DNA of 64,000 bases. Origin: Chitinibacter bivalviorum (GTDB lineage: Bacteria > Pseudomonadota > Gammaproteobacteria > Burkholderiales > Chitinibacteraceae). The DNA lies in assembly GCF_013403565.1 (NCBI RefSeq), contig NZ_CP058627.1, forward strand, positions 2,170,001-2,234,000, in the 5' to 3' direction. Positions 1-64,000 of this stretch are shown piece by piece (positions within the stretch are counted from its first letter, which is position 1; each line of letters starts with the position of its first letter). The notes under the pieces were generated by a model. It saw nothing but the letters and a program-made list of their open reading frames with translations, was not told the DNA's origin and searched no databases. The position numbers were made by a program, and so were the translations under genes.

Positions 1-273
1 GGTGCAGGTTGGTATGGCGTTGCCAGCTATACGCATTCTTTTATCGACAATCAATCACTAGAGTCGCTCGCTGGGCTTGAATATAATGGCGGCTGCTGGG
101 CATTGCGCCTGGCCGCGCAACGCTATGTAACGACCAATAGTGAATACAAAACCAATTACTTTATCCTGCTTGAGTTAGGTGGGCTGGCCGGTATCGGGAT
201 GAATCCGATTTCGACACTGCGTCAATCCATTCCTGGCTATGCCGATACTTACACTTCGCCCAAATTACGTTAA
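1..273 (+). CDS. lptD: LPS-assembly outer membrane protein LptD, C-terminal end (cut by window start)
   Basis: This is an open frame from base 1 to a TAA at 271-273, giving the last 90 residues of a protein that begins outside the window. The end reads like an LptD C-terminus: alternating beta-strand-like segments, then LGGLAGIGMNPISTLRQSIP and a short tail. LptD forms the outer-membrane barrel that inserts lipopolysaccharide with LptE. The call rests on this tail and on the next genes, since lptD-surA-pdxA-rsmA is a common proteobacterial order. SurA, encoded just downstream, is the periplasmic chaperone for LptD folding. Confidence 0.8.
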   Translation, partial: GAGWYGVASYTHSFIDNQSLESLAGLEYNGGCWALRLAAQRYVTTNSEYKTNYFILLELGGLAGIGMNPISTLRQSIPGYADTYTSPKLR

Positions 274-283
274 TAGGCACCGT

Positions 284-1597
284 ATGACATCTAGTCTGAA
301 ATTAGGTTTGAAATTGCGCACTCTGTTTTGCGCCATTCCTCTGCTCGCAGCCATGGTCAGCCAGCCCGTCTTGGCCGAAGTGGTGACCATTGACCGCGTG
401 GTGGCGCTGGTGAATAAAAATGCCATCACCCAGCTTGAACTCAATCGCAAAGTAACTGCTATCAAAGCCAATCTGGAACGTCAAAAAGTAAAGTTGCCAC
501 CAGACAATGTGCTGCAGCAACAAGTCTTGGAAAAAATGATTCTGGACCAACTCCAGATCCAATATGCCGAGATGACGGGCTTGAAGGTTGACGACAAGCA
601 ACTTGAAAACGCAATTAATAATCTAGCCGAACAAAATAAGCTGACCGTCCCCGAGTTTCGCAAACGACTCGAAAGCAACAATATTCCATGGCGCCAATTT
701 CGCGAAGAGATTCGCCAAGAAATCATCATGGCGCGCCTAAAAGAGCGTGAGATTGATTCGCGTGTTGTCGTTACCGAGTCGGAAATCAATGACTACCTCA
801 AGCTTTCCGAGGGGAAAATGGGCATGGAATATTTGCTGGCACAAATTCAGGTCAATATTCCTGAAAACGCCAGCCCTGAAATCATTCAAGCCAAACGCGC
901 ACGCATTCAAGCGGCCCTAGAAGAAATAAACGCAGGCAAATCATTTGAAACCGTCGCGGCCAGCTACTCCAATGATCCGAACGCGACCAAAGGAGGCAAT
1001 TTAGGCTGGCGCCCTGCCGGCTCACTGCCACCTGCGTTTACCAGCTTGCTCGAGAAAACCCCTATTGGCAGCATGACCGATGTCGTGCGTACACCCGTTG
1101 CCTTTCATATATTCAAATTGCTGGATAAACGCACGGAAGAGCAGCGCGTCATCATGAAGCAAACGCATGCGCGCCATATTCTGATTCGCAGCAATGAAAT
1201 TGTGTCCACGGATGACGCTCGCACCAAACTCTTGCAAATCCGCGAGCGCATCATGAGCGGTCAAGACTTTGCCACCATGGCCAAATCCTATTCGGATGAC
1301 ATAACAGCAGCCAAAGGCGGCGATCTGGGTTGGCTTAGCCCAGGCGAAACCGTGCCGCAATTTGAAGAAGCAATGAATGCATTGCAACTCAATGAAATTA
1401 GCATGCCGGTGCAATCGCCCTTCGGTTTTCACCTTATTCAAGCGCTTGAGCGCCGTGATCAGGACGTAACAAAAGAACAAGCGCGCTTCAAAATTCGCAA
1501 CGAGCTCAAACAGCGTAAAGCCGAAGAACAATACGACGACTGGTTGCGTCAATTGCGCGACCGTGCGCGCGTCGTCATTCGCCTGAAGGACGAGTAA
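284..1597 (+). CDS. surA: Periplasmic chaperone and peptidyl-prolyl isomerase SurA
   Basis: SurA escorts unfolded outer-membrane proteins across the periplasm to the BAM machinery. The protein has 437 residues, close to the family norm. A signal peptide covers about residues 1-31 (hydrophobic FCAIPLLAAMVS core, cleavage after VLA). A SurA N-terminal chaperone domain follows, then two parvulin domains at about 180-285 and 290-395, each with a GGNLGW or GGDLGW motif. I chose the ATG at 284, 10 bases after the lptD stop, because an upstream in-frame start would lie inside lptD and put extra residues before the signal peptide. The stop overlaps the pdxA start as TAATG. Confidence 0.95.
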   Translation: MTSSLKLGLKLRTLFCAIPLLAAMVSQPVLAEVVTIDRVVALVNKNAITQLELNRKVTAIKANLERQKVKLPPDNVLQQQVLEKMILDQLQIQYAEMTGLKVDDKQLENAINNLAEQNKLTVPEFRKRLESNNIPWRQFREEIRQEIIMARLKEREIDSRVVVTESEINDYLKLSEGKMGMEYLLAQIQVNIPENASPEIIQAKRARIQAALEEINAGKSFETVAASYSNDPNATKGGNLGWRPAGSLPPAFTSLLEKTPIGSMTDVVRTPVAFHIFKLLDKRTEEQRVIMKQTHARHILIRSNEIVSTDDARTKLLQIRERIMSGQDFATMAKSYSDDITAAKGGDLGWLSPGETVPQFEEAMNALQLNEISMPVQSPFGFHLIQALERRDQDVTKEQARFKIRNELKQRKAEEQYDDWLRQLRDRARVVIRLKDE

Positions 1598-2604
1598 TGC
1601 AAACCACGCAGCCATTGGCAATTACCACGGGTGAGCCAGCAGGTATTGGCCCAGAAATCACAATTGCCATGGCTGCTAGCAGCATACTTCCACAGCGTAT
1701 GGTGATATTGGCCGATCGCACGCTCTTGCTTGAGCGCGCGCAATGCGTCGGAGTTGCGCGTGAAATCATCGCCGCATGGCCCGATTACACGCCCGAATGT
1801 ACTGCGCCCGTTTCAGTACTGCACACGCCCTTGGCAACGCCCTCCGTCGCGGGTCAACTCAATCCGGCCAACGCGGCCTATGTTCTGACTTTACTTGATC
1901 GCGCCATTGACGGCAGTACCCGTGGTGAGTTTTCCGCCATCGTGACCGCACCAATTCACAAAGGTGTGATTAACGAAGGCACTAATGGCGGGTATTTCTC
2001 TGGACATACCGAGTATCTTGCCGAAAAGACTCATACCCCACAGGTTGTCATGATGCTGGCGGGTGAATATGGCGATCAGCAGCAAATGCGCGTGGCATTG
2101 GCGACGACGCATTTGCCGCTCAAAGACGTCGCCAACGAGCTGACGACTGAATCACTGCAAACCACATTGCGCATTCTGCATGACGATCTGCAACACAAAT
2201 TCGGCTTGGCTGCGCCACGGATTATTGTCGCGGGTTTAAATCCGCATGCAGGCGAATCGGGCCATATGGGGCGAGAAGAAATCGATGTGATTATTCCAGT
2301 GCTAGCGCAATTGCGCGCCGAGGGCATGAATCTGATCGGCCCACTACCAGCCGACACGCTATTTAACCCGCCCATTCTGGCGCAGGGTGACGCCGTCTTG
2401 GCGATGTATCACGATCAAGGCCTGCCCGTACTCAAATTTGCCACCTTTGGCGCAGGCATCAATATCACACTGGGTTTACCCATTATCCGTACTTCCGTCG
2501 ATCACGGCACCGCCCTCAATATCGCGGGTACTGGTCAGGCCGATATCGGCAGCCTGATTGCGGCAACGAAGCTGGCGGCTCAATTAGCCGCTACCGCTCA
2601 CTAA
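1597..2604 (+). CDS. pdxA: 4-hydroxythreonine-4-phosphate dehydrogenase PdxA
   Basis: PdxA oxidises 4-phosphohydroxy-L-threonine with NAD in the DXP-dependent pyridoxal phosphate pathway. The product has 335 residues, full length for the family. It opens with the [10 protein letters not shown] motif, and the expected metal-binding histidines appear in SGHTEYL, NPHAGE and YHDQG. The ATG overlaps the surA stop by one base, so the two are probably translationally coupled, and rsmA follows after 22 bases. The surA-pdxA-rsmA order supports the assignment. Confidence 0.95.
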
Positions 2605-2626
2605 AATACGACAGCAGGACACCTTC

Positions 2627-3412
2627 ATGGCTCATATCCCACGCAAACGCTTTGGGCAAAATTTTTTGCAAGACCAAGGCGTGATCGCCAGCATTATCAA
2701 CGCGGTTGATCCACACAAAGAAGACGCGATTGTCGAGATTGGACCCGGCTTGGCGGCGCTGACGATTCCACTGATGGCGCGTGTGCCGCAACTGCACGTC
2801 GTTGAAATTGACCGTGACATCGTCACACATTTGTCGGCACGCTATAGCGCCGAGCAATTGGTGATTCACAATTGCGACGCCTTGATGTTCGACTTTGGCG
2901 CCTTAGCGCGCGAGATTGCACCTGGCGGCCGCATTAAGTTGGTCGGCAACTTGCCCTACAATATTTCAACACCGCTGCTGTTTCATCTGGCGAGCTTTGG
3001 TGACGTGATTTACGACATGCACTTTATGCTGCAAAAAGAAGTCGTCGATCGCATGGTCGCCGAGCCGGGCACTACTGATTACGGTCGCCTGTCGATCATG
3101 CTGCAATACCGCTATTTGATGGATCACATTATCGATGTGCCGCCAGAAAGCTTTGATCCTCCGCCCAAAGTGGATTCAGCCGTGGTGCGCATGGTGCCCT
3201 ACGATGTATTGCCGCACCCCGCCAAAGATGAAGAACACCTGCGTAATCTGGTGCAAACCGCCTTTGCTCAGCGCCGCAAAACCATCCGCAATAATCTGAA
3301 AGGCATCGCCAACGATGACGCCTTGGCCGCCGTTGGTATTGAGCCTAGCTTGCGCCCAGAAAACATCAGCGTTGCTCAGTATGTTGCGCTTTCTAACGCC
3401 CTGGTGAAATAA
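2627..3412 (+). CDS. rsmA: 16S rRNA dimethyladenosine transferase RsmA (KsgA)
   Basis: RsmA dimethylates two adjacent adenosines in the 3' terminal hairpin of 16S rRNA, late in 30S assembly. The product has 261 residues. It starts with the family signature RKRFGQNFL, has the SAM-binding loop [11 protein letters not shown] near residue 38 and the catalytic NLPYNIS motif near residue 110. An AGGACA sequence lies a few bases before the ATG. It closes the lptD-surA-pdxA-rsmA run. Confidence 0.96.
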
Positions 3413-3483
3413 GCGTGATTGACCCTAGGGTTTTCCCCGCTAGGCTTAGCAACAACTACACTGCAAAATCAAAGGCTTGATTG

Positions 3484-4242
3484 ATGAATACGAATACCGC
3501 CATGATCCGCTTTAGCCAAGTCAATAAATGGTATGGTCGCGACCACCATGTATTAAAAAACCTCAACCTTGAAGTCAAACAAGGCGAGGTGGTCGTGCTG
3601 TGTGGGCCATCGGGCTCGGGGAAATCGACCCTGATTCGCACGATCAATCAGCTCGAAGCCATTAATGATGGTGAGATTTGGGTCGATGGCATTCAAGCCA
3701 ACAATCCGAAAACCAACATCAACAAATTGCGCGAAGAAGTCGGTTTTGTATTTCAACACTTCAATCTTTACCCGCATTTGTCGGTACTCGAAAACATTAC
3801 ACTCGCACCGATTCAGGTCAAAAAGCAATCGGTCGAACAAGCCAATGCCAAAGCGCTGGAATTGCTTGAGCGTGTCGGTTTAGCGCACAAAAAAGACGCT
3901 TATCCGGGCAATCTGTCGGGTGGTCAGCAACAACGTGTCGCCATTGCACGCGGTTTAGCGATGAACCCTCGCGTCATGCTGTTTGACGAACCAACCAGTG
4001 CGCTAGACCCCGAAATGATCGGTGAGGTGCTGGAAGTCATGAAATCGCTGGCCGAGTCCGGCATGACGATGATGGTGGTCACGCACGAGATGGGCTTTGC
4101 GCGCGAAGTGGCCGATCGCGTGATCTTCCTAGATCAGGGTGAGATTTTGGAAGACACCGATCCAGAGGCCTTCTTTACCAGCCCGAAAACGGATCGCGCC
4201 AAACAATTCTTACGCCAAATTCTGGCGCCCATGCATCAGTAA
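3484..4242 (+). CDS. Polar amino acid ABC transporter ATP-binding protein (GlnQ-like)
   Basis: This is the cytoplasmic ATPase of an uptake transporter of the polar amino acid family (glutamine, glutamate/aspartate, arginine). The 252-residue product has Walker [11 protein letters not shown]-loop [11 protein letters not shown], signature LSGGQQQR, Walker [10 protein letters not shown] and switch histidine in VVTHEMG, all intact. I use the ATG at 3484, not the TTG just before it. No permease gene is adjacent; the nearest partner candidate is the solute-binding protein at 4361, separated by a 49-bp repeat. The exact substrate cannot be read from sequence. Confidence 0.9.
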
Positions 4243-4247
4243 CACTA

Positions 4248-4296
4248 GGGTATTGATCCCAGACCCAATTCAAACAAGCTTTATAGAACAATACCC
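4248..4296. repeat. 49-bp intergenic repeat, copy 1
   Basis: The copy starts GGGTATTG and ends CAATACCC, a perfect 8-bp terminal inverted repeat. It is exactly 49 bp long and begins 6 bases after the stop of the ABC ATPase gene. Confidence 0.75.
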
Positions 4297-4360
4297 GTAG
4301 CGGGTTTGCTTCTGCTTGATGCTCGTCTACGATACTAATTGCAGATCGCAATCAGGATAG

Positions 4361-5104
4361 ATGATGAAATCAGTATTGTTCTTGCTCTGTTTGATACTTA
4401 GCCCGCTCATTGGGGCTAGCGAAAAAATCACGATCTACAGCCAATATGATTACCCTCCATTTTGGTCTGAAGGTCATGGTTTGACTGCCGATCTCGCGCA
4501 AAAATTGACTGAGCTGAGCCAAGACAAATATCAGTTTGTCGTCGAAATCATACCCCGCAAACGGCTCGATGCCATGATGCAGTCTCCAAAATGGCAAGGC
4601 ATAGTGCCCTGGGCCAACCCAAGCTGGTTTGGCGACGAACAACAAAGCCGCTTTATTTGGTCTTCGACCCTATTTATGGATGCAGATTTAGTCGTCAGTA
4701 ATCAGCCCATCAATTTTGCAGGGCCAGAAAGCCTCTATGGGAAACGGCTAGGCGGCATTTTAGGGCATCGTTATATCGAGTTGGAACAGGATATTGCGGC
4801 AGGCAAAATCATCCGCGACGATGCCCCCAGCCAAAGCAATAATCTGAAAAAGTTAATGACACAGCGTGTCGATGTGGTGTTTATTCCGCATAGTAGCTGG
4901 ATCGATTTGCAGCAAACGGCACCGGAGAGCATTAAGGGACTGTTTCTGGCAGCAACACCCAGAAATCGTTACGAACGTCGTTTGCTCATTAGCCCGAATA
5001 ATCCGGCCCTAGCGCAATACATTAGCAAAACACTAGAGAGCATGAGCCGAGATTCAAGCTGGCAATATAAGATTAAAGCTTACAATTTTGGCGGTGCGAA
5101 ATAG
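4361..5104 (+). CDS. Periplasmic solute-binding protein, family 3 type
   Basis: The 247-residue product has a signal peptide (about residues 1-19, cleaved near GAS) and then a type II periplasmic-binding fold opening (KITIYSQYDYPPF...GLTADLAQKL), as in amino-acid-binding proteins of SBP family 3. ATGATG at the start follows CAGGATAG, a good ribosome-binding site. It may serve the ATPase encoded upstream, but proteins of this short type also occur as transporter-independent sensors. The ligand is unknown. Confidence 0.75.
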   Translation: MMKSVLFLLCLILSPLIGASEKITIYSQYDYPPFWSEGHGLTADLAQKLTELSQDKYQFVVEIIPRKRLDAMMQSPKWQGIVPWANPSWFGDEQQSRFIWSSTLFMDADLVVSNQPINFAGPESLYGKRLGGILGHRYIELEQDIAAGKIIRDDAPSQSNNLKKLMTQRVDVVFIPHSSWIDLQQTAPESIKGLFLAATPRNRYERRLLISPNNPALAQYISKTLESMSRDSSWQYKIKAYNFGGAK

Positions 5105-5115
5105 GCTGTGCAAAC

Positions 5116-7728
5116 TCAGGTTTTACCCTGCAAACCCAAGCGCATCCACAGCTCAGCCACACCCGATGGCACCGGCTGGCTAAAGTAAAAGCCCTGCATA
5201 TAATTCACGCCCAAGCCCTGCAAAAAGCGCACGGTTTCCAGGGTTTCAACGCCCTCAATCACCAAATCGAGCTGCAAAGCTTGCGCCATTTGCGCGATGG
5301 CCTGCATTACCCGACGGCCATCTTCGGTATGCAAGCGCTGCGAGAATGAAACATCGACTTTGAGCATTTGCGCTGGCATTTCATGCAACTGCGACAAAGA
5401 CGAATAGCCAGTGCCAAAGTCGTCAATCGCCAGCACAAACCCAGCCGCACCGAGCTGGCGTAAATGCCGCATCTGACGCGCATAATCGGTGAGCGCCACG
5501 CTTTCGGTGATTTCAATAATCACATCGCTTGGCCGCAATTTAAATTGCGTCAATCGCTCAACCAAGGTCGTAACAAAGGTTGGCAAATATAGCTGACTGC
5601 GCGAGACATTGATCATCAGTTTTTGCGACAAACCCGATTCGCGCCAATCTCGCAACTTGGCAAACGATTGCAGCATAATCTGCTCAGATAATTCCTGAAT
5701 CAGCCCGACTTTTTCTGCCATCGGAATAAACAACTCGGGGCTAATCCAACCGCTTTTATCATCCATCCAACGAGCCAGCGCTTCAACGGCAATGACCTCG
5801 CCAGTACGCGCATTTACTATCGGCTGATAGAAAACCTGCAAACCACCATGACGAATCGCACTCGAGAGTCGCGATTGAATCGCGACATGCTCACGACCCA
5901 GCGCCTTCAGATGCACAATATCGCTGTAGAAACACACGCTGTTACGCCCCGCGTGCTTGGCGTGGTACATCGTATGGTCAGCAGCAGAGAGCAGCTCATC
6001 GCCGCTTTCTGCATTATCGGGATAAATGGCAAAGCCCACCGACACCGTCGGCTGCGTTTCCATGCCATTTATCATGATGCTTTGCCGCGCGGCCAGGCGG
6101 AGCTGCTCGGCAATTTCAGCCAAATGCTTCTGGCTCTCCACCTCAGGAATCAGCGCGATAAATTCGTCGCCACCCCAGCGCGCCAACAAGCCATTTTCAG
6201 GCAACACTTCATTGAGCCGCTGAGCCAGCATCACCAGCAAATCATCGCCAGTTTTATGGCCAAAAGCATCATTGATTTGCTTGAAGTGGTCTAGGTCAAT
6301 AAAACCCAAGGCGACCTTGCGATGTTCGCGCCGCGCTTCATCAATGGCACGATGCAATTCATTATCCAATAGCAGGCGATTAGGTAGCCGGGTCAGGCCA
6401 TCGTACAGCGCCATTTGGGTGATATTTTGCTCGTTCAGGTGCGCCACCGTTACATCGCGCATCACACCACGCAAAGCAGTAACGCGTCCGTCAGGGCTAA
6501 AATGGGCAATCAGTCGCAACTCAACCCAAATAAAGTCGCCATCAGCGCGCAACAACCTAAAACGCTCGCTCGCTGGCTCTTTGGATTTCGCTTGTCGATC
6601 AATAATGTGGCTAACGAGTTTGATGTCTTCTGGATGCACCCAGCTAATCAAGGGTCGCCCAAGTTCGGCCGGCAAGTCGCGCGCTTCAATACCACGCAAT
6701 TTTGACCAACCTAAAGTGGCCTCAGTCAAAACGCCGGTTGGCAATAAATCAACGATCGCTTCTTCCAATAAATTGAGCGTATCGAGCATGGTTTTTTTGC
6801 GCGCAGCATCATGCATCAGCGCCGAAATATCTTGCAGCAAGACCACGACGCTGCGTTGCTGCGCTGTGCCAACAGGCTGAACTCTGACCAACAGGCAAAC
6901 ATCTTGCTCGGGCAACATACAATTAAATTGCTGACTGCTCTGCCCTGCCAATATTTGCGGTAATAAACGTAGTAATTCACTCGCCAATTCATACGGCAAC
7001 ACCGTCGCCATCGGGCGATTGAGCATCACATCACCCGCTGGCAATGCGGGATGTCCAGACCAGACATGACGTACTATCGCTTGTGCATCCAGCTCAAACA
7101 CCATGTCTTGGGTCGCCCCAACCAAGGCGCGTAAACGTTGCTGATTAGCGAGTGATTCGGCTTCCAGCTTGGCTTTACCCAGGGCTTGGGCCACATGATT
7201 AGACAACATGGCCAGCAAACGTAATGCGACAGAATCAGGCTGGCGCTCTTCGCTGTCATTCAAAAAAGCCAGAAAACCAAATAACTCGCCACCCTGCAAT
7301 AAAGGAACGCACAACAAATGCCGAATCCCAACCTGAGCGAGCAACATTTGCTCGGCCAAAGGTAATTCGAGCAATGACTTATTCAGCACCATACCAACAG
7401 CAAGGGTATCTGCCAGCAAAGCATACTGATCATAATCTATAGACAGAAACGGTGCGGGGGTATATTCCAGCAGACTACAATCTTGATCCCGCCATGCAGC
7501 CACCAGCTTGGCACAACGCCCATGTTCATCATTGAGATACAAGCCAGTCATGCTGCTGCGCGATGCCTGCCCTAAGACTTGCAGCATATCAAGCAGATAG
7601 TCCGGCTCATCCGTGTGCGTGAGGATACTCACCACACTATCGAAGGCGTTGAAGTAAGTATGATAAGTGCCCAGCGCCTGCTGTTCATGCATCGCAAGGC
7701 TGGAAAAACCACTTGATTCAGAGAGCAA
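5116..7728 (-). CDS. GAF-PAS-PAS-GGDEF-EAL signalling protein (cyclic di-GMP turnover)
   Basis: This 870-residue protein has a GAF-like domain (about 20-175), two PAS-like segments (about 190-300 and 310-430), a GGDEF domain (about 440-600) and an EAL domain (about 610-860). The cyclase motif is intact (ARWGGDEF), but the product-inhibition RxxD site before it is absent. The EAL domain keeps VEALARW, DDFGTGYSSL and EGVET, so phosphodiesterase activity is plausible. There is no clear membrane segment, so it is likely cytosolic. The longest frame starts at a TTG (7728) preceded by GGGGAAAAGG; an ATG at 7692 is the alternative. Confidence 0.9.
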   Translation of the reverse strand: MLSESSGFSSLAMHEQQALGTYHTYFNAFDSVVSILTHTDEPDYLLDMLQVLGQASRSSMTGLYLNDEHGRCAKLVAAWRDQDCSLLEYTPAPFLSIDYDQYALLADTLAVGMVLNKSLLELPLAEQMLLAQVGIRHLLCVPLLQGGELFGFLAFLNDSEERQPDSVALRLLAMLSNHVAQALGKAKLEAESLANQQRLRALVGATQDMVFELDAQAIVRHVWSGHPALPAGDVMLNRPMATVLPYELASELLRLLPQILAGQSSQQFNCMLPEQDVCLLVRVQPVGTAQQRSVVVLLQDISALMHDAARKKTMLDTLNLLEEAIVDLLPTGVLTEATLGWSKLRGIEARDLPAELGRPLISWVHPEDIKLVSHIIDRQAKSKEPASERFRLLRADGDFIWVELRLIAHFSPDGRVTALRGVMRDVTVAHLNEQNITQMALYDGLTRLPNRLLLDNELHRAIDEARREHRKVALGFIDLDHFKQINDAFGHKTGDDLLVMLAQRLNEVLPENGLLARWGGDEFIALIPEVESQKHLAEIAEQLRLAARQSIMINGMETQPTVSVGFAIYPDNAESGDELLSAADHTMYHAKHAGRNSVCFYSDIVHLKALGREHVAIQSRLSSAIRHGGLQVFYQPIVNARTGEVIAVEALARWMDDKSGWISPELFIPMAEKVGLIQELSEQIMLQSFAKLRDWRESGLSQKLMINVSRSQLYLPTFVTTLVERLTQFKLRPSDVIIEITESVALTDYARQMRHLRQLGAAGFVLAIDDFGTGYSSLSQLHEMPAQMLKVDVSFSQRLHTEDGRRVMQAIAQMAQALQLDLVIEGVETLETVRFLQGLGVNYMQGFYFSQPVPSGVAELWMRLGLQGKT

Positions 7729-7802
7729 CCCTTTTCCCCAATCCGCAAAACATCACAAGCCGAAACTGCTTCGGCGAAATCCATGGCTCAGGCGCCACAA
7801 AG

Positions 7803-7832
7803 CAAAACGGGAATTCAGCCTGGAATTCCCGT
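7803..7832 (-). terminator. Rho-independent terminator of topA
   Basis: A perfect 10-bp stem (7807-7816 with 7823-7832) and 6-base loop are followed, on the minus strand, by TTTTG. It lies 10 bases beyond the topA stop. Confidence 0.8.
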
Positions 7833-7841
7833 CTCACCACC

Positions 7842-10136
7842 TTACTCTTTCGCTGGAGGTGGGATCAGCACTTCGCTGTAACCACACTCTTTTTGTGGGC
7901 AAACCTTTTCGGTGCCACGACGCTTAGTGACCTTAATCGTCATGATCGGCCATTTACACTGAGGGCAGGCCTCGGCCACAGGCGGATTCCACGTCGCATA
8001 TTTGCAGTCTGGATAGGTATTGCACGAATAGAACATTTTGCCGTACCGGCTCTTACGTTCAATCAAGCTACCTTTATGACATTCGGGGCATTCAATCCCA
8101 GTATCTTTGGGTTTTTCCAGCGGCTCAATGTGCTTGCACTTCGGATAGTTTGAGCAGCCAATAAATTTGCCGTAACGCCCCACCTTGATGTGCAACGCTG
8201 ATTCACATTTTGGGCAAGTGCGATCTGGCACTACTTCCGGCTCGATTGGTGCGGCATTTGGATCATCACCAATATTGCGGGTGTAATCACATTCTGGATA
8301 CGAGCTACAGCTAATAAAGCGGCCACGACGCCCCAGACGAATCGATAGTTTATGTTTGCCACATTTCGGGCAATCTTCATCCATCGCTTCGTGCGTCACT
8401 TCAGCACGCGATAAAGCCTGCTTTTCCTCGCATTGCTTGTGGAATTTCTTCCAGAATTCATCCAGCACCGGCACCCATTCACGCGAACCGGTTGAAATTT
8501 CATCGAGTTTATCTTCAAGCTTAGCGGTGAAATTGTAATCAACGTATTGCGTGAAATGTTCAGTCAGGAATTTATTCACCACCTCGCCAGTATCGGTCGG
8601 CGTGAAGCGCTTTTTATCCAGAATGACGTATTCACGATCTTTCAGCGTGTAAATAATCGACGCATACGTAGAAGGACGGCCAATACCAAATTCTTCTAGC
8701 GACTTCACCAAGCTCGCCTCAGTAAAGCGCGGTGGAGGCTGCGTAAAGTGTTGCTCACCGAAGATTTTCTCAACCGGTAGCGCATCGCCTTCGGTCAAGA
8801 CGGGCAGACGAGCTTCATCTTCATCGTCTTCCACATCATCGGCGTCTTCCTGATACACAGCGATAAAACCGGGGAATACCAAAGTCTGGCCCGTGGCACG
8901 GAACAGATTTTCTGGCGAACCTACTGCAATATCTACTGCCACCGTGTCGAATTTCGCTGGCGTCATCTGACACGACAAGGTGCGCTTCCAGATCATTTGA
9001 TAGAGCTTAAATTGCTCTGGCGACAGGAAGGTTTTAACCGACTCAGGCGTGCGCAGAATCGACGTTGGGCGAATTGCCTCGTGCGCCTCTTGCGCGTTTT
9101 TGGCTTTGTTTTTGTAGGTGATCGGGGCGTTTGGCAAATAGTCTTTGTCAAAATTAGCCGAAATATAATCGCGAATCTCAGCCAGAGCATCGTTAGATAA
9201 GGCCACCGAGTCGGTACGCATATACGTGATCAAACCGACTGTTTCACCGCCGAGATTCACACCTTCATACAGCGATTGCGCCGTGCGCATCGCCCGATCA
9301 GTGGTAAAGCCCAGTTTACGCACCGATTCCTGTTGCAAGGTTGAAGTCGTAAATGGCGCAGTCGGGCTGCGAGATTTCTTTTTCTTCTCTACCGCATGAA
9401 CAACCGCTTCTTTGCCTGCCAAGCCATTCAGAATTGTGGTTTGCTCAGCTTCATTGGGAATATCAAATTGATCGAGCTTTTTGCCTTGCCAGGTCGTGAG
9501 CTTAGCGGCGACCTTGCTGCGGCCTTTTTTCGTATCAAGATGGATAGTCCAATATTCTTGCGCATTAAACGCACGAATTTCGTTTTCACGCTCGCAAATC
9601 AGGCGTAAAGCAGGGCTTTGCACTCGACCTGCAGACAAACCCGTCCGCACTTTGCGCCACAACAGCGGCGACAAGTTAAAGCCCACCAAATAATCGAGCG
9701 CACTGCGCGCTTGCTGGGCATTCACCAAGTTAAAGTCGATATCGCGTGGATTAGCGACCGCATTTAAGACCGCGGACTCGGTGATTTCATGAAACACAAC
9801 GCGCTTAAATATTTTTTCTGGCTTGATTAGTTTTTTAGCTTTCAAGATTTCCAGAATGTGCCAAGAAATGGCTTCACCTTCGCGGTCCGGATCGGATGCG
9901 AGGTAGACATTATCGGCTTGCTCAACCGCTTCGCAAATGGCATCAACGTGTTTCTTATTTTTATCGATGACCTGATACTTCATTTTGAAGTCATTTTCAG
10001 GATCAACCGAACCATTTTTACGGACTAAACCGCGCACGTGACCGTAGGAAGCCAAGATCTGAAAATCTTTGCCTAAGTATTTTTGCAGTGTCTTCGCCTT
10101 AGAAGGCGACTCTACGATTAAGAGATTTGCGGGCAT
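7842..10136 (-). CDS. topA: DNA topoisomerase I TopA
   Basis: TopA relaxes negative supercoils by cutting one strand. The 764-residue product has an N-terminal TOPRIM domain (LLIVESPSKAKT, DPDREGEAI), the active-site tyrosine in GLITYMRTDS near residue 310, and four C-terminal four-cysteine zinc-ribbon repeats (about 590-755, for example CPKCGKHKL...SYPEC). It is the last gene of a minus-strand run LysM protein-dprA-smg-topA and is followed by a strong terminator. The dprA-smg-topA order opposite def-fmt is typical of this group. Confidence 0.97.
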   Translation of the reverse strand: MPANLLIVESPSKAKTLQKYLGKDFQILASYGHVRGLVRKNGSVDPENDFKMKYQVIDKNKKHVDAICEAVEQADNVYLASDPDREGEAISWHILEILKAKKLIKPEKIFKRVVFHEITESAVLNAVANPRDIDFNLVNAQQARSALDYLVGFNLSPLLWRKVRTGLSAGRVQSPALRLICERENEIRAFNAQEYWTIHLDTKKGRSKVAAKLTTWQGKKLDQFDIPNEAEQTTILNGLAGKEAVVHAVEKKKKSRSPTAPFTTSTLQQESVRKLGFTTDRAMRTAQSLYEGVNLGGETVGLITYMRTDSVALSNDALAEIRDYISANFDKDYLPNAPITYKNKAKNAQEAHEAIRPTSILRTPESVKTFLSPEQFKLYQMIWKRTLSCQMTPAKFDTVAVDIAVGSPENLFRATGQTLVFPGFIAVYQEDADDVEDDEDEARLPVLTEGDALPVEKIFGEQHFTQPPPRFTEASLVKSLEEFGIGRPSTYASIIYTLKDREYVILDKKRFTPTDTGEVVNKFLTEHFTQYVDYNFTAKLEDKLDEISTGSREWVPVLDEFWKKFHKQCEEKQALSRAEVTHEAMDEDCPKCGKHKLSIRLGRRGRFISCSSYPECDYTRNIGDDPNAAPIEPEVVPDRTCPKCESALHIKVGRYGKFIGCSNYPKCKHIEPLEKPKDTGIECPECHKGSLIERKSRYGKMFYSCNTYPDCKYATWNPPVAEACPQCKWPIMTIKVTKRRGTEKVCPQKECGYSEVLIPPPAKE

Positions 10137-10196
10137 GGTTCCCCGTTAATTGATAATTACACAGGTTTTAACAATCTTTGGTGTGATCGGCGATGC

Positions 10197-10655
10197 TTAA
10201 TGTAATGCAGCACCGTCACGACCAAAGAGCAGGTCTTCGATCAGGAGATTAGACAGCGCATCGCGCTTATGCCAAATCACCATCAATACAATTAATTTTA
10301 TTCTCTCGCAGGTGATTTCACCCTCAGGTTCACGCCACACGCGATCTAATACTAATTCACGCTCGCCAATAGTGAGCGTTTTAGTGGCATCTAGCGCAAA
10401 AATAAACTCTGCGGCTTCATCACTAAAGCGCTCTAACTCAATCGGCAACAGGCTACGATGAGCCAAATTTAATCCGTCCAAGGCACGATACGGCGCCGCA
10501 TCGAGCTGTTTGAGCTCACCTAACCACGCCAAGGCATCGTGAATATCTTCACCCTCAAAACCCGCCAACGACAGTTTTTTAGCCAATTGGGAAACATCAG
10601 GCAGGCCATCTGCGTTGTAAAACTGCTCAAAAAGGTAAGCAAGCACTTCAAGCAT
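10197..10655 (-). CDS. smg: Smg family protein (DUF494)
   Basis: The 152-residue product matches the Smg family in length, in its opening (MLEVLAYLFEQF) and in its setting between dprA and topA. The molecular role of Smg is not established; position next to dprA and topA suggests a link to DNA metabolism, but that is inference. It lies 8 bases after the dprA stop and so belongs to the same transcript. Confidence 0.88.
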   Translation of the reverse strand: MLEVLAYLFEQFYNADGLPDVSQLAKKLSLAGFEGEDIHDALAWLGELKQLDAAPYRALDGLNLAHRSLLPIELERFSDEAAEFIFALDATKTLTIGERELVLDRVWREPEGEITCERIKLIVLMVIWHKRDALSNLLIEDLLFGRDGAALH

Positions 10656-10663
10656 AATCGGGT

Positions 10664-11788
10664 TTACACAGCCCTCGCTAACCTTTGATAACGATTACCA
10701 GGCAAGCAAGACAACTGTCCTTCTAATTCCAAACCTAACAGAATCGCGCACAGCGCCTCGCTAGTCAAGCCAGTTCTCTCGACCAGCAAGTCAAAATCAA
10801 CGGGATCCCAACCCATTTCGCCCAATACTGGATGGCTATTGTCTTCTTGATCAACCTGCTCTTTTGATGATTTTTTTGCCAGCGCAGGCACTGAAAATAA
10901 CGACAATGGCGCAGATAACTCATCGAAAATATCCGCCCCAGATTCGACCAATTTGGCACCATTTTTAATCAAATAATGGCAACCTTTGGCGACAGGGGAA
11001 TGTATCGAGCCCGGAATAGCAAACACCTCTCGCCCAAGATCAACCGCCTGACGCGCGGTAATTAAAGATCCGCTCCCTAAAGCGGCCTCTACCACAAGAC
11101 AACCTAATCCCAGCGCCGCAATAAGACGATTTCGCCGTGGAAAATGCTCAGCCTTGGGTGGCGAGCCAATGGCTAGCTCGGACAAAATCAAACCTGCAGC
11201 GGCAAGTTGATGCGCCAAGGGGCGATTGCTCGCAGGGTAGACGCGATCTAAACCCGTCCCCACGACGGCGATACTCGATCCACGCCCCAACAATCCGCCT
11301 TGGTGAGCTGCCGCATCAATCCCGCTTGCCAGACCACTGATAATCGTGACGCCCTGCTCGGATAAGTGCTTTGCAAATGCTTGAGCATTTTGTATGCCCT
11401 GCGCGGTGGCATGGCGGCTACCCACAATCCCGAGCGCAGGGCAATCCAGTAAGGTCAAATCGCCTTTTGCATACAATACGCACGGGGGATCGGGTAAATC
11501 GAGTAATTTTTTGGGGTATCGATCATCAGCCAAGGTCAGAATTGAATGACCTTCGGCATTGAGCCAATCAACCGTAGTATCGATAAGGGCTGAGTTTTCG
11601 ACCTGTGCAGCATCGACAATTGCCCGCGCCACACCTGGTGGTACATAGAGGCTTAATTGATCATAAGGCGCAGCAAAAATAGCTACGGGCTCACCCAGAG
11701 CCCGTAATAACTGAATTTGCCCTCGTGGCCCCAAGCCATTAACTAGACTCAGGCGTAACCACGGGATCAATTCATTCACATCTAGCAA
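10664..11788 (-). CDS. dprA: DNA-processing protein DprA
   Basis: DprA protects incoming single-stranded DNA and loads RecA during natural transformation. The 374-residue product has the Rossmann-like core (GIVGSRHATAQG, SGLASGIDAAAHQG, VVGTGLDRVYPASN) and a C-terminal winged-helix part (about 300-370). The stop of the upstream LysM gene lies 3 bases before this start, so the two are probably co-transcribed. It implies a capacity for DNA uptake, which is common in Neisseriales. Confidence 0.95.
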   Translation of the reverse strand: MLDVNELIPWLRLSLVNGLGPRGQIQLLRALGEPVAIFAAPYDQLSLYVPPGVARAIVDAAQVENSALIDTTVDWLNAEGHSILTLADDRYPKKLLDLPDPPCVLYAKGDLTLLDCPALGIVGSRHATAQGIQNAQAFAKHLSEQGVTIISGLASGIDAAAHQGGLLGRGSSIAVVGTGLDRVYPASNRPLAHQLAAAGLILSELAIGSPPKAEHFPRRNRLIAALGLGCLVVEAALGSGSLITARQAVDLGREVFAIPGSIHSPVAKGCHYLIKNGAKLVESGADIFDELSAPLSLFSVPALAKKSSKEQVDQEDNSHPVLGEMGWDPVDFDLLVERTGLTSEALCAILLGLELEGQLSCLPGNRYQRLARAV

Positions 11789-11791
11789 GAC

Positions 11792-12859
11792 TTACTCCGC
11801 ATTCGCCGCTTCAGCCTTGATTAAATCACCCACATTGACTGGCTGGGTGCTATCAAGCACTAGACCATACGATAGATTTGGGAAAACACGATAAATAAAC
11901 AAATTCGCATTTTTGATTGGCGGCGTGAGCAAATCTGGTTCAGAGCGATCTTCTTTTGTAATGGCTCGTGGCGCTTTGTAGGTAAAGAAAACAGTACCAA
12001 CATCGACGCCATCCAAAGCACCTTTATTGATCGCAACCGTCATCAATGAGCCAACGTCAACAACTTCACCATAGGTCGAGGCAACTTTGCCCGTAATCGC
12101 TTGTGCTGGTAAATGTGGCGCATAATTGAGGAACGTTTTTTCTGGTGCTTTGACCATTCGATCGCCAATTTGGATTTCGCGTACCACAGAGCGCACCTGC
12201 AGCGTCGTCACATCACCAACTTTGCTTACTCGAACATCACCCAAGTAATTTACTTGCATACCCAGCACTTCTTTCGGGTTGTCTGGGTTCATGATGTCTT
12301 TGCCTTGCCGGAATACCTGCCAAGTTTCACCTGACTCAGCTTCTGGCATATTCACGGCATAAATTTGATCGCCTTGCGTATAGAGCACGCGATTATCGGG
12401 GCCAGCAGCAATACGGGGCGCGGCTTTAAATGTTGCCGCGTCCATAATCATCGGCTTGTACAAGAAGGGCTCAATTGAAGAGAGCGCAATACTTGGCGTA
12501 GCATCGCCATCTAAACTACTGATCCGAACACGTGGGCTTAACTTGCCACTACCGCCACGCCCGTCAGCTTTTGCGTTTTTCAGCAGACGCAAACGTGGCT
12601 TACCGCCTGTGCGATCAAGTACAATCACATCACCAGGGTAAATCCAATGTGGATTTTTGATCTCTTCTTTATTGAGTTGCCAAATTTCTGGCCAGCGCCA
12701 CGGTTGCTTCAAGAATTTACCGGAGATACCCCACAACGTATCGCCTTTGACCACCGTGTAACTATCAGGTGCATTTTCGGCGAGTTTGAGCTCGTCGGCC
12801 AAAGCGGAACCTGCCATAAAACCGGCAACCAAAAGAAAGGATATAATTGATTTACGCAT
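11792..12859 (-). CDS. Secreted LysM-domain protein
   Basis: The 355-residue product has a signal peptide (about 1-21, cleaved after ALA) and one LysM peptidoglycan-binding domain (about 33-85, starting YTVVKGDTLWGI and ending PGDVIVL). The rest, about 270 residues, has no catalytic motif I recognise. It is the first gene of the run to topA and diverges from def across a 158-base gap. LysM proteins next to dprA are common in betaproteobacteria; the role is probably cell-wall binding. Confidence 0.88.
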   Translation of the reverse strand: MRKSIISFLLVAGFMAGSALADELKLAENAPDSYTVVKGDTLWGISGKFLKQPWRWPEIWQLNKEEIKNPHWIYPGDVIVLDRTGGKPRLRLLKNAKADGRGGSGKLSPRVRISSLDGDATPSIALSSIEPFLYKPMIMDAATFKAAPRIAAGPDNRVLYTQGDQIYAVNMPEAESGETWQVFRQGKDIMNPDNPKEVLGMQVNYLGDVRVSKVGDVTTLQVRSVVREIQIGDRMVKAPEKTFLNYAPHLPAQAITGKVASTYGEVVDVGSLMTVAINKGALDGVDVGTVFFTYKAPRAITKEDRSEPDLLTPPIKNANLFIYRVFPNLSYGLVLDSTQPVNVGDLIKAEAANAE

Positions 12860-13017
12860 AGTGTGAGCCCGTTCTTGCCGTGATCAATGGCAAGTGAATT
12901 ATCAATTCGGATAGTGGTGTAAAAACTTAACCCCTATTCAAATATCTATATGATGAATTAAGCTTTAGCAATAATCTAACGATTCTGCATCACAAACTTT
13001 TGGTCTAGCAAGCAAAG

Positions 13018-13515
13018 ATGACAATTCTTAATATTTTGCACTACCCCGATGAGCGCTTGCACACAGTTGCTCAACCGATCACCGAATTTGATGCGGCTTT
13101 ACAACGCATGATCGATGATATGGCTGAAACCATGTACGCCGCGCCAGGTATTGGCCTGGCAGCCAGTCAGGTTAATTTCCACAAGCGTTTGGTTGTCATC
13201 GATATTTCGGAAGAAAAAAACGATTTATTGGTTTTGATTAATCCGCAGATTATAGCGATGGACGGTATAACCACCTATGAAGAAGGTTGCTTATCCGTAC
13301 CTGGCATTTATGAAGAAGTCGAACGTGCCCAGCACATTAAGGTAAAAGCCCTTGATCGCAACGGCCAGCCTTTTGAGCTGGAAACCGATGGTTTGCTGGC
13401 AATTTGCATTCAGCACGAACTCGATCACCTCGATGGCAAGATATTTGTCGAAAAACTCTCGCGCCTCAAACTCACACGAATTCTGCAGAAGATCAAAAAA
13501 CGCAAAGCGATGTAA
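13018..13515 (+). CDS. def: Peptide deformylase
   Basis: The enzyme removes the formyl group from the initiator methionine of new proteins. The 165-residue product contains all three family motifs: [16 protein letters not shown] and QHELDHLDG, whose Cys and two His bind the metal. Its partner fmt, which adds the formyl group, follows 56-65 bases downstream. An inverted repeat after the stop may reduce read-through. Confidence 0.97.
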
Positions 13516-13522
13516 AAACCAC

Positions 13523-13545
13523 AAAGCCGCATTCAATGCGGCTTT
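13523..13545 (+). terminator. Hairpin between def and fmt
   Basis: A perfect 10-bp stem AAAGCCGCAT / ATGCGGCTTT has a 3-base loop and starts 8 bases after the def stop. Only a broken T-run follows, so it may be a weak or partial terminator. Confidence 0.5.
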
Positions 13546-13570
13546 AATCCTTTCAATTTGATCGACGCCC

Positions 13571-14506
13571 ATGGCCACTATGAAAATTATTTTTGCCGGT
13601 ACACCTGACTTTGCCGCGAGCGCATTACAAGCCCTGATCGACGCAGGCCACGAAATCGCCCTCGTTTTAACGCAACCCGATCGCCCAAGTGGGCGCGGCA
13701 TGAAGCTCACGGCCTCTGCCGTCAAAGAAGTGGCGCTCGCGCATCAAATTCCCGTCTATCAACCTGAAAAACTTCGCACAGAAGAACAGCAAGCTCCTCT
13801 GCAGGGTATAGGCGCAGACGTTATGGTTGTTGCGGCCTATGGCATCATACTCCCGCAAGCTGTTCTCGACTTACCCCGCTTAGGCTGCCTGAATATTCAC
13901 GCGTCCTTGCTCCCACGCTGGCGCGGTGCAGCCCCAATTCAGCGCGCGATTTTGGCGGGCGATGCGGAAACGGGCATCACGATTATGCAAATGGATGCCG
14001 GTCTCGACACGGGCGATATGCTCTCAATCCACCGCACGCCGATTTTGTCGACCGACAATGCAACGACTCTGCATGACAAGCTCGCCGAACAAGGCGCACA
14101 AGCGATTGTTGCGGCACTGAATGAATTGCCTGCTTTGCAAAATGCGCGCCAAGTTCAGCCGACCGAAGGTGTGACTTATGCCGACAAATTAAAAAAAGAA
14201 GAAGCACTAATCGACTGGAATGCGAGCGCCACCGAGCTTGATCGAATGATTCGTGCCTTTAACCCCTTCCCTAGCGCCCAAACCAGCTGGCAAGGCCAAG
14301 CGCTGAAAATTTGGCAAGCATCGCTGGGCGAGGGCGCAGGTCAGCCGGGGGAAATTTTGGCCATTGAAAAAGACGCCTTGATCGTTGCTTGCGGACAAGA
14401 CGCTCTACGAATTGGCGAGCTACAAAAAGCGGGCGGTAAACGACTAGGTACGCAAGCTTTTTTAAGCGGTAATACCTTGGCGGTTGGTGAAATATTCGGC
14501 CAGTAA
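13571..14506 (+). CDS. fmt: Methionyl-tRNA formyltransferase
   Basis: Fmt formylates Met-tRNA(fMet) with 10-formyltetrahydrofolate. The product has 311 residues from the ATG at 13571 or 308 from the ATG at 13580; the latter gives the usual MKIIFAGTP beginning. The catalytic segment HASLLPRWRGAAPIQRAI and the DTGDML motif are intact. Neither start has a clear ribosome-binding site. Confidence 0.96.
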   Translation: MATMKIIFAGTPDFAASALQALIDAGHEIALVLTQPDRPSGRGMKLTASAVKEVALAHQIPVYQPEKLRTEEQQAPLQGIGADVMVVAAYGIILPQAVLDLPRLGCLNIHASLLPRWRGAAPIQRAILAGDAETGITIMQMDAGLDTGDMLSIHRTPILSTDNATTLHDKLAEQGAQAIVAALNELPALQNARQVQPTEGVTYADKLKKEEALIDWNASATELDRMIRAFNPFPSAQTSWQGQALKIWQASLGEGAGQPGEILAIEKDALIVACGQDALRIGELQKAGGKRLGTQAFLSGNTLAVGEIFGQ

Positions 14507-14567
14507 TTCTGACGAATAAATCGCGTCGGCAATAGAGCCATCACCGCTCTCACTCAAGAAAAACACT

Positions 14568-14616
14568 AGGTATGGCCATAAAGCCATTGAAATAATTAAT
14601 ACTCAAAGCAATACCC
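14568..14616. repeat. 49-bp intergenic repeat, copy 2
   Basis: The copy starts AGGTATGG and ends CAATACCC, is exactly 49 bp long, and lies between fmt and rsmB. The middle is AT-rich. Confidence 0.7.
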
Positions 14617-14643
14617 ATCACAAAGATTTAATTTGGAAGCGCC

Positions 14644-15930
14644 ATGTTACTCACGCAAACCCTCGCCTGTGAAACCGTCCACGCGGTGTTATCAGGTCAA
14701 AATTTAACCGAAGCACTGAGTACCACTTGGCGCCAAAATCCAAATATCACACCGCAACAACGCGGCGCGGTGCAAGACATTGCCTACGGCACTTTACGAC
14801 ATTTAGGCTTGCTTGAAGCCATCCTCAATTTACTCGCCAGCAAACCGCTCAAAGAGCTGGAATTAAAAGTTCTGCTCCTAACTTGCCTGTATCAATTGCA
14901 ATTTACCCGCGCTGGTGCGCACGCCATTGTTGACCATGCCGTCAATGTTGCAGCTCAAATTGGTCAAGGAAAAGGCAAGGGCTTGGTCAATGCGGTACTG
15001 CGCAATTTCCTGCGCCAGAAAGATGAATTGGTCGCCACCGCGCAAAAAAATGAACGCGCCAAGTTCAACCACCCTAAATGGTGGATGACCGAAATGAAAA
15101 ACGCCTACCCCAAGCAATGGCAACAAATTTTGCAGGCCAATAATCAACATCCGCCCATGACCTTGCGCATTAACCGCCGACACAGCGATGCAGAACACTA
15201 TTTGGCGTTTTTAGCAGAAAAAGGCATTGCCGCCCGTCAGCTTGGCACTTTTAGCATCCAATTAGAAAAAGCACAGCCAGTTGATGCGCTACCGCACTTT
15301 TTTGATGGCTGGGTATCGGTGCAAGACTGGGGCGCCCAAGCAGCGGCACATTTACTTGAGGTACAAGATGGGCAACGCGTTCTGGATGCGTGCGCGGCGC
15401 CAGGCGGGAAAAGCGGACATATCCTCGAGCTCGCCGACGTCCAGCTCACTGCGTTGGATGCCGATGCAGGACGGCTTAAACGCGTAGAAGACAATCTGGC
15501 TCGCCTGCAGCAAAACGCCCGCATCATTGCCGCCGACGCGAGCAATCCAGCAGACTGGTGGGATGGTAAACAGTTTGACCGCATCTTGGCCGATGTTCCC
15601 TGCTCAGCCACTGGCGTGGCGCGTCGCCACCCTGATATTAAGTGGCTGCGTCGGCCAGAAGACTTTGCTGAATTTGCGCGTCAACAAGAAAAAATGTTGG
15701 ATGCGCTTTGGCCACTCGTAGCGTCAGGCGGCAAACTGCTGTACGCTACGTGCTCTGTGTTTCCGGCAGAAAATCACCTCTCTGCGCAAGCATTTGCAGA
15801 ACGTCACCCCGATGCTCGTCGCGAAGCACTGAGCAATGAACATATTCCAGCCGACCTCGCTGAAGGCCAGCTATTACCGAATTCAGAGCATGATGGCTTC
15901 TATTACGCGCTGTTCAGCAAAATCGCTTAA
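14644..15930 (+). CDS. rsmB: 16S rRNA m5C967 methyltransferase RsmB
   Basis: RsmB methylates C967 of 16S rRNA. The 428-residue product has an N-terminal NusB-like RNA-binding domain (about 1-140) and a C-terminal SAM-dependent methyltransferase domain with the SAM motif LDACAAPGGKSGH. The two catalytic cysteines lie in DVPCSATGV and LLYATCSVF. An AGCGCC stretch before the ATG is a poor ribosome-binding site. The def-fmt-rsmB order is widespread. Confidence 0.96.
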   Translation: MLLTQTLACETVHAVLSGQNLTEALSTTWRQNPNITPQQRGAVQDIAYGTLRHLGLLEAILNLLASKPLKELELKVLLLTCLYQLQFTRAGAHAIVDHAVNVAAQIGQGKGKGLVNAVLRNFLRQKDELVATAQKNERAKFNHPKWWMTEMKNAYPKQWQQILQANNQHPPMTLRINRRHSDAEHYLAFLAEKGIAARQLGTFSIQLEKAQPVDALPHFFDGWVSVQDWGAQAAAHLLEVQDGQRVLDACAAPGGKSGHILELADVQLTALDADAGRLKRVEDNLARLQQNARIIAADASNPADWWDGKQFDRILADVPCSATGVARRHPDIKWLRRPEDFAEFARQQEKMLDALWPLVASGGKLLYATCSVFPAENHLSAQAFAERHPDARREALSNEHIPADLAEGQLLPNSEHDGFYYALFSKIA

Positions 15931-16522
15931 CTGTTTAAGCAACTTTTCACTCTGGCGTCTCATTGGCGCCAGTGTGTTATTTCTATTGGCCATGCAATGC
16001 TCGGCGGCGATTAAAAACCTCAAAGCCGAGGCCGAAGTTCTGCCGCCTCGCATTGAGTTGTTCGCCCGATTCAGCGTCGGACTCAATAGCGATTTGGATG
16101 AAGCGCTCAAAAATGGCCTGACCTTGCCATTTATCTATGAATTCAAACTGACCAAGCCGCGTGCTTACGCTTGGTATCGGCAAGTAGCCGATGGGTTTGG
16201 CTCCAATGCCCAGCTCACCCACCGCCTCAGCTATCAACCCCTGACCAAACAATATCGTGTCACCGCTGGTGGCGTCGTGCGACACTTTTCGAATCTGGAA
16301 GATGCGCTAACGGCGCTGGGCATTATTCGTAACTGGTCCGTCCTTGAAGGTAGCGATATCGCAGCAGATGATTTTGGCGGACGAATTCGCTTGCGACTCG
16401 ACACCTCACAACTGCCCAAAGCCTATCAAGTCAGCACCATCGGCAACGAAAATTGGCAACTCGACTCGGGTTGGAATGACATTCAATTGCGCCGATTGAC
16501 CGATTTGGAGATGCTGCAGTGA
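15890..16522 (+). CDS. DUF4390 family protein
   Basis: The 210-residue product has an N-terminal hydrophobic segment (about 21-38, LIGASVLFLLAMQCSAA) that is a signal peptide or anchor, and then a DUF4390-type domain of about 170 residues. The function is unknown. I chose the ATG pair at 15890/15893, which overlaps the end of rsmB by about 40 bases; longer in-frame starts would add more overlap. It overlaps ntrY by 4 bases. DUF4390 between rsmB and ntrY is a recurring betaproteobacterial arrangement, suggesting an accessory role for the sensor, which is inference. Confidence 0.85.
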   Translation: MMASITRCSAKSLNCLSNFSLWRLIGASVLFLLAMQCSAAIKNLKAEAEVLPPRIELFARFSVGLNSDLDEALKNGLTLPFIYEFKLTKPRAYAWYRQVADGFGSNAQLTHRLSYQPLTKQYRVTAGGVVRHFSNLEDALTALGIIRNWSVLEGSDIAADDFGGRIRLRLDTSQLPKAYQVSTIGNENWQLDSGWNDIQLRRLTDLEMLQ

Positions 16523-18645
16523 AGCGCTGGCTCCTCGTTATCGGCCTGTTAGCAACCGTTTTACTTTTCTTGCTGGCAACCGCCTCGGGTAACACGTCCC
16601 ATTTTTCCAATTATTACGGCCTGGTTCTTGGCCTCAATATTGCGCTGCTAATCGGTATGGCAGTCTTGGTGGGGAGCCGACTCACTAGGCTGATTAAACG
16701 CGTTAAACGCAAGGTATTTGGTTCGCGGCTGACACTGCGCATGGTACTGATGTTTGCCTTGGTCGCCGTACTCCCCGGAGCTCTGGTTTACACCCTCTCC
16801 GTACAGTTCTTAAATCGCTCGATCGAGGCTTGGTTTGACGTCCGGGTCGATAATGCACTGGATCGAGGCCTCAATCTTGGCCGCAATGCCATTGATTTTC
16901 AACTCAATGAGTTGGAGCGCAAGGCCACCGTCATCGCGTGGGATGTACACGATAATAGCGCAAGTACCCTACTCCCGCGCCTTTCCAAACTCCGCGAGCA
17001 AACTGGTGTCCAAGAAGTCACGCTATTTGATGACAACAATCAGCTCTACGCCAATATCGGCAATGAAAATGCGGGGCTCATCCCGCAACTCCCCTCGCGC
17101 GAATTAATCCGAGCCGCGCTGCGCGGCAGCTACAAAGACATCGAAAAAACCCCCGATAGTGGCTTAATGATGCGCGTCATCGTGCCCATGCCTGATGCTT
17201 CGATCGGTAATCGAACGCGCCTACTGCAACTATTACAACCCGTCCCGGCTCAATTGGCCCAAGATGCCGAGCTAGTCGAGCAGGTGCGTAGCGATTACAA
17301 GCAACTCTCCCAGTCTAGGCAGGGGCTAAAGATTATCTATAGCCTGACACTCACGATAGCCTTAACCATTGCCTTGCTAGGTGCGCTAGCACTGGCCATT
17401 TATCTATCGGATAAGCTAGCCGCTCCGCTGTCGGTACTGGCCGCGGGGACGCGCGCCGTCGCGCAGGGCGATTTTACGCAGCAACACCCCGTCATTAGCC
17501 GCGACGAGCTGGGGATATTGACGCACTCCTTTAATCGAATGACGCGACAGCTGGCCGACGCACGCGACAAACTCGAAGAAAATCAGGCCGAACAAGCCGA
17601 GGCCAAGGCTTATGTTGAAGCCATTCTGGGTTCTCTATCCGCCGGGGTATTGTCGTTTGATGAAGAATGGATGTTGCAATCCGCCAATCAAAGCGCCTTG
17701 CGTATTCTTGGTTTAGATCCAACGCGCATCCATGGCGAGCCACTTTCGCGCTGGAACGAAGCCTATCCTGCCCTCACGGCTTTTGCCGCGCATACCATAC
17801 ACGGTTTTTTATCCGACGAAGAAGTATGGCAACGTCAGATTGATCTGGCCGATGAAAAACGAGTCTTGCTGGTTCGCGGCACTCGCTTGACGCAAATTAT
17901 CAACGGATCAGAAGACCTGCACGGCTATGTACTGGTGTTTGACGATGTTACCGAGCTACTGTCGGCACAACGCGATGCAGCGTGGGGTGAAGTCGCTCGC
18001 CGTTTGGCGCACGAGATTAAAAATCCGCTGACACCGATACAACTATCTGCTGAACGGATGGAAATCAAACTGGCCGATAAGCTGGATCAGGCGGGCGCGG
18101 AGTTCTTAACCCGCAATACGCAAACCATCATTAAGCAGGTCGCGGCACTAAAGCAAATGGTCGATGCTTTCCGTGACTATGCGCGCAAACCATCCGGCAA
18201 AAAGAAACCGCTCGACTTTATGGCACTAGTCAAAGAAGTGCTGGTTTTATATGAAGCATCCCCCGTGATGCGCGACTTTAAAGTACACGACTCCTTGATG
18301 GTCAACGGCGATGCAACCCACTTGCGACAGGTGATTCACAACCTGTTACAGAACGCACAAGACGCAATTGCCGACGCGGAGCAAAAACAGATTTGCCTTA
18401 TTCTCGAAAAAGACGAAAAATGGGCACGTCTTTATATCGAAGACAGCGGCAAAGGCTTTCCGCCCGATTTATTGCCTCGCGTTTTTGAGCCGTATGTCAC
18501 ATCAAAAACCAAAGGCACAGGTTTGGGCTTGGCCATCGTGAAAAAAATTATTGAAGAACATCACGGGCGAGTGCAGGTGGGCAATGCCACCGGCGCTTAC
18601 GTTCGGATTGAGCTGCCGCTCTGGGAGGAAAAATTAAGTGGTTAA
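16519..18645 (+). CDS. ntrY: Sensor histidine kinase NtrY
   Basis: The 708-residue membrane kinase has two N-terminal transmembrane segments (about 5-20 and 30-50), a third near 75-95 and a fourth near 275-300 flanking a periplasmic sensor region, then HAMP (about 300-350), PAS (about 365-470), the phosphoacceptor histidine in RRLAHEIKNPLTP, and a full ATPase domain (NLLQNAQDAI, DSGKGFP, GTGLGLAI). It overlaps ntrX by 8 bases, so the pair is coupled. NtrYX systems act in nitrogen or redox-linked regulation in proteobacteria; the signal here is not known. Confidence 0.93.
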   Translation: MKRWLLVIGLLATVLLFLLATASGNTSHFSNYYGLVLGLNIALLIGMAVLVGSRLTRLIKRVKRKVFGSRLTLRMVLMFALVAVLPGALVYTLSVQFLNRSIEAWFDVRVDNALDRGLNLGRNAIDFQLNELERKATVIAWDVHDNSASTLLPRLSKLREQTGVQEVTLFDDNNQLYANIGNENAGLIPQLPSRELIRAALRGSYKDIEKTPDSGLMMRVIVPMPDASIGNRTRLLQLLQPVPAQLAQDAELVEQVRSDYKQLSQSRQGLKIIYSLTLTIALTIALLGALALAIYLSDKLAAPLSVLAAGTRAVAQGDFTQQHPVISRDELGILTHSFNRMTRQLADARDKLEENQAEQAEAKAYVEAILGSLSAGVLSFDEEWMLQSANQSALRILGLDPTRIHGEPLSRWNEAYPALTAFAAHTIHGFLSDEEVWQRQIDLADEKRVLLVRGTRLTQIINGSEDLHGYVLVFDDVTELLSAQRDAAWGEVARRLAHEIKNPLTPIQLSAERMEIKLADKLDQAGAEFLTRNTQTIIKQVAALKQMVDAFRDYARKPSGKKKPLDFMALVKEVLVLYEASPVMRDFKVHDSLMVNGDATHLRQVIHNLLQNAQDAIADAEQKQICLILEKDEKWARLYIEDSGKGFPPDLLPRVFEPYVTSKTKGTGLGLAIVKKIIEEHHGRVQVGNATGAYVRIELPLWEEKLSG

Positions 18646-19936
18646 TCAAGAAATTTTGATCGTTGACGATGAAGTTGGCATTCGCGAACTCTTATCCGAG
18701 ATTTTATTAGACGAGGGGTATAGCGTTGCACTGGCTGAAAATGCTGAGGCTGCACGCAAATACCGTAACCAAGCAGAGCCAAAGCTCGTTCTGCTTGATA
18801 TCTGGATGCCCGACACTGATGGCGTGACGCTGCTCAAAGAATGGGCGCGCAACGGCCAGCTCACCATGCCCGTGGTGATGATGTCAGGCCATGCGACCGT
18901 TGATACGGCGGTAGAAGCAACCCGTATCGGCGCACTCGACTTCCTCGAAAAGCCAATTGGCTTGCAAAAACTATTATCGGCAGTGAAACGTGCATTTGCC
19001 CAACCGGCCAATTCAGTAAAGCCGACGCAGGGCCTGCAGAGCCTCGGCAATAGCGCGGCAATCAATGCGCTGCGCGAGGCACTTGACCAAGTTGCAAGCC
19101 AGTCCCTGCCGCTTATTTTGACCGGAGAACCTGGCTCTGGCTTTGAAGCATGCGCACGCCACTTAACCAAGTCTGGCGGCGGCTTTGTTTCGCCAAGCTC
19201 GAATGAAGAGCTCGCCCTTCCTCCTCAAGACATGCTCAATCGCGCGGCTGGCGGCACGATTTTTGTACGCGACATTGCTTGGCTCGATCGCAAAGCCCAA
19301 GTCGGTCTGCTCAATATTTTGCCAAAACTGGAAAAGCAAAAAATCCGCTTGGTTACTGCGTCAACTCGCCCACTTGATCAGCTCAATGCGCTGATCGAGC
19401 CAGAATTGATGCGTCAGCTGACCCAGATTATTGTGCCGGTGCCTTCGCTACGCGATCATGCAGAAGACATTCCTTCGCTGGCCGAAGCGCTATTAGCACA
19501 AACCGTCACAGCCAATAAACTGGGCGCACGCCGCTTTTCAAAATCGGCGTTGCAATTGCTGAGTCAGCAAGACTGGCCTGGCAATATTGATCAATTGGCC
19601 AATGTGGTGAAAAGCCTGGCTCTGACTGGGCGTGACGGCGATATCGATATTCTGCCGGTCAGCCGACTCTTGGCGCAATTATCGCCCGAATCACAAGCTG
19701 CAACCGCAGAAATCCAGCAAGCCATGCCATTGCCACAGATTGATCTGGATTTGCCATTGCGCGAAGCGCGTGATCAGTTTGAGCGCTTTTATCTGGAACG
19801 CCAGATCGAGCTCTCGAACGGCAATATGAGTCGCGTAGCTGAACGTATCGGACTGGAGCGCACGCACTTGTACCGAAAATTGAAACAATTGGGGATTCAA
19901 ATGCCCCGTAAATTACGCAACCTCGAAGAAGCGTAA
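18638..19936 (+). CDS. ntrX: Response regulator NtrX with degenerate AAA+ domain
   Basis: The 432-residue product has a receiver domain (1-120; DDEVGIREL, phospho-acceptor Asp in LLDIWMPD, Lys in FLEKP), a central domain in the AAA+ position (about 145-355) and a C-terminal Fis-type helix-turn-helix (about 375-432). The central domain looks catalytically dead: the Walker A position reads GEPGSGFEA with no lysine, the Walker B position reads IFVRDIAWLD, and no GAFTGA loop is present. It therefore probably does not activate sigma-54 and may work as a plain DNA-binding regulator. It is coupled to ntrY. Confidence 0.92.
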   Translation: MVNQEILIVDDEVGIRELLSEILLDEGYSVALAENAEAARKYRNQAEPKLVLLDIWMPDTDGVTLLKEWARNGQLTMPVVMMSGHATVDTAVEATRIGALDFLEKPIGLQKLLSAVKRAFAQPANSVKPTQGLQSLGNSAAINALREALDQVASQSLPLILTGEPGSGFEACARHLTKSGGGFVSPSSNEELALPPQDMLNRAAGGTIFVRDIAWLDRKAQVGLLNILPKLEKQKIRLVTASTRPLDQLNALIEPELMRQLTQIIVPVPSLRDHAEDIPSLAEALLAQTVTANKLGARRFSKSALQLLSQQDWPGNIDQLANVVKSLALTGRDGDIDILPVSRLLAQLSPESQAATAEIQQAMPLPQIDLDLPLREARDQFERFYLERQIELSNGNMSRVAERIGLERTHLYRKLKQLGIQMPRKLRNLEEA

Positions 19937-19944
19937 TTCAAGCC

Positions 19945-19977
19945 TAACGCCGACGAAGCCTCCCATCGTCGGCGTTA
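19945..19977 (+). terminator. Hairpin after ntrX
   Basis: A 12-bp perfect stem (TAACGCCGACGA with its complement) and 9-base loop lie 9 bases after the ntrX stop. The T-run is poor (TGTCTTCT), so termination may be incomplete and trkA may be partly co-transcribed. Confidence 0.55.
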
Positions 19978-20013
19978 TGTCTTCTGCACCAATCTTTGAC
20001 AGCTGGAGTGTTA

Positions 20014-21390
20014 ATGCCCAACATCCTGATCCTCGGCGCAGGCCGGGTTGGCACTTCGGTGGCCGAACAACTGGTTCATGAAAACTACAATGTCACGATT
20101 GTTGACGACAACCCGCATAATTTACAGCCCTTAGCCGACAAACTCGATCTGCGCACCCTCGTTGGCCACGCCGCCAACCCGCTTACCTTAGAAGCGGCTG
20201 GCGCAGCAGATGCCGATTTACTGCTGGCAGTCACACCGTCAGACGAGCTCAATATGGTCGCCTGCAAAATGGCGCATATGCTGTTTAATGTGCCTACTCG
20301 GCTCGGTCGAATCCGCGATCAGGATTTACTCGCCCGTAGCCAATTATTTACCACTGACGGCTTTGCGGTCGATCACGTTATTACGCCCGCGCAAATTGTG
20401 ACTGATTTACTGGCTCGACTAGTGGCTACCCCTGAGGCCTTACAGGTGCTCGATTTTGGACATGGCCGCGCCAAAATGGTCGCAGTCCGCGTTGAAGCGG
20501 GTGCGCATATGGATGGCAAAGATCTCGCGACGCTCGCGCAATACCTCGATAAAATCGACTGTCGGGTGGTCTCAATTTACCGCAAAAACAAACGCATCCC
20601 GGCAGATGGCAGCACCACACTCACGGTTGGCGATGAGGTGTTTTTTCTCGCCGCCAGCAAGCATGTCCGCGCGGTCATTCAGGAGTTGCGTGCCAGCGAA
20701 CGCGCGATTAAGCGCATTACCATTTGCGGCGGCGGCAACGTAGGCTATCGCCTAGCCAAAACGCTGGAAAATGACTACCAAATTAAAATTATCGAAGTCG
20801 ACCGCGAACGCGCGCAATGGCTAGCAGAGCACCTCCCCAAATGCTTAATTTTGCGCGGCGAAGCTACCGATGAAAACTTGCTCGATAACGAACAAATTGA
20901 TCGCTGCGATTTGTTTTTAGCGCTCACGTCAGATGACGAAGACAATATCATGTCGTCCTTGCTCGCCAAGCAAATGGGCGCGCGCAAAGTCGTCGCGATT
21001 ATCAATCGCTCGCGCTACGTCGATTTATTGCAAGGCGGCAAAATCGATGTCGCCATTTCACCCGCCCAAGCGACTATCGGCTCCTTGCTGGCGCACGTGC
21101 GCCAAGGCGATATTGTCGCCGTTCACAGCTTGCGTCGCGGCGAAGCGGAAGCCATTGAATTGATCGCACATGGTGACAAAAACAATTCGCGCGTCATCGG
21201 TCGCAAAGTCGAAGAAATCAAGCTACCGCAAGGCGCCAATCTGGCGGCCATTATTCGCGGCGAACACGTCATCATGGCGCACCATGACACGGTGATCGAA
21301 AATGAAGACCATGTGATTGTCTTTATCGACAATAAGCGCCATATTCGCGAAATCGAGCACTTATTCGCCGTAAAAATCGGGTTTTTCTAA
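20014..21390 (+). CDS. trkA: Trk potassium uptake NAD-binding subunit TrkA
   Basis: TrkA is the peripheral nucleotide-binding regulator of the TrkH potassium channel. The 458-residue product has two tandem RCK units, each with a Rossmann dinucleotide loop (GAGRVGTSVAE near residue 8 and GGGNVGYRLAK near 238) followed by a TrkA-C domain. I take the ATG at 20014, preceded by a TGGAGT site, not the TTG at 19996. trkH begins right after its stop. Confidence 0.95.
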   Translation: MPNILILGAGRVGTSVAEQLVHENYNVTIVDDNPHNLQPLADKLDLRTLVGHAANPLTLEAAGAADADLLLAVTPSDELNMVACKMAHMLFNVPTRLGRIRDQDLLARSQLFTTDGFAVDHVITPAQIVTDLLARLVATPEALQVLDFGHGRAKMVAVRVEAGAHMDGKDLATLAQYLDKIDCRVVSIYRKNKRIPADGSTTLTVGDEVFFLAASKHVRAVIQELRASERAIKRITICGGGNVGYRLAKTLENDYQIKIIEVDRERAQWLAEHLPKCLILRGEATDENLLDNEQIDRCDLFLALTSDDEDNIMSSLLAKQMGARKVVAIINRSRYVDLLQGGKIDVAISPAQATIGSLLAHVRQGDIVAVHSLRRGEAEAIELIAHGDKNNSRVIGRKVEEIKLPQGANLAAIIRGEHVIMAHHDTVIENEDHVIVFIDNKRHIREIEHLFAVKIGFF

Positions 21391-22860
21391 ATGACACTGA
21401 CGCAACGCCTCCTTCCTACCGTCAATGTGCTGGCCCGTGTTTCGGCGCTGTTCTCGCTCTCAATCATCGTTCCTATCGTCGTGGCTTGGTTTAACCAGGA
21501 TGCGGGGCTTTGGCCTTTTATTCACGCCTTGGCGGGGCTATTGGTCGTGAGCATTGGCACGATTGCGCTCACACATCGTTATAAACGCGAAATGCGCTCA
21601 CGCGATGGTTTTGTCTTGGTTGTGGGCGTTTGGAGCTTACTTCCCGCCGTCGCCGCCGTACCGCTACTGCTGTTTAATCCAGCGACCAGCTTTACCGATG
21701 CCTATTTTGAAACGATGTCGGCGCTGACCACGACGGGCGCAACCGTTTTTACCGGGCTCGATCATCTACCAGCCTCGATTAACCTTTGGCGCCATCTACT
21801 CAACTGGCTAGGGGGTATGGGTATCATCGTCTTGGCAGTAGCCATCCTTCCACTATTAGGAGTGGGGGGTATGCAGCTATTCAAAGCAGAAACGCCCGGC
21901 CCGATTAAAGACGCCAAGCTCACACCGCGCATCCACGAAACAGCCCGAAATTTGTGGCTGATCTACGCCGGGCTGACCTTGCTATGTGCCCTATTATTGA
22001 AATACGTCGGCAATATGTCATGGCTCGATGCCGTCTGCCATGCCTTTGCGGCGCTTTGTCTGGGTGGCTTCTCCACGCACGATGCGAGTGTAGGTTACTT
22101 TAATTCGCCGTTAATCGAAGGCATTTTGATTGTCTTTATGCTCTTGGCCGCCACTAATTTTGCGACGCATTATTTCGCGCTATCTGGCCGCAAGCTCTCG
22201 GTCTACCTCAAAGACAGCGAATTTAAAGCCATGCTGCTACTCGTTACTGGCAGCACACTGACCTTGGCAGGCTATTTGTACTGGCAGCAGACTTACCCTG
22301 AATACCTCACCGCCCTGCGCCACGTGGCATTTAATCTAGTGTCACTGGCCACCGATTGCGGCTTTGCCAGCGTCGATTTTGGCGCATGGCCCATTTTTGT
22401 ACCGCTGGTGATGCTATTTTTATCGTGTATTACCGCCTGTGCGGGCTCGACGGGCGGTGGGATTAAAATGATCCGCACCATTATTCAGGTGCGTGAAGTT
22501 GGCCGTCAGATGGTGACGCTGCTGCACCCTCAAGGCGTGCATCCATTGCGGGTCAATGGGCAAGTGATTCCCAACTCAGTGCTGTTCTCGGTGATGGGTT
22601 TTGTCTTTATCTACTTCGCCAGCATTGTCGGCCTGACCTTTATCCTACTGCTATCTGGGCTCGACTTTTTGACCAGTTTTTCCGCCGTGATTGCGTGTAT
22701 CAATAATGCTGGCCCCGGCTTGGGCGAAGTGGGCCCGGCCAGTAATTTTGGCGGGCTGAACGATTTTCAGACTTGGGTTTGCAGCTTTACGATGCTGTTG
22801 GGCCGATTGGAAGTCTTCTCGGTGCTCATCCTGTTTACCCGCACCTTCTGGAAAAACTAA
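21391..22860 (+). CDS. trkH: Potassium transporter TrkH
   Basis: The 489-residue integral membrane protein has about ten to twelve hydrophobic segments and TrkH/KtrB pore-loop motifs such as ALTTTGATVF, CLGGFSTHD, TDCGFASVD and NAGPGLGEVGP, each with the filter glycine. The start codon directly follows the trkA stop. Together they form a potassium uptake system. Confidence 0.95.
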   Translation: MTLTQRLLPTVNVLARVSALFSLSIIVPIVVAWFNQDAGLWPFIHALAGLLVVSIGTIALTHRYKREMRSRDGFVLVVGVWSLLPAVAAVPLLLFNPATSFTDAYFETMSALTTTGATVFTGLDHLPASINLWRHLLNWLGGMGIIVLAVAILPLLGVGGMQLFKAETPGPIKDAKLTPRIHETARNLWLIYAGLTLLCALLLKYVGNMSWLDAVCHAFAALCLGGFSTHDASVGYFNSPLIEGILIVFMLLAATNFATHYFALSGRKLSVYLKDSEFKAMLLLVTGSTLTLAGYLYWQQTYPEYLTALRHVAFNLVSLATDCGFASVDFGAWPIFVPLVMLFLSCITACAGSTGGGIKMIRTIIQVREVGRQMVTLLHPQGVHPLRVNGQVIPNSVLFSVMGFVFIYFASIVGLTFILLLSGLDFLTSFSAVIACINNAGPGLGEVGPASNFGGLNDFQTWVCSFTMLLGRLEVFSVLILFTRTFWKN

Positions 22861-22861
22861 T

Positions 22862-22910
22862 ACGTATTGCCCTGTAGACAGCGTAAATAATTACCTACAG
22901 GGCCATACTC
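22862..22910. repeat. 49-bp intergenic repeat, degenerate copy 3
   Basis: The ends are decayed (ACGTATTG ... CCATACTC), but the spacing between GTAT and ATAC is the same 45 bases as in intact copies. It starts one base after the trkH stop. Confidence 0.5.
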
Positions 22911-23037
22911 ACCCCTCCTACTTCCCTAATATTCAAACCACAGCCCAAATTGTAAGCTAGGGTCTGTTGATTTTTGGTTCAGGTCAAAATCAGCATTAAC
23001 GCGATCTGCCACAACCAAGCTTCATCTGCCCCTGATT

Positions 23038-23670
23038 ATGGATACCTTTTTTACCGGCTTTTTACTGTCGATCTCGCTGTGCCTCGACATTGGCATCGTG
23101 AATGTCGCGATGATAGACGTTACCCTGAAATACGGCCGTAAAGCCGCGCTCTGGCTCGGCGTCGGCTCATGCTTTGGCGATTTGGTGTATGCCGTGCTGG
23201 CTTTGGCTGGAATGAGCTTTTTGCTGCAGTTTGTTTGGGTGCAGTGGCTGACCTGGCTTGGCGGCGGCTCTTTGCTACTCTGGCTCGCGTACAAAATGGC
23301 ACGCGAAGCTTGGCAAGACGCTAGTCGCCCTGACACGGCTCATCCCGAGCTACCGAGCCGGCGTCATTTATTTGGCCGTGGGCTGACTTTGGCGATGGCC
23401 TCACCTTCATCCATCCTGTGGTTTGCCGCGGTGGGGGGCACTTTGATTGCCCAAGCCACCGATGGCACCTGGCTCAGTACGGCCGACTTTCTGCTGGGAT
23501 TTTTCATTGGCGGCGTAGCTTGGACCACTTTTATCATCCTCGCGGCGCATCATGGCGGCAAGACACTCGGCTCGCGTTTTAAGCAAGGCTGCCACGTCGC
23601 CTCGGCGCTGCTCTACCTGTATTTTGCCGCGCTAGTGATTCGCAACGGCTATGTTGCACTGCTCAACTAG
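23038..23670 (+). CDS. LysE/RhtB family amino acid exporter
   Basis: The 210-residue membrane protein has about six hydrophobic segments and the family layout (N-terminal FFTGFLLSISLCLDIG, then GRKAALWLGVGSCFGD near residue 40 and NAYVAL-like tail). LysE/RhtB proteins export amino acids such as lysine, threonine or homoserine; the substrate cannot be read here. It is a single gene with no adjacent regulator, followed by a strong terminator. Confidence 0.85.
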   Translation: MDTFFTGFLLSISLCLDIGIVNVAMIDVTLKYGRKAALWLGVGSCFGDLVYAVLALAGMSFLLQFVWVQWLTWLGGGSLLLWLAYKMAREAWQDASRPDTAHPELPSRRHLFGRGLTLAMASPSSILWFAAVGGTLIAQATDGTWLSTADFLLGFFIGGVAWTTFIILAAHHGGKTLGSRFKQGCHVASALLYLYFAALVIRNGYVALLN

Positions 23671-23684
23671 CACCCAAATGCGGA

Positions 23685-23718
23685 CATAAAAAACCTCGCC
23701 AAGGCGAGGTTTTTTATG
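23685..23718. terminator. Bidirectional rho-independent terminator
   Basis: A 16-bp perfect inverted repeat with a 2-base loop has a GC core (CCTCGCC/GGCGAGG) flanked by A6 on one side and T6 on the other. It serves the exporter gene on plus and the diguanylate cyclase gene on minus. Confidence 0.9.
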
Positions 23719-23728
23719 TGGTGAAAAA

Positions 23729-24700
23729 TCAATCCGCCAGCTCGGTTTTGCTACGGCCACTGTTTTTGGCGCGATACAGCGCTTCATCTGCACGCAAGAC
23801 CATGGCGCGGCCATTTTCATCGTCGCGCAATTGCGCGATACCGGCTGAAAATTTCACTTCAATACGTTGTGCATGATGCATATACGGCGTGCGGCCCGTC
23901 ACCAAACGCAAGCGATCGATCACATACGCAGCGCCTTTGCTGTCTGTATCGACCAGCAAAATCAAAAACTCCTCTCCGCCATAGCGCACCAGAATATCCG
24001 ACTCACGCAATACCGCCTTGGTCAGATTGGCCATATGCACCAAGACCTGATCACCAACCAGATGTGTAAAGCGATCATTGATGGATTTAAATTCGTCCAG
24101 ATCGATCAGCACCGCCGTTAAGCGCGCATCATTGCGCTGCGCGCGTTTCACTTCACGCATCAGCAAATGATCCAGCCCTTGGCGATTGAGCGCGCCGGTC
24201 AGCGCGTCTTGCTCGAGCACTTTGCGGTTAAAGGCGAGATCTTCTTCGATATGGCGGATAGAGTCGCGAATCGTTTGCAAATCTGAATGTGACGTAGTGA
24301 CCGTCGAATGTACATTGTGCGTGGTATTGATCACCACATTGAGCAAATCTTCCAGGCTGGCGTGCGTTTCTTCAGGGCTCGCTGCTTGCGAAACATGCGC
24401 TTCGCGTACTGCGTGCAAATTGCCGAGGCTCTCTTGCATCACCGTGGTTGAGCCAGACAAATTTGTCATCAAGCCATCGGTCACTTCGCCCATGTCATGT
24501 GCGGCATCGTCCAATTTATACAGCACCTGCCAAGCAAGCTGCATCTCGGTCGCCGTTTTGCTTTCTGGCGCTTTGATCGTCACGATGGCATTGTAAAACT
24601 GGGCGTAATTTTCGGGTGTTGGCGCCAAACCGCGCTCGGACAATCGTTTTAATGCAATGCGTGCAATTTCAACCGGATTAACCGGTGTTGCTGGGTTCAT
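23729..24700 (-). CDS. Diguanylate cyclase (GGDEF)
   Basis: The 323-residue protein has an N-terminal region of about 150 residues, helical and without membrane segments, and a C-terminal GGDEF domain (about 160-320). The active-site motif is RYGGEEF, and the inhibitory site RESD lies at the expected position before it. It should make cyclic di-GMP and be product-inhibited. The N-terminal region is probably a dimerising or sensory helix bundle; its signal is unknown. Confidence 0.92.
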   Translation of the reverse strand: MNPATPVNPVEIARIALKRLSERGLAPTPENYAQFYNAIVTIKAPESKTATEMQLAWQVLYKLDDAAHDMGEVTDGLMTNLSGSTTVMQESLGNLHAVREAHVSQAASPEETHASLEDLLNVVINTTHNVHSTVTTSHSDLQTIRDSIRHIEEDLAFNRKVLEQDALTGALNRQGLDHLLMREVKRAQRNDARLTAVLIDLDEFKSINDRFTHLVGDQVLVHMANLTKAVLRESDILVRYGGEEFLILLVDTDSKGAAYVIDRLRLVTGRTPYMHHAQRIEVKFSAGIAQLRDDENGRAMVLRADEALYRAKNSGRSKTELAD

Positions 24701-24857
24701 CTTGGACTACCTGAGTAAACGCTTATATTTAGCAGTCAATTGTAAGTGCTAGCGCAGACTGCGCCAAGCAAGTTCGCTACAATGATGCACGTTTTTATTC
24801 AATATCAATATTGCCGATTGCGCCAAGCTAGGCGGGCACTCGGCAGCTGGAAACAAT

Positions 24858-26243
24858 ATGCATATTCACATTTTGGGTATTTGCGGCACGTTCATGGGCG
24901 GCATTGCGGCACTCGCACGCGAAGCGGGTCATCAGGTCACGGGCTGCGATGCCAATGTGTATCCACCGATGTCGACCCAGCTCGAAAATCTGGGCATTGA
25001 ATTGATCGAAGGCTTTGGCGCCGAGCAACTCGAACAATTGCCGAGCAAGCCCGATCTATTTGTGATTGGCAATGTGGTAAAGCGGGGTATGCCGCTAATG
25101 GAGGCGATTCTCAACGCTGGGTTGCCCTATACCTCTGGCCCACAATGGCTGGGTGAGCATTTGCTGCGCGATAAATGGGTGCTGGCTGTGGCCGGTACTC
25201 ACGGCAAAACCACCACAACGTCGATGCTGGCCTGGATACTGGAAGACGCCGGTTTAGCACCCGGTTTTCTGGTCGGCGGCATTCCGGAAAACTTCGGTGT
25301 TTCCGCCCGCGCACCAGGCACACCACGCCAAGATGCCGCCAGCACGTCGCCGTTTTTTGTCATTGAAGCGGATGAATACGACACCGCATTTTTCGACAAA
25401 CGCAGCAAATTTGTTCACTACCGCCCGCGCACGGCCATTTTGAACAACCTTGAATTCGATCACGCCGACATTTTTGCCGATCTAGCCGCGATCGAAACGC
25501 AGTTTCACCATCTCGTTCGCACTATCCCAGGCCAAGGCCGTGTAATTGTGAATGGCAAGGAAGACAGTCTACAACGCGTCCTCGAGCGTGGCTGCTGGTC
25601 GGAAGTTGAACACTTTGCCAAGCAGACCGGGGCAGATGGCTGGACTTTGGGTGAGATTTATAGCGACGGTTTTGATGTGCTTTTTAATGGCGAACTGCAA
25701 GGCCGTTTGGTCTGGAACTTGATGGGCGAGCACAATGCGCACAATGCGCTCGCCGCGATTGCCGCTGCACGTCATGTCGGCGTCACGCCGCAAGTGGCGA
25801 TCGAGGCCTTAGGCCGTTTTGAAAACGTCAAACGTCGCATGGAAATCAAAGGCGTCGTCAATGACATCACCGTCTACGACGATTTTGCCCACCACCCAAC
25901 CGCCATCACCACCACAGTTGCGGGCCTGCGCGCCAAAGTGGGCAAACAGCGCATTTTGGCCGTGCTTGAACCGCGCTCGAACACGATGAAACTGGGCACA
26001 ATGAAGGCTGCGCTACCCGCCAGCTTAGCCGAAGCCGATCGCGTATTTTGCTATGGTGCCAATTTAGGCTGGGACACCGCCGAGGCACTCGCGCCTTTGG
26101 GCGACAAAGCCCAAAGCTTTACCGATTTGGATACTTTGATCGCAGCCATCGTGGTCGAAGCGCAATCAGGCGATCAGATTCTGGTGATGAGCAACGGCGG
26201 ATTTGGCGGGATTCACGGCAAAATTCTTGCCGCACTTGCCTAG
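24858..26243 (+). CDS. mpl: UDP-N-acetylmuramate:L-Ala-gamma-D-Glu-meso-diaminopimelate ligase Mpl
   Basis: Mpl recycles murein tripeptide by joining it to UDP-MurNAc. The 461-residue Mur-ligase-fold protein starts MHIHILGICGTFMGGIA, has the ATP loop AGTHGKTTTTSML near residue 115, and central and C-terminal Mur domains (YDDFAHHPTA, EPRSNTMKLG). The TAG stop overlaps the first base of a 49-bp repeat. Confidence 0.95.
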   Translation: MHIHILGICGTFMGGIAALAREAGHQVTGCDANVYPPMSTQLENLGIELIEGFGAEQLEQLPSKPDLFVIGNVVKRGMPLMEAILNAGLPYTSGPQWLGEHLLRDKWVLAVAGTHGKTTTTSMLAWILEDAGLAPGFLVGGIPENFGVSARAPGTPRQDAASTSPFFVIEADEYDTAFFDKRSKFVHYRPRTAILNNLEFDHADIFADLAAIETQFHHLVRTIPGQGRVIVNGKEDSLQRVLERGCWSEVEHFAKQTGADGWTLGEIYSDGFDVLFNGELQGRLVWNLMGEHNAHNALAAIAAARHVGVTPQVAIEALGRFENVKRRMEIKGVVNDITVYDDFAHHPTAITTTVAGLRAKVGKQRILAVLEPRSNTMKLGTMKAALPASLAEADRVFCYGANLGWDTAEALAPLGDKAQSFTDLDTLIAAIVVEAQSGDQILVMSNGGFGGIHGKILAALA

Positions 26244-26291
26244 GGTATTGCCTTGAAGGCATTGATTTAAAATACTTTTAGACAGATACCC
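26243..26291. repeat. 49-bp intergenic repeat, copy 4
   Basis: The copy starts GGGTATTG and ends AGATACCC, is exactly 49 bp long, and its first base is the last base of the mpl stop codon. Confidence 0.7.
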
Positions 26292-26293
26292 AC

Positions 26294-26321
26294 AAAAAAG
26301 CCCGCAGTTGCGGGCTTTTTT
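26294..26321. terminator. Bidirectional rho-independent terminator
   Basis: A stem GCCCGCA/TGCGGGC with 2-base loop is flanked by A6 and T6. It ends mpl on plus and nadA on minus. Confidence 0.9.
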
Positions 26322-26339
26322 CTTCCTTCGGCTGACCGC

Positions 26340-27254
26340 TTAGGCGTAGTAGCGTTTAGAAAACTCCAACATCCGCTCGATTGGCAAGCGCGCCGCATCC
26401 ATATCAGCAGGCGTTAGGTAATCAATCACGGTACCTTGACCTGCTTGCGCGCGTTTGACCGCTTCGATGGTATTCATTTTCATGTATGGGCACGAATTAC
26501 ACTGGCAACCTGCGTAGATCGGCGCTTGCTCGATATTCAAATCTGGGCGAGCCAGACGCATATTGTACAAAATGCCGTCTTCAGTCGCGACGAAGATCGC
26601 GGCATCAGGCTCTTTGTCGAACGACTTAATCCAGTTCAGCATGCCCGAAGTCGAGCCAACATAATCGGCTTGCTGCAACACAGGCAGCGGGCTTTCAGGG
26701 TGAGCGATCAGGTATTTGGCCGTTTTCACTGCGGCAAACGCTTCATCAAGTGCCGCTTGATTGAATTTATCATGTACTTCACACACCGCTGACCACAGCG
26801 GCATATCGTAGCCGTGTTGGAAGTTCAAATACGCGCCCATATTGCGATCGGGCGAGAAGATTACTTTTTTACCGTCGGCGTACAGGTGAGCAATGATGTC
26901 GTCCACATTGCGGCTGGTCACAATCCAGTCGCTCAAGGCTTTGTGCTCGGCCGAGCTATTGATGTAGGACACGTGCACATGATCGGGATAAGACTCACGC
27001 CATGCCTTGAGCGCAGCCACATCGGTTTGCGTCACCAGCGAACAGGTCGAACCCGCATCCGGCAAAATCACGGTCGCATTCGGATTCAAAATCTTGGCGG
27101 TTTCAGCCATAAAGCGTACACCAGCAAACACGATGATGTCGGCATCCGCATCACGCGCAAACAGGGAAAGCTCAAGGCTATCGCCCACCTTATCGGCCAT
27201 TTGCTGGATTTCGGGCTGGGTGTAATAGTGGGCAAGCGTCACAACGCGTGGCAT
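26340..27254 (-). CDS. nadA: Quinolinate synthase NadA
   Basis: NadA condenses iminoaspartate with dihydroxyacetone phosphate to quinolinate, the NAD precursor, using a [4Fe-4S] cluster. The ATG at 27254 follows CGAGGATAG and gives a 304-residue protein starting MPRVVTLAHYYTQPEIQ. Three cysteines suit the cluster: GSTCSLVTQ, WSAVCEVHD and NSCPYMKMN. A longer upstream frame lacks a site and family similarity. The length matches the compact NadA form without the N-terminal extension. Confidence 0.93.
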   Translation of the reverse strand: MPRVVTLAHYYTQPEIQQMADKVGDSLELSLFARDADADIIVFAGVRFMAETAKILNPNATVILPDAGSTCSLVTQTDVAALKAWRESYPDHVHVSYINSSAEHKALSDWIVTSRNVDDIIAHLYADGKKVIFSPDRNMGAYLNFQHGYDMPLWSAVCEVHDKFNQAALDEAFAAVKTAKYLIAHPESPLPVLQQADYVGSTSGMLNWIKSFDKEPDAAIFVATEDGILYNMRLARPDLNIEQAPIYAGCQCNSCPYMKMNTIEAVKRAQAGQGTVIDYLTPADMDAARLPIERMLEFSKRYYA

Positions 27255-27452
27255 AGGGCTATCCTCGATCAGACTAGTAAAGGCGATCTGCGTGGGCCGG
27301 CACCGACTTGATCGGGTGCAAAATTGCAGCGCACAACGCACATCGAAATCATAGGCTCGAATCTTATCACGCCCCCGCCCTGCAACTCAGCATCAAAAAC
27401 GGCATTTTTAATTAAAAAATCAATCTTTAACAAAAAAGTCGTGCAGTGGCGC

Positions 27453-27481
27453 TTGACAGCCTGCCGCCCCTTAGCCATAAT
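27453..27481 (+). promoter_or_regulatory. Sigma-70-type promoter of the tRNA cluster
   Basis: A perfect -35 TTGACA (27453-27458), 17-base spacer and -10 CATAAT (27476-27481) lie about 42 bases before the first tRNA-Gly. Confidence 0.7.
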
Positions 27482-27522
27482 TGCGCTCCTCTGCAAATCA
27501 CATCGAAATGCAGAAACGTGAT

Positions 27523-27598
27523 GCGGGATTAGCTCAGTTGGTAGAGCGATACCTTGCCAAGGTATAGGTCGAGAGTTCGAGCCTCTTATCCCGCTCCA
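27523..27598 (+). tRNA. tRNA-Gly(GCC), copy 1
   Basis: The 76-base cloverleaf has acceptor GCGGGAT/ATCCCGC, anticodon GCC in TTGCCAA, a GTTCGAG T-loop and an encoded CCA end. Confidence 0.98.
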
Positions 27599-27640
27599 TC
27601 ACACATTGGCGTAGTACATAGCATCACAGCAGTTTGCGAT

Positions 27641-27716
27641 GCGGGATTAGCTCAGTTGGTAGAGCGATACCTTGCCAAGGTATAGGTCGAGAGTTCGAGC
27701 CTCTTATCCCGCTCCA
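27641..27716 (+). tRNA. tRNA-Gly(GCC), copy 2
   Basis: It is identical to copy 1. The spacer before it (42 bases) is repeated exactly before copy 3, so the unit period is 118 bases. Confidence 0.98.
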
Positions 27717-27758
27717 TCACACATTGGCGTAGTACATAGCATCACAGCAGTTTGCGAT

Positions 27759-27834
27759 GCGGGATTAGCTCAGTTGGTAGAGCGATACCTTGCCAAGGTA
27801 TAGGTCGAGAGTTCGAGCCTCTTATCCCGCTCCA
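27759..27834 (+). tRNA. tRNA-Gly(GCC), copy 3
   Basis: It is identical to copies 1 and 2 and preceded by the same 42-base spacer. Confidence 0.98.
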
Positions 27835-27860
27835 TTAATTAAAATGCTTGCAACACCCCT

Positions 27861-27936
27861 GCGGGATTAGCTCAGTTGGTAGAGCGATACCTTGCCAAGG
27901 TATAGGTCGAGAGTTCGAGCCTCTTATCCCGCTCCA
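27861..27936 (+). tRNA. tRNA-Gly(GCC), copy 4
   Basis: It is identical to copies 1-3, but the 26-base spacer before it is unrelated to the repeated one. Confidence 0.98.
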
Positions 27937-27980
27937 AATATTTCTAAGAAAGTAGTATTGATACTTTCTTTACCCCTTAA

Positions 27981-28054
27981 GGCGGGGTAGCAAAATGGTT
28001 ATGCCGCGGATTGCAAATCCGTTTACGCCGGTTCGATTCCGGCCTCCGCCTCCA
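27981..28054 (+). tRNA. tRNA-Cys(GCA)
   Basis: The 74-base gene has acceptor GGCGGGG/CTCCGCC, anticodon GCA in ATTGCAAAT and an encoded CCA. Confidence 0.97.
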
Positions 28055-28058
28055 GCAT

Positions 28059-28086
28059 TAAAGCCCAGCCAAGCTGGGCTTTTTTG
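28059..28086 (+). terminator. Terminator after tRNA-Cys
   Basis: A stem AAAGCCCAGC/GCTGGGCTTT with 3-base loop is followed by a T-run. It ends the Gly-Cys transcript before tRNA-Leu. Confidence 0.85.
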
Positions 28087-28137
28087 TAGAGTAAGACTAG
28101 CAAGACATGCGAAAGACTGTTAATATTCGCACCCTGT

Positions 28138-28222
28138 GCTCGGATGGTGAAATAGGTAGACACAAGAGACTTAAAATCTCTCGCCGCAAGGTGTGCCGGT
28201 TCGATTCCGGCTCCGAGCACCA
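28138..28222 (+). tRNA. tRNA-Leu(UAA), integration target
   Basis: The 85-base gene has acceptor GCTCGGA/TCCGAGC, anticodon TAA in ACTTAAAAT, a long variable arm and an encoded CCA. Its last 14 bases recur at 40304-40317, so it is the attachment gene of the integrated element. Confidence 0.97.
28209..28222. other. attL core (end of tRNA-Leu)
   Basis: GGCTCCGAGCACCA is present here and at 40304-40317 in the same orientation. Crossing over here keeps tRNA-Leu intact. Confidence 0.85.
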
Positions 28223-28256
28223 TTACTAAGTTTTAAGCAGTACTAAGCAGCACTAC

Positions 28257-28290
28257 AAACCCGCATCAAGCCTAGCTTTGCGGGTTTTTT
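28257..28290 (+). terminator. Terminator supplied to tRNA-Leu by the element
   Basis: A stem AAACCCGCA/TGCGGGTTT with a 13-base loop runs into T6. It is element DNA but sits where the host terminator of tRNA-Leu used to be. Confidence 0.8.
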
Positions 28291-28336
28291 GTTGCCCTAA
28301 ACAATCCTAACTCATCCTAATCAAGACAATCTTTTT

Positions 28337-28358
28337 GTACCCCTTCTTGCACCCCTGC
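28337..28358. repeat. Left integrase arm-type repeat
   Basis: This 22-base sequence, with GTACCCCT and CACCCCTGC blocks, recurs with two mismatches at 40221-40242 near the other end. Two inverted AGGGGTACAT copies follow at about 28369-28395. Confidence 0.55.
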
Positions 28359-28398
28359 GATACGATACAGGGGTACATAGCGTTTAGAGGGGTACATC

Positions 28399-29634
28399 AT
28401 GCCAAAGAAAGTAGCCGCCAATCAGCTTGAGCATTTGCAGCTCGTCAATGCAAAACCAAGCGAAAAAGAAACCTATCTCAACGATGGGGCTGGCCTTTGG
28501 GTGGTGATTCACGCCGATGGCGCAAAGCGTTTTCAGTATCAATTTTCAGTACTCGGTAAGCGCGGCAAAATGTGGCTGGGCTACTTCCCCGCAATCAGTC
28601 TGGCCGAGGCTCGCCAGTTGCGCGACGAACATGCGGCCATTGTCAAACAAGGCCAAGACCCGCGCATCGCTCGCAAGATTGAGAAAATCACCCAAGCAGC
28701 CACAGCAGCAACCACCTTTGAAGCCGTGGCGCGTGAATGGCATACCAAGAAGCTCAATAGCTGGAGCGAAGATCACGGCAAGAAGATCATGGAGTCTTTA
28801 GTAGCAGACGCCTTCCCGATCTTGGGCAATATGCCAATCGCTGACATCAATTCGCCGCTAGTGCTGATGACCATCAAGAAGATTGAGGCGCGTGGCGCTG
28901 TTGAAACAGCACAGCGGATATTGCAGCGCATTGGTGCTGTCATGCGCTACGCCATGCAGACAGGCCGCACACTAACCGACCCGACATATAAGCTGGCAGA
29001 AACACTCACCGCGCCAAAAGTGGTGCACCGCCCTGCCATGCCGCGCAAAGAGCTACCCGAATACTACCGACGACTAGCCGCCGAGCCATTGCACCCGCTA
29101 ACCAAGAACGCCTTGGAATTGCTGGCCTATACCTTTGTTCGACCAGGTGAATTACGCGGGGCCAAGTGGGAAGAGTTTGATTTTGAGGAGGCAGAATGGC
29201 GTATACCTGCCGAACGCATGAAGATGCGAGCGCCGCATATCGTGCCGCTATCACGTCAAGCTCTGGCCGTGCTCGATGCATTGCGCCCCCACTCCAAAAG
29301 AAGTGCCTTTGTATTTCCTGCCCAGACTGATCACGAGAAACCCATGAGCGAAAACACTATGGGCTACGCCTTGGGGCGGATGGGCTACAAGGATATTCAC
29401 TGCCCACACGGCTTCCGCTCGCTGGCCTCTACGGTGCTGAACGAAGAAGGCTTTGACGCTGATGTAATCGAACGCCAATTAGCTCACGCCGAAAAAAACA
29501 AAGTACGTGCTGCATATCACCGCGCCCAATACCTGAAAGAGCGCCGAGCATTAATGCAGTGGTGGGCTGATTATCTGGACAGTAAAAAACCCGGGGTAAA
29601 TGTCGTGCCGTTGAATTTGAATAAAGTCGCATAA
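28399..29634 (+). CDS. Tyrosine recombinase (P4-type integrase)
   Basis: The 411-residue integrase should insert and excise the element at tRNA-Leu. It has an N-terminal arm-binding domain (about 1-95, KLGY-type; here LWVVIHADGAKRFQYQF...MWLGYFPAISLAEAR), a SAM-like core-binding domain (about 105-200) and a catalytic domain with Arg in FVRPGELRGAKW, HGFRSLAST, the second His in QLAHAEK and the nucleophile Tyr in AAYHRAQYLKERR. The gene points away from tRNA-Leu and starts 176 bases beyond attL, as is usual for this type. Confidence 0.95.
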   Translation: MPKKVAANQLEHLQLVNAKPSEKETYLNDGAGLWVVIHADGAKRFQYQFSVLGKRGKMWLGYFPAISLAEARQLRDEHAAIVKQGQDPRIARKIEKITQAATAATTFEAVAREWHTKKLNSWSEDHGKKIMESLVADAFPILGNMPIADINSPLVLMTIKKIEARGAVETAQRILQRIGAVMRYAMQTGRTLTDPTYKLAETLTAPKVVHRPAMPRKELPEYYRRLAAEPLHPLTKNALELLAYTFVRPGELRGAKWEEFDFEEAEWRIPAERMKMRAPHIVPLSRQALAVLDALRPHSKRSAFVFPAQTDHEKPMSENTMGYALGRMGYKDIHCPHGFRSLASTVLNEEGFDADVIERQLAHAEKNKVRAAYHRAQYLKERRALMQWWADYLDSKKPGVNVVPLNLNKVA

Positions 29635-30028
29635 GTCAGTTTTTATCCCAATACCTTGGGTAGTAAAAAAGGGCGTATTTCATCCAAAAACCAATTTAAA
29701 GATTTTTTTAAGGTAGTAAGTACAAACGGGGTAATTTTCAGCACTTTGGTGTGCGTTTCGCTCTCTACCCTGAAAAATAGCCTTTTTAGCTCTACTCCTC
29801 TACAACCCGCATGGATGCTGGGTTTCGAGGTAGAGGATAGAAAATTGAAATCTGTGGATAACTAGACAAACTCTACTCGTAAACCCGCGTGGTTATTGGG
29901 CTGTAGAGGAGTAGAGGATAAAAAAGTAATTTTAAGCGTTTGCCGCGCCTAGATCGGCCAATCGAAAACGGGTAACCCTGACCCGCTGGCGCTGGCAATC
30001 AATACAGGGATTACGCCTAGGGGGCGTT
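29635..30028. other. Non-coding region of the element holding one origin-like module
   Basis: No convincing gene lies in these 394 bases. They contain a degenerate palindrome (29791-29839), a TTATCCACA DnaA box on the minus strand (29853-29861), a second palindrome (29871-29920) and other CTCTAC words (near 29757-29769). The module repeats in inverted form inside the primase gene. Confidence 0.6.
29791..29920 (-). repeat. Origin-like module, copy 1
   Basis: Two palindromic repeats flank a DnaA box. Bases 29881-29920, read on the minus strand, are identical over 40 bases to 36798-36837. Arms are CCTCTAC...GTAGAGG with inner CCC...GGG, so each half can fold into a hairpin. Confidence 0.75.
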
Positions 30029-31063
30029 ATGAGTATTGCTAAAAAACATGCTGAGCAGACGAATAAATTTATATGCATGAGGGATTTAATCGTAGGACTG
30101 CAAAGAGGCTCAGAGGATGCAGTATCCCCTGAGCAAGTAGCCCAAGTCCTAATTCAGTACCTTGAAACAGATAAAAGCATGCCGACAATAGCAAAGAAAA
30201 TTGATTGGCATGACATTGATCACACCAATCCCGCTGGGATATCAAAAGCCCGCGAGTATCTTTCAAGCGTTGCTAAACACAACACTGTGGACAGCATTCT
30301 TCACAACGAAAAAAATCAATATGGCACGGACTTCGGCTTTCTGACTGATGAAATTATTAAGTTCTTAGAAGAACAGGACATCGCATATATCCCAGCCAAA
30401 ATTAAACCATTCAAGGCCGTTGCCGAACTCACCCAGCAGGAAACCATAGACCATGAATGGATTCCTGCTCACGTAAAGAGTATGCGTGTTCTCACTGCTA
30501 CGCAGGCCGCATTGGCATGGGCAGGAATCGACCCAATGCAAGTATCAACTCTTCAAAAGGCTGAACATGAAAACTGGACGGGCTGGGAGGAAGCCAAGGC
30601 ACGCAAAGCCGCAATCCTTCAAGGTTTAGCATTTGGCGAACTTCAGGCCATATCAGCCAAGGTTTTTATTGTTCGCAACAGCTTTGGTGACGGCGACGAA
30701 GAAGCAATTAACCCTGCAGAGATAAGTCCTGCCCATTTAGATCAGCTATATGAGGCCACTTTCAAAACCGGCGATATACTCAAATGGCTAGAAACCTCTC
30801 ACGAACATCACAGCCCCCACACCCAAACAAGTACGCAGCAAGCGAACACAATTCGCGGAGACACGTTTGGCAAACTAGCTGCTGCAATTGCAGCATTCCC
30901 AGATAAATACCCTAATTACCAATCAAACGCGCCACAATCCAAGGCCATTGGAGCGTGGCTTGTCGAAAGTTTTTCGTGCGGGAATATGGGTAAAAATAAC
31001 CAACTTCCAAGAGAGGCAATTGTTTTTTGCTCGATAATCAAAGAACATTTCGACCTTAAATAA
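30029..31063 (+). CDS. Hypothetical protein of the element
   Basis: The 344-residue protein is unrecognised. It is polar, without signal peptide or membrane segments. The middle has a segment (MRVLTATQAALAWAGIDP) often seen near the end of helix-rich element proteins, and the C-terminal 75 residues may form a small helical domain. The ATG follows a GGGGGCG site. It is a stand-alone transcript: a terminator follows and the alpA operon starts 167 bases later. Base composition is slightly more AT-rich than the neighbouring operon. Confidence 0.7.
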   Translation: MSIAKKHAEQTNKFICMRDLIVGLQRGSEDAVSPEQVAQVLIQYLETDKSMPTIAKKIDWHDIDHTNPAGISKAREYLSSVAKHNTVDSILHNEKNQYGTDFGFLTDEIIKFLEEQDIAYIPAKIKPFKAVAELTQQETIDHEWIPAHVKSMRVLTATQAALAWAGIDPMQVSTLQKAEHENWTGWEEAKARKAAILQGLAFGELQAISAKVFIVRNSFGDGDEEAINPAEISPAHLDQLYEATFKTGDILKWLETSHEHHSPHTQTSTQQANTIRGDTFGKLAAAIAAFPDKYPNYQSNAPQSKAIGAWLVESFSCGNMGKNNQLPREAIVFCSIIKEHFDLK

Positions 31064-31083
31064 AGAGTGTGACACTCCATGAC

Positions 31084-31110
31084 AGCCCTGATTTTTCAGG
31101 GCTTTTTCAT
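31084..31110 (+). terminator. Terminator after the 344-residue gene
   Basis: The stem AGCCCTGA/TCAGGGCT with a 3-base loop is followed by a TTTTC run. Confidence 0.8.
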
Positions 31111-31202
31111 TTTCTGCCGCACAAAAATAGACAGTACATAGCAAAAGACTGACAGCAAATAATGCTGGCTGACAGTTTTCAGCCCCTGCCAATCTAGCAC
31201 CG

Positions 31203-31226
31203 TTACTAACACGTACTAAGCGGTGC
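31203..31226. promoter_or_regulatory. Candidate AlpA-site cluster upstream of alpA
   Basis: TTACTAAC and GTACTAAGCGG lie just before alpA. Closely related words TTACTAAG (28223-28230) and GTACTAAGCAG (28240-28250) lie between attL and int. A shared regulator is inference. Confidence 0.4.
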
Positions 31227-31230
31227 AAAC

Positions 31231-31440
31231 ATGTCAGATTCATTTATCCGTATGCCGACGCTGTCCGAGATCATCGGGCTGTCTAAAAATGCGATTTACG
31301 ACCGCATGAACCCCAAAAGCCCCCGCTACGATGCCAGCTTTCCTAAGCCGGTCAAGCTTGGCTCGCACTCGATTGCGTTTCTAGAGTCCGAGGTCAAAGC
31401 GTGGATGGATGAGCGCATATCAGAACGCCAAGCGGCATAA
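31231..31440 (+). CDS. AlpA-family DNA-binding regulator
   Basis: The 69-residue protein has the AlpA/Vis-type winged helix-turn-helix: RMPTLSEIIGLSKNAIYDRM, then FPKPVKLGSHSIAFLESEVKAWM. In P4-like satellites such proteins control integrase expression or excision. It is the first gene of a packed run that goes on through the ejection-like genes and the primase. The next gene starts 12 bases after its stop. Confidence 0.88.
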   Translation: MSDSFIRMPTLSEIIGLSKNAIYDRMNPKSPRYDASFPKPVKLGSHSIAFLESEVKAWMDERISERQAA

Positions 31441-31451
31441 GGGGGGCGATC

Positions 31452-33086
31452 ATGAGTCTATTAGACTACCTCACCGGAAAGATCGACCAGAACCAAGGCG
31501 CAGCTAGAAAGATGGGCTTGCTGGATTACGCGCAGAACATGTCGAGCATGAATGACATGCCGCAGGCCATGGAGCCAGCACCAGCAATGGCTGTACCTCA
31601 ACAGCAGCCCATACCGACAGTGCAGGAAGCAGCACAGGCTCAGCCAAAAACCATGTGGGATATGCTGAACGCGCCCAAGGGCAAGGATGATGCTATGCGA
31701 TCAATGATGAGCAACCCCATGCTGCACATCGGCCTTGGCATTCTGGCGAACAATACAGGCAACTATGGGGCATTCGCCCCCGCTATTGGCCGTGGTGCAT
31801 TGCAGGGCATGAACCAAGCGCAGGAAATGCAAAGCGCCTTTACCCGCCAAGACCTTGCAGACGCTCAGCTTAACGGCATGCGCCAGCAGCAAGATAAAAC
31901 GGCACTGCGCGACAAGCTGACCGCCAATCTGGACTACACCACGCCAGAAGGCCGAAAAGCTGCGTCGGATATATTCCTTCGTCTTGGTGACCCCGAAACT
32001 GCCGACCATATCCTTAAATTTGGCCGCCCTGCTCTGGCTACTGGCATGGTTTGGGATGAAACCGAGCAAGCGCCAAAATACGACCCAAGGTACATCGAAG
32101 GGCAGGTAAAGATTGCCACAGCCAAGGCAGGTGCAAACCCGCCCAATCTGCAAGTCGTACCACCGACCACAACCACACCTGGCTACGCATTCAACCCACG
32201 TACCGGAATAGTAGAACGCATCCAAGGGCTTGATGCACGGCCAGAAGCACCGCCAAAACTGAAACCTGTTCCAGCCTCTGTGCTGCAAGCTTATACGGGG
32301 AATTCAGCGGCAATTAAGCGGATTGATGACGTTATCGCCACCATCAAGCAAAGCAACGCATCAGATCATCTGGGGATGAAAAACTATCTGCCAAGCGATT
32401 TATTGAACTACGTGGACCCTGACGGTGTGCCATTGCGCGCATCAATTGCAGATATTGGCAGCCAGATCATTCACGATCGTTCAGGCGCAGCCGTGACAGC
32501 AGCCGAATTCCCGCGACTTGCACCATTCGTACCCATTGCGACAGATAACCCCGAAACATCACTGAAAAAACTGACCGCAATGCGTGAGCGGTTGTCAGCA
32601 GAAACCGACGCTCTGACTGGGTTTTATACGCCAGACCAAGGGTTTGAAGGTATCGGAGAGCATCGCAAGCCGCCGACCGCAGCAGCACCAGCAACAACGC
32701 CAAACGCAGGAACGCCTGCACCGAATAGCCCTGCGTGGAAAGTACCAGCCGCAACGCAACAAGGCCGCGATGGTACTGCGCTACAGATCAAGCAGAACGA
32801 GTTAGCTGATCTGCAAGGTCGATTGCGAACTGCTAGCCCATCAGAAATTCCGCAGATTCAGACCGCGATCAAAGCTGTACAGCGGGAAATTAGCCGGGCA
32901 ACACCAGCACCAGCAGCACAACAGCCAGCTCCCAAAACGCAACCACAGCCGCAAGCGCAGCCATTGCCCTATTTGGCTTCAGGCAAGCCCGACACGATGC
33001 GAATGAAGCATGGGCAACTATATGTCGGCAAAGATGGTTCAAAAGGCCGTTGGAATGCCAACACACGCTCAATTGATTTGGAGTAA
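31452..33086 (+). CDS. Phage ejection/internal virion protein-like (544 residues)
   Basis: This protein resembles internal proteins of podoviruses that leave the capsid with the DNA. It has an Ala/Gln/Pro-rich N-terminus (MSLLDYLTGK; MGLLDYAQ at 21), then a segment typical of these proteins (GLGILANNTGNYGAFAPAIG, followed by ALQGMNQAQEMQ, about 92-125), a helical middle (about 280-405: IGSQIIHDRSGAAVTAAEFP, TGFYTP) and a low-complexity Ala/Gln/Pro linker near the C-terminus. It has no signal peptide. The next gene starts 7 bases later. The family call is from pattern only; it could be another structural or peptidoglycan-linked phage protein. Confidence 0.6.
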   Translation: MSLLDYLTGKIDQNQGAARKMGLLDYAQNMSSMNDMPQAMEPAPAMAVPQQQPIPTVQEAAQAQPKTMWDMLNAPKGKDDAMRSMMSNPMLHIGLGILANNTGNYGAFAPAIGRGALQGMNQAQEMQSAFTRQDLADAQLNGMRQQQDKTALRDKLTANLDYTTPEGRKAASDIFLRLGDPETADHILKFGRPALATGMVWDETEQAPKYDPRYIEGQVKIATAKAGANPPNLQVVPPTTTTPGYAFNPRTGIVERIQGLDARPEAPPKLKPVPASVLQAYTGNSAAIKRIDDVIATIKQSNASDHLGMKNYLPSDLLNYVDPDGVPLRASIADIGSQIIHDRSGAAVTAAEFPRLAPFVPIATDNPETSLKKLTAMRERLSAETDALTGFYTPDQGFEGIGEHRKPPTAAAPATTPNAGTPAPNSPAWKVPAATQQGRDGTALQIKQNELADLQGRLRTASPSEIPQIQTAIKAVQREISRATPAPAAQQPAPKTQPQPQAQPLPYLASGKPDTMRMKHGQLYVGKDGSKGRWNANTRSIDLE

Positions 33087-33092
33087 GACGCC

Positions 33093-34892
33093 ATGCCAAG
33101 AAGCATTAGTCTCGAAGAATTCAGCGGTACGGCCAGCAGCCCAACACCGCAAGCAGCCCCTAAACGCTCAATCTCACTGGATGAGTTCAGCGGGTATAAA
33201 GCGCCACAACCCGCGCAAAGCGCAGACATTGACCCCACCAAAGCCGACGGAGCCACCCTGAAGTTCGGCCCATGGGATACAGGGGTAAAGCTGGGCGATG
33301 GAACCTATCGCGCTTTAGCCGGGGCAGGTAAATTTTTCAACGACACCCAGCTTGGCGCGCGCCAGCTCACCGCACATGCGCTTGGCCTGCCCAGTGCCAG
33401 CAAGCTCGATGCTGAAGCAAATGACAATGCGGTGCGCGATGCGCCGCTGATGCGTACCAAGGCTGGGTTTGTCGGCAATTTGGCTGGTGGTGCAATTGCG
33501 ACAGCCCCACTGGGCGCAGTTCTAGGTGGTGCTCGTGTGGTGAACGCTGCACGTACTGGCCTCATGAGTGCATTGTTAGCCCCAACTGAAACATCAGCCA
33601 CACCCAGCAAAGAAGGGCTTGGCAATGGCGATTACTTTGGCAACAAGGTACTGCAAGCCGGACTAGGTGCAGGCTTGGGCGTTGTAAGTGACCGAGTCGT
33701 TAAAGGCGTAGGCAACGTAGTGCGCGGTGTCGCCGACCCTGTTGTTCAGCAGCTCAAGAATGCTGGCGTCAACATGACGGTTGGGCAGATTTTGGGCGGC
33801 TCTGCTCGTAGCATTGAAAATGGCTTAACCAGTGTGCCAATACTGGGCGACATGATCAAAGCGCGACAGGCCGACAGCATCAAAAGCTTTAATACCGGAT
33901 TTATCAATCAATCACTCGCGCCCATTGGGCAAAAGCTCGATAACGGACTTTCTGGGCATGCTGCAATTGACCAGGCAGGACAAAAGCTATCAGACGCCTA
34001 TGACGCCCTATTACCCAACTTGAAGGGCAAACTTGATCAGCCATTTCAGCAGCTACTCGGTACTGTGCGCCAGATGGGGCAAAGCATGCCTGCTGAACGC
34101 GCCGATCAGCTCAATCGGATTATTGCCAACGAGGTTGAGGGGCGGTTTACCAATGCAGGCTTAGCCTCTGGGGATACGCTTAAAAGCATCGAAAGCAAGC
34201 TGGGGGAAATTTACCGCCCTTATCAGCGCAGCAGTGACTATGACGTTAGAAATCTAGGCAATGCATTGTCTGAGGTGCAATCCGGTTTGCGCAGCATGAT
34301 CGAGCGGAATAACCCCAGCTATCAAAACCAATTGGGGCCAATCAACCAAGGTTATGCCCAGTATCTGCGTGCGCTCAATGCCTCTGCTCGTGCCGGTACG
34401 CATGAAGGCGTTTTCACTCCTGCGCAGTCACTGGCCGCCATTAAAGCGCTCGACCCAAGCAAGAACAAAGCGGCCTATGCCAAGGGCAACGCCTTGATGC
34501 AAGACTTTGCTGGTGCTGCACAGCAGATCTTGCCTTCCAACATTCCCGATAGCGGTACGGCATTCAGGCAAGCCCTGCAAATTGGCGTAGGCGGTTTAGC
34601 TGGGCTGGGTGTTAGCGGTATATCCCCTGCCCTGACCGCCGCCACGCTGGGGCTAGGACTTGGCACAGCAGGCTACAGCCGAGTAGGACAAAGCGCCGCT
34701 TCCAAGCTGCTGCTGAGCACCCCGCTGCGCTCTGCCATTGCCAACACATTCGATCAAGCGGCCAAGCCATTTGCCGCGCCTGCAACGGTCAACAGCATCA
34801 TGCCAAGCCTCATGGACATGCTGACCGAGACCGACCGCAAGAATGAACGAAAAGCCGCTAGTAAAGCCGCGCTACAAGGATTGACCCAATGA
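33093..34892 (+). CDS. Phage DNA ejection protein-like (599 residues)
   Basis: The protein has two copies of a short motif at its N-terminus (RSISLEEFSG at about 3-12 and RSISLDEFSG at about 25-34), followed by a proline-rich linker. Then come Gly/Ala-rich helices (about 120-215: GNLAGGAIATAPLGAVLGGA, AGLGAGLG), a middle with VNMTVGQILGG and long polar helices (about 225-450), and a second Gly/Ala-rich hydrophobic stretch near 490-530. This layout fits podovirus ejection proteins, which insert into the host envelope. Its stop overlaps the next start as ATGA. Confidence 0.6.
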   Translation: MPRSISLEEFSGTASSPTPQAAPKRSISLDEFSGYKAPQPAQSADIDPTKADGATLKFGPWDTGVKLGDGTYRALAGAGKFFNDTQLGARQLTAHALGLPSASKLDAEANDNAVRDAPLMRTKAGFVGNLAGGAIATAPLGAVLGGARVVNAARTGLMSALLAPTETSATPSKEGLGNGDYFGNKVLQAGLGAGLGVVSDRVVKGVGNVVRGVADPVVQQLKNAGVNMTVGQILGGSARSIENGLTSVPILGDMIKARQADSIKSFNTGFINQSLAPIGQKLDNGLSGHAAIDQAGQKLSDAYDALLPNLKGKLDQPFQQLLGTVRQMGQSMPAERADQLNRIIANEVEGRFTNAGLASGDTLKSIESKLGEIYRPYQRSSDYDVRNLGNALSEVQSGLRSMIERNNPSYQNQLGPINQGYAQYLRALNASARAGTHEGVFTPAQSLAAIKALDPSKNKAAYAKGNALMQDFAGAAQQILPSNIPDSGTAFRQALQIGVGGLAGLGVSGISPALTAATLGLGLGTAGYSRVGQSAASKLLLSTPLRSAIANTFDQAAKPFAAPATVNSIMPSLMDMLTETDRKNERKAASKAALQGLTQ

Positions 34893-35287
34893 AAAACGCC
34901 CCAGCCGTTACCGACCAGAGCGCCTTAAAGCAATGTGCCAACCAAGCACAGATCAATCATAGAACCCCAAGCCAACCCACACAAGCAAAGTGCTCGACAC
35001 TTTCCAAACTCGCCCAATCCGTAGATAATGGCCTTGCTGCGTTCAATAGCGCAGCCGAGATTGGCGTCTCGAACACGGTAGCGGACAAACCGCTAACAAA
35101 TAGCGGCTTTTTTTCGTCCGTCAACACTACTGGTGCGTCTTCTATGGCGGGTCGTAGTGGGGGCAGCTTCGGCTGCGCCGGTTCCTATCGTGCCGGTACG
35201 CCAACCTCACTACTGACCTGCCACCCTCAATTGGCGTTGAGCGGCGGGTTACTCAAACCCACGATAGGAGGCAACCACCATGCCTAG
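34889..35287 (+). CDS. Ash-family-like ORF containing a transcription attenuator
   Basis: The 132-residue reading frame overlaps both neighbours by 4 and 8 bases. Its C-terminal half (EIGVSNT, then SSMAGRSGGSFGCAGSYRAG) resembles Ash/Icd-type ORFs found in the immunity region of P4-like elements. Such frames often coincide with regulatory RNA. A terminator hairpin with a T-run sits inside it (35090-35114). It may be a real short protein, a leader, or mainly an RNA region. Confidence 0.5.
   Translation: MKNAPAVTDQSALKQCANQAQINHRTPSQPTQAKCSTLSKLAQSVDNGLAAFNSAAEIGVSNTVADKPLTNSGFFSSVNTTGASSMAGRSGGSFGCAGSYRAGTPTSLLTCHPQLALSGGLLKPTIGGNHHA
35090..35114 (+). terminator. Internal terminator / attenuator in front of the primase
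   Basis: The stem CCGCTA/TAGCGG with 5-base loop is followed by CTTTTTTT. An upstream AGCGG (about 35080) can pair with the same CCGCT, giving an alternative hairpin that would block the terminator. Confidence 0.65.
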
Positions 35288-35669
35288 CACTACGCACGCC
35301 CATACCCAGCAATCACCATTCGCATTTAATCCATTGCCCGAGACTCACCCGCTAGCCGCTGCATTGCCGCGCATGGTGGAAAGCTACGACCTAGAAGGAC
35401 AGAAGCAAACCCGAGATCTATTCAACCAGTACACGATGGGCTGCGCTGAGGGCAATCTGGCTTATCTAGTTGCGGCCAATGCTGCCGAAGGCGACCCCGC
35501 CGAGCTGGTGCTGCGTTGCCGTGATGCAATCCTTAGCCGCCTATTTGGCGACAATCAAAGCAAAGGCAGCCTGACCCCAGAGCAAGAGCGCATTCGTGCC
35601 TACATCATCGGCCTGATGGGCGATCTTGAGAACGCATTCACGCCACCTGAAAGCGAGGTGAGCGAATGA
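35280..35669 (+). CDS. Hypothetical protein upstream of the primase
   Basis: The 129-residue protein is acidic and helical, without membrane segments, and not recognised. The ATG overlaps the end of the preceding ORF and follows GGAGGCAACCACC, a strong ribosome-binding site. Its TGA overlaps the primase ATG by 4 bases, so it is coupled to the replication gene. Confidence 0.7.
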   Translation: MPSTTHAHTQQSPFAFNPLPETHPLAAALPRMVESYDLEGQKQTRDLFNQYTMGCAEGNLAYLVAANAAEGDPAELVLRCRDAILSRLFGDNQSKGSLTPEQERIRAYIIGLMGDLENAFTPPESEVSE

Positions 35670-38320
35670 ATGCACCTCAACCAATCAACCAACAATCTGA
35701 AATAGCTGCTGCATTGTCCTACGTACCAAGCCATGACCGTGACACTTGGGTACTGATGGCAATGGCCGTTAAGTCCGAGCTGGGTGAGGCTGGCTTTGAT
35801 GTCTGGGATAGCTGGAGTGCCACGGCTGAAAACTATCAATCTAAGGCCGCGAAAGCGGTCTGGAAAAGCATCGGAGCCGCTGGCAAGGTAACGATTGCCA
35901 GCTTGTTTAGCACAGCCATTCAGAACGGCTGGAAGCCTAGCAAGCCCTACACCCCGCCGACACCCGAGCAGCGCCAACAGATCGAGGCCGAGCGCCAAGC
36001 CGCACAAGCTGAGGCTGACGCACTGGCCGCACAGCAACGCGCTGAAGCATCGGCCAAAGCCAAGCAACGCTGGGAAGAAGCCAGCACGATCAATGCCGCT
36101 CACCCGTATTTAATCGCCAAGGGGATTAAGCCAATCGGAGCCAAGCAGTTTTACAAAATGCTGGTTCTGCCTCTGCGTGCCAATGGCGAGATTGTGAACC
36201 TGCAATACATCAGCGAAGACGGTACTAAACGTTTCGGCACTGGTGGGCAGGTCAAAGGCACATCACTGGTGCTGGGCAAGCTGCAAGGCGCTGCTGAGGC
36301 GCTATTGTGCGAGGGATGGGCAACCGGCTGCACACTACATGAAGCGACTGGTCTGCCAGTGGTCGTGGCATGGAATGCGGGTAACTTGGCAATGATTGCC
36401 GCCAGGCTAAGTGAAGCATTGCCAGAAATGGCTTTGCGGGTGTGTGGTGATACTGATGCCAGCGGCACAGGCCAGAAGACCGCCAGTGAAGCAGCAATCG
36501 TTCACGGCATGGCGGTATGGTGCGTTCCGGTTTTCACGCCAGAGCTGATCGAGCAGCACACCGCTCAGCACGGCAAAGTCCCTTCTGACTTCAACGACCT
36601 GCATCAATTGGTTGGGCTAGATGCTGTACGAATTCAGCTTACCAATACGATTACGCACGGCGAAAAGGTAGAGGGTAGAGTTCAGCCTAAATCGGTATCT
36701 CTACCGGAAAACGAAGAAAACAACATTTCTCAAAACGTAAGCGAAAATGACTCTACTTTGCTCTACTCAGAGTCAAACAGTTCCGAAGTAGAAATTCTAT
36801 CCTCTACTCCTCTACAGCCCAATAACCACGCGGGTTTCGAGGTAGAGGAAAGGCACTTATCCACAGGAAACGAAAATCTATCCTCTACCTGCAAACCCAA
36901 TAACGGCGCGGGTTGTAGAGGAGTAGAGGATAAACACCCATTTTTAGGGGGTATAGCAGAAACGCACGCAAACGAGGGTGAAAAAAGCCCCAAAACGGAG
37001 GACTTTGACGAAGAAGCTTACATATTACACTTGGCCAATTTAAAGCCTCTGGCCTATGAGCGAGTACGACAAGCGGCCTCTGAAGCATTGCAGACCAGAG
37101 CGAGTGTGCTAGACAAACTGGTGAATGGCGCACGGCGCGAATTGGCTGCACAGCAGGACGATGACAACAGCGGGGTATCCATCCTGTTTGATGACGTTGA
37201 ACCATGGCCTGTGCCTGTTTCCGGTGCTGCCGTGCTGGATGATGCCTTTGCGCTGATGTGCCGCTATGTCATTGCCGACAAAGAGACTATTCGAGCAGCA
37301 ACGCTTTGGACCGCATTAACGTGGTTTGTCGAATACGCGACAGTAATGCCCTTGGCGCTGATTACCGCGCCTGAGAAAAACTGCGGTAAATCGACCTTGC
37401 TCAATGTGCTGGCTAAGCTCTCCAGCCGACCTATTTGGGCTTCAAACATCACCCCCGCAGCCTTATTCCGTGCTGTTGAAAAGTGGAAGCCTTCGCTGTT
37501 TATCGATGAGGCCGACACCTTTATGCGAGACAGCCCCGAGTTGGTCGGCATTATCAACAGCGGCCACACTAGAGACACTGCGTATGTGATTCGCACTGTG
37601 GGCGATGAGCACGAGCCACGGACGTTTGTAACGTGGGGCGCAAAGGCCATTAGCGGGATTGGTGCGCATGGCGTAGCCGATACGATCACCAGCCGCTCAG
37701 TCATTCTGATGATGCGCCGCAAGCTCAAAGGCGAGCGCTGCGAGAATATGCGGCACTACGACCGAGAAGCCTTTGCGATGGTAAAGCGCCAATTTGCTCG
37801 TTGGGCTGATGACAATGGCGAGAACTTCGCAACGATGCGCCCTGAGTTGGACGGATTACACAACCGCACTGCCGACAATTGGGAGCCGCTACTAGCGATT
37901 GCTGACCTTGCTGGTGGGGATTGGCCGAAACAAGCACGCTTGGCAGCGCACAAGCTCACCCATACCGAAGACGATGCGCAAAGCATCAACCAAGAGCTGC
38001 TTGGCGACATTCGTGCAGCATTTGAACGAACGCGCACCGACAAGTTGCACACCTCTGTATTGCTTGAGGAGCTTTGCAAAGACGAGGAATCGGCATGGGC
38101 CACCTATAACCGAGGCCGTCCAGTCACTGCACGGCAACTCTCAAAACGAGTCGCAGAGTTTGGCGTGAAGGCAAGGCAGCTCAAGATTGATTTTGCAAAC
38201 CGCAACGGTTACGAGCTAGCCGACTTTAAGGACGCCTTTGCCCGTTATCTCAGCAATGAGCCCGTACCAGCACAAACCAGCGCAGCACGACATGAGGGTG
38301 ATGACTATGAACTCTTCTGA
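35666..38320 (+). CDS. Element primase-helicase (PriCT_2 - Toprim - DUF3631)
   Basis: This 884-residue protein is the probable replication initiator. It has a PriCT_2-like N-terminus (about 10-90), a zinc-free Toprim region (about 150-300: LLCEGWATG, VVAWNAGNL, RVCGDTDASG) and a DUF3631-like helicase part (about 510-870) with Walker A APEKNCGKSTLL, Walker B-like LFIDEADTF and a sensor segment TWGAKAISGIG. A linker of about 50 residues (residues 378-423) is encoded by the origin-like repeat at 36798-36932. It resembles the alpha protein of P4 in role, though the domains differ. Confidence 0.85.
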   Translation: MNAPQPINQQSEIAAALSYVPSHDRDTWVLMAMAVKSELGEAGFDVWDSWSATAENYQSKAAKAVWKSIGAAGKVTIASLFSTAIQNGWKPSKPYTPPTPEQRQQIEAERQAAQAEADALAAQQRAEASAKAKQRWEEASTINAAHPYLIAKGIKPIGAKQFYKMLVLPLRANGEIVNLQYISEDGTKRFGTGGQVKGTSLVLGKLQGAAEALLCEGWATGCTLHEATGLPVVVAWNAGNLAMIAARLSEALPEMALRVCGDTDASGTGQKTASEAAIVHGMAVWCVPVFTPELIEQHTAQHGKVPSDFNDLHQLVGLDAVRIQLTNTITHGEKVEGRVQPKSVSLPENEENNISQNVSENDSTLLYSESNSSEVEILSSTPLQPNNHAGFEVEERHLSTGNENLSSTCKPNNGAGCRGVEDKHPFLGGIAETHANEGEKSPKTEDFDEEAYILHLANLKPLAYERVRQAASEALQTRASVLDKLVNGARRELAAQQDDDNSGVSILFDDVEPWPVPVSGAAVLDDAFALMCRYVIADKETIRAATLWTALTWFVEYATVMPLALITAPEKNCGKSTLLNVLAKLSSRPIWASNITPAALFRAVEKWKPSLFIDEADTFMRDSPELVGIINSGHTRDTAYVIRTVGDEHEPRTFVTWGAKAISGIGAHGVADTITSRSVILMMRRKLKGERCENMRHYDREAFAMVKRQFARWADDNGENFATMRPELDGLHNRTADNWEPLLAIADLAGGDWPKQARLAAHKLTHTEDDAQSINQELLGDIRAAFERTRTDKLHTSVLLEELCKDEESAWATYNRGRPVTARQLSKRVAEFGVKARQLKIDFANRNGYELADFKDAFARYLSNEPVPAQTSAARHEGDDYELF
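36798..36932 (+). repeat. Origin-like module, copy 2, inside the primase gene
   Basis: Palindrome (36798-36849), DnaA box TTATCCACA (36857-36865) and palindrome (36879-36932) repeat copy 1 (29791-29920) in inverted orientation. The module is in frame with the primase and translates as SSTPLQPNNHAGFEVEE and similar. Confidence 0.75.
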
Positions 38321-39071
38321 TCTTCTTGATGTACTGACCGAGGCAGGCTTATCACTGTCACTCAATGACGATGGCGCACTGAAAGTCACGCCCAAGCCAA
38401 GCCCTGAGCAGTCAGCTTTAATCCGAGCGCACAAGCCCGAGCTGGTGAAACAACTGCAAGGGGGATGGCTGCATATTGCCGATGTGCTTACCGCGGTCAC
38501 TGCTGGTGCTGCACTCAAGAGCATTGGTATTGATACCGAGGTGACGCACTGGCGCTGGCAGGTCACCGGACCAGACGGGGAGTGCCGAGAGGTGCGATGC
38601 CTGCCTGAACCAACCGAGCAGGCCATGCGGGAGCGCTACCCTGATTGCAAGATTGAAGCCCTTCCCGATGATGAGCCATTACCAACCAGTGCAAATTCTG
38701 CATTAGTTGCGACAGACATCAATCTTGATGGCAGCTACGACGAACCCGACCCGCCTGAATGGGAAGGACTATCTGACATGCGCCGTTATCAGTTGCGCCG
38801 TGCTCGTGGCTACGACAATCAGCAAGCCACCAAACAAGCGCTGGCTGCGACAAAGGCGCTGGCTGAGAGTGCAATGAATGATTTGCACACCACTTTGGCC
38901 GACCAGACCCACCAGATCAAAACCCCTGCGAGATTTGTTGACGTGGGCAATTTGCCGATCGGTACGCCGTGTGTATTCAGCAAGATGGTTGGGCAGGATG
39001 AAATGACAGGAAAACGCCGGCTCGTACCGTTCGGAATGCTAAGAGAGGTGAAAAAGAATGACCCCATTTGA
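38307..39071 (+). CDS. TubC-N-like domain protein of the element
   Basis: The 254-residue protein begins with about 55 residues that resemble the TubC N-terminal docking fold (LLDVLTEAGLSLSLNDDG, ALIRAHKPELVKQL), common in element genes next to primases. The rest is polar and unrecognised. I chose the ATG at 38307, 8 bases after GAGGG; ATGs at 38301 and 38292 are alternatives. It overlaps the primase end by 14 bases. Confidence 0.72.
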   Translation: MNSSDLLDVLTEAGLSLSLNDDGALKVTPKPSPEQSALIRAHKPELVKQLQGGWLHIADVLTAVTAGAALKSIGIDTEVTHWRWQVTGPDGECREVRCLPEPTEQAMRERYPDCKIEALPDDEPLPTSANSALVATDINLDGSYDEPDPPEWEGLSDMRRYQLRRARGYDNQQATKQALAATKALAESAMNDLHTTLADQTHQIKTPARFVDVGNLPIGTPCVFSKMVGQDEMTGKRRLVPFGMLREVKKNDPI

Positions 39072-39390
39072 AAGAGATCGATTTGAGACTGCCCTGCTTC
39101 AGTATTCGGAAGCACTTGAATTACATGGTGATGAGAGTGACGAAGCAATCGAAAGCCTGATCACCGTGTTTATGTGCGCACCTCCCGAGTTTTTGGAGGG
39201 TGCGCTGGCAATTTCAAAGCATCTGCAACAACTGCCTACACCACGCGCCTTTAACGACAATAACCAGCCACTCTATGAAATTGCCGATGTTGCAAAGCTA
39301 CTCAATATTGACGAAGAAAAAGCAATTGCTGCATTTCATCGACTCCACAGAGAGCAGCCACAAGAGCTGCCAGTGCATCTGGTTCAGTGA
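39058..39390 (+). CDS. Hypothetical small protein of the element
   Basis: The 110-residue acidic protein overlaps the preceding gene by 14 bases; an AGAGAGGTG site lies before the ATG. Residues 70-100 (LYEIADVAKLLNIDEEKAIA) look like a helix-turn-helix-type fold. Function unknown. Confidence 0.65.
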   Translation: MTPFERDRFETALLQYSEALELHGDESDEAIESLITVFMCAPPEFLEGALAISKHLQQLPTPRAFNDNNQPLYEIADVAKLLNIDEEKAIAAFHRLHREQPQELPVHLVQ

Positions 39391-39399
39391 GGGATATGC

Positions 39400-39876
39400 G
39401 TGAAATTCAGCTCAATTCAAAGCCTGATCGGCTGGGCGTTTCAAATGGATGGCATACCGAATTGCCGTGCGCAGCAGTTCGGAGACCTTCCGCCTGGTAT
39501 GTCCGAATTTTCAATTTATGACCTAAAAGTACAAGCGGCACTCGTTCTAGACAAGGTAAACAAACTGCCTTCAACAGAGCGCGCCCTTATTTGGGTATTG
39601 CACCTTCAGCGAGAAACGGAGATGCGCTATCTGGCCGACAAAACCCCGGGCAAATACGGCATACAAACCGATGTGGATTTAATTCGGAAGTGGACAACCG
39701 GCAAGGGGCATAGCTGCCGTGAAATTGGCGAAAGGCACAACATCAGTGCCACAACTGCTGGACGTTATGAGCGCAAGCTGCAAGAGCTGCTGGATGGATG
39801 GGCGTATCTGGCCTATGCGACGTTGGAGATTCAACACAGGGCAATGCTAGACGAGCTTTTTTATGGGGGAGATTAG
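39400..39876 (+). CDS. Putative helix-turn-helix protein of the element
   Basis: The 158-residue protein starts at a GTG six bases after GAGGGA. Residues 105-130 (GHSCREIGERHNISATTAGR) form a clear helix-turn-helix, as in late-gene activators and antiterminators of phages. It is the last gene of the alpA-primase operon, so it may control late functions or a helper phage, which is inference. Confidence 0.65.
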   Translation: MKFSSIQSLIGWAFQMDGIPNCRAQQFGDLPPGMSEFSIYDLKVQAALVLDKVNKLPSTERALIWVLHLQRETEMRYLADKTPGKYGIQTDVDLIRKWTTGKGHSCREIGERHNISATTAGRYERKLQELLDGWAYLAYATLEIQHRAMLDELFYGGD

Positions 39877-39887
39877 GACTTATGCGG

Positions 39888-40005
39888 CAAGTACGCGCGT
39901 GCGCGCGAGAAGGTACTTTTGGCACAAGTACGCGCGCGTGCGCGAGGCGTTACTTTCCATGTACAAGGCAAGGAATACGCGGAGCAATACGCGCGCGCAC
40001 GCGAG
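39888..40005. repeat. Three alternating purine-pyrimidine CG repeats
   Basis: Copies at about 39888-39909, 39925-39946 and 39986-40005 read CAA(G)TACGCGCG followed by (C)GYGCGCGAG. Alternating CG of this length can adopt Z-DNA. Confidence 0.7.
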
Positions 40006-40220
40006 GCTAGGCACAGTGCGAAAACAGCAAGCTCTATTGGCGCACGCCTGTTAACAAATGTTGACATACCTGACACCTGAAAAAAGAGGAGTCCAAGCCC
40101 TGTAGCTTCAATCTACTGCCAGCGAAAAAACTGGCAAACAACGGGAGGGCTAAGGGTGCGCCGAATGAATAAATTGCCGTTGCTTGGAGGGGTAAAAAAA
40201 GCCCCTAGCACTTTGGTTAT

Positions 40221-40242
40221 GTACCCCTGCTTTCACCCCTGC
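40221..40242. repeat. Right integrase arm-type repeat
   Basis: It matches 28337-28358 at 20 of 22 positions in the same orientation, about 60 bases inside attR. Confidence 0.55.
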
Positions 40243-40303
40243 TAGCAAAAAATCAAACGAACAACCAAGCAAATATGCGGCTTTCAAGCCACATTGTGAT
40301 AGA

Positions 40304-40317
40304 GGCTCCGAGCACCA
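40304..40317. other. attR core
   Basis: GGCTCCGAGCACCA is identical to the end of tRNA-Leu. It is not part of a complete tRNA here. Confidence 0.85.
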
Positions 40318-40330
40318 CCAAATACATTCA

Positions 40331-40361
40331 AGGGTTTAGCCGCAAGGTTAAGCCCTTTTTT
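40331..40361 (+). terminator. Displaced host terminator of tRNA-Leu
   Basis: A 10-bp stem with two G-T pairs and a GCAA tetraloop is followed by T6. It sits at the right distance from attR to have ended tRNA-Leu before integration. Confidence 0.7.
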
Positions 40362-40459
40362 GTTGCCGCAAAGATTTCCAAAACCAAGACTGCGACACAA
40401 TCACGGCGCACTGCAAAGCCCCTCTCCTTCCCTTTGATTACCGCCCGCAGGCTAAATGA

Positions 40460-41680
40460 CTAAACCTTCGTATGGCGCGGCAATGCAATGGAGATTAGCG
40501 CGGCGAGCGTGATAAATGCCGCCGAAATCCACAGGCAAGCGGTCAAGCCGGATACCTGAAAAACCCAACCCGATAGCACTGTACCGATTAGCCGCCCCAT
40601 CGCATTAGCCATATAGTAAAAACCAACATCCAGCGAAGCGCCGTCTTCTTTGGCATAGCTGACGATCAGATAGCTGTGCAGCGATGAGTTAATTGCAAAC
40701 AGCATACCAAACAGCAACAAGCCCCCCACCAGTATCCATTGCAAATCAATATTTGAATTGACGCCCAGCGCAATACCCGTCGTCAATAAGGCCAATGGGA
40801 TTGCCCAGAGCATTGCGGCGCGTCCATCGGGTACTTTGCCCGCCTTTTTGCCCGTTAAATACGGCGCGAGCGTCTGCACGATGCCGTAACCAATCACCCA
40901 GCAGGCAAAGAATGTCCCTACCGCCCAATCGGCCCAGCCCAGCGTCGTCGCCATAAACACCGGCAGCGCCACGACAAACCATACATCGCGCGCGCCAAAC
41001 AGAAACAGCCGCGCCGCCGACAGGACATTCACTGCACGGCTGCTGGAGAAAATCTCGCCAAACTTGGGTTTGTTTTTCGCCTTGCCCAAGTCGGCTTTCA
41101 AGCTTACCAAACTCGCCACCCACACCAGCAGCAATACCGCCGCCATCGCCCACATCGCGCCTTCAAAGCCCAATGCGGTGAGCAAGACCCCACCGAGGAA
41201 AAACCCGACACCTTTGAGCGCGTTTTTCGAGCCCGTTAGCAGCGCCACCCATTGATACAGCTTACCTTCGGCCGCCGCACTGCCAATAGGAACCAAGGCT
41301 TTGACGCTACTCTTCGCGCTCATTTTATTGAGATCTTTCGCAATACCCGACAGCGCCTGCGCAGCCATCACCCACGGCACGGTCAGCATTGCTGTCGGCA
41401 CGGTCAGCGCCAACAGCGCAATCACTTGAAGCCCAAGACCGATATTCATCGTTTTATTCAAACCAATCCGCGCACCGAGCCAGCCACCGACCAGATTGGT
41501 GACGACGCCAAAAATCTCGTAAAACAGAAACAACAGCGCGATATTGAGCGGACTAAAGCCCAACTGATGAAAATGCAGCACCACCAGCATACGCAATGCG
41601 CCATCAGTCAAGGTGAAGGCCCAATAGTTGCCGGTGATGATTAGGTATTGGCGGACTTGGGGAGAGAGTGTGGTGAGCAT
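40460..41680 (-). CDS. arsJ: Organoarsenical efflux MFS transporter ArsJ
   Basis: ArsJ exports 1-arseno-3-phosphoglycerate, which falls apart outside the cell and releases arsenate. The 406-residue protein has about twelve hydrophobic segments and an N-terminus typical of ArsJ (LSPQVRQYLIITGNYWAFTL). I chose the ATG at 41680, because the upstream ATG at 41728 would put the first residues inside a 49-bp intergenic repeat. Its partner gapdh lies 1.7 kb upstream on the same strand. Confidence 0.88.
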   Translation of the reverse strand: MLTTLSPQVRQYLIITGNYWAFTLTDGALRMLVVLHFHQLGFSPLNIALLFLFYEIFGVVTNLVGGWLGARIGLNKTMNIGLGLQVIALLALTVPTAMLTVPWVMAAQALSGIAKDLNKMSAKSSVKALVPIGSAAAEGKLYQWVALLTGSKNALKGVGFFLGGVLLTALGFEGAMWAMAAVLLLVWVASLVSLKADLGKAKNKPKFGEIFSSSRAVNVLSAARLFLFGARDVWFVVALPVFMATTLGWADWAVGTFFACWVIGYGIVQTLAPYLTGKKAGKVPDGRAAMLWAIPLALLTTGIALGVNSNIDLQWILVGGLLLFGMLFAINSSLHSYLIVSYAKEDGASLDVGFYYMANAMGRLIGTVLSGWVFQVSGLTACLWISAAFITLAALISIALPRHTKV

Positions 41681-41698
41681 TTCATTGTTCAATTTATT

Positions 41699-41747
41699 AG
41701 GTATTGGCTTGCATGCATAGTTTTTCATTGATTACAGAGCAATACAC
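41699..41747. repeat. 49-bp intergenic repeat, copy 5
   Basis: It starts AGGTATTG and ends CAATACAC, is exactly 49 bp long, and lies just upstream of arsJ. Confidence 0.7.
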
Positions 41748-41842
41748 ACAGGGTAACTCAGATCGATCGTCGCCATCAGGCCGTAAACATTGACATACCC
41801 ACATTTACGCAGGGCGTGCAGATTTACCTCGCTTCGCGATAT

Positions 41843-42208
41843 TTAGGACGACCAGTGATTCGGATAATCTCGACCAAACACTATGTTTTTTATCGTACTA
41901 ACGTTAAATGCGGCTAAGTATTTGAAGGTACAAATCAAGAAAAAATACCAAACAACAAAGCCAAACAAAAACAGGAATATGAATAACGCCATTAAAAGAA
42001 AAAAGAATTTGCCGGAGTTTGGTTGATTTATGATTGGAGCGGCTGGATCAACACTAAAGAAACCAGCCAGCTCAACGCCACAATAATAACCAGCAACACC
42101 CATAAATAGAGCACTAAAAACTACGGGTAGCCAAACCAAGATCATTTGGTATCGGAGTTTTAAGTTGGAAAATGCTCGTATTTCATTTTCTCTTTTGCTT
42201 ATGCTCAT
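41843..42208 (-). CDS. Hypothetical small membrane protein
   Basis: The 121-residue protein has two strong hydrophobic stretches (about 22-48 and 65-98) between polar ends. There is no recognised domain. An AAAAAGATGAG context precedes the ATG. AT content is higher than in the flanking genes, which may suggest a recent arrival. Confidence 0.55.
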   Translation of the reverse strand: MSISKRENEIRAFSNLKLRYQMILVWLPVVFSALFMGVAGYYCGVELAGFFSVDPAAPIINQPNSGKFFFLLMALFIFLFLFGFVVWYFFLICTFKYLAAFNVSTIKNIVFGRDYPNHWSS

Positions 42209-42358
42209 CTTTTTACCAGGTGTGTTGGATCAAACAATTGACAGTAATTGCGCCCTTCCCATCTCTGGGTACAGAGCTTTAGTGCATATCGCAGACAAGT
42301 GGAACCACATAATCAAGTATTCACGAATAAGGTAATACTCACTCGACCTACACTCCGA

Positions 42359-42796
42359 TTAAGCCTTCTTTCCCAACTCAGCAGCCACATAACTCGCAAA
42401 TTGATTGAGAATTGCCTGCCAGCCCTCGCGTTGTTGTTCGATCGAATGCGTCATTTCCGCATCAAAGGTCTCGCGCACTAACACGCCATCCGCTGCGGCG
42501 ATAAATTCCACCTGCAAACTACGATCACCAAATTGGCATTCGATTAATTCATGCTCAACGATCTTAGTGTACGTACCCGCAAAATCAAAACCCATGCTGC
42601 CGTCTTTGGCTTCCATGCGCGACGAAAAAGCGCCGCCCACTTGCAAATCAACACTGGCCGCGGTGGTGTGCCAATCATCCGACGCCGCATTCCATTGCAT
42701 GATGGCTGCTGGCGTTGTCCACGCACGCCAAACTGTTTCGATAGGTGCGGCTACTGTAGCTTCAACGGTAATTTTCATTTCAATTCCCTTAGTCAT
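42359..42796 (-). CDS. SRPBCC (AHSA1-type) domain protein
   Basis: The 145-residue protein has the START/Bet v1-like fold of AHSA1 proteins: VEATVAAPIETVWRAWTTP at the N-terminus, then MQWNAASDDWH and a C-terminal helix (GWQAILNQFASYV). A shorter start at the second methionine (MKITVEA) follows AGGGAATTGAA and may be the true one. Such proteins bind hydrophobic ligands; the role here is unknown. Confidence 0.82.
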   Translation of the reverse strand: MTKGIEMKITVEATVAAPIETVWRAWTTPAAIMQWNAASDDWHTTAASVDLQVGGAFSSRMEAKDGSMGFDFAGTYTKIVEHELIECQFGDRSLQVEFIAAADGVLVRETFDAEMTHSIEQQREGWQAILNQFASYVAAELGKKA

Positions 42797-42840
42797 TTTT
42801 CGAGGTATTCACAGCATACCCTACGGTATTGCAGCACTAA

Positions 42841-42931
42841 TCAGCGAGTAGGATGGGTGGAGCGAAGCGATACCCATCGATATGGATGATGGGTATCGCC
42901 AAAAATCGGCTCCACCCATCCTACTCACTGA
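42841..42931. repeat. Long palindromic element of 91 bp
   Basis: Arms 42841-42863 and 42909-42931 match at 22 of 23 positions (GTAGGATGGGTGGAGC core). A second inverted pair inside (GCGATACCCATC / GATGGGTATCGC) makes a nearly full palindrome. It lies between the SRPBCC and monooxygenase-like genes. Confidence 0.8.
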
Positions 42932-42947
42932 TCAGTCGACGCAGAGC

Positions 42948-43256
42948 TTAAACCACCCACGACTCACCCAGCGAATACGCGGTGAATTTTCTATCCAGCA
43001 AACCACAAGCACGCGCCGCGACTCGCCATGGCTCGATGTGCGGTGCAACGAGATGTTGCTGCAATGCGTTGGCGCTAGGCCACAGCTCAGAAAATCGGAT
43101 CAGCCCCGGGTCAAACAGGTCTTCTGCCACATCATAGGCAATGCAGCCATCATGCTGATAGGTGGCTTCGACCAATACCTTCAAATGCGGGCGAACCAGC
43201 ACCAGCTTTTCTGGCGGAAAACGCAAATAGCCGAAGACAGCAACACAGGCATCCAT
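42948..43256 (-). CDS. Antibiotic biosynthesis monooxygenase-like protein (ABM fold)
   Basis: The 102-residue protein has the size and pattern of a dimeric ferredoxin-like ABM protein: GYLRFPPEKL, HDGCIAYDVAEDLFDPG, then FSELWPSANALQQHLVAPH. Members include quinol monooxygenases and many of unknown role. The ATG follows a CAGGAGTAAATC site. It sits between gapdh and the SRPBCC gene on the same strand. Confidence 0.78.
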   Translation of the reverse strand: MDACVAVFGYLRFPPEKLVLVRPHLKVLVEATYQHDGCIAYDVAEDLFDPGLIRFSELWPSANALQQHLVAPHIEPWRVAARACGLLDRKFTAYSLGESWVV

Positions 43257-43314
43257 GATTTACTCCTGCAATTTGATTTGCGTCGAGTAATATCGCCGCA
43301 ACCCAATCTACGTT

Positions 43315-43363
43315 GGGTATATCGCCATAGATCTTATTTAATAGAGCATTGACAATCATACCC
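43315..43363. repeat. 49-bp intergenic repeat, copy 6
   Basis: It starts GGGTATAT and ends TCATACCC, is exactly 49 bp long, and lies just after the gapdh stop on the minus strand. Confidence 0.7.
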
Positions 43364-43375
43364 ATCGATAAATTA

Positions 43376-44380
43376 CTAATATGCCAAACCGACCTGCTGC
43401 ACCAACTCCGCCGTACGGTTCACATAACCCCACTCATTGTCGTACCACGCGTACAGCTTCAGTTGCGTGCCGTTGATCACCATCGTCGAAAGCGCGTCGA
43501 TGATGCTGGAGCGGGCGTCGCCGCGGTAGTCGATCGACACCAGTGGGCGTTCTTCATAACCCAAGATGTCTTTTAAATAGGTTTCCGACGCGGCTTTCAA
43601 GAGGCCATTCACTTCTTCCACCGTCGTGGCGCGTTCTAGCTCGAATACGCAGTCGGTGAGCGAGGCGTTGGTTAACGGTACGCGCACGGCGTGGCCGTTG
43701 AGGCGTCCCTTTAGCTCGGGGAAAATCTCGGTGATCGCGGTGGCCGATCCGGTTGAAGTTGGGATCAAACTCGTGCCGCACGAACGCGCACGGCGCAGAT
43801 CTTTGTGTGGCGCGTCGATGATGGTTTGGGTATTGGTCAAGTCGTGAATCGTCGTCATGCTGCCGTGGCGGATGCCGAGCTGCTCGTGGATCACTTTCAC
43901 CACCGGCGCGAGGCAGTTGGTGGTGCAGCTGGCGGCGGTGACGATGCGGTGAATGCTTGGGTCGAACAAATGATGGTTCACGCCGACGACAACATTCAGT
44001 ACACCTGCCTCTTTGACCGGCGCGGTAACAACAACGCGTTTGACGCCTTGATCGAGGTAGGCTTGCAGCAAGGCGGTGGTGCGCATTTTGCCTGAGGCTT
44101 CAATCACCACGTCGCAACCCGACCAATCGGTATCACCAATCGCGGTATTTCGGCTGGTTTTGATGCGCTGATTCCCGATGATGATGTCATCACCCTCAGT
44201 CGTGGCTTCATGCGCCCAGCGGCCATGCACTGAATCGAAATTGAGCAAATGCGCCAGTGTGGCGGTATCGCCGGCCGGATCGTTAATCTGCACGAATTCA
44301 ACCTCTGGCCAGCCCCAAGCTGCGCGCAGTGTTAAACGCCCCATGCGGCCAAAGCCGTTAATCCCTACTTTGATGCTCAT
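43376..44380 (-). CDS. ars-operon glyceraldehyde-3-phosphate dehydrogenase
   Basis: In ars clusters this enzyme uses arsenate in place of phosphate and makes 1-arseno-3-phosphoglycerate for ArsJ. The 334-residue product has the NAD loop [11 protein letters not shown] at its start and the catalytic cysteine in [11 protein letters not shown]. It starts 2 bases after the arsC stop. The position, not the sequence, marks it as the arsenic-linked paralogue; a general glycolytic role cannot be excluded. Confidence 0.9.
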
Positions 44381-44382
44381 GC

Positions 44383-44883
44383 TTATTCCTGAGTTTGAGT
44401 CTGGCCAATATCGGCCACATGTTGTTTGAGTGCGAGATGGTCTAGTTTCTCGAAAGGCAGCGCCACCAGTAAATCCAGACGGTGGCGCAACTGGATAAGC
44501 GTTTGATTAAAACTATGCTGGCGCTCGGCTTCATCACCCTCTTGCCCTGGGTGCGGCATGCTCCAATGCGCGATCGTGGGTACGCCCGGCCACGGCGGGC
44601 AAGTTTCGCCAGCGGCCTTGTCGCACAGCGTAAACACCAAATCCATGTGCGGCGCATCGGGAGCGGTAAATTCACTCCAGCTTTTGCTACGCAGATTGGC
44701 AGTACTGATTCCGGCATGCTCCAGCGCCGCCAGTGCCATTGGGTGCACCGTGCCACTAGGTTGACTACCCGCACTAAAGGCACGGAAAACGCCATAGCCA
44801 ATTTGATTCAGCATGGCTTCGGCCATCTGGCTGCGCGCCGAGTTTTCGGTGCAAATGAATAGCACGTTGTAGAAATCTTTCAT
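44383..44883 (-). CDS. arsC: Arsenate reductase ArsC, low-molecular-weight phosphatase type
   Basis: ArsC reduces arsenate to arsenite. The 166-residue product has the phosphate loop CTENSARS near residue 11, and two more cysteines ([15 protein letters not shown], near 84 and 92) as in the thioredoxin-linked enzymes. It is transcribed away from arsR across an 85-base shared control region, and is followed at once by gapdh. Confidence 0.9.
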
Positions 44884-44937
44884 GTATCTGCCCTGTTATT
44901 TTTGCGTCATTGAGATGGATGGTAACCATACTAGTTT

Positions 44938-44951
44938 ATTATTTCAATAAT
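44938..44951. promoter_or_regulatory. Candidate ArsR operator
   Basis: The palindrome ATTATT-TC-AATAAT lies between the divergent arsC and arsR genes, 17 bases before arsR. ArsR-family sites are commonly AT-rich palindromes of this sort. Confidence 0.55.
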
Positions 44952-44968
44952 TGTTGTATAGTTGAGAT

Positions 44969-45334
44969 ATGGAACAAAAAATCGCAACGACCATTTTTGA
45001 ATCTTTATCCTCTGGCGTACGCTTGGATGTGTATCGCCTATTGCTTCGGCAAGGCAAAGCGGGGCTGGTTGCGGGAGAAATCGCCAGCCAACTGAGTATT
45101 GCGCCAAGCAATTTGTCGTTTCACCTCAAATCCATGGTGCACGCCAATGTGGTAACGGTGGAACAAGAAGGCCGCTTTATGCGTTATCGCGCCAATATGT
45201 CGCTGATACTCGATTTGGTAGCCTACCTGACCGAAGAATGCTGCGAGGGCAATCTCACAGAATGCATAGACGTAGGCGATGCTAAAACTTGCTCACCATC
45301 CTCTGGCTGCTGCCCCGCTGCCGCCCCAGACTGA
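44969..45334 (+). CDS. arsR: Arsenite-responsive repressor ArsR
   Basis: The 121-residue winged helix-turn-helix protein has the ArsR/SmtB recognition region SQLSIAPSNLSFHLKSM (about 40-56). It lacks the CVC motif in the recognition helix. Instead, cysteines cluster at the C-terminus (CC at 91-92, C at 99, then TCSPSSGCC), which resembles the arsenite site of the Acidithiobacillus-type ArsR. It should repress both divergent transcripts. Confidence 0.92.
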   Translation: MEQKIATTIFESLSSGVRLDVYRLLLRQGKAGLVAGEIASQLSIAPSNLSFHLKSMVHANVVTVEQEGRFMRYRANMSLILDLVAYLTEECCEGNLTECIDVGDAKTCSPSSGCCPAAAPD

Positions 45335-45349
45335 TCATCAGGAATCACC

Positions 45350-46420
45350 ATGAGCGTGCAATGTGAAGTGCAACAAAAAAAGGCAGCTGGCGCGCCGATG
45401 AATGTGTTCGAGCGCTACCTAACGCTGTGGGTGCTGATCTGTATCGCCCTTGGTATTGCAGCCGGGCAGTTTTTCCCCGCGCTGTTTCAATCCATTGGCC
45501 GCATGGAAATCGCCAAGGTTAATCTGCCCGTCGGCTTGTTAATCTGGATCATGATTATCCCCATGCTGGTGAAAATCGATTTTTCAGCCTTGCATGAGGT
45601 GCGCCAGCATGTGCGCGGCATTGGCATTACCTTATTTGTGAGCTGGCTCATCAATCCGTTTGCAATGGCTTTTTTTGCGTGGCTCTTTATTCGGCACGTC
45701 TTTGCCCAATATCTACCTGCCGAGCAGATTGATTCCTATATTGCAGGGCTGATTTTGCTCGCCGGAGCGCCGTGCACGGCAATGGTGTTTGTCTGGAGCA
45801 AGCTGAGCAATGGCGACCCATTATTCACGCTGACCCAAGTGGCGCTCAACGACACGATCATGATCTTTGCCTACGCGCCTTTGGTGGCTTTTTTGATGGG
45901 CATTTCAGCCATTATCGTGCCGTGGGATACGCTGATCACGTCGGTGCTGATGTATTTTTTGGTGCCGGTGATCATTGCACAGGGCTTAAGAAAAATATGG
46001 CTAAAAAAAGGGCGCACGGCCTTTGATGCCATCATGGCGAAAATCGGCCCGTGGTCGATTTCTGCGCTGCTGCTAACGCTGATTTTGCTGTTTGCATTTC
46101 AAGGCGAGGCCATTTTGCAGCAGCCACTCGTGATCGCGTTGCTGGCGATGCCGATTTTGGCGCAGGTATTGCTCAGCTCTAGTCTGGGCTACGCCTTAAA
46201 TCGCGCGGCGGGGGTCAAACACAATATTGCCTGCCCTTCGGTCTTGATCAGCGCATCAAATTTCTTTGAGCTCGCGGTCGCAGCGGCGATTGCCTTATTT
46301 GGCTTTCACTCAGGCGCAGCGCTGGCCACCGTCGTCGGGGTACTCATTGAAGTCCCCCTTATGTTATTGGTGGTCAATGCCTTAAATCGCAGCAAAAACT
46401 GGTATGAACGCACGGCTTAA
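45350..46420 (+). CDS. acr3: Arsenite efflux permease Acr3
   Basis: Acr3 exports arsenite. The 356-residue membrane protein has about ten hydrophobic segments and the family cysteine in LLAGAPCTAMVFVWS near residue 145. The ATG follows CAGGAATCACC, 15 bases after arsR. It is the main efflux pump of the cluster. Confidence 0.94.
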   Translation: MSVQCEVQQKKAAGAPMNVFERYLTLWVLICIALGIAAGQFFPALFQSIGRMEIAKVNLPVGLLIWIMIIPMLVKIDFSALHEVRQHVRGIGITLFVSWLINPFAMAFFAWLFIRHVFAQYLPAEQIDSYIAGLILLAGAPCTAMVFVWSKLSNGDPLFTLTQVALNDTIMIFAYAPLVAFLMGISAIIVPWDTLITSVLMYFLVPVIIAQGLRKIWLKKGRTAFDAIMAKIGPWSISALLLTLILLFAFQGEAILQQPLVIALLAMPILAQVLLSSSLGYALNRAAGVKHNIACPSVLISASNFFELAVAAAIALFGFHSGAALATVVGVLIEVPLMLLVVNALNRSKNWYERTA

Positions 46421-46482
46421 TAATTTGCATTACATACCTCACTACTAACTCAGTAATTAGAATGAATCAGGATTTTCCCAGC

Positions 46483-46971
46483 ATGAATCAGCACCCATTT
46501 GACGCACTCGCCCTGCCCGCTGGTGGCACTGTTTTATTTACCCCATGCCCAGGCAGCAAAGAAGCAGACTTGGCAACGTCGGTAGCGCAACTGCAGCAAG
46601 CTGGCGCGTCGGCCATCATTACCCTAATGCCCAGCCATGAGCTCAGTGCTGAAGGCGTCGCGACATTGCCGCAAGTCTGCGCCGCAGCAGGTTTGCAATG
46701 GTTTCATTTCCCGATTGAAGATGATTCAGCACCGCAGGCGGAGTTTGAAACCGCATGGCAGGCAGCCCAAACGCAAGTATTGGCTTTGCTGGCAGCAGGC
46801 GCGACGATCGCCGTGCATTGCAAAGGCGGCTCGGGGCGCACCGGACTGATGATTGCGCTGATCATGCGCGCACAAAATACGCCATTAGCGACGGCAGTTG
46901 AGTTAGTGCAAAACATTCGCCCCAAATCACTGCGCATCCCTGCGCACATGTCTTATTTGGCCAAGGCCTAA
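46483..46971 (+). CDS. Dual-specificity (CDKN3-like) tyrosine phosphatase
   Basis: The 162-residue protein has the phosphatase loop HCKGGSGRTG (about 113-122), with the catalytic Cys and Arg, and an upstream loop with IEDDSAP as the likely acid. It follows acr3 by 62 bases on the same strand. The ATG at 46483 has AGGA ten bases upstream; an ATG at 46462 is the alternative. Phosphatases of this kind recur in ars clusters, but the substrate is not known to me. Confidence 0.82.
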   Translation: MNQHPFDALALPAGGTVLFTPCPGSKEADLATSVAQLQQAGASAIITLMPSHELSAEGVATLPQVCAAAGLQWFHFPIEDDSAPQAEFETAWQAAQTQVLALLAAGATIAVHCKGGSGRTGLMIALIMRAQNTPLATAVELVQNIRPKSLRIPAHMSYLAKA

Positions 46972-46975
46972 ACAT

Positions 46976-47000
46976 GAAAAAGCCCAGCAATGCTGGGCTT
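46976..47000 (-). terminator. Terminator of the small minus-strand gene
   Basis: The stem AAGCCCAGC/GCTGGGCTT with 3-base loop is followed by T5 on the minus strand. On plus it has no T-run. Confidence 0.7.
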
Positions 47001-47040
47001 GAACTCTAAACCTGCAAACAATCTGGCGGGGCGAATTGGA

Positions 47041-47247
47041 TCAAGATTCGGCGGCTTTTTGCCTTGCGTAATAAAATTGGCCATTACGGATCGTGGCTTC
47101 GAGCAAGCGCCGTCCGTAGCCGACTTCCAACCCAGCGGCGCGATCGGCCTCGCCAAAGGTCAGCACCAGATCAGCGCCATCGGGAATTTGCGCAACCAGC
47201 GCGGTGAGCTCCAGCCAGTCTTCGAGTGAATTGGAATAAGTGATCAT
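47041..47247 (-). CDS. Small unrecognised protein with a strong ribosome-binding site
   Basis: The 68-residue acidic, soluble protein reads MITYSNSLEDWLELTALVAQ at the start. An AAGGAGGTG sequence 8 bases before the ATG at 47247 and a terminator after the stop make it a likely real gene. Function unknown. Confidence 0.7.
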   Translation of the reverse strand: MITYSNSLEDWLELTALVAQIPDGADLVLTFGEADRAAGLEVGYGRRLLEATIRNGQFYYARQKAAES

Positions 47248-47490
47248 TTGAAGCACCTCCTTCTTGAGTATCTCGCACAGCGTGTGGAATAACTAAGACG
47301 ACAGCAGCTCAAAGAACAAACAGCAAATGGTGTGATGCACGCCCAGCAATGCATCTACTTTGCTGGCCTATATCAGGCTTATCGAACAATTTTCAGATTA
47401 GTTGAGTGCAGACCAGCTGCACGCAAAATCGAGTATATCGGGGCAGATTGCGTTCAAAATGAAGAATTGGTGACAGCAGCGGTGGCCGCA

Positions 47491-47925
47491 TCAAGCGCCC
47501 AGAAATTGCTCAACGCCGCGATTGGCCAATTGATCGGCGCGCTCATTACCCGGATTACCCGCGTGGCCTTTGACCCAGCGCCATTGCACCTGATGACGAG
47601 CCACTTGCTCATCGAGCGCCTTCCACAGGTCTTCGTTTTTCACTGGTTTTTTATCCGCAGTTTTCCAGCCATTACGCTTCCAGCCGTGGATCCACGTTTC
47701 GATGCCGTTTTTAACATATTGCGAATCGGTATGGATTGTCACTTCACAGCTGCGGGTTAAGGTTTTCAGCGCCGAGATCACGGCGAGCAATTCCATTCGG
47801 TTATTGGTGGTGTGGGCTTCGCCGCCGAACAGATCTTTTTCATGCGCGCCGTAGCGCAAAAAAGCGCCCCAGCCGCCAGGCCCCGGGTTGCCTTTACAGG
47901 CGCCGTCGGTATAAATCTCAACCAT
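47491..47925 (-). CDS. rnhA: Ribonuclease HI
   Basis: RNase HI cuts the RNA strand of RNA-DNA hybrids. The 144-residue protein carries the full catalytic set: [39 protein letters not shown] and [15 protein letters not shown]. The ATG at 47925 has GGTGA 9 bases upstream. Confidence 0.96.
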
Positions 47926-47961
47926 AATGCAATTCACCAATTTAATTTAATAGGTCACACG

Positions 47962-48246
47962 ATGCACCGTCACATCTTGCTGTTTCTTTTGCTCTGTAGC
48001 GCCCATATCGCCAGCGCCAGCCCTTTTTGCCCGTGGAAGCTACCGGGCCCTGATGCGAAAAATGATCGCTTTATCAACCTGACCGTCGTGCAATTTATCA
48101 ATCAGAGCGATGAGGAATTACAAATCAGCTACGGCGGCGGCAATTTGGGTAGCGGGCATGATATTCGGATTCCGACCAAAAATCGTGAGGAAGGGACAAA
48201 AATCCTCAAAAGCATGCTGGAAACCGCCAAGCAGTGCGACAAATAA
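47962..48246 (+). CDS. Small secreted protein
   Basis: The 94-residue product has a signal peptide (about 1-19, LLFLLLCSAHIASA), then a short basic domain with two cysteines (FCPWKLPG and KQCDK) that could form a disulphide. The start follows TAGGTCACACG. It sits on the strand opposite rnhA and the yafS-like gene, interrupting that cluster. Function unknown. Confidence 0.65.
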   Translation: MHRHILLFLLLCSAHIASASPFCPWKLPGPDAKNDRFINLTVVQFINQSDEELQISYGGGNLGSGHDIRIPTKNREEGTKILKSMLETAKQCDK

Positions 48247-48249
48247 CAG

Positions 48250-48298
48250 GGGTATAGCTACGAAAACCAATTAATTAATTGATTACATAGCAATACCC
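48250..48298. repeat. 49-bp intergenic repeat, copy 7
   Basis: It starts GGGTATAG and ends CAATACCC, is exactly 49 bp long, and begins 4 bases after the stop of the small secreted protein gene. Confidence 0.75.
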
Positions 48299-48304
48299 AC
48301 GATA

Positions 48305-49039
48305 TTATTTGCAACGATCTTTTTCTGCCTGCAAGCGGATTTTTTCTACCGCCGCTGCGGCGCTGCGCGCAGGGATGGCGATATGATGCCAATCAGGTTC
48401 GATCACATTCATGCCGCGCACGCGTTTGACGACCTCTACGCAATACACGCCGCCACCCGCTGGCCAGAATTTATCGCCAGCCCGCTCTAGAAAACGACTT
48501 TTATCCAACCAGCCTTTGCGTTGCAGCGGGGGACGATAGCAGAGAAAAGCGCCGTTCAAGAGCTGCAAATCAAGCAAGGCCAGCCAGTCTTTGAGCCGAT
48601 GCGGTGCCACAAAATGGCTTTGCCACGGCACTTCATCCGCTTTAAGCCGCCGCAAGCCCCATAAGCTCCACGGATTAAACCCCGTAATTAGCAAACGACC
48701 TTCGGGCATCAGCACGCGCTCGGCCTCGCGCAATACCGCGTGGGGGTCGCCGGCAAAATCCAGCGTATGCGGCAGCACCAGCAAATCGAGGCTTTGCTCG
48801 GAAAAAGGCAGCGCCTCGGGCATGCATTTAATTTGCGTGCCCGCCGCTTGCCCGGCAAAAGCGCGCCACGGCATACGATTGGCGCGCAGGCAATCGAGCT
48901 GCGGCAATTCTAACTGCATCGCTTTATAGCCAAAGATGTCGCACACTTTGGCATCAAACCACGCCGCTTCCGAATCGCGCAGATATTGGCCTAGCGGAGT
49001 CGCCAGCCAAGCGGCAAAATGATCTACTGCAGCATTCAT
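48305..49039 (-). CDS. SAM-dependent methyltransferase (YafS-like)
   Basis: The 244-residue protein has a methyltransferase type 11 core: ALPFSEQSLDLLVLPHTLDF, VLREAERVLMPEGRLLITGF and NPWSLWGLRR. Divergence from gloB and nearness to rnhA match the enterobacterial yafS/rnhA/gloB/mltD region, so it is probably the YafS equivalent. The methyl acceptor is unknown. The ATG at 49039 lies 40 bases from gloB. Confidence 0.85.
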   Translation of the reverse strand: MNAAVDHFAAWLATPLGQYLRDSEAAWFDAKVCDIFGYKAMQLELPQLDCLRANRMPWRAFAGQAAGTQIKCMPEALPFSEQSLDLLVLPHTLDFAGDPHAVLREAERVLMPEGRLLITGFNPWSLWGLRRLKADEVPWQSHFVAPHRLKDWLALLDLQLLNGAFLCYRPPLQRKGWLDKSRFLERAGDKFWPAGGGVYCVEVVKRVRGMNVIEPDWHHIAIPARSAAAAVEKIRLQAEKDRCK

Positions 49040-49079
49040 AGGCTTGTTGCACCTTATCGAATCAGGCGGAGAAACAGCA

Positions 49080-49829
49080 ATGCTCAACATCAGCGCCATA
49101 CCAATTTACGAAGATAATTATATCTGGGTTTTGCATCAGGGCAGCAAAGCGATTGCTGTTGACCCCGGTGAGGCAGCGCCACTGCAAGCTTGGCTGCGTC
49201 AGCATCAATGCACGCTGGAAGGGGTTTTAATCACCCATCACCATGGCGATCACACTGGCGGGCTCCACGCGCTGGTACATGCAGACCTGCCCATTTACGG
49301 CCCTGCAGCCATTGCCCATATCAATAGACCCTTGCAAGGCGGAGAAAGTTTGACGCTACTGGGGGAAAATTTCACCGTATTCGCCACGCCCGGCCATACG
49401 CTGGATCATTTGAGCTACTACGGTGCTGGCGCGCTCTTTTGTGGTGACACGCTATTTTCAGCCGGATGCGGACGATTATTTGAAGGAACGGCGGCGCAGA
49501 TGTTTGCCAGCTTGCAGCAATTGGCCAGTCTACCGAGCGAAACCAAGCTGTGCTGCACGCATGAATATACGCTCAGCAATTTGCGCTTTGCGCTGGCGGT
49601 GGAGCCCAATAATCGCGCGCTGCAAACCCGCTACGACCAAGTCTGCGCTCTGCGTGCGGCAGGCCAAATGAGCTTGCCCAGTACGCTGGCTATCGAGTTG
49701 GCGAGCAATCCGTTTTTGCGCTGCGAACAAGCCGAAGTCGTCGCCGCCGCCCGCGCGCACAACGCCAATATCGCAAACGCCGTTGATACCTTTGCCGCAC
49801 TGCGACAATGGAAGGATCATTTTCGCTAA
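49080..49829 (+). CDS. gloB: Hydroxyacylglutathione hydrolase (glyoxalase II)
   Basis: GloB hydrolyses S-lactoylglutathione in methylglyoxal detoxification. The 249-residue protein has the zinc motif THHHGDHTGG and further metal ligands in TPGHTLDH, GDTLFSAGCGRLFEG and CTHEYT. The ATG at 49080 follows GCGGAGAAACAGC. It diverges from the methyltransferase gene. Confidence 0.96.
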   Translation: MLNISAIPIYEDNYIWVLHQGSKAIAVDPGEAAPLQAWLRQHQCTLEGVLITHHHGDHTGGLHALVHADLPIYGPAAIAHINRPLQGGESLTLLGENFTVFATPGHTLDHLSYYGAGALFCGDTLFSAGCGRLFEGTAAQMFASLQQLASLPSETKLCCTHEYTLSNLRFALAVEPNNRALQTRYDQVCALRAAGQMSLPSTLAIELASNPFLRCEQAEVVAAARAHNANIANAVDTFAALRQWKDHFR

Positions 49830-50006
49830 ACTAAATGAAATTTAATCTAAGCCACAAGCGGGGCAAACTGCGGAATATTCAGCAAAAAATCTCAATAAAT
49901 CAAAGATTTTAACCGCCTAACCGATTTCTAGCTAAACGCTGATTGACACAGTCGGAAAGCGACCATTACTATCGCAAAATTCAGAATAATTTCAGGGACT
50001 GGGCCA

Positions 50007-51551
50007 ATGAAGCTCCGCCTGTGCGCTACTCTCTTTACCGCCTTCCTCTCACTACCAGCGTTGGCCATCGAATCTGGCAAGCTCGACTACGAATTACACA
50101 GTATTACCCCTCCGCTCTCAGCCAATACCCAGGCCGTCATTGATCAGTTGTTTAGTGAGGCCAACCCGCTGATCGAGCGTGATTTATGGGTGCGAGTGCG
50201 CAACGGCTTTGCGATTCCCGATATTGATAGCCCGCTGGTAACAAAGTGGGAAAATTACTATTCCAGCCGCCCCGATTATTTAAATCGCATTATCGAGCGC
50301 AGTAATCGCTATCTCTATTATGTGGTCGGTGAGGTTGAGCGCCGCAATATGCCGATGGAGTTTGCGCTATTGCCGATGATTGAATCGGCTTACAACCCAC
50401 GTGCAGAATCCCCCGCTAAAGCGGCGGGTATGTGGCAATTTATTCCCGACACCGGCAAACGTTATGGTCTTGAGCGCACGATGTGGTACGACGGGCGCCG
50501 CGATGTGGTTGCCGCCACCGATGCCGCACTGAGCTATTTGCAAGACATCCACGGCATGTTTGACGATTGGCAACTGGCGCTGGCGTCATACAACTGGGGT
50601 GAAAACGCCGTAAAACGCGCCATCGACAAAAACATTGCTGCGGGCTTACCCACGGCCTTTGTCGATCTGAAAATGCCCGATGAGACGCGCAATTACGTCC
50701 CCAAATTGCTGGCCATTCGCAACATCATTGCCGACCCAGCAGCCTATGGCGTCAAACTATCTGCGATCCCGAATCAGCCCTATTTTGCTACCTTGCAACC
50801 GGGCAAGCACATGGATGTGTCGGTCGCCGCCAAGCTGGCAGGCATTAGTGTTGATGAATTACTGAAGCTCAACCCCGGCTTTATCCGGCCGGTGATTGCG
50901 CATAAAGATGAACGCAAACTCGTACTCCCCGTCGCGCAAGTCCCTGTTTTCGAGCGCAACTTAGCCGCCTATGATCAGCCGCTGTTAAATTGGCAGCCAT
51001 ATGTCACCAAACATGGTGATCGCGTTGAGGATTTGGCGAGCACGTTTGGCATTAGCGAAGATCAGCTACGCGACATCAATGACATTGGCAGCAAAGAGCG
51101 CGTGGCTGCGGGCAAAATGATCTTGGTGCCTAAAGTCGCGGGCATTGATATTTCTGAGCGCCAAACGCTGGCTGCGCTGCATGAAAACCGCAACGGTGAA
51201 GCCATTGATACCGGTGAAAAAGACACGCCTAAGCCTGTGATCAAAGTCGCACGTGATGGCAGTCATGGCCGTGAGCATAAGGTGGCCAAAGGCGATACGC
51301 TGTTTAATATCGCCAAACGCTATGATTTGAGCGTAGCGGAATTGAAAGCGATGAATAACCTCAAGGGCAATCAAGTGGCCTTGGGTGAATCGCTCACCGT
51401 TGGCAATGCCAGCAATGCGCCCAAGTCGTACGTGGTCAAACGTGGTGATACGCTGGCGTCGATTGCGAAAAAACTCAATATCGATCTGTATGAGCTGAAA
51501 AAATCCAATCGCAAACCCATCTCACCGGGGATGATCTTGGTAATGAACTAA
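50007..51551 (+). CDS. mltD: Membrane-bound lytic transglycosylase D, LysM-containing
   Basis: MltD cleaves peptidoglycan. The 514-residue product has a signal peptide (about 1-20), an SLT family 1 catalytic domain (about 95-215; Glu in PMIESAYNPRAES, then AAGMWQFIPDTG) and three C-terminal LysM repeats (about 330, 425 and 475; for example HKVAKGDTLFNIAKRY). It follows gloB on the same strand, and a strong terminator ends it. No lipobox is visible, so it may be periplasmic rather than lipid-anchored. Confidence 0.93.
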   Translation: MKLRLCATLFTAFLSLPALAIESGKLDYELHSITPPLSANTQAVIDQLFSEANPLIERDLWVRVRNGFAIPDIDSPLVTKWENYYSSRPDYLNRIIERSNRYLYYVVGEVERRNMPMEFALLPMIESAYNPRAESPAKAAGMWQFIPDTGKRYGLERTMWYDGRRDVVAATDAALSYLQDIHGMFDDWQLALASYNWGENAVKRAIDKNIAAGLPTAFVDLKMPDETRNYVPKLLAIRNIIADPAAYGVKLSAIPNQPYFATLQPGKHMDVSVAAKLAGISVDELLKLNPGFIRPVIAHKDERKLVLPVAQVPVFERNLAAYDQPLLNWQPYVTKHGDRVEDLASTFGISEDQLRDINDIGSKERVAAGKMILVPKVAGIDISERQTLAALHENRNGEAIDTGEKDTPKPVIKVARDGSHGREHKVAKGDTLFNIAKRYDLSVAELKAMNNLKGNQVALGESLTVGNASNAPKSYVVKRGDTLASIAKKLNIDLYELKKSNRKPISPGMILVMN

Positions 51552-51573
51552 TCAGCAGCACGATCTAAATGAG

Positions 51574-51606
51574 CGCCGTTAATGTTGCAATTAACGGCGT
51601 TTTTTT
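51574..51606 (+). terminator. Rho-independent terminator of mltD
   Basis: The 10-bp perfect stem CGCCGTTAAT/ATTAACGGCG with a 6-base loop is followed by T7. Confidence 0.9.
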
Positions 51607-51611
51607 ATCAA

Positions 51612-51660
51612 GGGTATAGGTATGAAATCGTTTTCCAGCCTAATCTATAGCTGGATACTT
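51612..51660. repeat. 49-bp intergenic repeat, degenerate copy 8
   Basis: It starts GGGTATAG and ends GGATACTT, with the same 49-base length. The right end has lost its CCC. Confidence 0.5.
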
Positions 51661-51705
51661 GCCGATGTATTGTAGGATTAGGTACTGATCGTAAAGAGGA
51701 ATGCC

Positions 51706-54459
51706 ATGCTGCGCTGGACATTATTTATCCTCGGCCTTGCTTTTGGCTGGAGCACCTTTGAGCTCAAAGCTGGCCTGATTGTGGGCATCGTGGGCTTTTT
51801 GATTGGACGCTGGTTTGAAGAACGCAGCAGCCAACCGGCCACTCCGCAGCGCCAAGTGCCCAATCTGGCGCAAGAAGTCGCCCAACTCAAGCAAAGGATA
51901 AATCGGCTGGAAGATGAAGTCCGCGCGCTGCGCACGGCCGCAAATCCCAACTCGAATTCCACCTTGAATCCAGCCGCCGCTGCCGAAGCCGTTGAAATAG
52001 AAACCGTAGCCAGCACCTCATCCACATCGATACCCCCCACCACACAGCCCGCACTAAGCGATGCCGGTTTTCAAGTGGGCACTCAGCCTGCGCCCGCGCG
52101 TCGTGTTACACGCCCAGTACTGCCACCGACGGCCAAACCATCGCCGCTCTTTGCCTTGATCGCCGAGGGCTGGAACGCTGCGCAGGCATGGTTATTTGGC
52201 GGCAATACCGTCGTGCGGCTGGGGATGATTATTCTATTTTTTGGCGTGAGCTTTTTGCTGAAGTTTGCCGCCGACAACCAAATGCTGCCAATTCAAGCCC
52301 GACTGGCGGGCTTATCATTGGGCGCGGCGCTGCTGTTTGCAACCGGCTGGCGACTACGCGCGGCGCGGCGTAGTTATGCGCTGATTATGCAAGGCGGTGC
52401 GCTGGGCTTATTGTATTTCACGATTTACGGCGCCATGAAGCTCTATCATTTGTTGCCGACGACCTTGGCTTTTGGCCTCTTGGCTTTGCTCGGCGTCGCC
52501 GCCGCCCTATTGGCGATTCGACAAGACGCCAGCTCACTGGCGGTGATGGGGATTTGCGGCGGATTTATGGCGCCGATTCTCACTAGCGACGGCAGCGGCA
52601 ATCATGTACTGCTATTTAGCTATTTTGCCCTGCTCAATGCCGGTATTTTTGGTATTGCTTGGTTTAAGGCTTGGCGCTCGCTCAATTTACTTGGGTTTAT
52701 CTTTACCTATGCCATCGCTACGACATGGGGCGTGCTGGATTACCGCAGCGAATTGCGCGCCAGCACACAGCCGTTTGTGGTGATTTTCTGGCTCTTTTAT
52801 GCGGGAATTAGCGCTTTATACGCACTCAAACGAAGTCATTCAGTCCGCTCCATCGTTGATGGCACGCTGGTTTTTGGCACGCCCATCATCACGCTGGCGC
52901 TGCAATCTCAACTCATGAGCGGGGTTGAATATGGCATGTGCTACAGCGCCTTGATCGGCGCGCTGGGCTATTTTGCATTGGCTGGCTATTTACAGCACCG
53001 ACGCGATGCAACGCTGCAGCTGTTTATCGATGCGCAAATTGCGATTGGCGTTTTGCTCGCTACGCTGGCGATTCCATTGGCGTTTGACGGTAATGTGACC
53101 GCAGCCATGTGGGCCGTGGAAGGCGCAGCCGTGCTTTGGGTCAGCCTACGGCAAGAACGTCGCCTTGCGATGAGTTTTGGGCTGTTTTTACAATTCGCTG
53201 CGGGCATCGCGGTATTGAGCGAGAGCGACTATTACACCAGCACGCCTTTTCTCAACGGCGTGTATTTCGCCGACTTGCTGATCGCGCTGGCCGGGCTGTT
53301 TTGCGCGTGGCAATTGCATGAAAAACAAAAAGACTGGCCGTTAAAACCTCGCTTGATCCAGCTCGGCTGGGTCGTGGGCGCGTGGGGGCTATTGTGGTTG
53401 GTCAAAGCCAATCTGGATGAGGTCGAGCGATTTTTCTCGTTCGAGGTCTTGCAGAATGCGCAAATCTTACTGGCGATCTTTGTCGCTGTCACGGCTCAGC
53501 AATTGGCGTTGCGCAAGATTTGGCGTCAGGTGCAAATCCTCGCGCTGGCATTCGCGCCGTTTTTGCTCTTGCTTGCACTCACGCAATATTTCCATCTGAA
53601 TCACTTTTTTGATTTATGGGCCTGGCCGTTTGCTTTGATTGCCCTGTTTGCCCTGCTCTATCAGCAAGATCGTCACCATGACACCCACGCTGAATGGCAG
53701 CATACCGCGGCCGCATGGCTAAGCTGGGGTATGTTCATCGATGAATTATCCTACTGGATCGGCAGAAACATACATACAGGGGTATCTGATCTAGCCATAT
53801 TTGCCATTGTGATGAGCACCGCGCTGGCAGCGATCAAATATTTGCCGTGGCCGGTGAAAGCCCACCGCAGAGCGTATTGGCTATTTGGCACTGCACCCGT
53901 CGCCTTACTACTGCTGCTCTGGGGTTTTTATACCGCCTTGTCGGGAGGTGACTCGGGCTGGCCAGTATTGAATGCACTCGATTTGGCACAGATCGCGGCG
54001 CTGGCAGCGCTGGCCTTCTGGGGCAAAGCGGCCGTACGGATAGCAAACCGCCCCATGCCGTCGGCGGGCTATGCAACTTTGGGCGCGGCCTGCTTTGTTT
54101 GGCTCAATGCCATGCTACTGCGCACGATCCACCACCAGCGCGATATTGATTACACGCTAGATGCGCTGGTGCAATCGACCGTGGTGCAAATGAGTTTATC
54201 GATTTTCTGGACCATTATTGCCTTGGCGCTGATGTTGGTGGCCACTCGCAAATACTGGCGCATCCTCTGGCTCGTGGGCGCGGCCTTGCTGGCCATCGTG
54301 GTGGGTAAATTATTCCTGCTCGATCTATCGCATATTAGCGGCATCGAGCGGATTGCATCCTTTATGGGCGTAGGTTTATTGCTGTTACTGATAGGCTATC
54401 TAGCACCGATTCCGCCCCAACAGCACGATGAAAACCAGCATCAAGACGGCCAAGACTGA
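51706..54459 (+). CDS. DUF2339 multi-pass membrane protein
   Basis: The 917-residue protein has an N-terminal hydrophobic segment, a short coiled coil (about 60-80, LAQEVAQLKQRINRLEDEV), a Pro/Thr-rich linker (about 105-145) and then roughly 25 hydrophobic segments to the end. DUF2339 proteins of this kind are of unknown function. It is a single gene between terminators or repeats. Confidence 0.88.
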   Translation: MLRWTLFILGLAFGWSTFELKAGLIVGIVGFLIGRWFEERSSQPATPQRQVPNLAQEVAQLKQRINRLEDEVRALRTAANPNSNSTLNPAAAAEAVEIETVASTSSTSIPPTTQPALSDAGFQVGTQPAPARRVTRPVLPPTAKPSPLFALIAEGWNAAQAWLFGGNTVVRLGMIILFFGVSFLLKFAADNQMLPIQARLAGLSLGAALLFATGWRLRAARRSYALIMQGGALGLLYFTIYGAMKLYHLLPTTLAFGLLALLGVAAALLAIRQDASSLAVMGICGGFMAPILTSDGSGNHVLLFSYFALLNAGIFGIAWFKAWRSLNLLGFIFTYAIATTWGVLDYRSELRASTQPFVVIFWLFYAGISALYALKRSHSVRSIVDGTLVFGTPIITLALQSQLMSGVEYGMCYSALIGALGYFALAGYLQHRRDATLQLFIDAQIAIGVLLATLAIPLAFDGNVTAAMWAVEGAAVLWVSLRQERRLAMSFGLFLQFAAGIAVLSESDYYTSTPFLNGVYFADLLIALAGLFCAWQLHEKQKDWPLKPRLIQLGWVVGAWGLLWLVKANLDEVERFFSFEVLQNAQILLAIFVAVTAQQLALRKIWRQVQILALAFAPFLLLLALTQYFHLNHFFDLWAWPFALIALFALLYQQDRHHDTHAEWQHTAAAWLSWGMFIDELSYWIGRNIHTGVSDLAIFAIVMSTALAAIKYLPWPVKAHRRAYWLFGTAPVALLLLLWGFYTALSGGDSGWPVLNALDLAQIAALAALAFWGKAAVRIANRPMPSAGYATLGAACFVWLNAMLLRTIHHQRDIDYTLDALVQSTVVQMSLSIFWTIIALALMLVATRKYWRILWLVGAALLAIVVGKLFLLDLSHISGIERIASFMGVGLLLLLIGYLAPIPPQQHDENQHQDGQD

Positions 54460-54571
54460 CAAAAAACCAACCTAGCTCAACAATTAGCGAAATGCATAAT
54501 TACGCAAAAAGAAAGAAAGCGTAAGATCGCAAGCTTGAATATGCTTGCAATAAAAACCAAAGGCAAAAGTA

Positions 54572-56104
54572 ATGAATCGATATTGGCATGGCAATGGAAA
54601 AACATTCGCGCAAACGAGCGTAGCGATACTAAGCACTGCAGTATTAGTCGGCTGCGGTGGTGGCGGCAGCACCACGCTTGCAGGCAGTAGCACACCAGCG
54701 CCGTCGAGCACGCCCAGTGCAAGCCAAATGTGTGCGGCCAATAACCCCTATCGCCATGATGTTGCCGATCACCAAATTGGCACGTTGAATGACGAGAAAA
54801 GCTGGGTCAAAAACTATGTGAATGACGCCTACCTGTGGTATCAAGACATCCCAGCGGTCGACGCCAATGCCAGCAAATACAGCGACAACAACGATGTGTA
54901 TGGCTCGCTGGATAATTATTTCCAAGCACTGAAATCACCACTCATCACCGCCAGCGGTGCCAAGAAAGATAAATTCAGCTTCACTTACCCGACTAAAAAA
55001 TGGCAGCAGCTATTTGCTTCGGGCGGCGGCTTTGGCTACGGGATTCAATGGAAACAAAGCCGCACCACTGCGCCATGGCAATTGCAAGTCGCCTACGTCA
55101 CGCCCAACTCGCCCGCCGAAAAGGCCGGCATTCAGCGTGGTGACACGCTCAAAATGATAGACGGACTGATCGTTGATGGCAGCAATCCGGCATTGCAAGA
55201 GCAAGTGGATGCACTATTAAGCCCGAGTAATTCAATCGCACATAATTTAGTCATCACGCGTACTGGCAGTAGCGATCGCACTGTCTCGCTCTCGGCAGAC
55301 AATATCAGCCTCACGCCGGTCTTGCTGAGCAAAACCTTTAGCAATAACAATAGCCAGATCGCTTACTTGGTCTTTAACGAGCATATTGCAACTGCCGAAC
55401 AAGGCTTAAATACGGCCATAGCGCAATTTAAGTCGGCCAATGTTGACACACTGGTACTCGATTTGCGTTACAACGGCGGTGGTTATCTGTATATCGCCAG
55501 CATGTTGAGCTATATGATCGCGGGCCCAGCGGCCACAACCAATAAAATCTTTGAGCAATCGGTGTACAACAATAAACGCGCAGCCGAAACCACCAAAGAT
55601 AAAGTGGGCTTTATCAATACGTCGTGCCTGCCTGATGCGTCGGGTTATTGCACAAAATACGAAGCGCTGCCGACGTTGAACCTGAAAAAAGTCTTCATCC
55701 TCACCAGCGCCAGCACTTGCTCGGCGAGTGAATCGATTATCAATGGTTTGCGCGGTGTTGATGTGGATGTCCAAATCATTGGTAACACCACCTGCGGCAA
55801 GCCTTATGGCTTCTACGGGAAATCCAATTGCGGCATTTCTTATTTCCCGATGGAATTCCAAGGCTTTAATAACAAAGGCTTTGGCGACTTTGCCGATGGT
55901 TTTACGCCGACGTGTCAGGCCAATGATGATTTAAGCAAACCATTGGGCGATATAACTGAAGGCATGCTGGCTGCGGCACTGTATCGCAACGCGAATCCAA
56001 GCGCTTGCCTAACGAGCAACAACGCCTTGAATTTGAATCCGCAGGATAAAGGCAAATTGCTGCGTCCGACTGTGCTGGAAAATAAATTCTGGAATACGCC
56101 ATGA
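54572..56104 (+). CDS. S41-family (C-terminal processing) peptidase lipoprotein
   Basis: The 510-residue protein has a lipobox (VLVGC) followed by a Gly/Ser/Thr/Pro linker, so it is likely a lipoprotein. Then come a PDZ domain (about 165-250; VTPNSPAEKAGIQRGDTLK) and an S41 catalytic domain (about 260-480; LVLDLRYNGGGYL, nucleophile in STCSASE, Lys in TTCGKPYG). It overlaps the next lipoprotein gene by 4 bases. The start follows AAAGGCAAAAGTA. Confidence 0.9.
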   Translation: MNRYWHGNGKTFAQTSVAILSTAVLVGCGGGGSTTLAGSSTPAPSSTPSASQMCAANNPYRHDVADHQIGTLNDEKSWVKNYVNDAYLWYQDIPAVDANASKYSDNNDVYGSLDNYFQALKSPLITASGAKKDKFSFTYPTKKWQQLFASGGGFGYGIQWKQSRTTAPWQLQVAYVTPNSPAEKAGIQRGDTLKMIDGLIVDGSNPALQEQVDALLSPSNSIAHNLVITRTGSSDRTVSLSADNISLTPVLLSKTFSNNNSQIAYLVFNEHIATAEQGLNTAIAQFKSANVDTLVLDLRYNGGGYLYIASMLSYMIAGPAATTNKIFEQSVYNNKRAAETTKDKVGFINTSCLPDASGYCTKYEALPTLNLKKVFILTSASTCSASESIINGLRGVDVDVQIIGNTTCGKPYGFYGKSNCGISYFPMEFQGFNNKGFGDFADGFTPTCQANDDLSKPLGDITEGMLAAALYRNANPSACLTSNNALNLNPQDKGKLLRPTVLENKFWNTP

Positions 56105-56448
56105 GATTGTTGCACGCCGGTTGGAGTGCACTATTGCTTGGCTTGCTCACCGCTTGCGCAGGACCGCAAGCGGCGCATTTAACGAGGACAAACTCGCAAC
56201 AATGCGTGGCGCAAATTGAGGCATTTGTTGCGCAGCAAACTGGGCAAAACGTCAGCCTTAACCCTGCGGCGCTTCAAAACTCCGATGTATTGCTACTAGA
56301 GCCCAGCAATGCACTTAAAGGCAGCGGTAAAGTCAAAGACAAGCCCTTGAGCTTTACACTGCGCAAGCACAAATCGGAATGTTGGATTGAAGACTTGGCG
56401 AATAAAACATTGCAAACCTTGCCCGATTGCAGCTGTGAAAAACTCTGA
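56101..56448 (+). CDS. Small lipoprotein
   Basis: The 115-residue product has a lipoprotein signal (LLLGLLTAC) and a small domain with three later cysteines (QQCVAQ, SECWIED, DCSCEKL). It is coupled to the S41 peptidase gene (ATGA overlap), so it may be a partner or substrate. No family is recognised. Confidence 0.75.
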   Translation: MRLLHAGWSALLLGLLTACAGPQAAHLTRTNSQQCVAQIEAFVAQQTGQNVSLNPAALQNSDVLLLEPSNALKGSGKVKDKPLSFTLRKHKSECWIEDLANKTLQTLPDCSCEKL

Positions 56449-56470
56449 TTCCAAATCATGCCGCAATAAA

Positions 56471-56492
56471 AAAAAACGCCCCGTGGGGCGTC
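56471..56492 (-). terminator. Terminator-like hairpin for the minus-strand LOG gene
   Basis: The stem ACGCCCC/GGGGCGT with a 2-base loop is followed on the minus strand by T9. It lies 190 bases beyond the LOG-family gene and converges with the lipoprotein gene. Confidence 0.65.
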
Positions 56493-56571
56493 AGGCTGCA
56501 AACAAAGTGAAAATCACATTTTTCAAGTCTCGGCAAAGCCGAGCCTAAGTAATAAGGTATTGTTTGCAGCC
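56491..56571. repeat. Long-range inverted repeat with inner hairpin
   Basis: GGCTGCAAACAA near the left end matches TTGTTTGCAGCC near the right end. Between them CTCGGCAAAGCCGAG forms a smaller hairpin. The whole could fold as a branched RNA. Confidence 0.55.
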
Positions 56572-56680
56572 TTTATGTTTTATTCCCGCCCCTCCCGTCC
56601 CCTCCTTGAGGGGAGCCTCGCTTCGCGACTAGGATTTGTCATCAATCTGACACCTGAAAGGGGCTTGCGGCTTCAACTCA

Positions 56681-57424
56681 TTAACGCGGCGGCGAAGTCC
56701 GTGTTGGATTAAGCTCACGATCCACCTCTTTCCAGCGCGCGTGATGCTCGCGGATCAAATGAATCGCGTCTTCAACCGTATCCACCACAATCGGAATCTG
56801 CATATCGACGGGGCTCGCCAAACCGGCCTCGTTGCTCACCATATAGTGCTGCGCCCAATCGACCAGCTCGTGCCACATTTCGCCGACCAAAATCAGCGGC
56901 GTGTCATAGAGCTTGCGAACTTGCAGCAATTGCCAAACCATCGACAATTCCAGCAGCGTACCGATTCCGCCCGAGGTTACGATGAATGCATTCGAGCGCA
57001 AAATAAAATGGTGCAAACGCGAGAAGAACGTCTTGTGCTCAAACACGCGGCCGACAAAGTCGTTCACATTTTGCTCGAAATCCAGATCGATGCGAATGCC
57101 GACCGATGCTTCGGGCTTATTCGGCGCGCCTTGGCTAGCGCCTTCATTGGCCGCCTGCATCAAGCCCGGGCCACCACCGGTGACAATATGGCAACCCATT
57201 GCCGCCAATTGCGCCGCCAACTGTTTCACTGCCTCATAGCGCGGGGTGTTTTCTTCGATCCGCGCCGAACCAAAGATCGTAACGTGATAATCGGGTGTAT
57301 GCGCGGGGCGCAGGCGCGATAAATCATCGACCGCATCCCACAACTTCAAGACGGCGGAGCCGACAATATCGAGCGCTTCGTCGTCGTCGATGACGCCGAT
57401 TGGCTTGTTGTTTGGATTAATCAT
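56681..57424 (-). CDS. LOG family (TIGR00730-type) nucleotide-binding protein
   Basis: The 247-residue protein has the Rossmann-type lysine decarboxylase-like fold of the LOG family: VTGGGPGLMQAANEGA and SGGIGTLLELSMVW (the GGxGTxxE active motif). Members hydrolyse nucleoside monophosphates, as in cytokinin activation, but the bacterial substrate is mostly unproven. An IS element lies just upstream, so its promoter may be altered. Confidence 0.88.
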   Translation of the reverse strand: MINPNNKPIGVIDDDEALDIVGSAVLKLWDAVDDLSRLRPAHTPDYHVTIFGSARIEENTPRYEAVKQLAAQLAAMGCHIVTGGGPGLMQAANEGASQGAPNKPEASVGIRIDLDFEQNVNDFVGRVFEHKTFFSRLHHFILRSNAFIVTSGGIGTLLELSMVWQLLQVRKLYDTPLILVGEMWHELVDWAQHYMVSNEAGLASPVDMQIPIVVDTVEDAIHLIREHHARWKEVDRELNPTRTSPPR

Positions 57425-57499
57425 AATTGCCCCTTTTATCTTTTTATTGTCGAGTGCGACACTGTCAGCTTAGGCCGAAAATAGCCCGCTTGTATAGTA

Positions 57500-58953
57500 G
57501 GCAGATTCAACCGGTCGTCGCAACACGCGTTTGTTGAACAGATTTCAGATACTCATTCAGTGCTTCGATAGGTGTTTTCCAACCGAGTGTTTTTCGGGGC
57601 CGGGTGTTTAGTGTATTGGCTACAGCTTGAATCTCTTGGGCACTCCATCGCGATAAGTCAGTGCCTTTCGGGAAATATTGTCGCAAAAGACCATTCGTAT
57701 TCTCGTTTGTGCCGCGCTGCCATGGACTGTGAGGGTCGGCAAAGAAGACCTTTACTCCTGACTCAATAGTAAAGCGGGCGTGATCTGATAACTCTTTCCC
57801 TCGATCCCAAGTTAATGATCGCCACAATTGTGCAGGTAGGCTAGTCACTGTCTTCTTCAGTGCATTGGCCATGGTGACGGCTCCATAGCCGGCAAGTGCG
57901 GGGCCGTTCTTCACTCGCGGAGTCAGCCCATAGCCCTCCTCGCGAGGCAGATGTACGAGCATGGTGTATCGAGTTGATCGCTCGACCAACGTCCCTATCG
58001 CGGATCGGTTCAAACCAATGATCAAGTCTCCCTCCCAGTGCCCTGGTAGCGCACGACCCTCCACCTCAGCAGGGCGATTAGAGATCATAACGTCTTCGCT
58101 AACATGTGCCCACGCTTTGGCCTGCGCTCTGGCTCTCGGTATACGCAACGCCCGCCCTGTACGCAGGCAACTCACCAGATCACGCTTGAGAGCTCCTCGA
58201 CCCTGTATGTAGAGCGCCTGATATATGGCTTCGTGGGAGATTCTCATAGATTCGTCACCCGGGAAGTCGATTTGAAGCCGGTTGGCAATCTGCTCAGGCG
58301 ACCAACCATTGACCCATTTACGGTCACCGCGATGCGGTTTATTTCGTCCCTTGAACGGCGCCTGTCTAGGCCCTGCAATCTCAAGGCCATCAGCATTATG
58401 AACCTTGCCCTCCAAGCGCTCTTGCACGTAGTGGCGCAATGGCAGATTAGTCACCAGTTTCGCTGGCTTCGGTCTTTTAGCCGCCAGTTCCGCCTTCCAC
58501 TGCGCGACTGAAGCACGATATTCGAGTCGGCCACTACGAGTTGCTGCGTTACGAGTTAACTCCCGAGACACTGTCGACGGACTTCGCCCAAGGCGGCGAG
58601 CAATCTCACGCACACCAACACTTTGCGCTTGGAGCAGTCCAATTTCTTCTCGCTCAGCGAATGATAAGTATCTTCCTGATATGTGGTTAGACATAAACAA
58701 TGGCATCCCGCCGCGATAACGGAACCAGCGTGTTCCTACTGCTTGCGATACGCCAACGGCCTCCGCTGCCTTTTCGCTTGTGATTCCGGTAGCAATCTGT
58801 TCCCAAAATAACCGCTCCGTTTCTCGGCGAAGTGATGGCGCGCCTGGCGAGCGCATCGCACCACGCCCCGTCAACTTCAGCATCCACCCTGCAGGTCGTC
58901 CCATTATACACCTCCATAATAATACGGTGTTGCGACGACCGGTTGAATCTGCC
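57500..58953. mobile_element. IS30-family insertion sequence, complete
   Basis: The element is 1454 bp with 27-bp perfect inverted ends (57500-57526 and 58927-58953). It is flanked by the 3-bp direct repeat GTA (57497-57499 and 58954-58956), the target duplication. It holds one transposase gene. Confidence 0.93.
57507..58904 (-). CDS. IS30-family transposase
   Basis: The 465-residue transposase has N-terminal helix-turn-helix regions (EKAAEAVGVSQAVGTRWF and EIARRLGRSPSTVSRELTRN) and the DDE domain with Asp in HWEGDLIIG, Asp in LTWDRGKEL and Glu in GTNENTNGLLRQYFP. I start it at the ATG at 58904, which has GGAGGTGTATA before it; a longer frame would leave the IS. Nothing is disrupted, so it may be active. 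Confidence 0.95.
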   Translation of the reverse strand: MGRPAGWMLKLTGRGAMRSPGAPSLRRETERLFWEQIATGITSEKAAEAVGVSQAVGTRWFRYRGGMPLFMSNHISGRYLSFAEREEIGLLQAQSVGVREIARRLGRSPSTVSRELTRNAATRSGRLEYRASVAQWKAELAAKRPKPAKLVTNLPLRHYVQERLEGKVHNADGLEIAGPRQAPFKGRNKPHRGDRKWVNGWSPEQIANRLQIDFPGDESMRISHEAIYQALYIQGRGALKRDLVSCLRTGRALRIPRARAQAKAWAHVSEDVMISNRPAEVEGRALPGHWEGDLIIGLNRSAIGTLVERSTRYTMLVHLPREEGYGLTPRVKNGPALAGYGAVTMANALKKTVTSLPAQLWRSLTWDRGKELSDHARFTIESGVKVFFADPHSPWQRGTNENTNGLLRQYFPKGTDLSRWSAQEIQAVANTLNTRPRKTLGWKTPIEALNEYLKSVQQTRVATTG

Positions 58954-59053
58954 GTATTTGCCGTGATCAAAATAGCAGCATGTGAATATTCAATTTCTAA
59001 GTCGCTAGATTGATTACGCTAAAATAAGTTTCCTGCTGCCTACACACGCCATC

Positions 59054-60490
59054 ATGCCAGACAAAAACACCCCACTGCTTCGTCAGCAATGCCTCATCAA
59101 TGGCCAATGGCTGATCAGCGACACCACTTTTCCAGTTCACAATCCGGCCAATGGCGAACTGATTGCTCACGTCCCCAAGCTGGGGGAGTCTGCCACACAG
59201 AGCGCTATTGATGCGGCCAACGCCGCCCTGCCAGCCTGGCGCGCCAAATCGGGCAAGGAGCGCAGCCAAATCTTGCGACGCTGGTTTGAGCTCATCATGC
59301 AGCATCAAGAAGACCTTGCGCAGCTAATGACCGCCGAGCAAGGCAAGCCTTTGACCGAGTCGCGCGGTGAAATCGCCTATGCCGCGAGTTTTATCGAATG
59401 GTTCGGCGAAGAGGCTAAGCGCATTTACGGCGATGTGATGTCACACCCCAATGCAGGCCAGCGCATCATGACGCTCAAGCAGCCCATCGGCGTGTGCGCA
59501 GCCATTACGCCGTGGAATTTTCCAGCGGCGATGATCACGCGCAAAGTCGGCCCCGCGCTGGCTGCGGGTTGCACCATCATCGTCAAACCCGCCTCGCAAA
59601 CGCCGCTAACCGCTTTGGCACTCGGTGAATTGGCACAACAAGCCGGAATTCCGGCGGGCGTACTGAATATCATCACAGGATCGGGGCGCGAGATTGGCGA
59701 CGTCCTCGCCGCCAGCCCAATTGTGCGCAAAATCTCATTCACTGGCTCAACCGAAACCGGCCGCGCACTGATGGCCGCCTGCGCACCGACGATTAAAAAA
59801 CTCTCGCTGGAGCTCGGCGGCAATGCGCCGTTTATTGTTTTTGCTGATGCCGACCTCGATGCGGCCGTCGCGGGTGCCATCGCGAGCAAATTTCGCAACG
59901 CCGGGCAGACCTGCGTGTGCGCCAATCGATTTTTGATCGCCAGCGAGGTTTACGATGAATTCGCGACCAAATTCACCAAGGCAATTGGCAATCTCAACGT
60001 CGGGTATGGCGATCAAAGCCATACCCAGATTGGCCCACTGATCGATACCCAAGCCATTGAAAAAGTCGAAGCGCATATTGCCGACGCACTCGCGCGCGGC
60101 GCTCACATCAGATTGGGCGGAGCTAGGCATGCATTAGGCGGCACATTTTTTACGCCCACCCTCCTCACCGAAGTGCCGCCCGCAGCGCTCATCAACCATG
60201 AAGAAACCTTCGGCCCCGTCGCTGCGCTTGTGCGATTTGAACATGAAGCCGAAGCAATTGCGCTAGCCAACAACACCGAATACGGGCTGGCAGCCTATCT
60301 CTACACGCGTGATCTGGCACGAACTTTCCGCGTTGCCGAGGCGATTGAAGCGGGAATGGTTGGCATCAACACAGGCCTGATCAGCAACGAGGTCGCACCC
60401 TTTGGCGGCATCAAGCAATCGGGCATGGGGCGCGAAGGCTCGAAATATGGCATTGAGGAATATTCAACGCTCAAATATCTATGCCTATAG
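59054..60490 (+). CDS. gabD: NAD(P)-dependent succinate-semialdehyde dehydrogenase
   Basis: The enzyme oxidises succinate semialdehyde to succinate. The 478-residue product has the aldehyde dehydrogenase motifs LELGGNAPFIVF (catalytic Glu), NAGQTCVCANRF (catalytic Cys) and PWNFPAAMITRK. The GabD-like pattern, with two cysteines around the active site, supports the substrate call, but related aldehyde dehydrogenases cannot be excluded. There is no gabT nearby. An IS30 element lies about 100 bases upstream. Confidence 0.9.
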   Translation: MPDKNTPLLRQQCLINGQWLISDTTFPVHNPANGELIAHVPKLGESATQSAIDAANAALPAWRAKSGKERSQILRRWFELIMQHQEDLAQLMTAEQGKPLTESRGEIAYAASFIEWFGEEAKRIYGDVMSHPNAGQRIMTLKQPIGVCAAITPWNFPAAMITRKVGPALAAGCTIIVKPASQTPLTALALGELAQQAGIPAGVLNIITGSGREIGDVLAASPIVRKISFTGSTETGRALMAACAPTIKKLSLELGGNAPFIVFADADLDAAVAGAIASKFRNAGQTCVCANRFLIASEVYDEFATKFTKAIGNLNVGYGDQSHTQIGPLIDTQAIEKVEAHIADALARGAHIRLGGARHALGGTFFTPTLLTEVPPAALINHEETFGPVAALVRFEHEAEAIALANNTEYGLAAYLYTRDLARTFRVAEAIEAGMVGINTGLISNEVAPFGGIKQSGMGREGSKYGIEEYSTLKYLCL

Positions 60491-60491
60491 T

Positions 60492-60540
60492 AGGTATATC
60501 AATCAAATCTTTTCCAAATAACACCTTCAAAGCAATACCC
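60492..60540. repeat. 49-bp intergenic repeat, copy 9
   Basis: It starts AGGTATAT and ends CAATACCC, is exactly 49 bp long, and begins one base after the gabD stop. Confidence 0.75.
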
Positions 60541-60598
60541 CAAGGGGACGTTTCATGTGAGTTTACCGTAGCCGCGGCAAGTTTTTCGCCACGCAAAA

Positions 60599-60624
60599 GA
60601 AAAGGCCGATAACTCGGCCTTTTC
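60599..60624. terminator. Bidirectional terminator between gabD and the chemoreceptor gene
   Basis: The stem AAAGGCCGA/TCGGCCTTT with a 4-base loop is flanked by A-rich and T-rich runs. Confidence 0.85.
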
Positions 60625-60645
60625 TTTGATTCGTAACCCCGCGGA

Positions 60646-62268
60646 TCAGGTTTTAAATTTCCCCATGCTTTTGAGCATTTGCTGCGCGACATCAGAGAGC
60701 ATTTCTGCCGAAGCATTGATTTCCTCCATCGAAGCGCTGGTTTCTTCTGACATTTGAGCGATGCGCTCGATCCGCTGCGCCACATCGATCCCCGCGTGAC
60801 GTTGCTCACCCAAGGAAGAGGCAATTTGTGAAACGGAATGCAGGATTTTTTCGACGCCCTCATTCGCTTCTGTCATGGACTCCACCGCTTCACCAGAGAT
60901 GGTGACGACATTTTCTACCGTCGCACTACTGCCATGCATGCTGCTGACCGCCGAATTGGCATCGGCTCGAACAACGTTAATCATTTCACTAATTTCACGC
61001 GCTGAATTCGTCGTACGCTCGGCCAATTTGCGCACTTCGTCGGCCACCACGGCAAAACCGCGGCCTTGCTCGCCCGCGCGCGCAGCTTCAATCGCGGCAT
61101 TGAGCGCCAACAGATTGGTTTGATCGGCGACTTCTTTAATGACATTGGTGATTGAGTCAATCTGCTGAATACGCGCAGAGAGCGCATCAATTTGACCGGC
61201 GCTCTGACCGACTGCTTGGTGTACGGTATGTACCATGTCCATTGATTTGCCGACAATGCTTGCACTTTGCCGGGCATTGCCGCTGGCGGCGTTGGCATTG
61301 TTTTGCGCCTCATTGGCATTGTGTGCCACTTGATCAATGCTAACGCTTAATTCTTCGACCGATGCGGCCGCACCTGACGTTGCCTCTACTTGCTGAGTGA
61401 CACTGGAGGCCACTTCGCTCGACGATTGCGCCAATTGCACCGCGGCGGAAGCCACCTGATCGGCATTATTGCTAATCGACCGAACTGTGTCGCGCAAGCT
61501 GACCTGCATTTTTTGTAAATTGCCCAGCATCGTTTCAATTTCATCACTGCCATTTACTTCAATATTGGCGCGTAAATTACCTGCGGCAATTTCATCCAGC
61601 GCCCGATTGGCGCGCCCCATGCCATTGCTCAAGCCTTTGATAATAACCATCGCGATAGCGAGAAATACACCTGCGATCAGTACGGTGAGGATCAGCAAGG
61701 TATTGCGGATATGCGCCACAATCACATCGCTGTCGTCGTAGGCTGTTTTAGCCAATTTTTCATTAATATGGACGATTTTGCTCAAGATATCGTCAGCGAC
61801 CTGGAATTTGGGGAAGGTTTGCTCTTGGTAGACTTTCATTGCCGATTCATTGTCGTGTGCATAGCTGGCCTCCATGACAATTTTGCGCGATGCCACATAT
61901 TGCGGCCATGCTTCATCAAAGGCTTTGAGTTGCTCGACTTCTTCGGGTGTTAATTGGGTTTTGCGATATTTATCCAGCAGCTCATGCATGGCTTTTTCTT
62001 CTTCGGCCATTCTGGCTGCGATTTTGTCCATGTCGGCATTCTGATCTGCGATGATGTAGCGCAGCAGGCCACGATTGTTATAAATCGCCTGCATATTGGC
62101 ATTAGCGACATCTTTAATGGGCACCAGATTGTTGTCGTACATGCTGTTGAGCATGTCATTGACTTGCGATGTGGCAGCGATGCCGCGCCAGCTAATAAAT
62201 AAAGCGCTCGCTATCGCCAGAACAACTAAAGCTGCCAATTTGACCGAGTATTTGATATTGCTGAACAT
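60646..62268 (-). CDS. Methyl-accepting chemotaxis protein
   Basis: The 540-residue protein has a transmembrane segment at about 10-28, a four-helix-bundle ligand domain (about 30-190), a second transmembrane segment near 190-212, HAMP (about 212-265) and a full signalling domain, with the hairpin tip [20 protein letters not shown], then [18 protein letters not shown]. It lacks the C-terminal CheR-binding pentapeptide. The ligand is unknown. Confidence 0.95.
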
Positions 62269-62410
62269 GATGTTTCATCCCAATAGATTCATCGAGGCGT
62301 TATAAATCCATACTTCATATAGGGGTTTTAGTGCCTACACACACCTGAAATCAAATATTTATTCATTATTTTTCTTACATAGATCAGGGATACGTGGCGA
62401 AAAAATGAGC

Positions 62411-62444
62411 AAAAAAAACCGCACCGGCATAAAGCACAGTGCGG
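62411..62444 (-). terminator. Terminator of fba
   Basis: The stem CCGCAC/GTGCGG with a 14-base loop is followed on the minus strand by T8. It lies 30 bases beyond the aldolase stop. Confidence 0.75.
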
Positions 62445-62473
62445 CAGAGGATGGAGACGGTAATACCTGATCG

Positions 62474-63535
62474 CTAGGCGACCAAGGTCAAAATCGGGGG
62501 TTTGTATTTTTGCTGCATTTTTTCGAGCGGCATCGGTTTGATTTTGTCGGCCATGCCTGAGCAGCCAAAATCAACATAGCGCGCACGGCAAACGGCACTC
62601 ATTGCGCTAATGGCCGGCTTCAAATACTGGCGAGGGTCGAAATCGGCCGGGTTTTCGGCAAAATGTTTACGGATCGCCGCGGTCATCGCCAGGCGCAAGT
62701 CAGTATCGATATTGATTTTGCGCACCCCCCAGCGAATAGCGCGCTGGATTTCCTCAATCGGCACGCCCCAAGTTGGCTTGAGATCACCGCCGTACTTGCG
62801 GATCATATCGAGCAAATCTTGCGGCACGCTGGAGCTGCCATGCATCACCAGATGGGTATTGGGAATCGTGTCGTGAATGGCTTTCACGCGCTCGATGTCG
62901 AGCACCGCGCCGGTCGGTGGTGCAGAAAATTTATACGCGCCATGGCTAGTGCCAATCGCGATGGCCAAGGCATCAACGTGCGTGGCTTCGACAAATTCTT
63001 TGGCTTGCCAAGGATCAGTGAGCATTTCTGCGTGGCTTAGTGTCCGATTTGCGCCAACGCCATCTTCAGCCTCGCCCATGCCAGTATCGAGCCGGCCCAG
63101 ACAGCCAATTTCACCTTCGACTGAAACACCACAAGCATGCGCCATGCGTACCACTTCTTGCGTGACCGCGATGTTGTATTCGTAGCTACTCGGGGTTTTG
63201 CCATCGTCGAGCAGCGAGCCATCCATCATGACGCTGCTAAAGCCATGCTTAATCGCCGTGAGGCACACCGAAGGGCTCGTGCCATGATCTTGGTGCATCA
63301 CAATCGGTAAATGCGGGAAACTGGCCAAAGCGCCTTCGATCAACTGCTTGAGAAACAGCTCGCCAGCATATTTGCGCGCACCTGCACTGGCCTGCAGGAT
63401 AACTGGGCTACGTGTGGCATCGGCGGCCTGCAAAATGGCCTGCACTTGCTCCAGATTATTGACGTTAAAGGCAGGAACGCCATAACCATGGTCGGCGGCG
63501 TGATCGAGAACTTGGCGAAGCGATACAAGTGGCAT
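62474..63535 (-). CDS. fba: Class II fructose-1,6-bisphosphate aldolase
   Basis: The enzyme interconverts fructose 1,6-bisphosphate and two triose phosphates. The 353-residue protein has the zinc and catalytic motifs [32 protein letters not shown] and MHGSSSVPQ. The C-terminal [10 protein letters not shown] marks the Calvin-type subgroup. The ATG at 63535 follows AAGGGAAAAACGC; a longer frame is not needed. Confidence 0.95.
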
Positions 63536-63611
63536 GCGTTTTTCCCTTATGCTGCGTTGCGACATGACCCCACTGTAAACAGGGCTTAGCCGCAACTCAA
63601 ATAAGGGATTT

Positions 63612-63660
63612 CAGCATTGGTAAAACACCTGAAACCAATTGATTTTAATAAGTAATACCA
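63612..63660. repeat. 49-bp intergenic repeat, degenerate copy 10
   Basis: It starts AGCATTGG-like and ends TAATACCA, with the standard spacing of 45 bases between GCAT and ATAC. It lies between fba and the last gene. Confidence 0.4.
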
Positions 63661-63740
63661 ATTATATTGTTCGCGCAGCATAGGTTGACGTTTGCTTGAT
63701 GCTCGCAGTGCAAACATCAACCCATTTCGGGCATCACGAT

Positions 63741-64000
63741 TTATTTCGGGAGTGCCGCTTTGATTAACAGCTCTAATTGCTCTGGCGACACATCGGGCGC
63801 AAAACCTGCGCCACCCATGCCATCCGCTTTAAATATAATCGGCACAGCAAATTGCTTGCCGCAGGCCTGACCGATCCAGATTTCCTGCCACTGACCGCGA
63901 ATCATTTTGTATTGCTTGGGTTTATCAAGCTGCAGCGTGAGATATTCGCCGCCCGTCACGGGCTTGCCGATTTTGAAATCGACAGGTTTGATGTTTTCAT
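63741..64000 (-). CDS. Hypothetical protein, N-terminal part beyond the window
   Basis: The frame is open to the window edge and ends at a TAA at 63741. The visible 86 residues read as a compact domain (FKIGKPVTGGEYLTLQLDKP near the start, then GAGFAPDVSPEQLELLIKAA at the end). A GTG inside it would give 72 residues, but similarity in pattern continues upstream, so the gene is probably longer. It is not recognised; a periplasmic or metal-trafficking role is only a guess. Confidence 0.6.
   Translation of the reverse strand, partial: ENIKPVDFKIGKPVTGGEYLTLQLDKPKQYKMIRGQWQEIWIGQACGKQFAVPIIFKADGMGGAGFAPDVSPEQLELLIKAALPK

What the first reader, a model, noticed from the sequence alone, without database searches (positions are those of the whole stretch)
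31452..34892. Two podovirus ejection-like genes embedded in the replication operon of a satellite
The 544- and 599-residue proteins look like internal virion proteins, yet no capsid or tail gene is present. They lie between alpA and the primase with 7-12 base gaps or overlaps, so they are part of the element and not a stray phage remnant. A satellite that brings its own ejection proteins could load them into helper capsids or change host range. I know of no described system with this layout.
Basis: partly seen in the sequence, partly recalled or inferred. Interest (0 to 1): 0.85.

Follow-up and report, generated by a model that had tools for sequence, protein, structure and literature searches.

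The report
Phage satellites carrying podovirus ejection proteins
A 12-kb parasite of bacterial viruses carries its own copy of the two proteins that short-tailed phages probably use to push DNA through the cell envelope; the same arrangement recurs in other parasites, including one in E. coli with a known helper phage, so its purpose can now be tested.

Summary
Confirmed. ORFs 31452-33086 (EJ1, 544 aa) and 33093-34892 (EJ2, 599 aa) lie in an att-bounded 12.1-kb element (28209-40317) with integrase, AlpA, PriCT-2/DUF3631 primase, C4 antisense RNA and int-alpA RNA, and no capsid, tail or large-terminase match. Their relatives sit side by side at the ejection-protein position of podovirus genomes, including a prophage in the same chromosome. 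EJ1 and EJ2 share N-termini with that prophage's proteins but differ in the body. The layout recurs: 8 of 10 genome loci found with EJ1 are integrase elements without coat, gp4- or gp10-like genes. An EJ1 tree needs at least 4 label changes between phage and satellite. EcCIMP1, a published E. coli satellite mobilised by the P22-like phage Kapi1, carries a gp14/gp7/gp20/gp16-like cluster that its paper does not discuss as an ejection set; another E. coli satellite keeps gp14/gp7 (98-99.6%) with a different gp20/gp16 pair. The window element also has three copies of a terS-gene DNA motif at its 3' end (candidate packaging site). Best reading: satellites load their own matched ejection pair into helper particles. 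No particle was examined; function is inferred. The genes lie upstream of the C4 immunity locus, not strictly inside the replication operon.

The parts
28209..28222 (+). attL, 14-bp core GGCTCCGAGCACCA at the 3' end of tRNA-Leu(taa) 28138-28222
28399..29634 (+). tyrosine integrase (411 aa)
   Evidence: PF00589 1.2e-23, PF22022 6.5e-33
29942..30009 (+). int-alpA RNA
   Evidence: Rfam RF02996 49.5 bits, cut-off 35.8
30029..31063 (+). 344-aa protein of unknown function
   Evidence: no useful family match
31231..31440 (+). AlpA regulator
   Evidence: PF05930 1.7e-14
31452..33086 (+). EJ1, first ejection-type protein; conserved core around residues 268-399, ends shared with the resident prophage protein
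33093..34892 (+). EJ2, second ejection-type protein; N-terminal doubled motif ISLEEFSG/ISLDEFSG, helical body
35140..35228 (+). C4 antisense RNA (immunity RNA of P4/P1 type; that equivalence is recalled); an isrK-like match 35036-35113 below cut-off and a terminator-like hairpin 35090-35106 precede it
   Evidence: Rfam RF01695 76.6 bits, cut-off 45; (12 terminator-like sites found in the region, 8.8 expected in shuffles)
35280..35669 (+). 129-aa protein of unknown function
   Evidence: no family
35666..38320 (+). primase-helicase (PriCT-2, Toprim, DUF3631)
38238..39071 (+). 277-aa ORF (a start at 38307 looks likelier); short similarity to the gene after the primase in two sister elements
   Evidence: L013; L098
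39058..39390 (+). 110-aa ORF
   Evidence: no PHROG
39400..39876 (+). 158-aa HTH-like protein, 48% identical over 152 aa to the prophage gene directly upstream of its small terminase gene
39891..40010 (+). three copies (39891, 39928, 39987) of the terS-type DNA motif, candidate packaging site
40304..40317 (+). attR, 14-bp core

Best explanation
The element is a phage satellite that excises on helper induction, replicates with its own primase, is packaged by a podovirus helper (perhaps from the three terS-like sites) and supplies its own matched pair of ejection proteins. EJ1 and EJ2 would enter the helper procapsid through their N-terminal parts, which match those of the resident podovirus prophage, and on infection build the trans-envelope conduit through which satellite DNA passes. 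The likeliest benefit is that entry no longer depends on the helper's own gp16/gp20-type proteins, which prophage superinfection-exclusion proteins of the SieA kind attack; a satellite needs recipients that carry the helper, and those are the cells that exclude helper particles. Shown: gene identity by homology and synteny, element boundaries, recurrence, several switches between phage and satellite, N-terminal match with body divergence, pair swap in E. coli satellites. Inferred: excision, loading into particles, conduit function, benefit.
For: Podovirus position of relatives: of the 80 best viral loci kept (502 confirmed), 55 have a gp10-like gene and 21 EJ1 before EJ2, none the satellite primase or AlpA (with the models the counts are 59, 11 and none). 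Same-genome prophage with terminase, portal, gp4-, gp10- and phrog_4287-like genes, then EJ1-like and EJ2-like. EJ1 residues 1-205: among 19 hits (query included) the resident prophage protein covers 93% (51%, E 1.8e-47); the other 17 cover 14-53% at E>=2.8e-11. Recurrence without coat, gp4- or gp10-like genes (ORF scans 55, 56, 134). EJ2 relatives directly downstream of EJ1 in phages. At least 4 label changes on the tree. EcCIMP1: helper Kapi1 proven (PMC11773190, passages); its cluster matches phrog_917 'released from the phage upon host infection' 3.3e-44 and phrog_770 'DNA transfer protein' 3.7e-120. Identity to Kapi1 83, 57, 26, 24% for gp14, gp7, gp20, gp16-like; a second allele has a different gp20/gp16 pair. 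P22 hybrids: foreign ejection proteins enter virions, gp16 and gp20 must match each other, HK620 proteins partly evade SieA (PMC10883804, section 12).
Against: No particle, induction or transfer data for this element. EJ1 and EJ2 have no direct Pfam or PHROG match and EJ2's model has no PDB match at E<=0.001. The four sister elements read in the family lack the genes, so they are dispensable for that replication lineage. The resident TerS site is 4 bp shorter than the satellite's three copies, so the resident prophage may not be the actual helper. A phrog_1216 portal was found in 2 of 11 genomes searched, one of them weakly (3.9e-7); the test also missed the prophages of L112 and L121. L111's EJ2 relatives were directly downstream of EJ1 in 0 of 2 loci with EJ1 called. 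Convincing att repeats were found in only 2 of 7 elements searched. One E. coli copy of the gp16-like gene is annotated as frameshifted. I did not search the prophage for a SieA-type protein.
Confidence: 0.68

Rival explanations
1. The proteins interfere with the helper: expressed in excess, they replace the helper's ejection proteins and make helper virions non-infectious, while satellite particles tolerate the mixture.
For: P22 virions with a mismatched gp16 or gp20 assemble but are not infectious (PMC10883804, section 12); satellites commonly restrict helpers (stated in passages of PMC11773190).
Against: Both proteins are present in 8 of 9 elements with EJ1 (window, L113-L116, L118-L120; in L117 the contig ends there) and the E. 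coli pair differs as a unit; one mismatched protein would do for poisoning. Kapi1 titres were not altered by EcCIMP1 (passage of PMC11773190).
Confidence: 0.13
2. They serve capsid assembly or DNA packaging of the satellite, as the EcCIMP1 authors suggested for three of that element's genes.
For: Ejection proteins are packaged in the procapsid (PMC8954989, passages); EcCIMP1 also carries a DUF2824 (gp14-like) gene.
Against: The most diverged genes are the gp20/gp16-like pair, whose P22 counterparts act in DNA injection, and P22 with foreign sets gives essentially normal yields.
Confidence: 0.1
3. They are passenger genes left by recombination with a phage late operon, without function for the element.
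For: Absent from the sister elements with the same primase type that were read; one E. coli gp16-like copy is frameshifted.
Against: Open in the window and in eight further elements (one cut by its contig end), with at least 4 label changes on the tree; adjacent order kept, few other late genes seen (L118).
Confidence: 0.09

Closest known systems
EcCIMP1, E. coli MP1 phage-inducible chromosomal island (PMC11773190)
   Same: Integrase, AlpA, primase, no capsid or terminase genes; carries gp14/gp7/gp20/gp16-like genes of its P22-like helper type
   Different: No BLASTP similarity at 1e-3 between its proteins and EJ1/EJ2; cassette lies after the primase, here between alpA and the immunity locus; in the passages seen its authors call three of the genes packaging candidates, not ejection proteins
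P4-like satellites
   Same: Integrase, AlpA, Toprim primase; C4-type RNA upstream of the primase (its role in P4 is recalled)
   Different: No sid/psu/delta-type family in the scans; carries ejection genes
P22/Sf6-type podovirus ejection proteins (gp7, gp20, gp16)
   Same: Position after the gp4/gp10 genes, adjacent large proteins, transglycosylase domain in some relatives
   Different: No direct profile match to P22 families for the window proteins; two large proteins only
AH14b satellite of Pseudomonas ANT_H14 (PMC4936722)
   Same: P4-like integrase/AlpA/primase satellite with a helper-like tail-assembly gene (passages)
   Different: The words ejection and injection do not occur in its text; helper predicted to be siphovirus-type

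Membership tests
Phage satellite (PICI/P4-like) | integrase with att repeats at a tRNA | tested here: met
Phage satellite (PICI/P4-like) | AlpA regulator and own primase | tested here: met
Phage satellite (PICI/P4-like) | no capsid, portal or large terminase gene | tested here: met
   10 ORFs; 110-aa ORF
Phage satellite (PICI/P4-like) | induction and transfer by a helper phage | not testable with these tools
   needs culture
P4-like satellite | C4/CI-type antisense RNA before the primase (feature recalled) | tested here: met
P4-like satellite | capsid-size gene (sid) and psu/delta late genes (features recalled) | tested here: not met
   no such family listed at E<=1 for 10 ORFs; no dedicated search
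Capsid-forming PICI (definition recalled) | own capsid genes | tested here: not met
P22-type ejection proteins | adjacent genes after gp4/gp10 in podovirus late operons | tested here: met
   met for relatives:
P22-type ejection proteins | match to a curated ejection family or solved structure | tested here: not met
   EJ1, EJ2; EJ2 only; EJ1 was not folded; met for EcCIMP1 proteins
P22-type ejection proteins | present in the virion and released on infection | not testable with these tools
   needs mass spectrometry
EcCIMP1 cassette | sequence homology to its gp20/gp16-like proteins | tested here: not met
   no BLASTP hit at 1e-3: like arrangement, different protein families

The most novel reading that the evidence does not exclude
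A convergent class of podovirus satellites makes mixed particles: helper capsid and tail, satellite-encoded ejection conduit. The N-termini are kept compatible with the helper's head, while the envelope-facing bodies are exchanged as a matched pair so that satellite DNA can enter cells, above all helper lysogens, whose exclusion proteins block the helper's own conduit.
Probability: 0.35. Interest if true: 0.93.

Novelty: new variant of a known kind. Interest (0 to 1): 0.85.

Why it matters
Known satellites redirect capsid size, packaging or helper gene expression. Supplying the DNA-entry machinery would be another point of control: what happens in the recipient cell. It would explain how satellites of short-tailed phages could cross into excluded or different hosts, and it gives a marker gene pair for finding podovirus satellites. 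EcCIMP1 with Kapi1 in a commensal E. coli makes the question testable now.

Tried and rejected
Rejected: stray prophage remnant (att-bounded, open frames, recurrent). Rejected, within what was displayed: a larger prophage whose capsid genes were missed. Apart from integrase, AlpA and EJ genes, 86 ORFs of L111 and L113-L120 were scanned with PHROGs and Pfam and 65 ORFs (60 of those loci, 5 of the window) again with PHROGs. The PHROG families shown (25 of 88, then 25 of 29) are replication, antirepressor, toxin/antitoxin, HNH, excisionase, unknown, two small-terminase families that hit part of one 87-aa ORF (L120 14062-14325) and two tail-fibre families that hit one ORF of L118; Pfam adds an SLT domain. 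Inconclusive: fold comparison of EJ2; EJ1 could not be folded and the viral fold library could not be searched. Inconclusive: helper portal survey. The terS motif is absent from L111 and L113-L120, so it is not part of the shared ejection layout. Att search: convincing in the window and L119, 13-14-bp matches of unclear meaning in L113 and L118, none in L115, L116, L120; L114 and L117 were not searched. Plasmid collection: no EJ1 match. L111's EJ1 rests on position only (0 hits), and no integrase was recognised among the ORFs of that 13.9-kb contig that I read. Tree: 17 EJ1 rows without the core pattern (including L119) were dropped; L164 is a second copy of L113 and is counted as a row.
Full report
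1. What is there. The window holds a 12.1-kb integrated element between a 14-bp repeat at the end of tRNA-Leu (28209-28222) and at 40304-40317. In order: integrase, int-alpA RNA (29942-30009, 49.5 bits, cut-off 35.8), a 344-aa gene, alpA, EJ1 (31452-33086), EJ2 (33093-34892), C4 antisense RNA (35140-35228, 76.6 bits, cut-off 45), a 129-aa gene, a PriCT-2/Toprim/DUF3631 primase, three further ORFs of which the last encodes a 158-aa protein, a cluster of three short GC-rich repeats, attR. None of the ORFs scanned has a credible capsid, portal, tail or terminase match. The ORF at 34889-35287 overlaps the C4 RNA; its relative in sister element L013 also overlaps a C4 RNA, so the similarity probably reflects the RNA. 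EJ1-EJ2 thus lie between alpA and an immunity locus (C4 as the P4/P1 immunity RNA is recalled), and the replication operon starts after it.

2. What EJ1 and EJ2 are. Neither matches a Pfam or PHROG family at a useful E-value. The same chromosome holds a prophage at about 1.05-1.08 Mb with large terminase (phrog_3717), portal (phrog_1216), phrog_2941 and phrog_3287 virion proteins (gp4/gp10-like by my reading) and a phrog_4287 'DNA ejection protein', scaffold and coat candidates by position, then a 580-aa relative of EJ1, a 740-aa relative of EJ2 and a tail fibre. Phage records with EJ2 relatives are annotated 'lytic transglycosylase' (Microcystis phage), 'DNA ejection protein' (C72C1) or hypothetical (Rhodoferax P26218, after a gp10-like gene; two Manatee Spring records); the EJ1 relative of MW202713 lies directly before a 'DNA injection protein'. 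The protein database gives 112 hits for EJ1 and 660 for EJ2, query included and with only 8000 candidates scored each; 14 of the 120 EJ2 hits listed carry an SLT transglycosylase domain. Of these 80, 55 have a gp10-like gene and 21 EJ1 before EJ2; none has the satellite's primase, AlpA or 344-aa protein (recount with later models 59, 11, none). This is the ejection-protein place of P22-type genomes. The AlphaFold model of EJ2 is helical (mean pLDDT 75.4; block means 87-98 over residues 221-480) and has no PDB match at E<=0.001.

3. Mosaic fit to a helper. EJ1 is 51% identical to the prophage protein over residues 3-193 and 36% over a low-complexity C-terminal stretch; its middle is instead the widespread core with the motif HDRSGAAVTA. 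Searched alone, residues 1-205 gave 19 proteins including the query; the prophage protein covers 93% (E 1.8e-47), the other 17 cover 14-53% with E from 2.8e-11 upward. EJ2 is 36% identical over the first 193 residues, with no comparable match beyond. EJ2-type proteins often carry a doubled short motif at the N-terminus: 8 of 10 named cases at 0 of 100 shuffles (not L111, nor the small L120 SLT protein), 49 of 111 family members at <=1 of 40. The 158-aa protein is 48% identical over 152 aa to the gene directly upstream of the prophage's small terminase gene. So the element shares end parts with a podovirus of the resident type and differs in the bodies.

4. Recurrence. Scanning one genome for each of 84,980 species with the EJ1 alignment matched 45 stretches, of which 10 were confirmed loci. 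Two are prophages (L112 Polaromonas MAG, L121 Reyranella MAG, with coat, gp4- and gp10-like genes). Eight (L113 Rugamonas rubra, L114 Ramlibacter MAG, L115 Aquabacterium, L116 and L117 Aquabacterium soli, L118 Variovorax boronicumulans, L119 a Burkholderiales MAG, L120 Herminiimonas) have an integrase and EJ1 without coat, gp4- or gp10-like genes; AlpA was called in L113, L116 and L119. EJ2 follows EJ1 in seven; L117's contig ends there. L114 and L117 have a partial integrase at the contig end. Replication genes differ: DnaB helicase (L113, 9.8e-83), PriCT-2 plus AAA_25 with a weak SSB match (L119), AAA_25 plus a primosomal protein (L120); candidate ORFs of L116, L117 and L118 gave no Pfam match. 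int-alpA RNA occurs in L114, L118 and L120; L115 abuts the tmRNA 3' end; L119 has a 17-bp repeat at a tRNA-Gly end. The EJ2s of L113-L116, L118 and L120 match proteins that in phage loci lie directly downstream of EJ1 wherever EJ1 was called (6/6, 3/3, 13/13, 14/14, 8/8, 8/8); L119's EJ2 has 2 hits, 1 of 1; the window's EJ2 29 of 31. A further contig, L111, has an AAA_25 protein, SSB and an EJ2 with 13 phage hits, of which 2 have EJ1 called and 0 lie directly after it; it is the weakest case. In an EJ1-core tree of 75 rows (quick method), the 9 satellite rows need 6 label changes, at least 4 forced by well-supported branches; changes may be gains or losses, so this shows repeated exchange, most simply repeated capture.

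5. Rows against. In 43 genomes of the host family, EJ2 occurs only in the window genome, while 6 of 43, the window's included, have primase relatives; the four sister elements I read (L013-L016) have no EJ genes, nor did the 13 further primase-bearing loci of the order that I read (L097-L109). In 399 genomes of the order the EJ2 profile hit 3 (it missed the resident prophage copy, so it is not very sensitive) and the primase 63. The pair is an accessory trait.

6. An experimentally known relative in kind. EcCIMP1 is excised and transferred on induction of the P22-like phage Kapi1 (PMC11773190; passages read). Its RefSeq annotation shows, after the primase, DUF2824, a 225-aa protein, 'phage DNA ejection protein' and a 906-aa 'lytic transglycosylase', in the order of Kapi1_055-058. 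PHROGs: phrog_917 'released from the phage upon host infection' 3.3e-44 and phrog_770 'DNA transfer protein' 3.7e-120. [quoted passage not shown] the word ejection does not occur in the text. Identity to Kapi1 is 83% (gp14), 57% (gp7), 26% (gp20, residues 1-298) and 24% (gp16, residues 397-897). E. coli P393-F10 has a like satellite at another site, with gp14/gp7 98-99.6% identical, gp20 48% over the first 187 residues only, and a gp16 without detectable similarity: the pair differs as a unit. The EcCIMP1 cassette is present at >=80% coverage in 69 of 5426 complete E. coli genomes (in one I opened, the gp16-like gene is frameshifted); the second pair is in 297 of 5426, prophage copies included; the DUF2824-to-primase stretch reaches >=80% in 350 of 5426, some of them without DUF2824. 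These E. coli proteins and EJ1/EJ2 have no BLASTP similarity at 1e-3: convergence is likelier than descent.

7. Mechanism. For P22 (PMC10883804; abstract, passages and section 12 read), hybrids with foreign ejection proteins are viable and incorporate them; gp16 or gp20 alone from Sf6 is non-functional but the pair works; SieA of a prophage blocks DNA injection, escape mutations lie in the C-terminal regions of gp16 and gp20, and HK620 ejection proteins give partial resistance, while Sf6, L and CUS-3 sets do not. This fits what is seen: a matched pair, compatible N-termini, exchanged bodies. Hence the proposal that satellites load their own pair into helper particles and gain entry where the helper's pair is blocked, first of all into helper lysogens. 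Loading and benefit are inference.

8. Packaging site. A regular expression ([AG]TACGCGC, 2-11 bases, GCGAG[AG]) occurs three times in 120 bp at the element's 3' end and nowhere else in the window, once in the resident prophage's small terminase gene, once or twice in three sister satellites (L013, L097, L100) of the 17 examined, and once elsewhere (L082) in 3.0 Mb of fetched loci; a Markov control gave 2 hits in 100 windows of 64 kb. With up to 2 mismatches, a 22-base form has only these three hits in the window genome; in other genomes of the order such loose matches are common (88 of 399 genomes in all) and the reversed control pattern also hits, so that form is not specific outside. Of 35 exact matches of a close form in viral contigs, 33 lie in genes similar to the prophage's small terminase (E<1e-8), encoding QYARAREA or KYARAREA. 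The window element, L097 and L100 have no tblastn match to that small terminase at E<=10 and L013 only one at 6.6 elsewhere, so the copies are not part of a small terminase gene of this type. Since P22-type pac sites lie in the small terminase gene (recalled), copied packaging sites are the simplest reading. The resident prophage's own site is 4 bp shorter, so the true helper may be another phage.

9. Novelty. Nine paper searches over open PMC papers (several list only the best 20) showed no title or abstract that describes satellites carrying ejection proteins as such; PMC13216270, listed, was not opened. EcCIMP1 is the one precedent found, with the genes present and read otherwise. I therefore file the finding as a new variant of a known kind.

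Noticed in passing
window 39891-40010; L013 5696 (-), L097 15121, L100 11527 and 11690: Copies of a terS-gene DNA motif outside any recognisable small terminase gene, downstream of the primase in primase-type satellites: candidate packaging sites copied from helper phages.
   Followed up: partly
window 35036-35228 and 29942-30009: C4 antisense RNA with a sub-threshold isrK match and terminator-like hairpin before it, and int-alpA RNA: an RNA immunity locus; ORF 34889-35287 is probably not a gene.
   Followed up: partly
window 29767-29939 and 36791-36946: The same inverted, repeated GGGTTGTAGAGGAGTAGAGG-type units occur before the 344-aa gene and inside the primase gene, 7012 bases apart in register; possibly replication-origin sites.
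   Followed up: no
EJ2 N-termini, e.g. window residues 5-12 and 27-34; L113, L119 (GPWxxFQ-like twice): Doubled short motif at the N-terminus of EJ2-type proteins of phages and satellites: a possible head-docking signal.
   Followed up: partly
L118 12605-14579: This satellite also carries a homologue of phage 'short tail fiber' families (phrog_12032) and a 225-aa relative of a phage protein after EJ2.
   Followed up: no
L113 15496-18539: A second satellite-like stretch with a profile hit to the L111 helicase-type protein and a C4 RNA lies next to the Rugamonas element.
   Followed up: no
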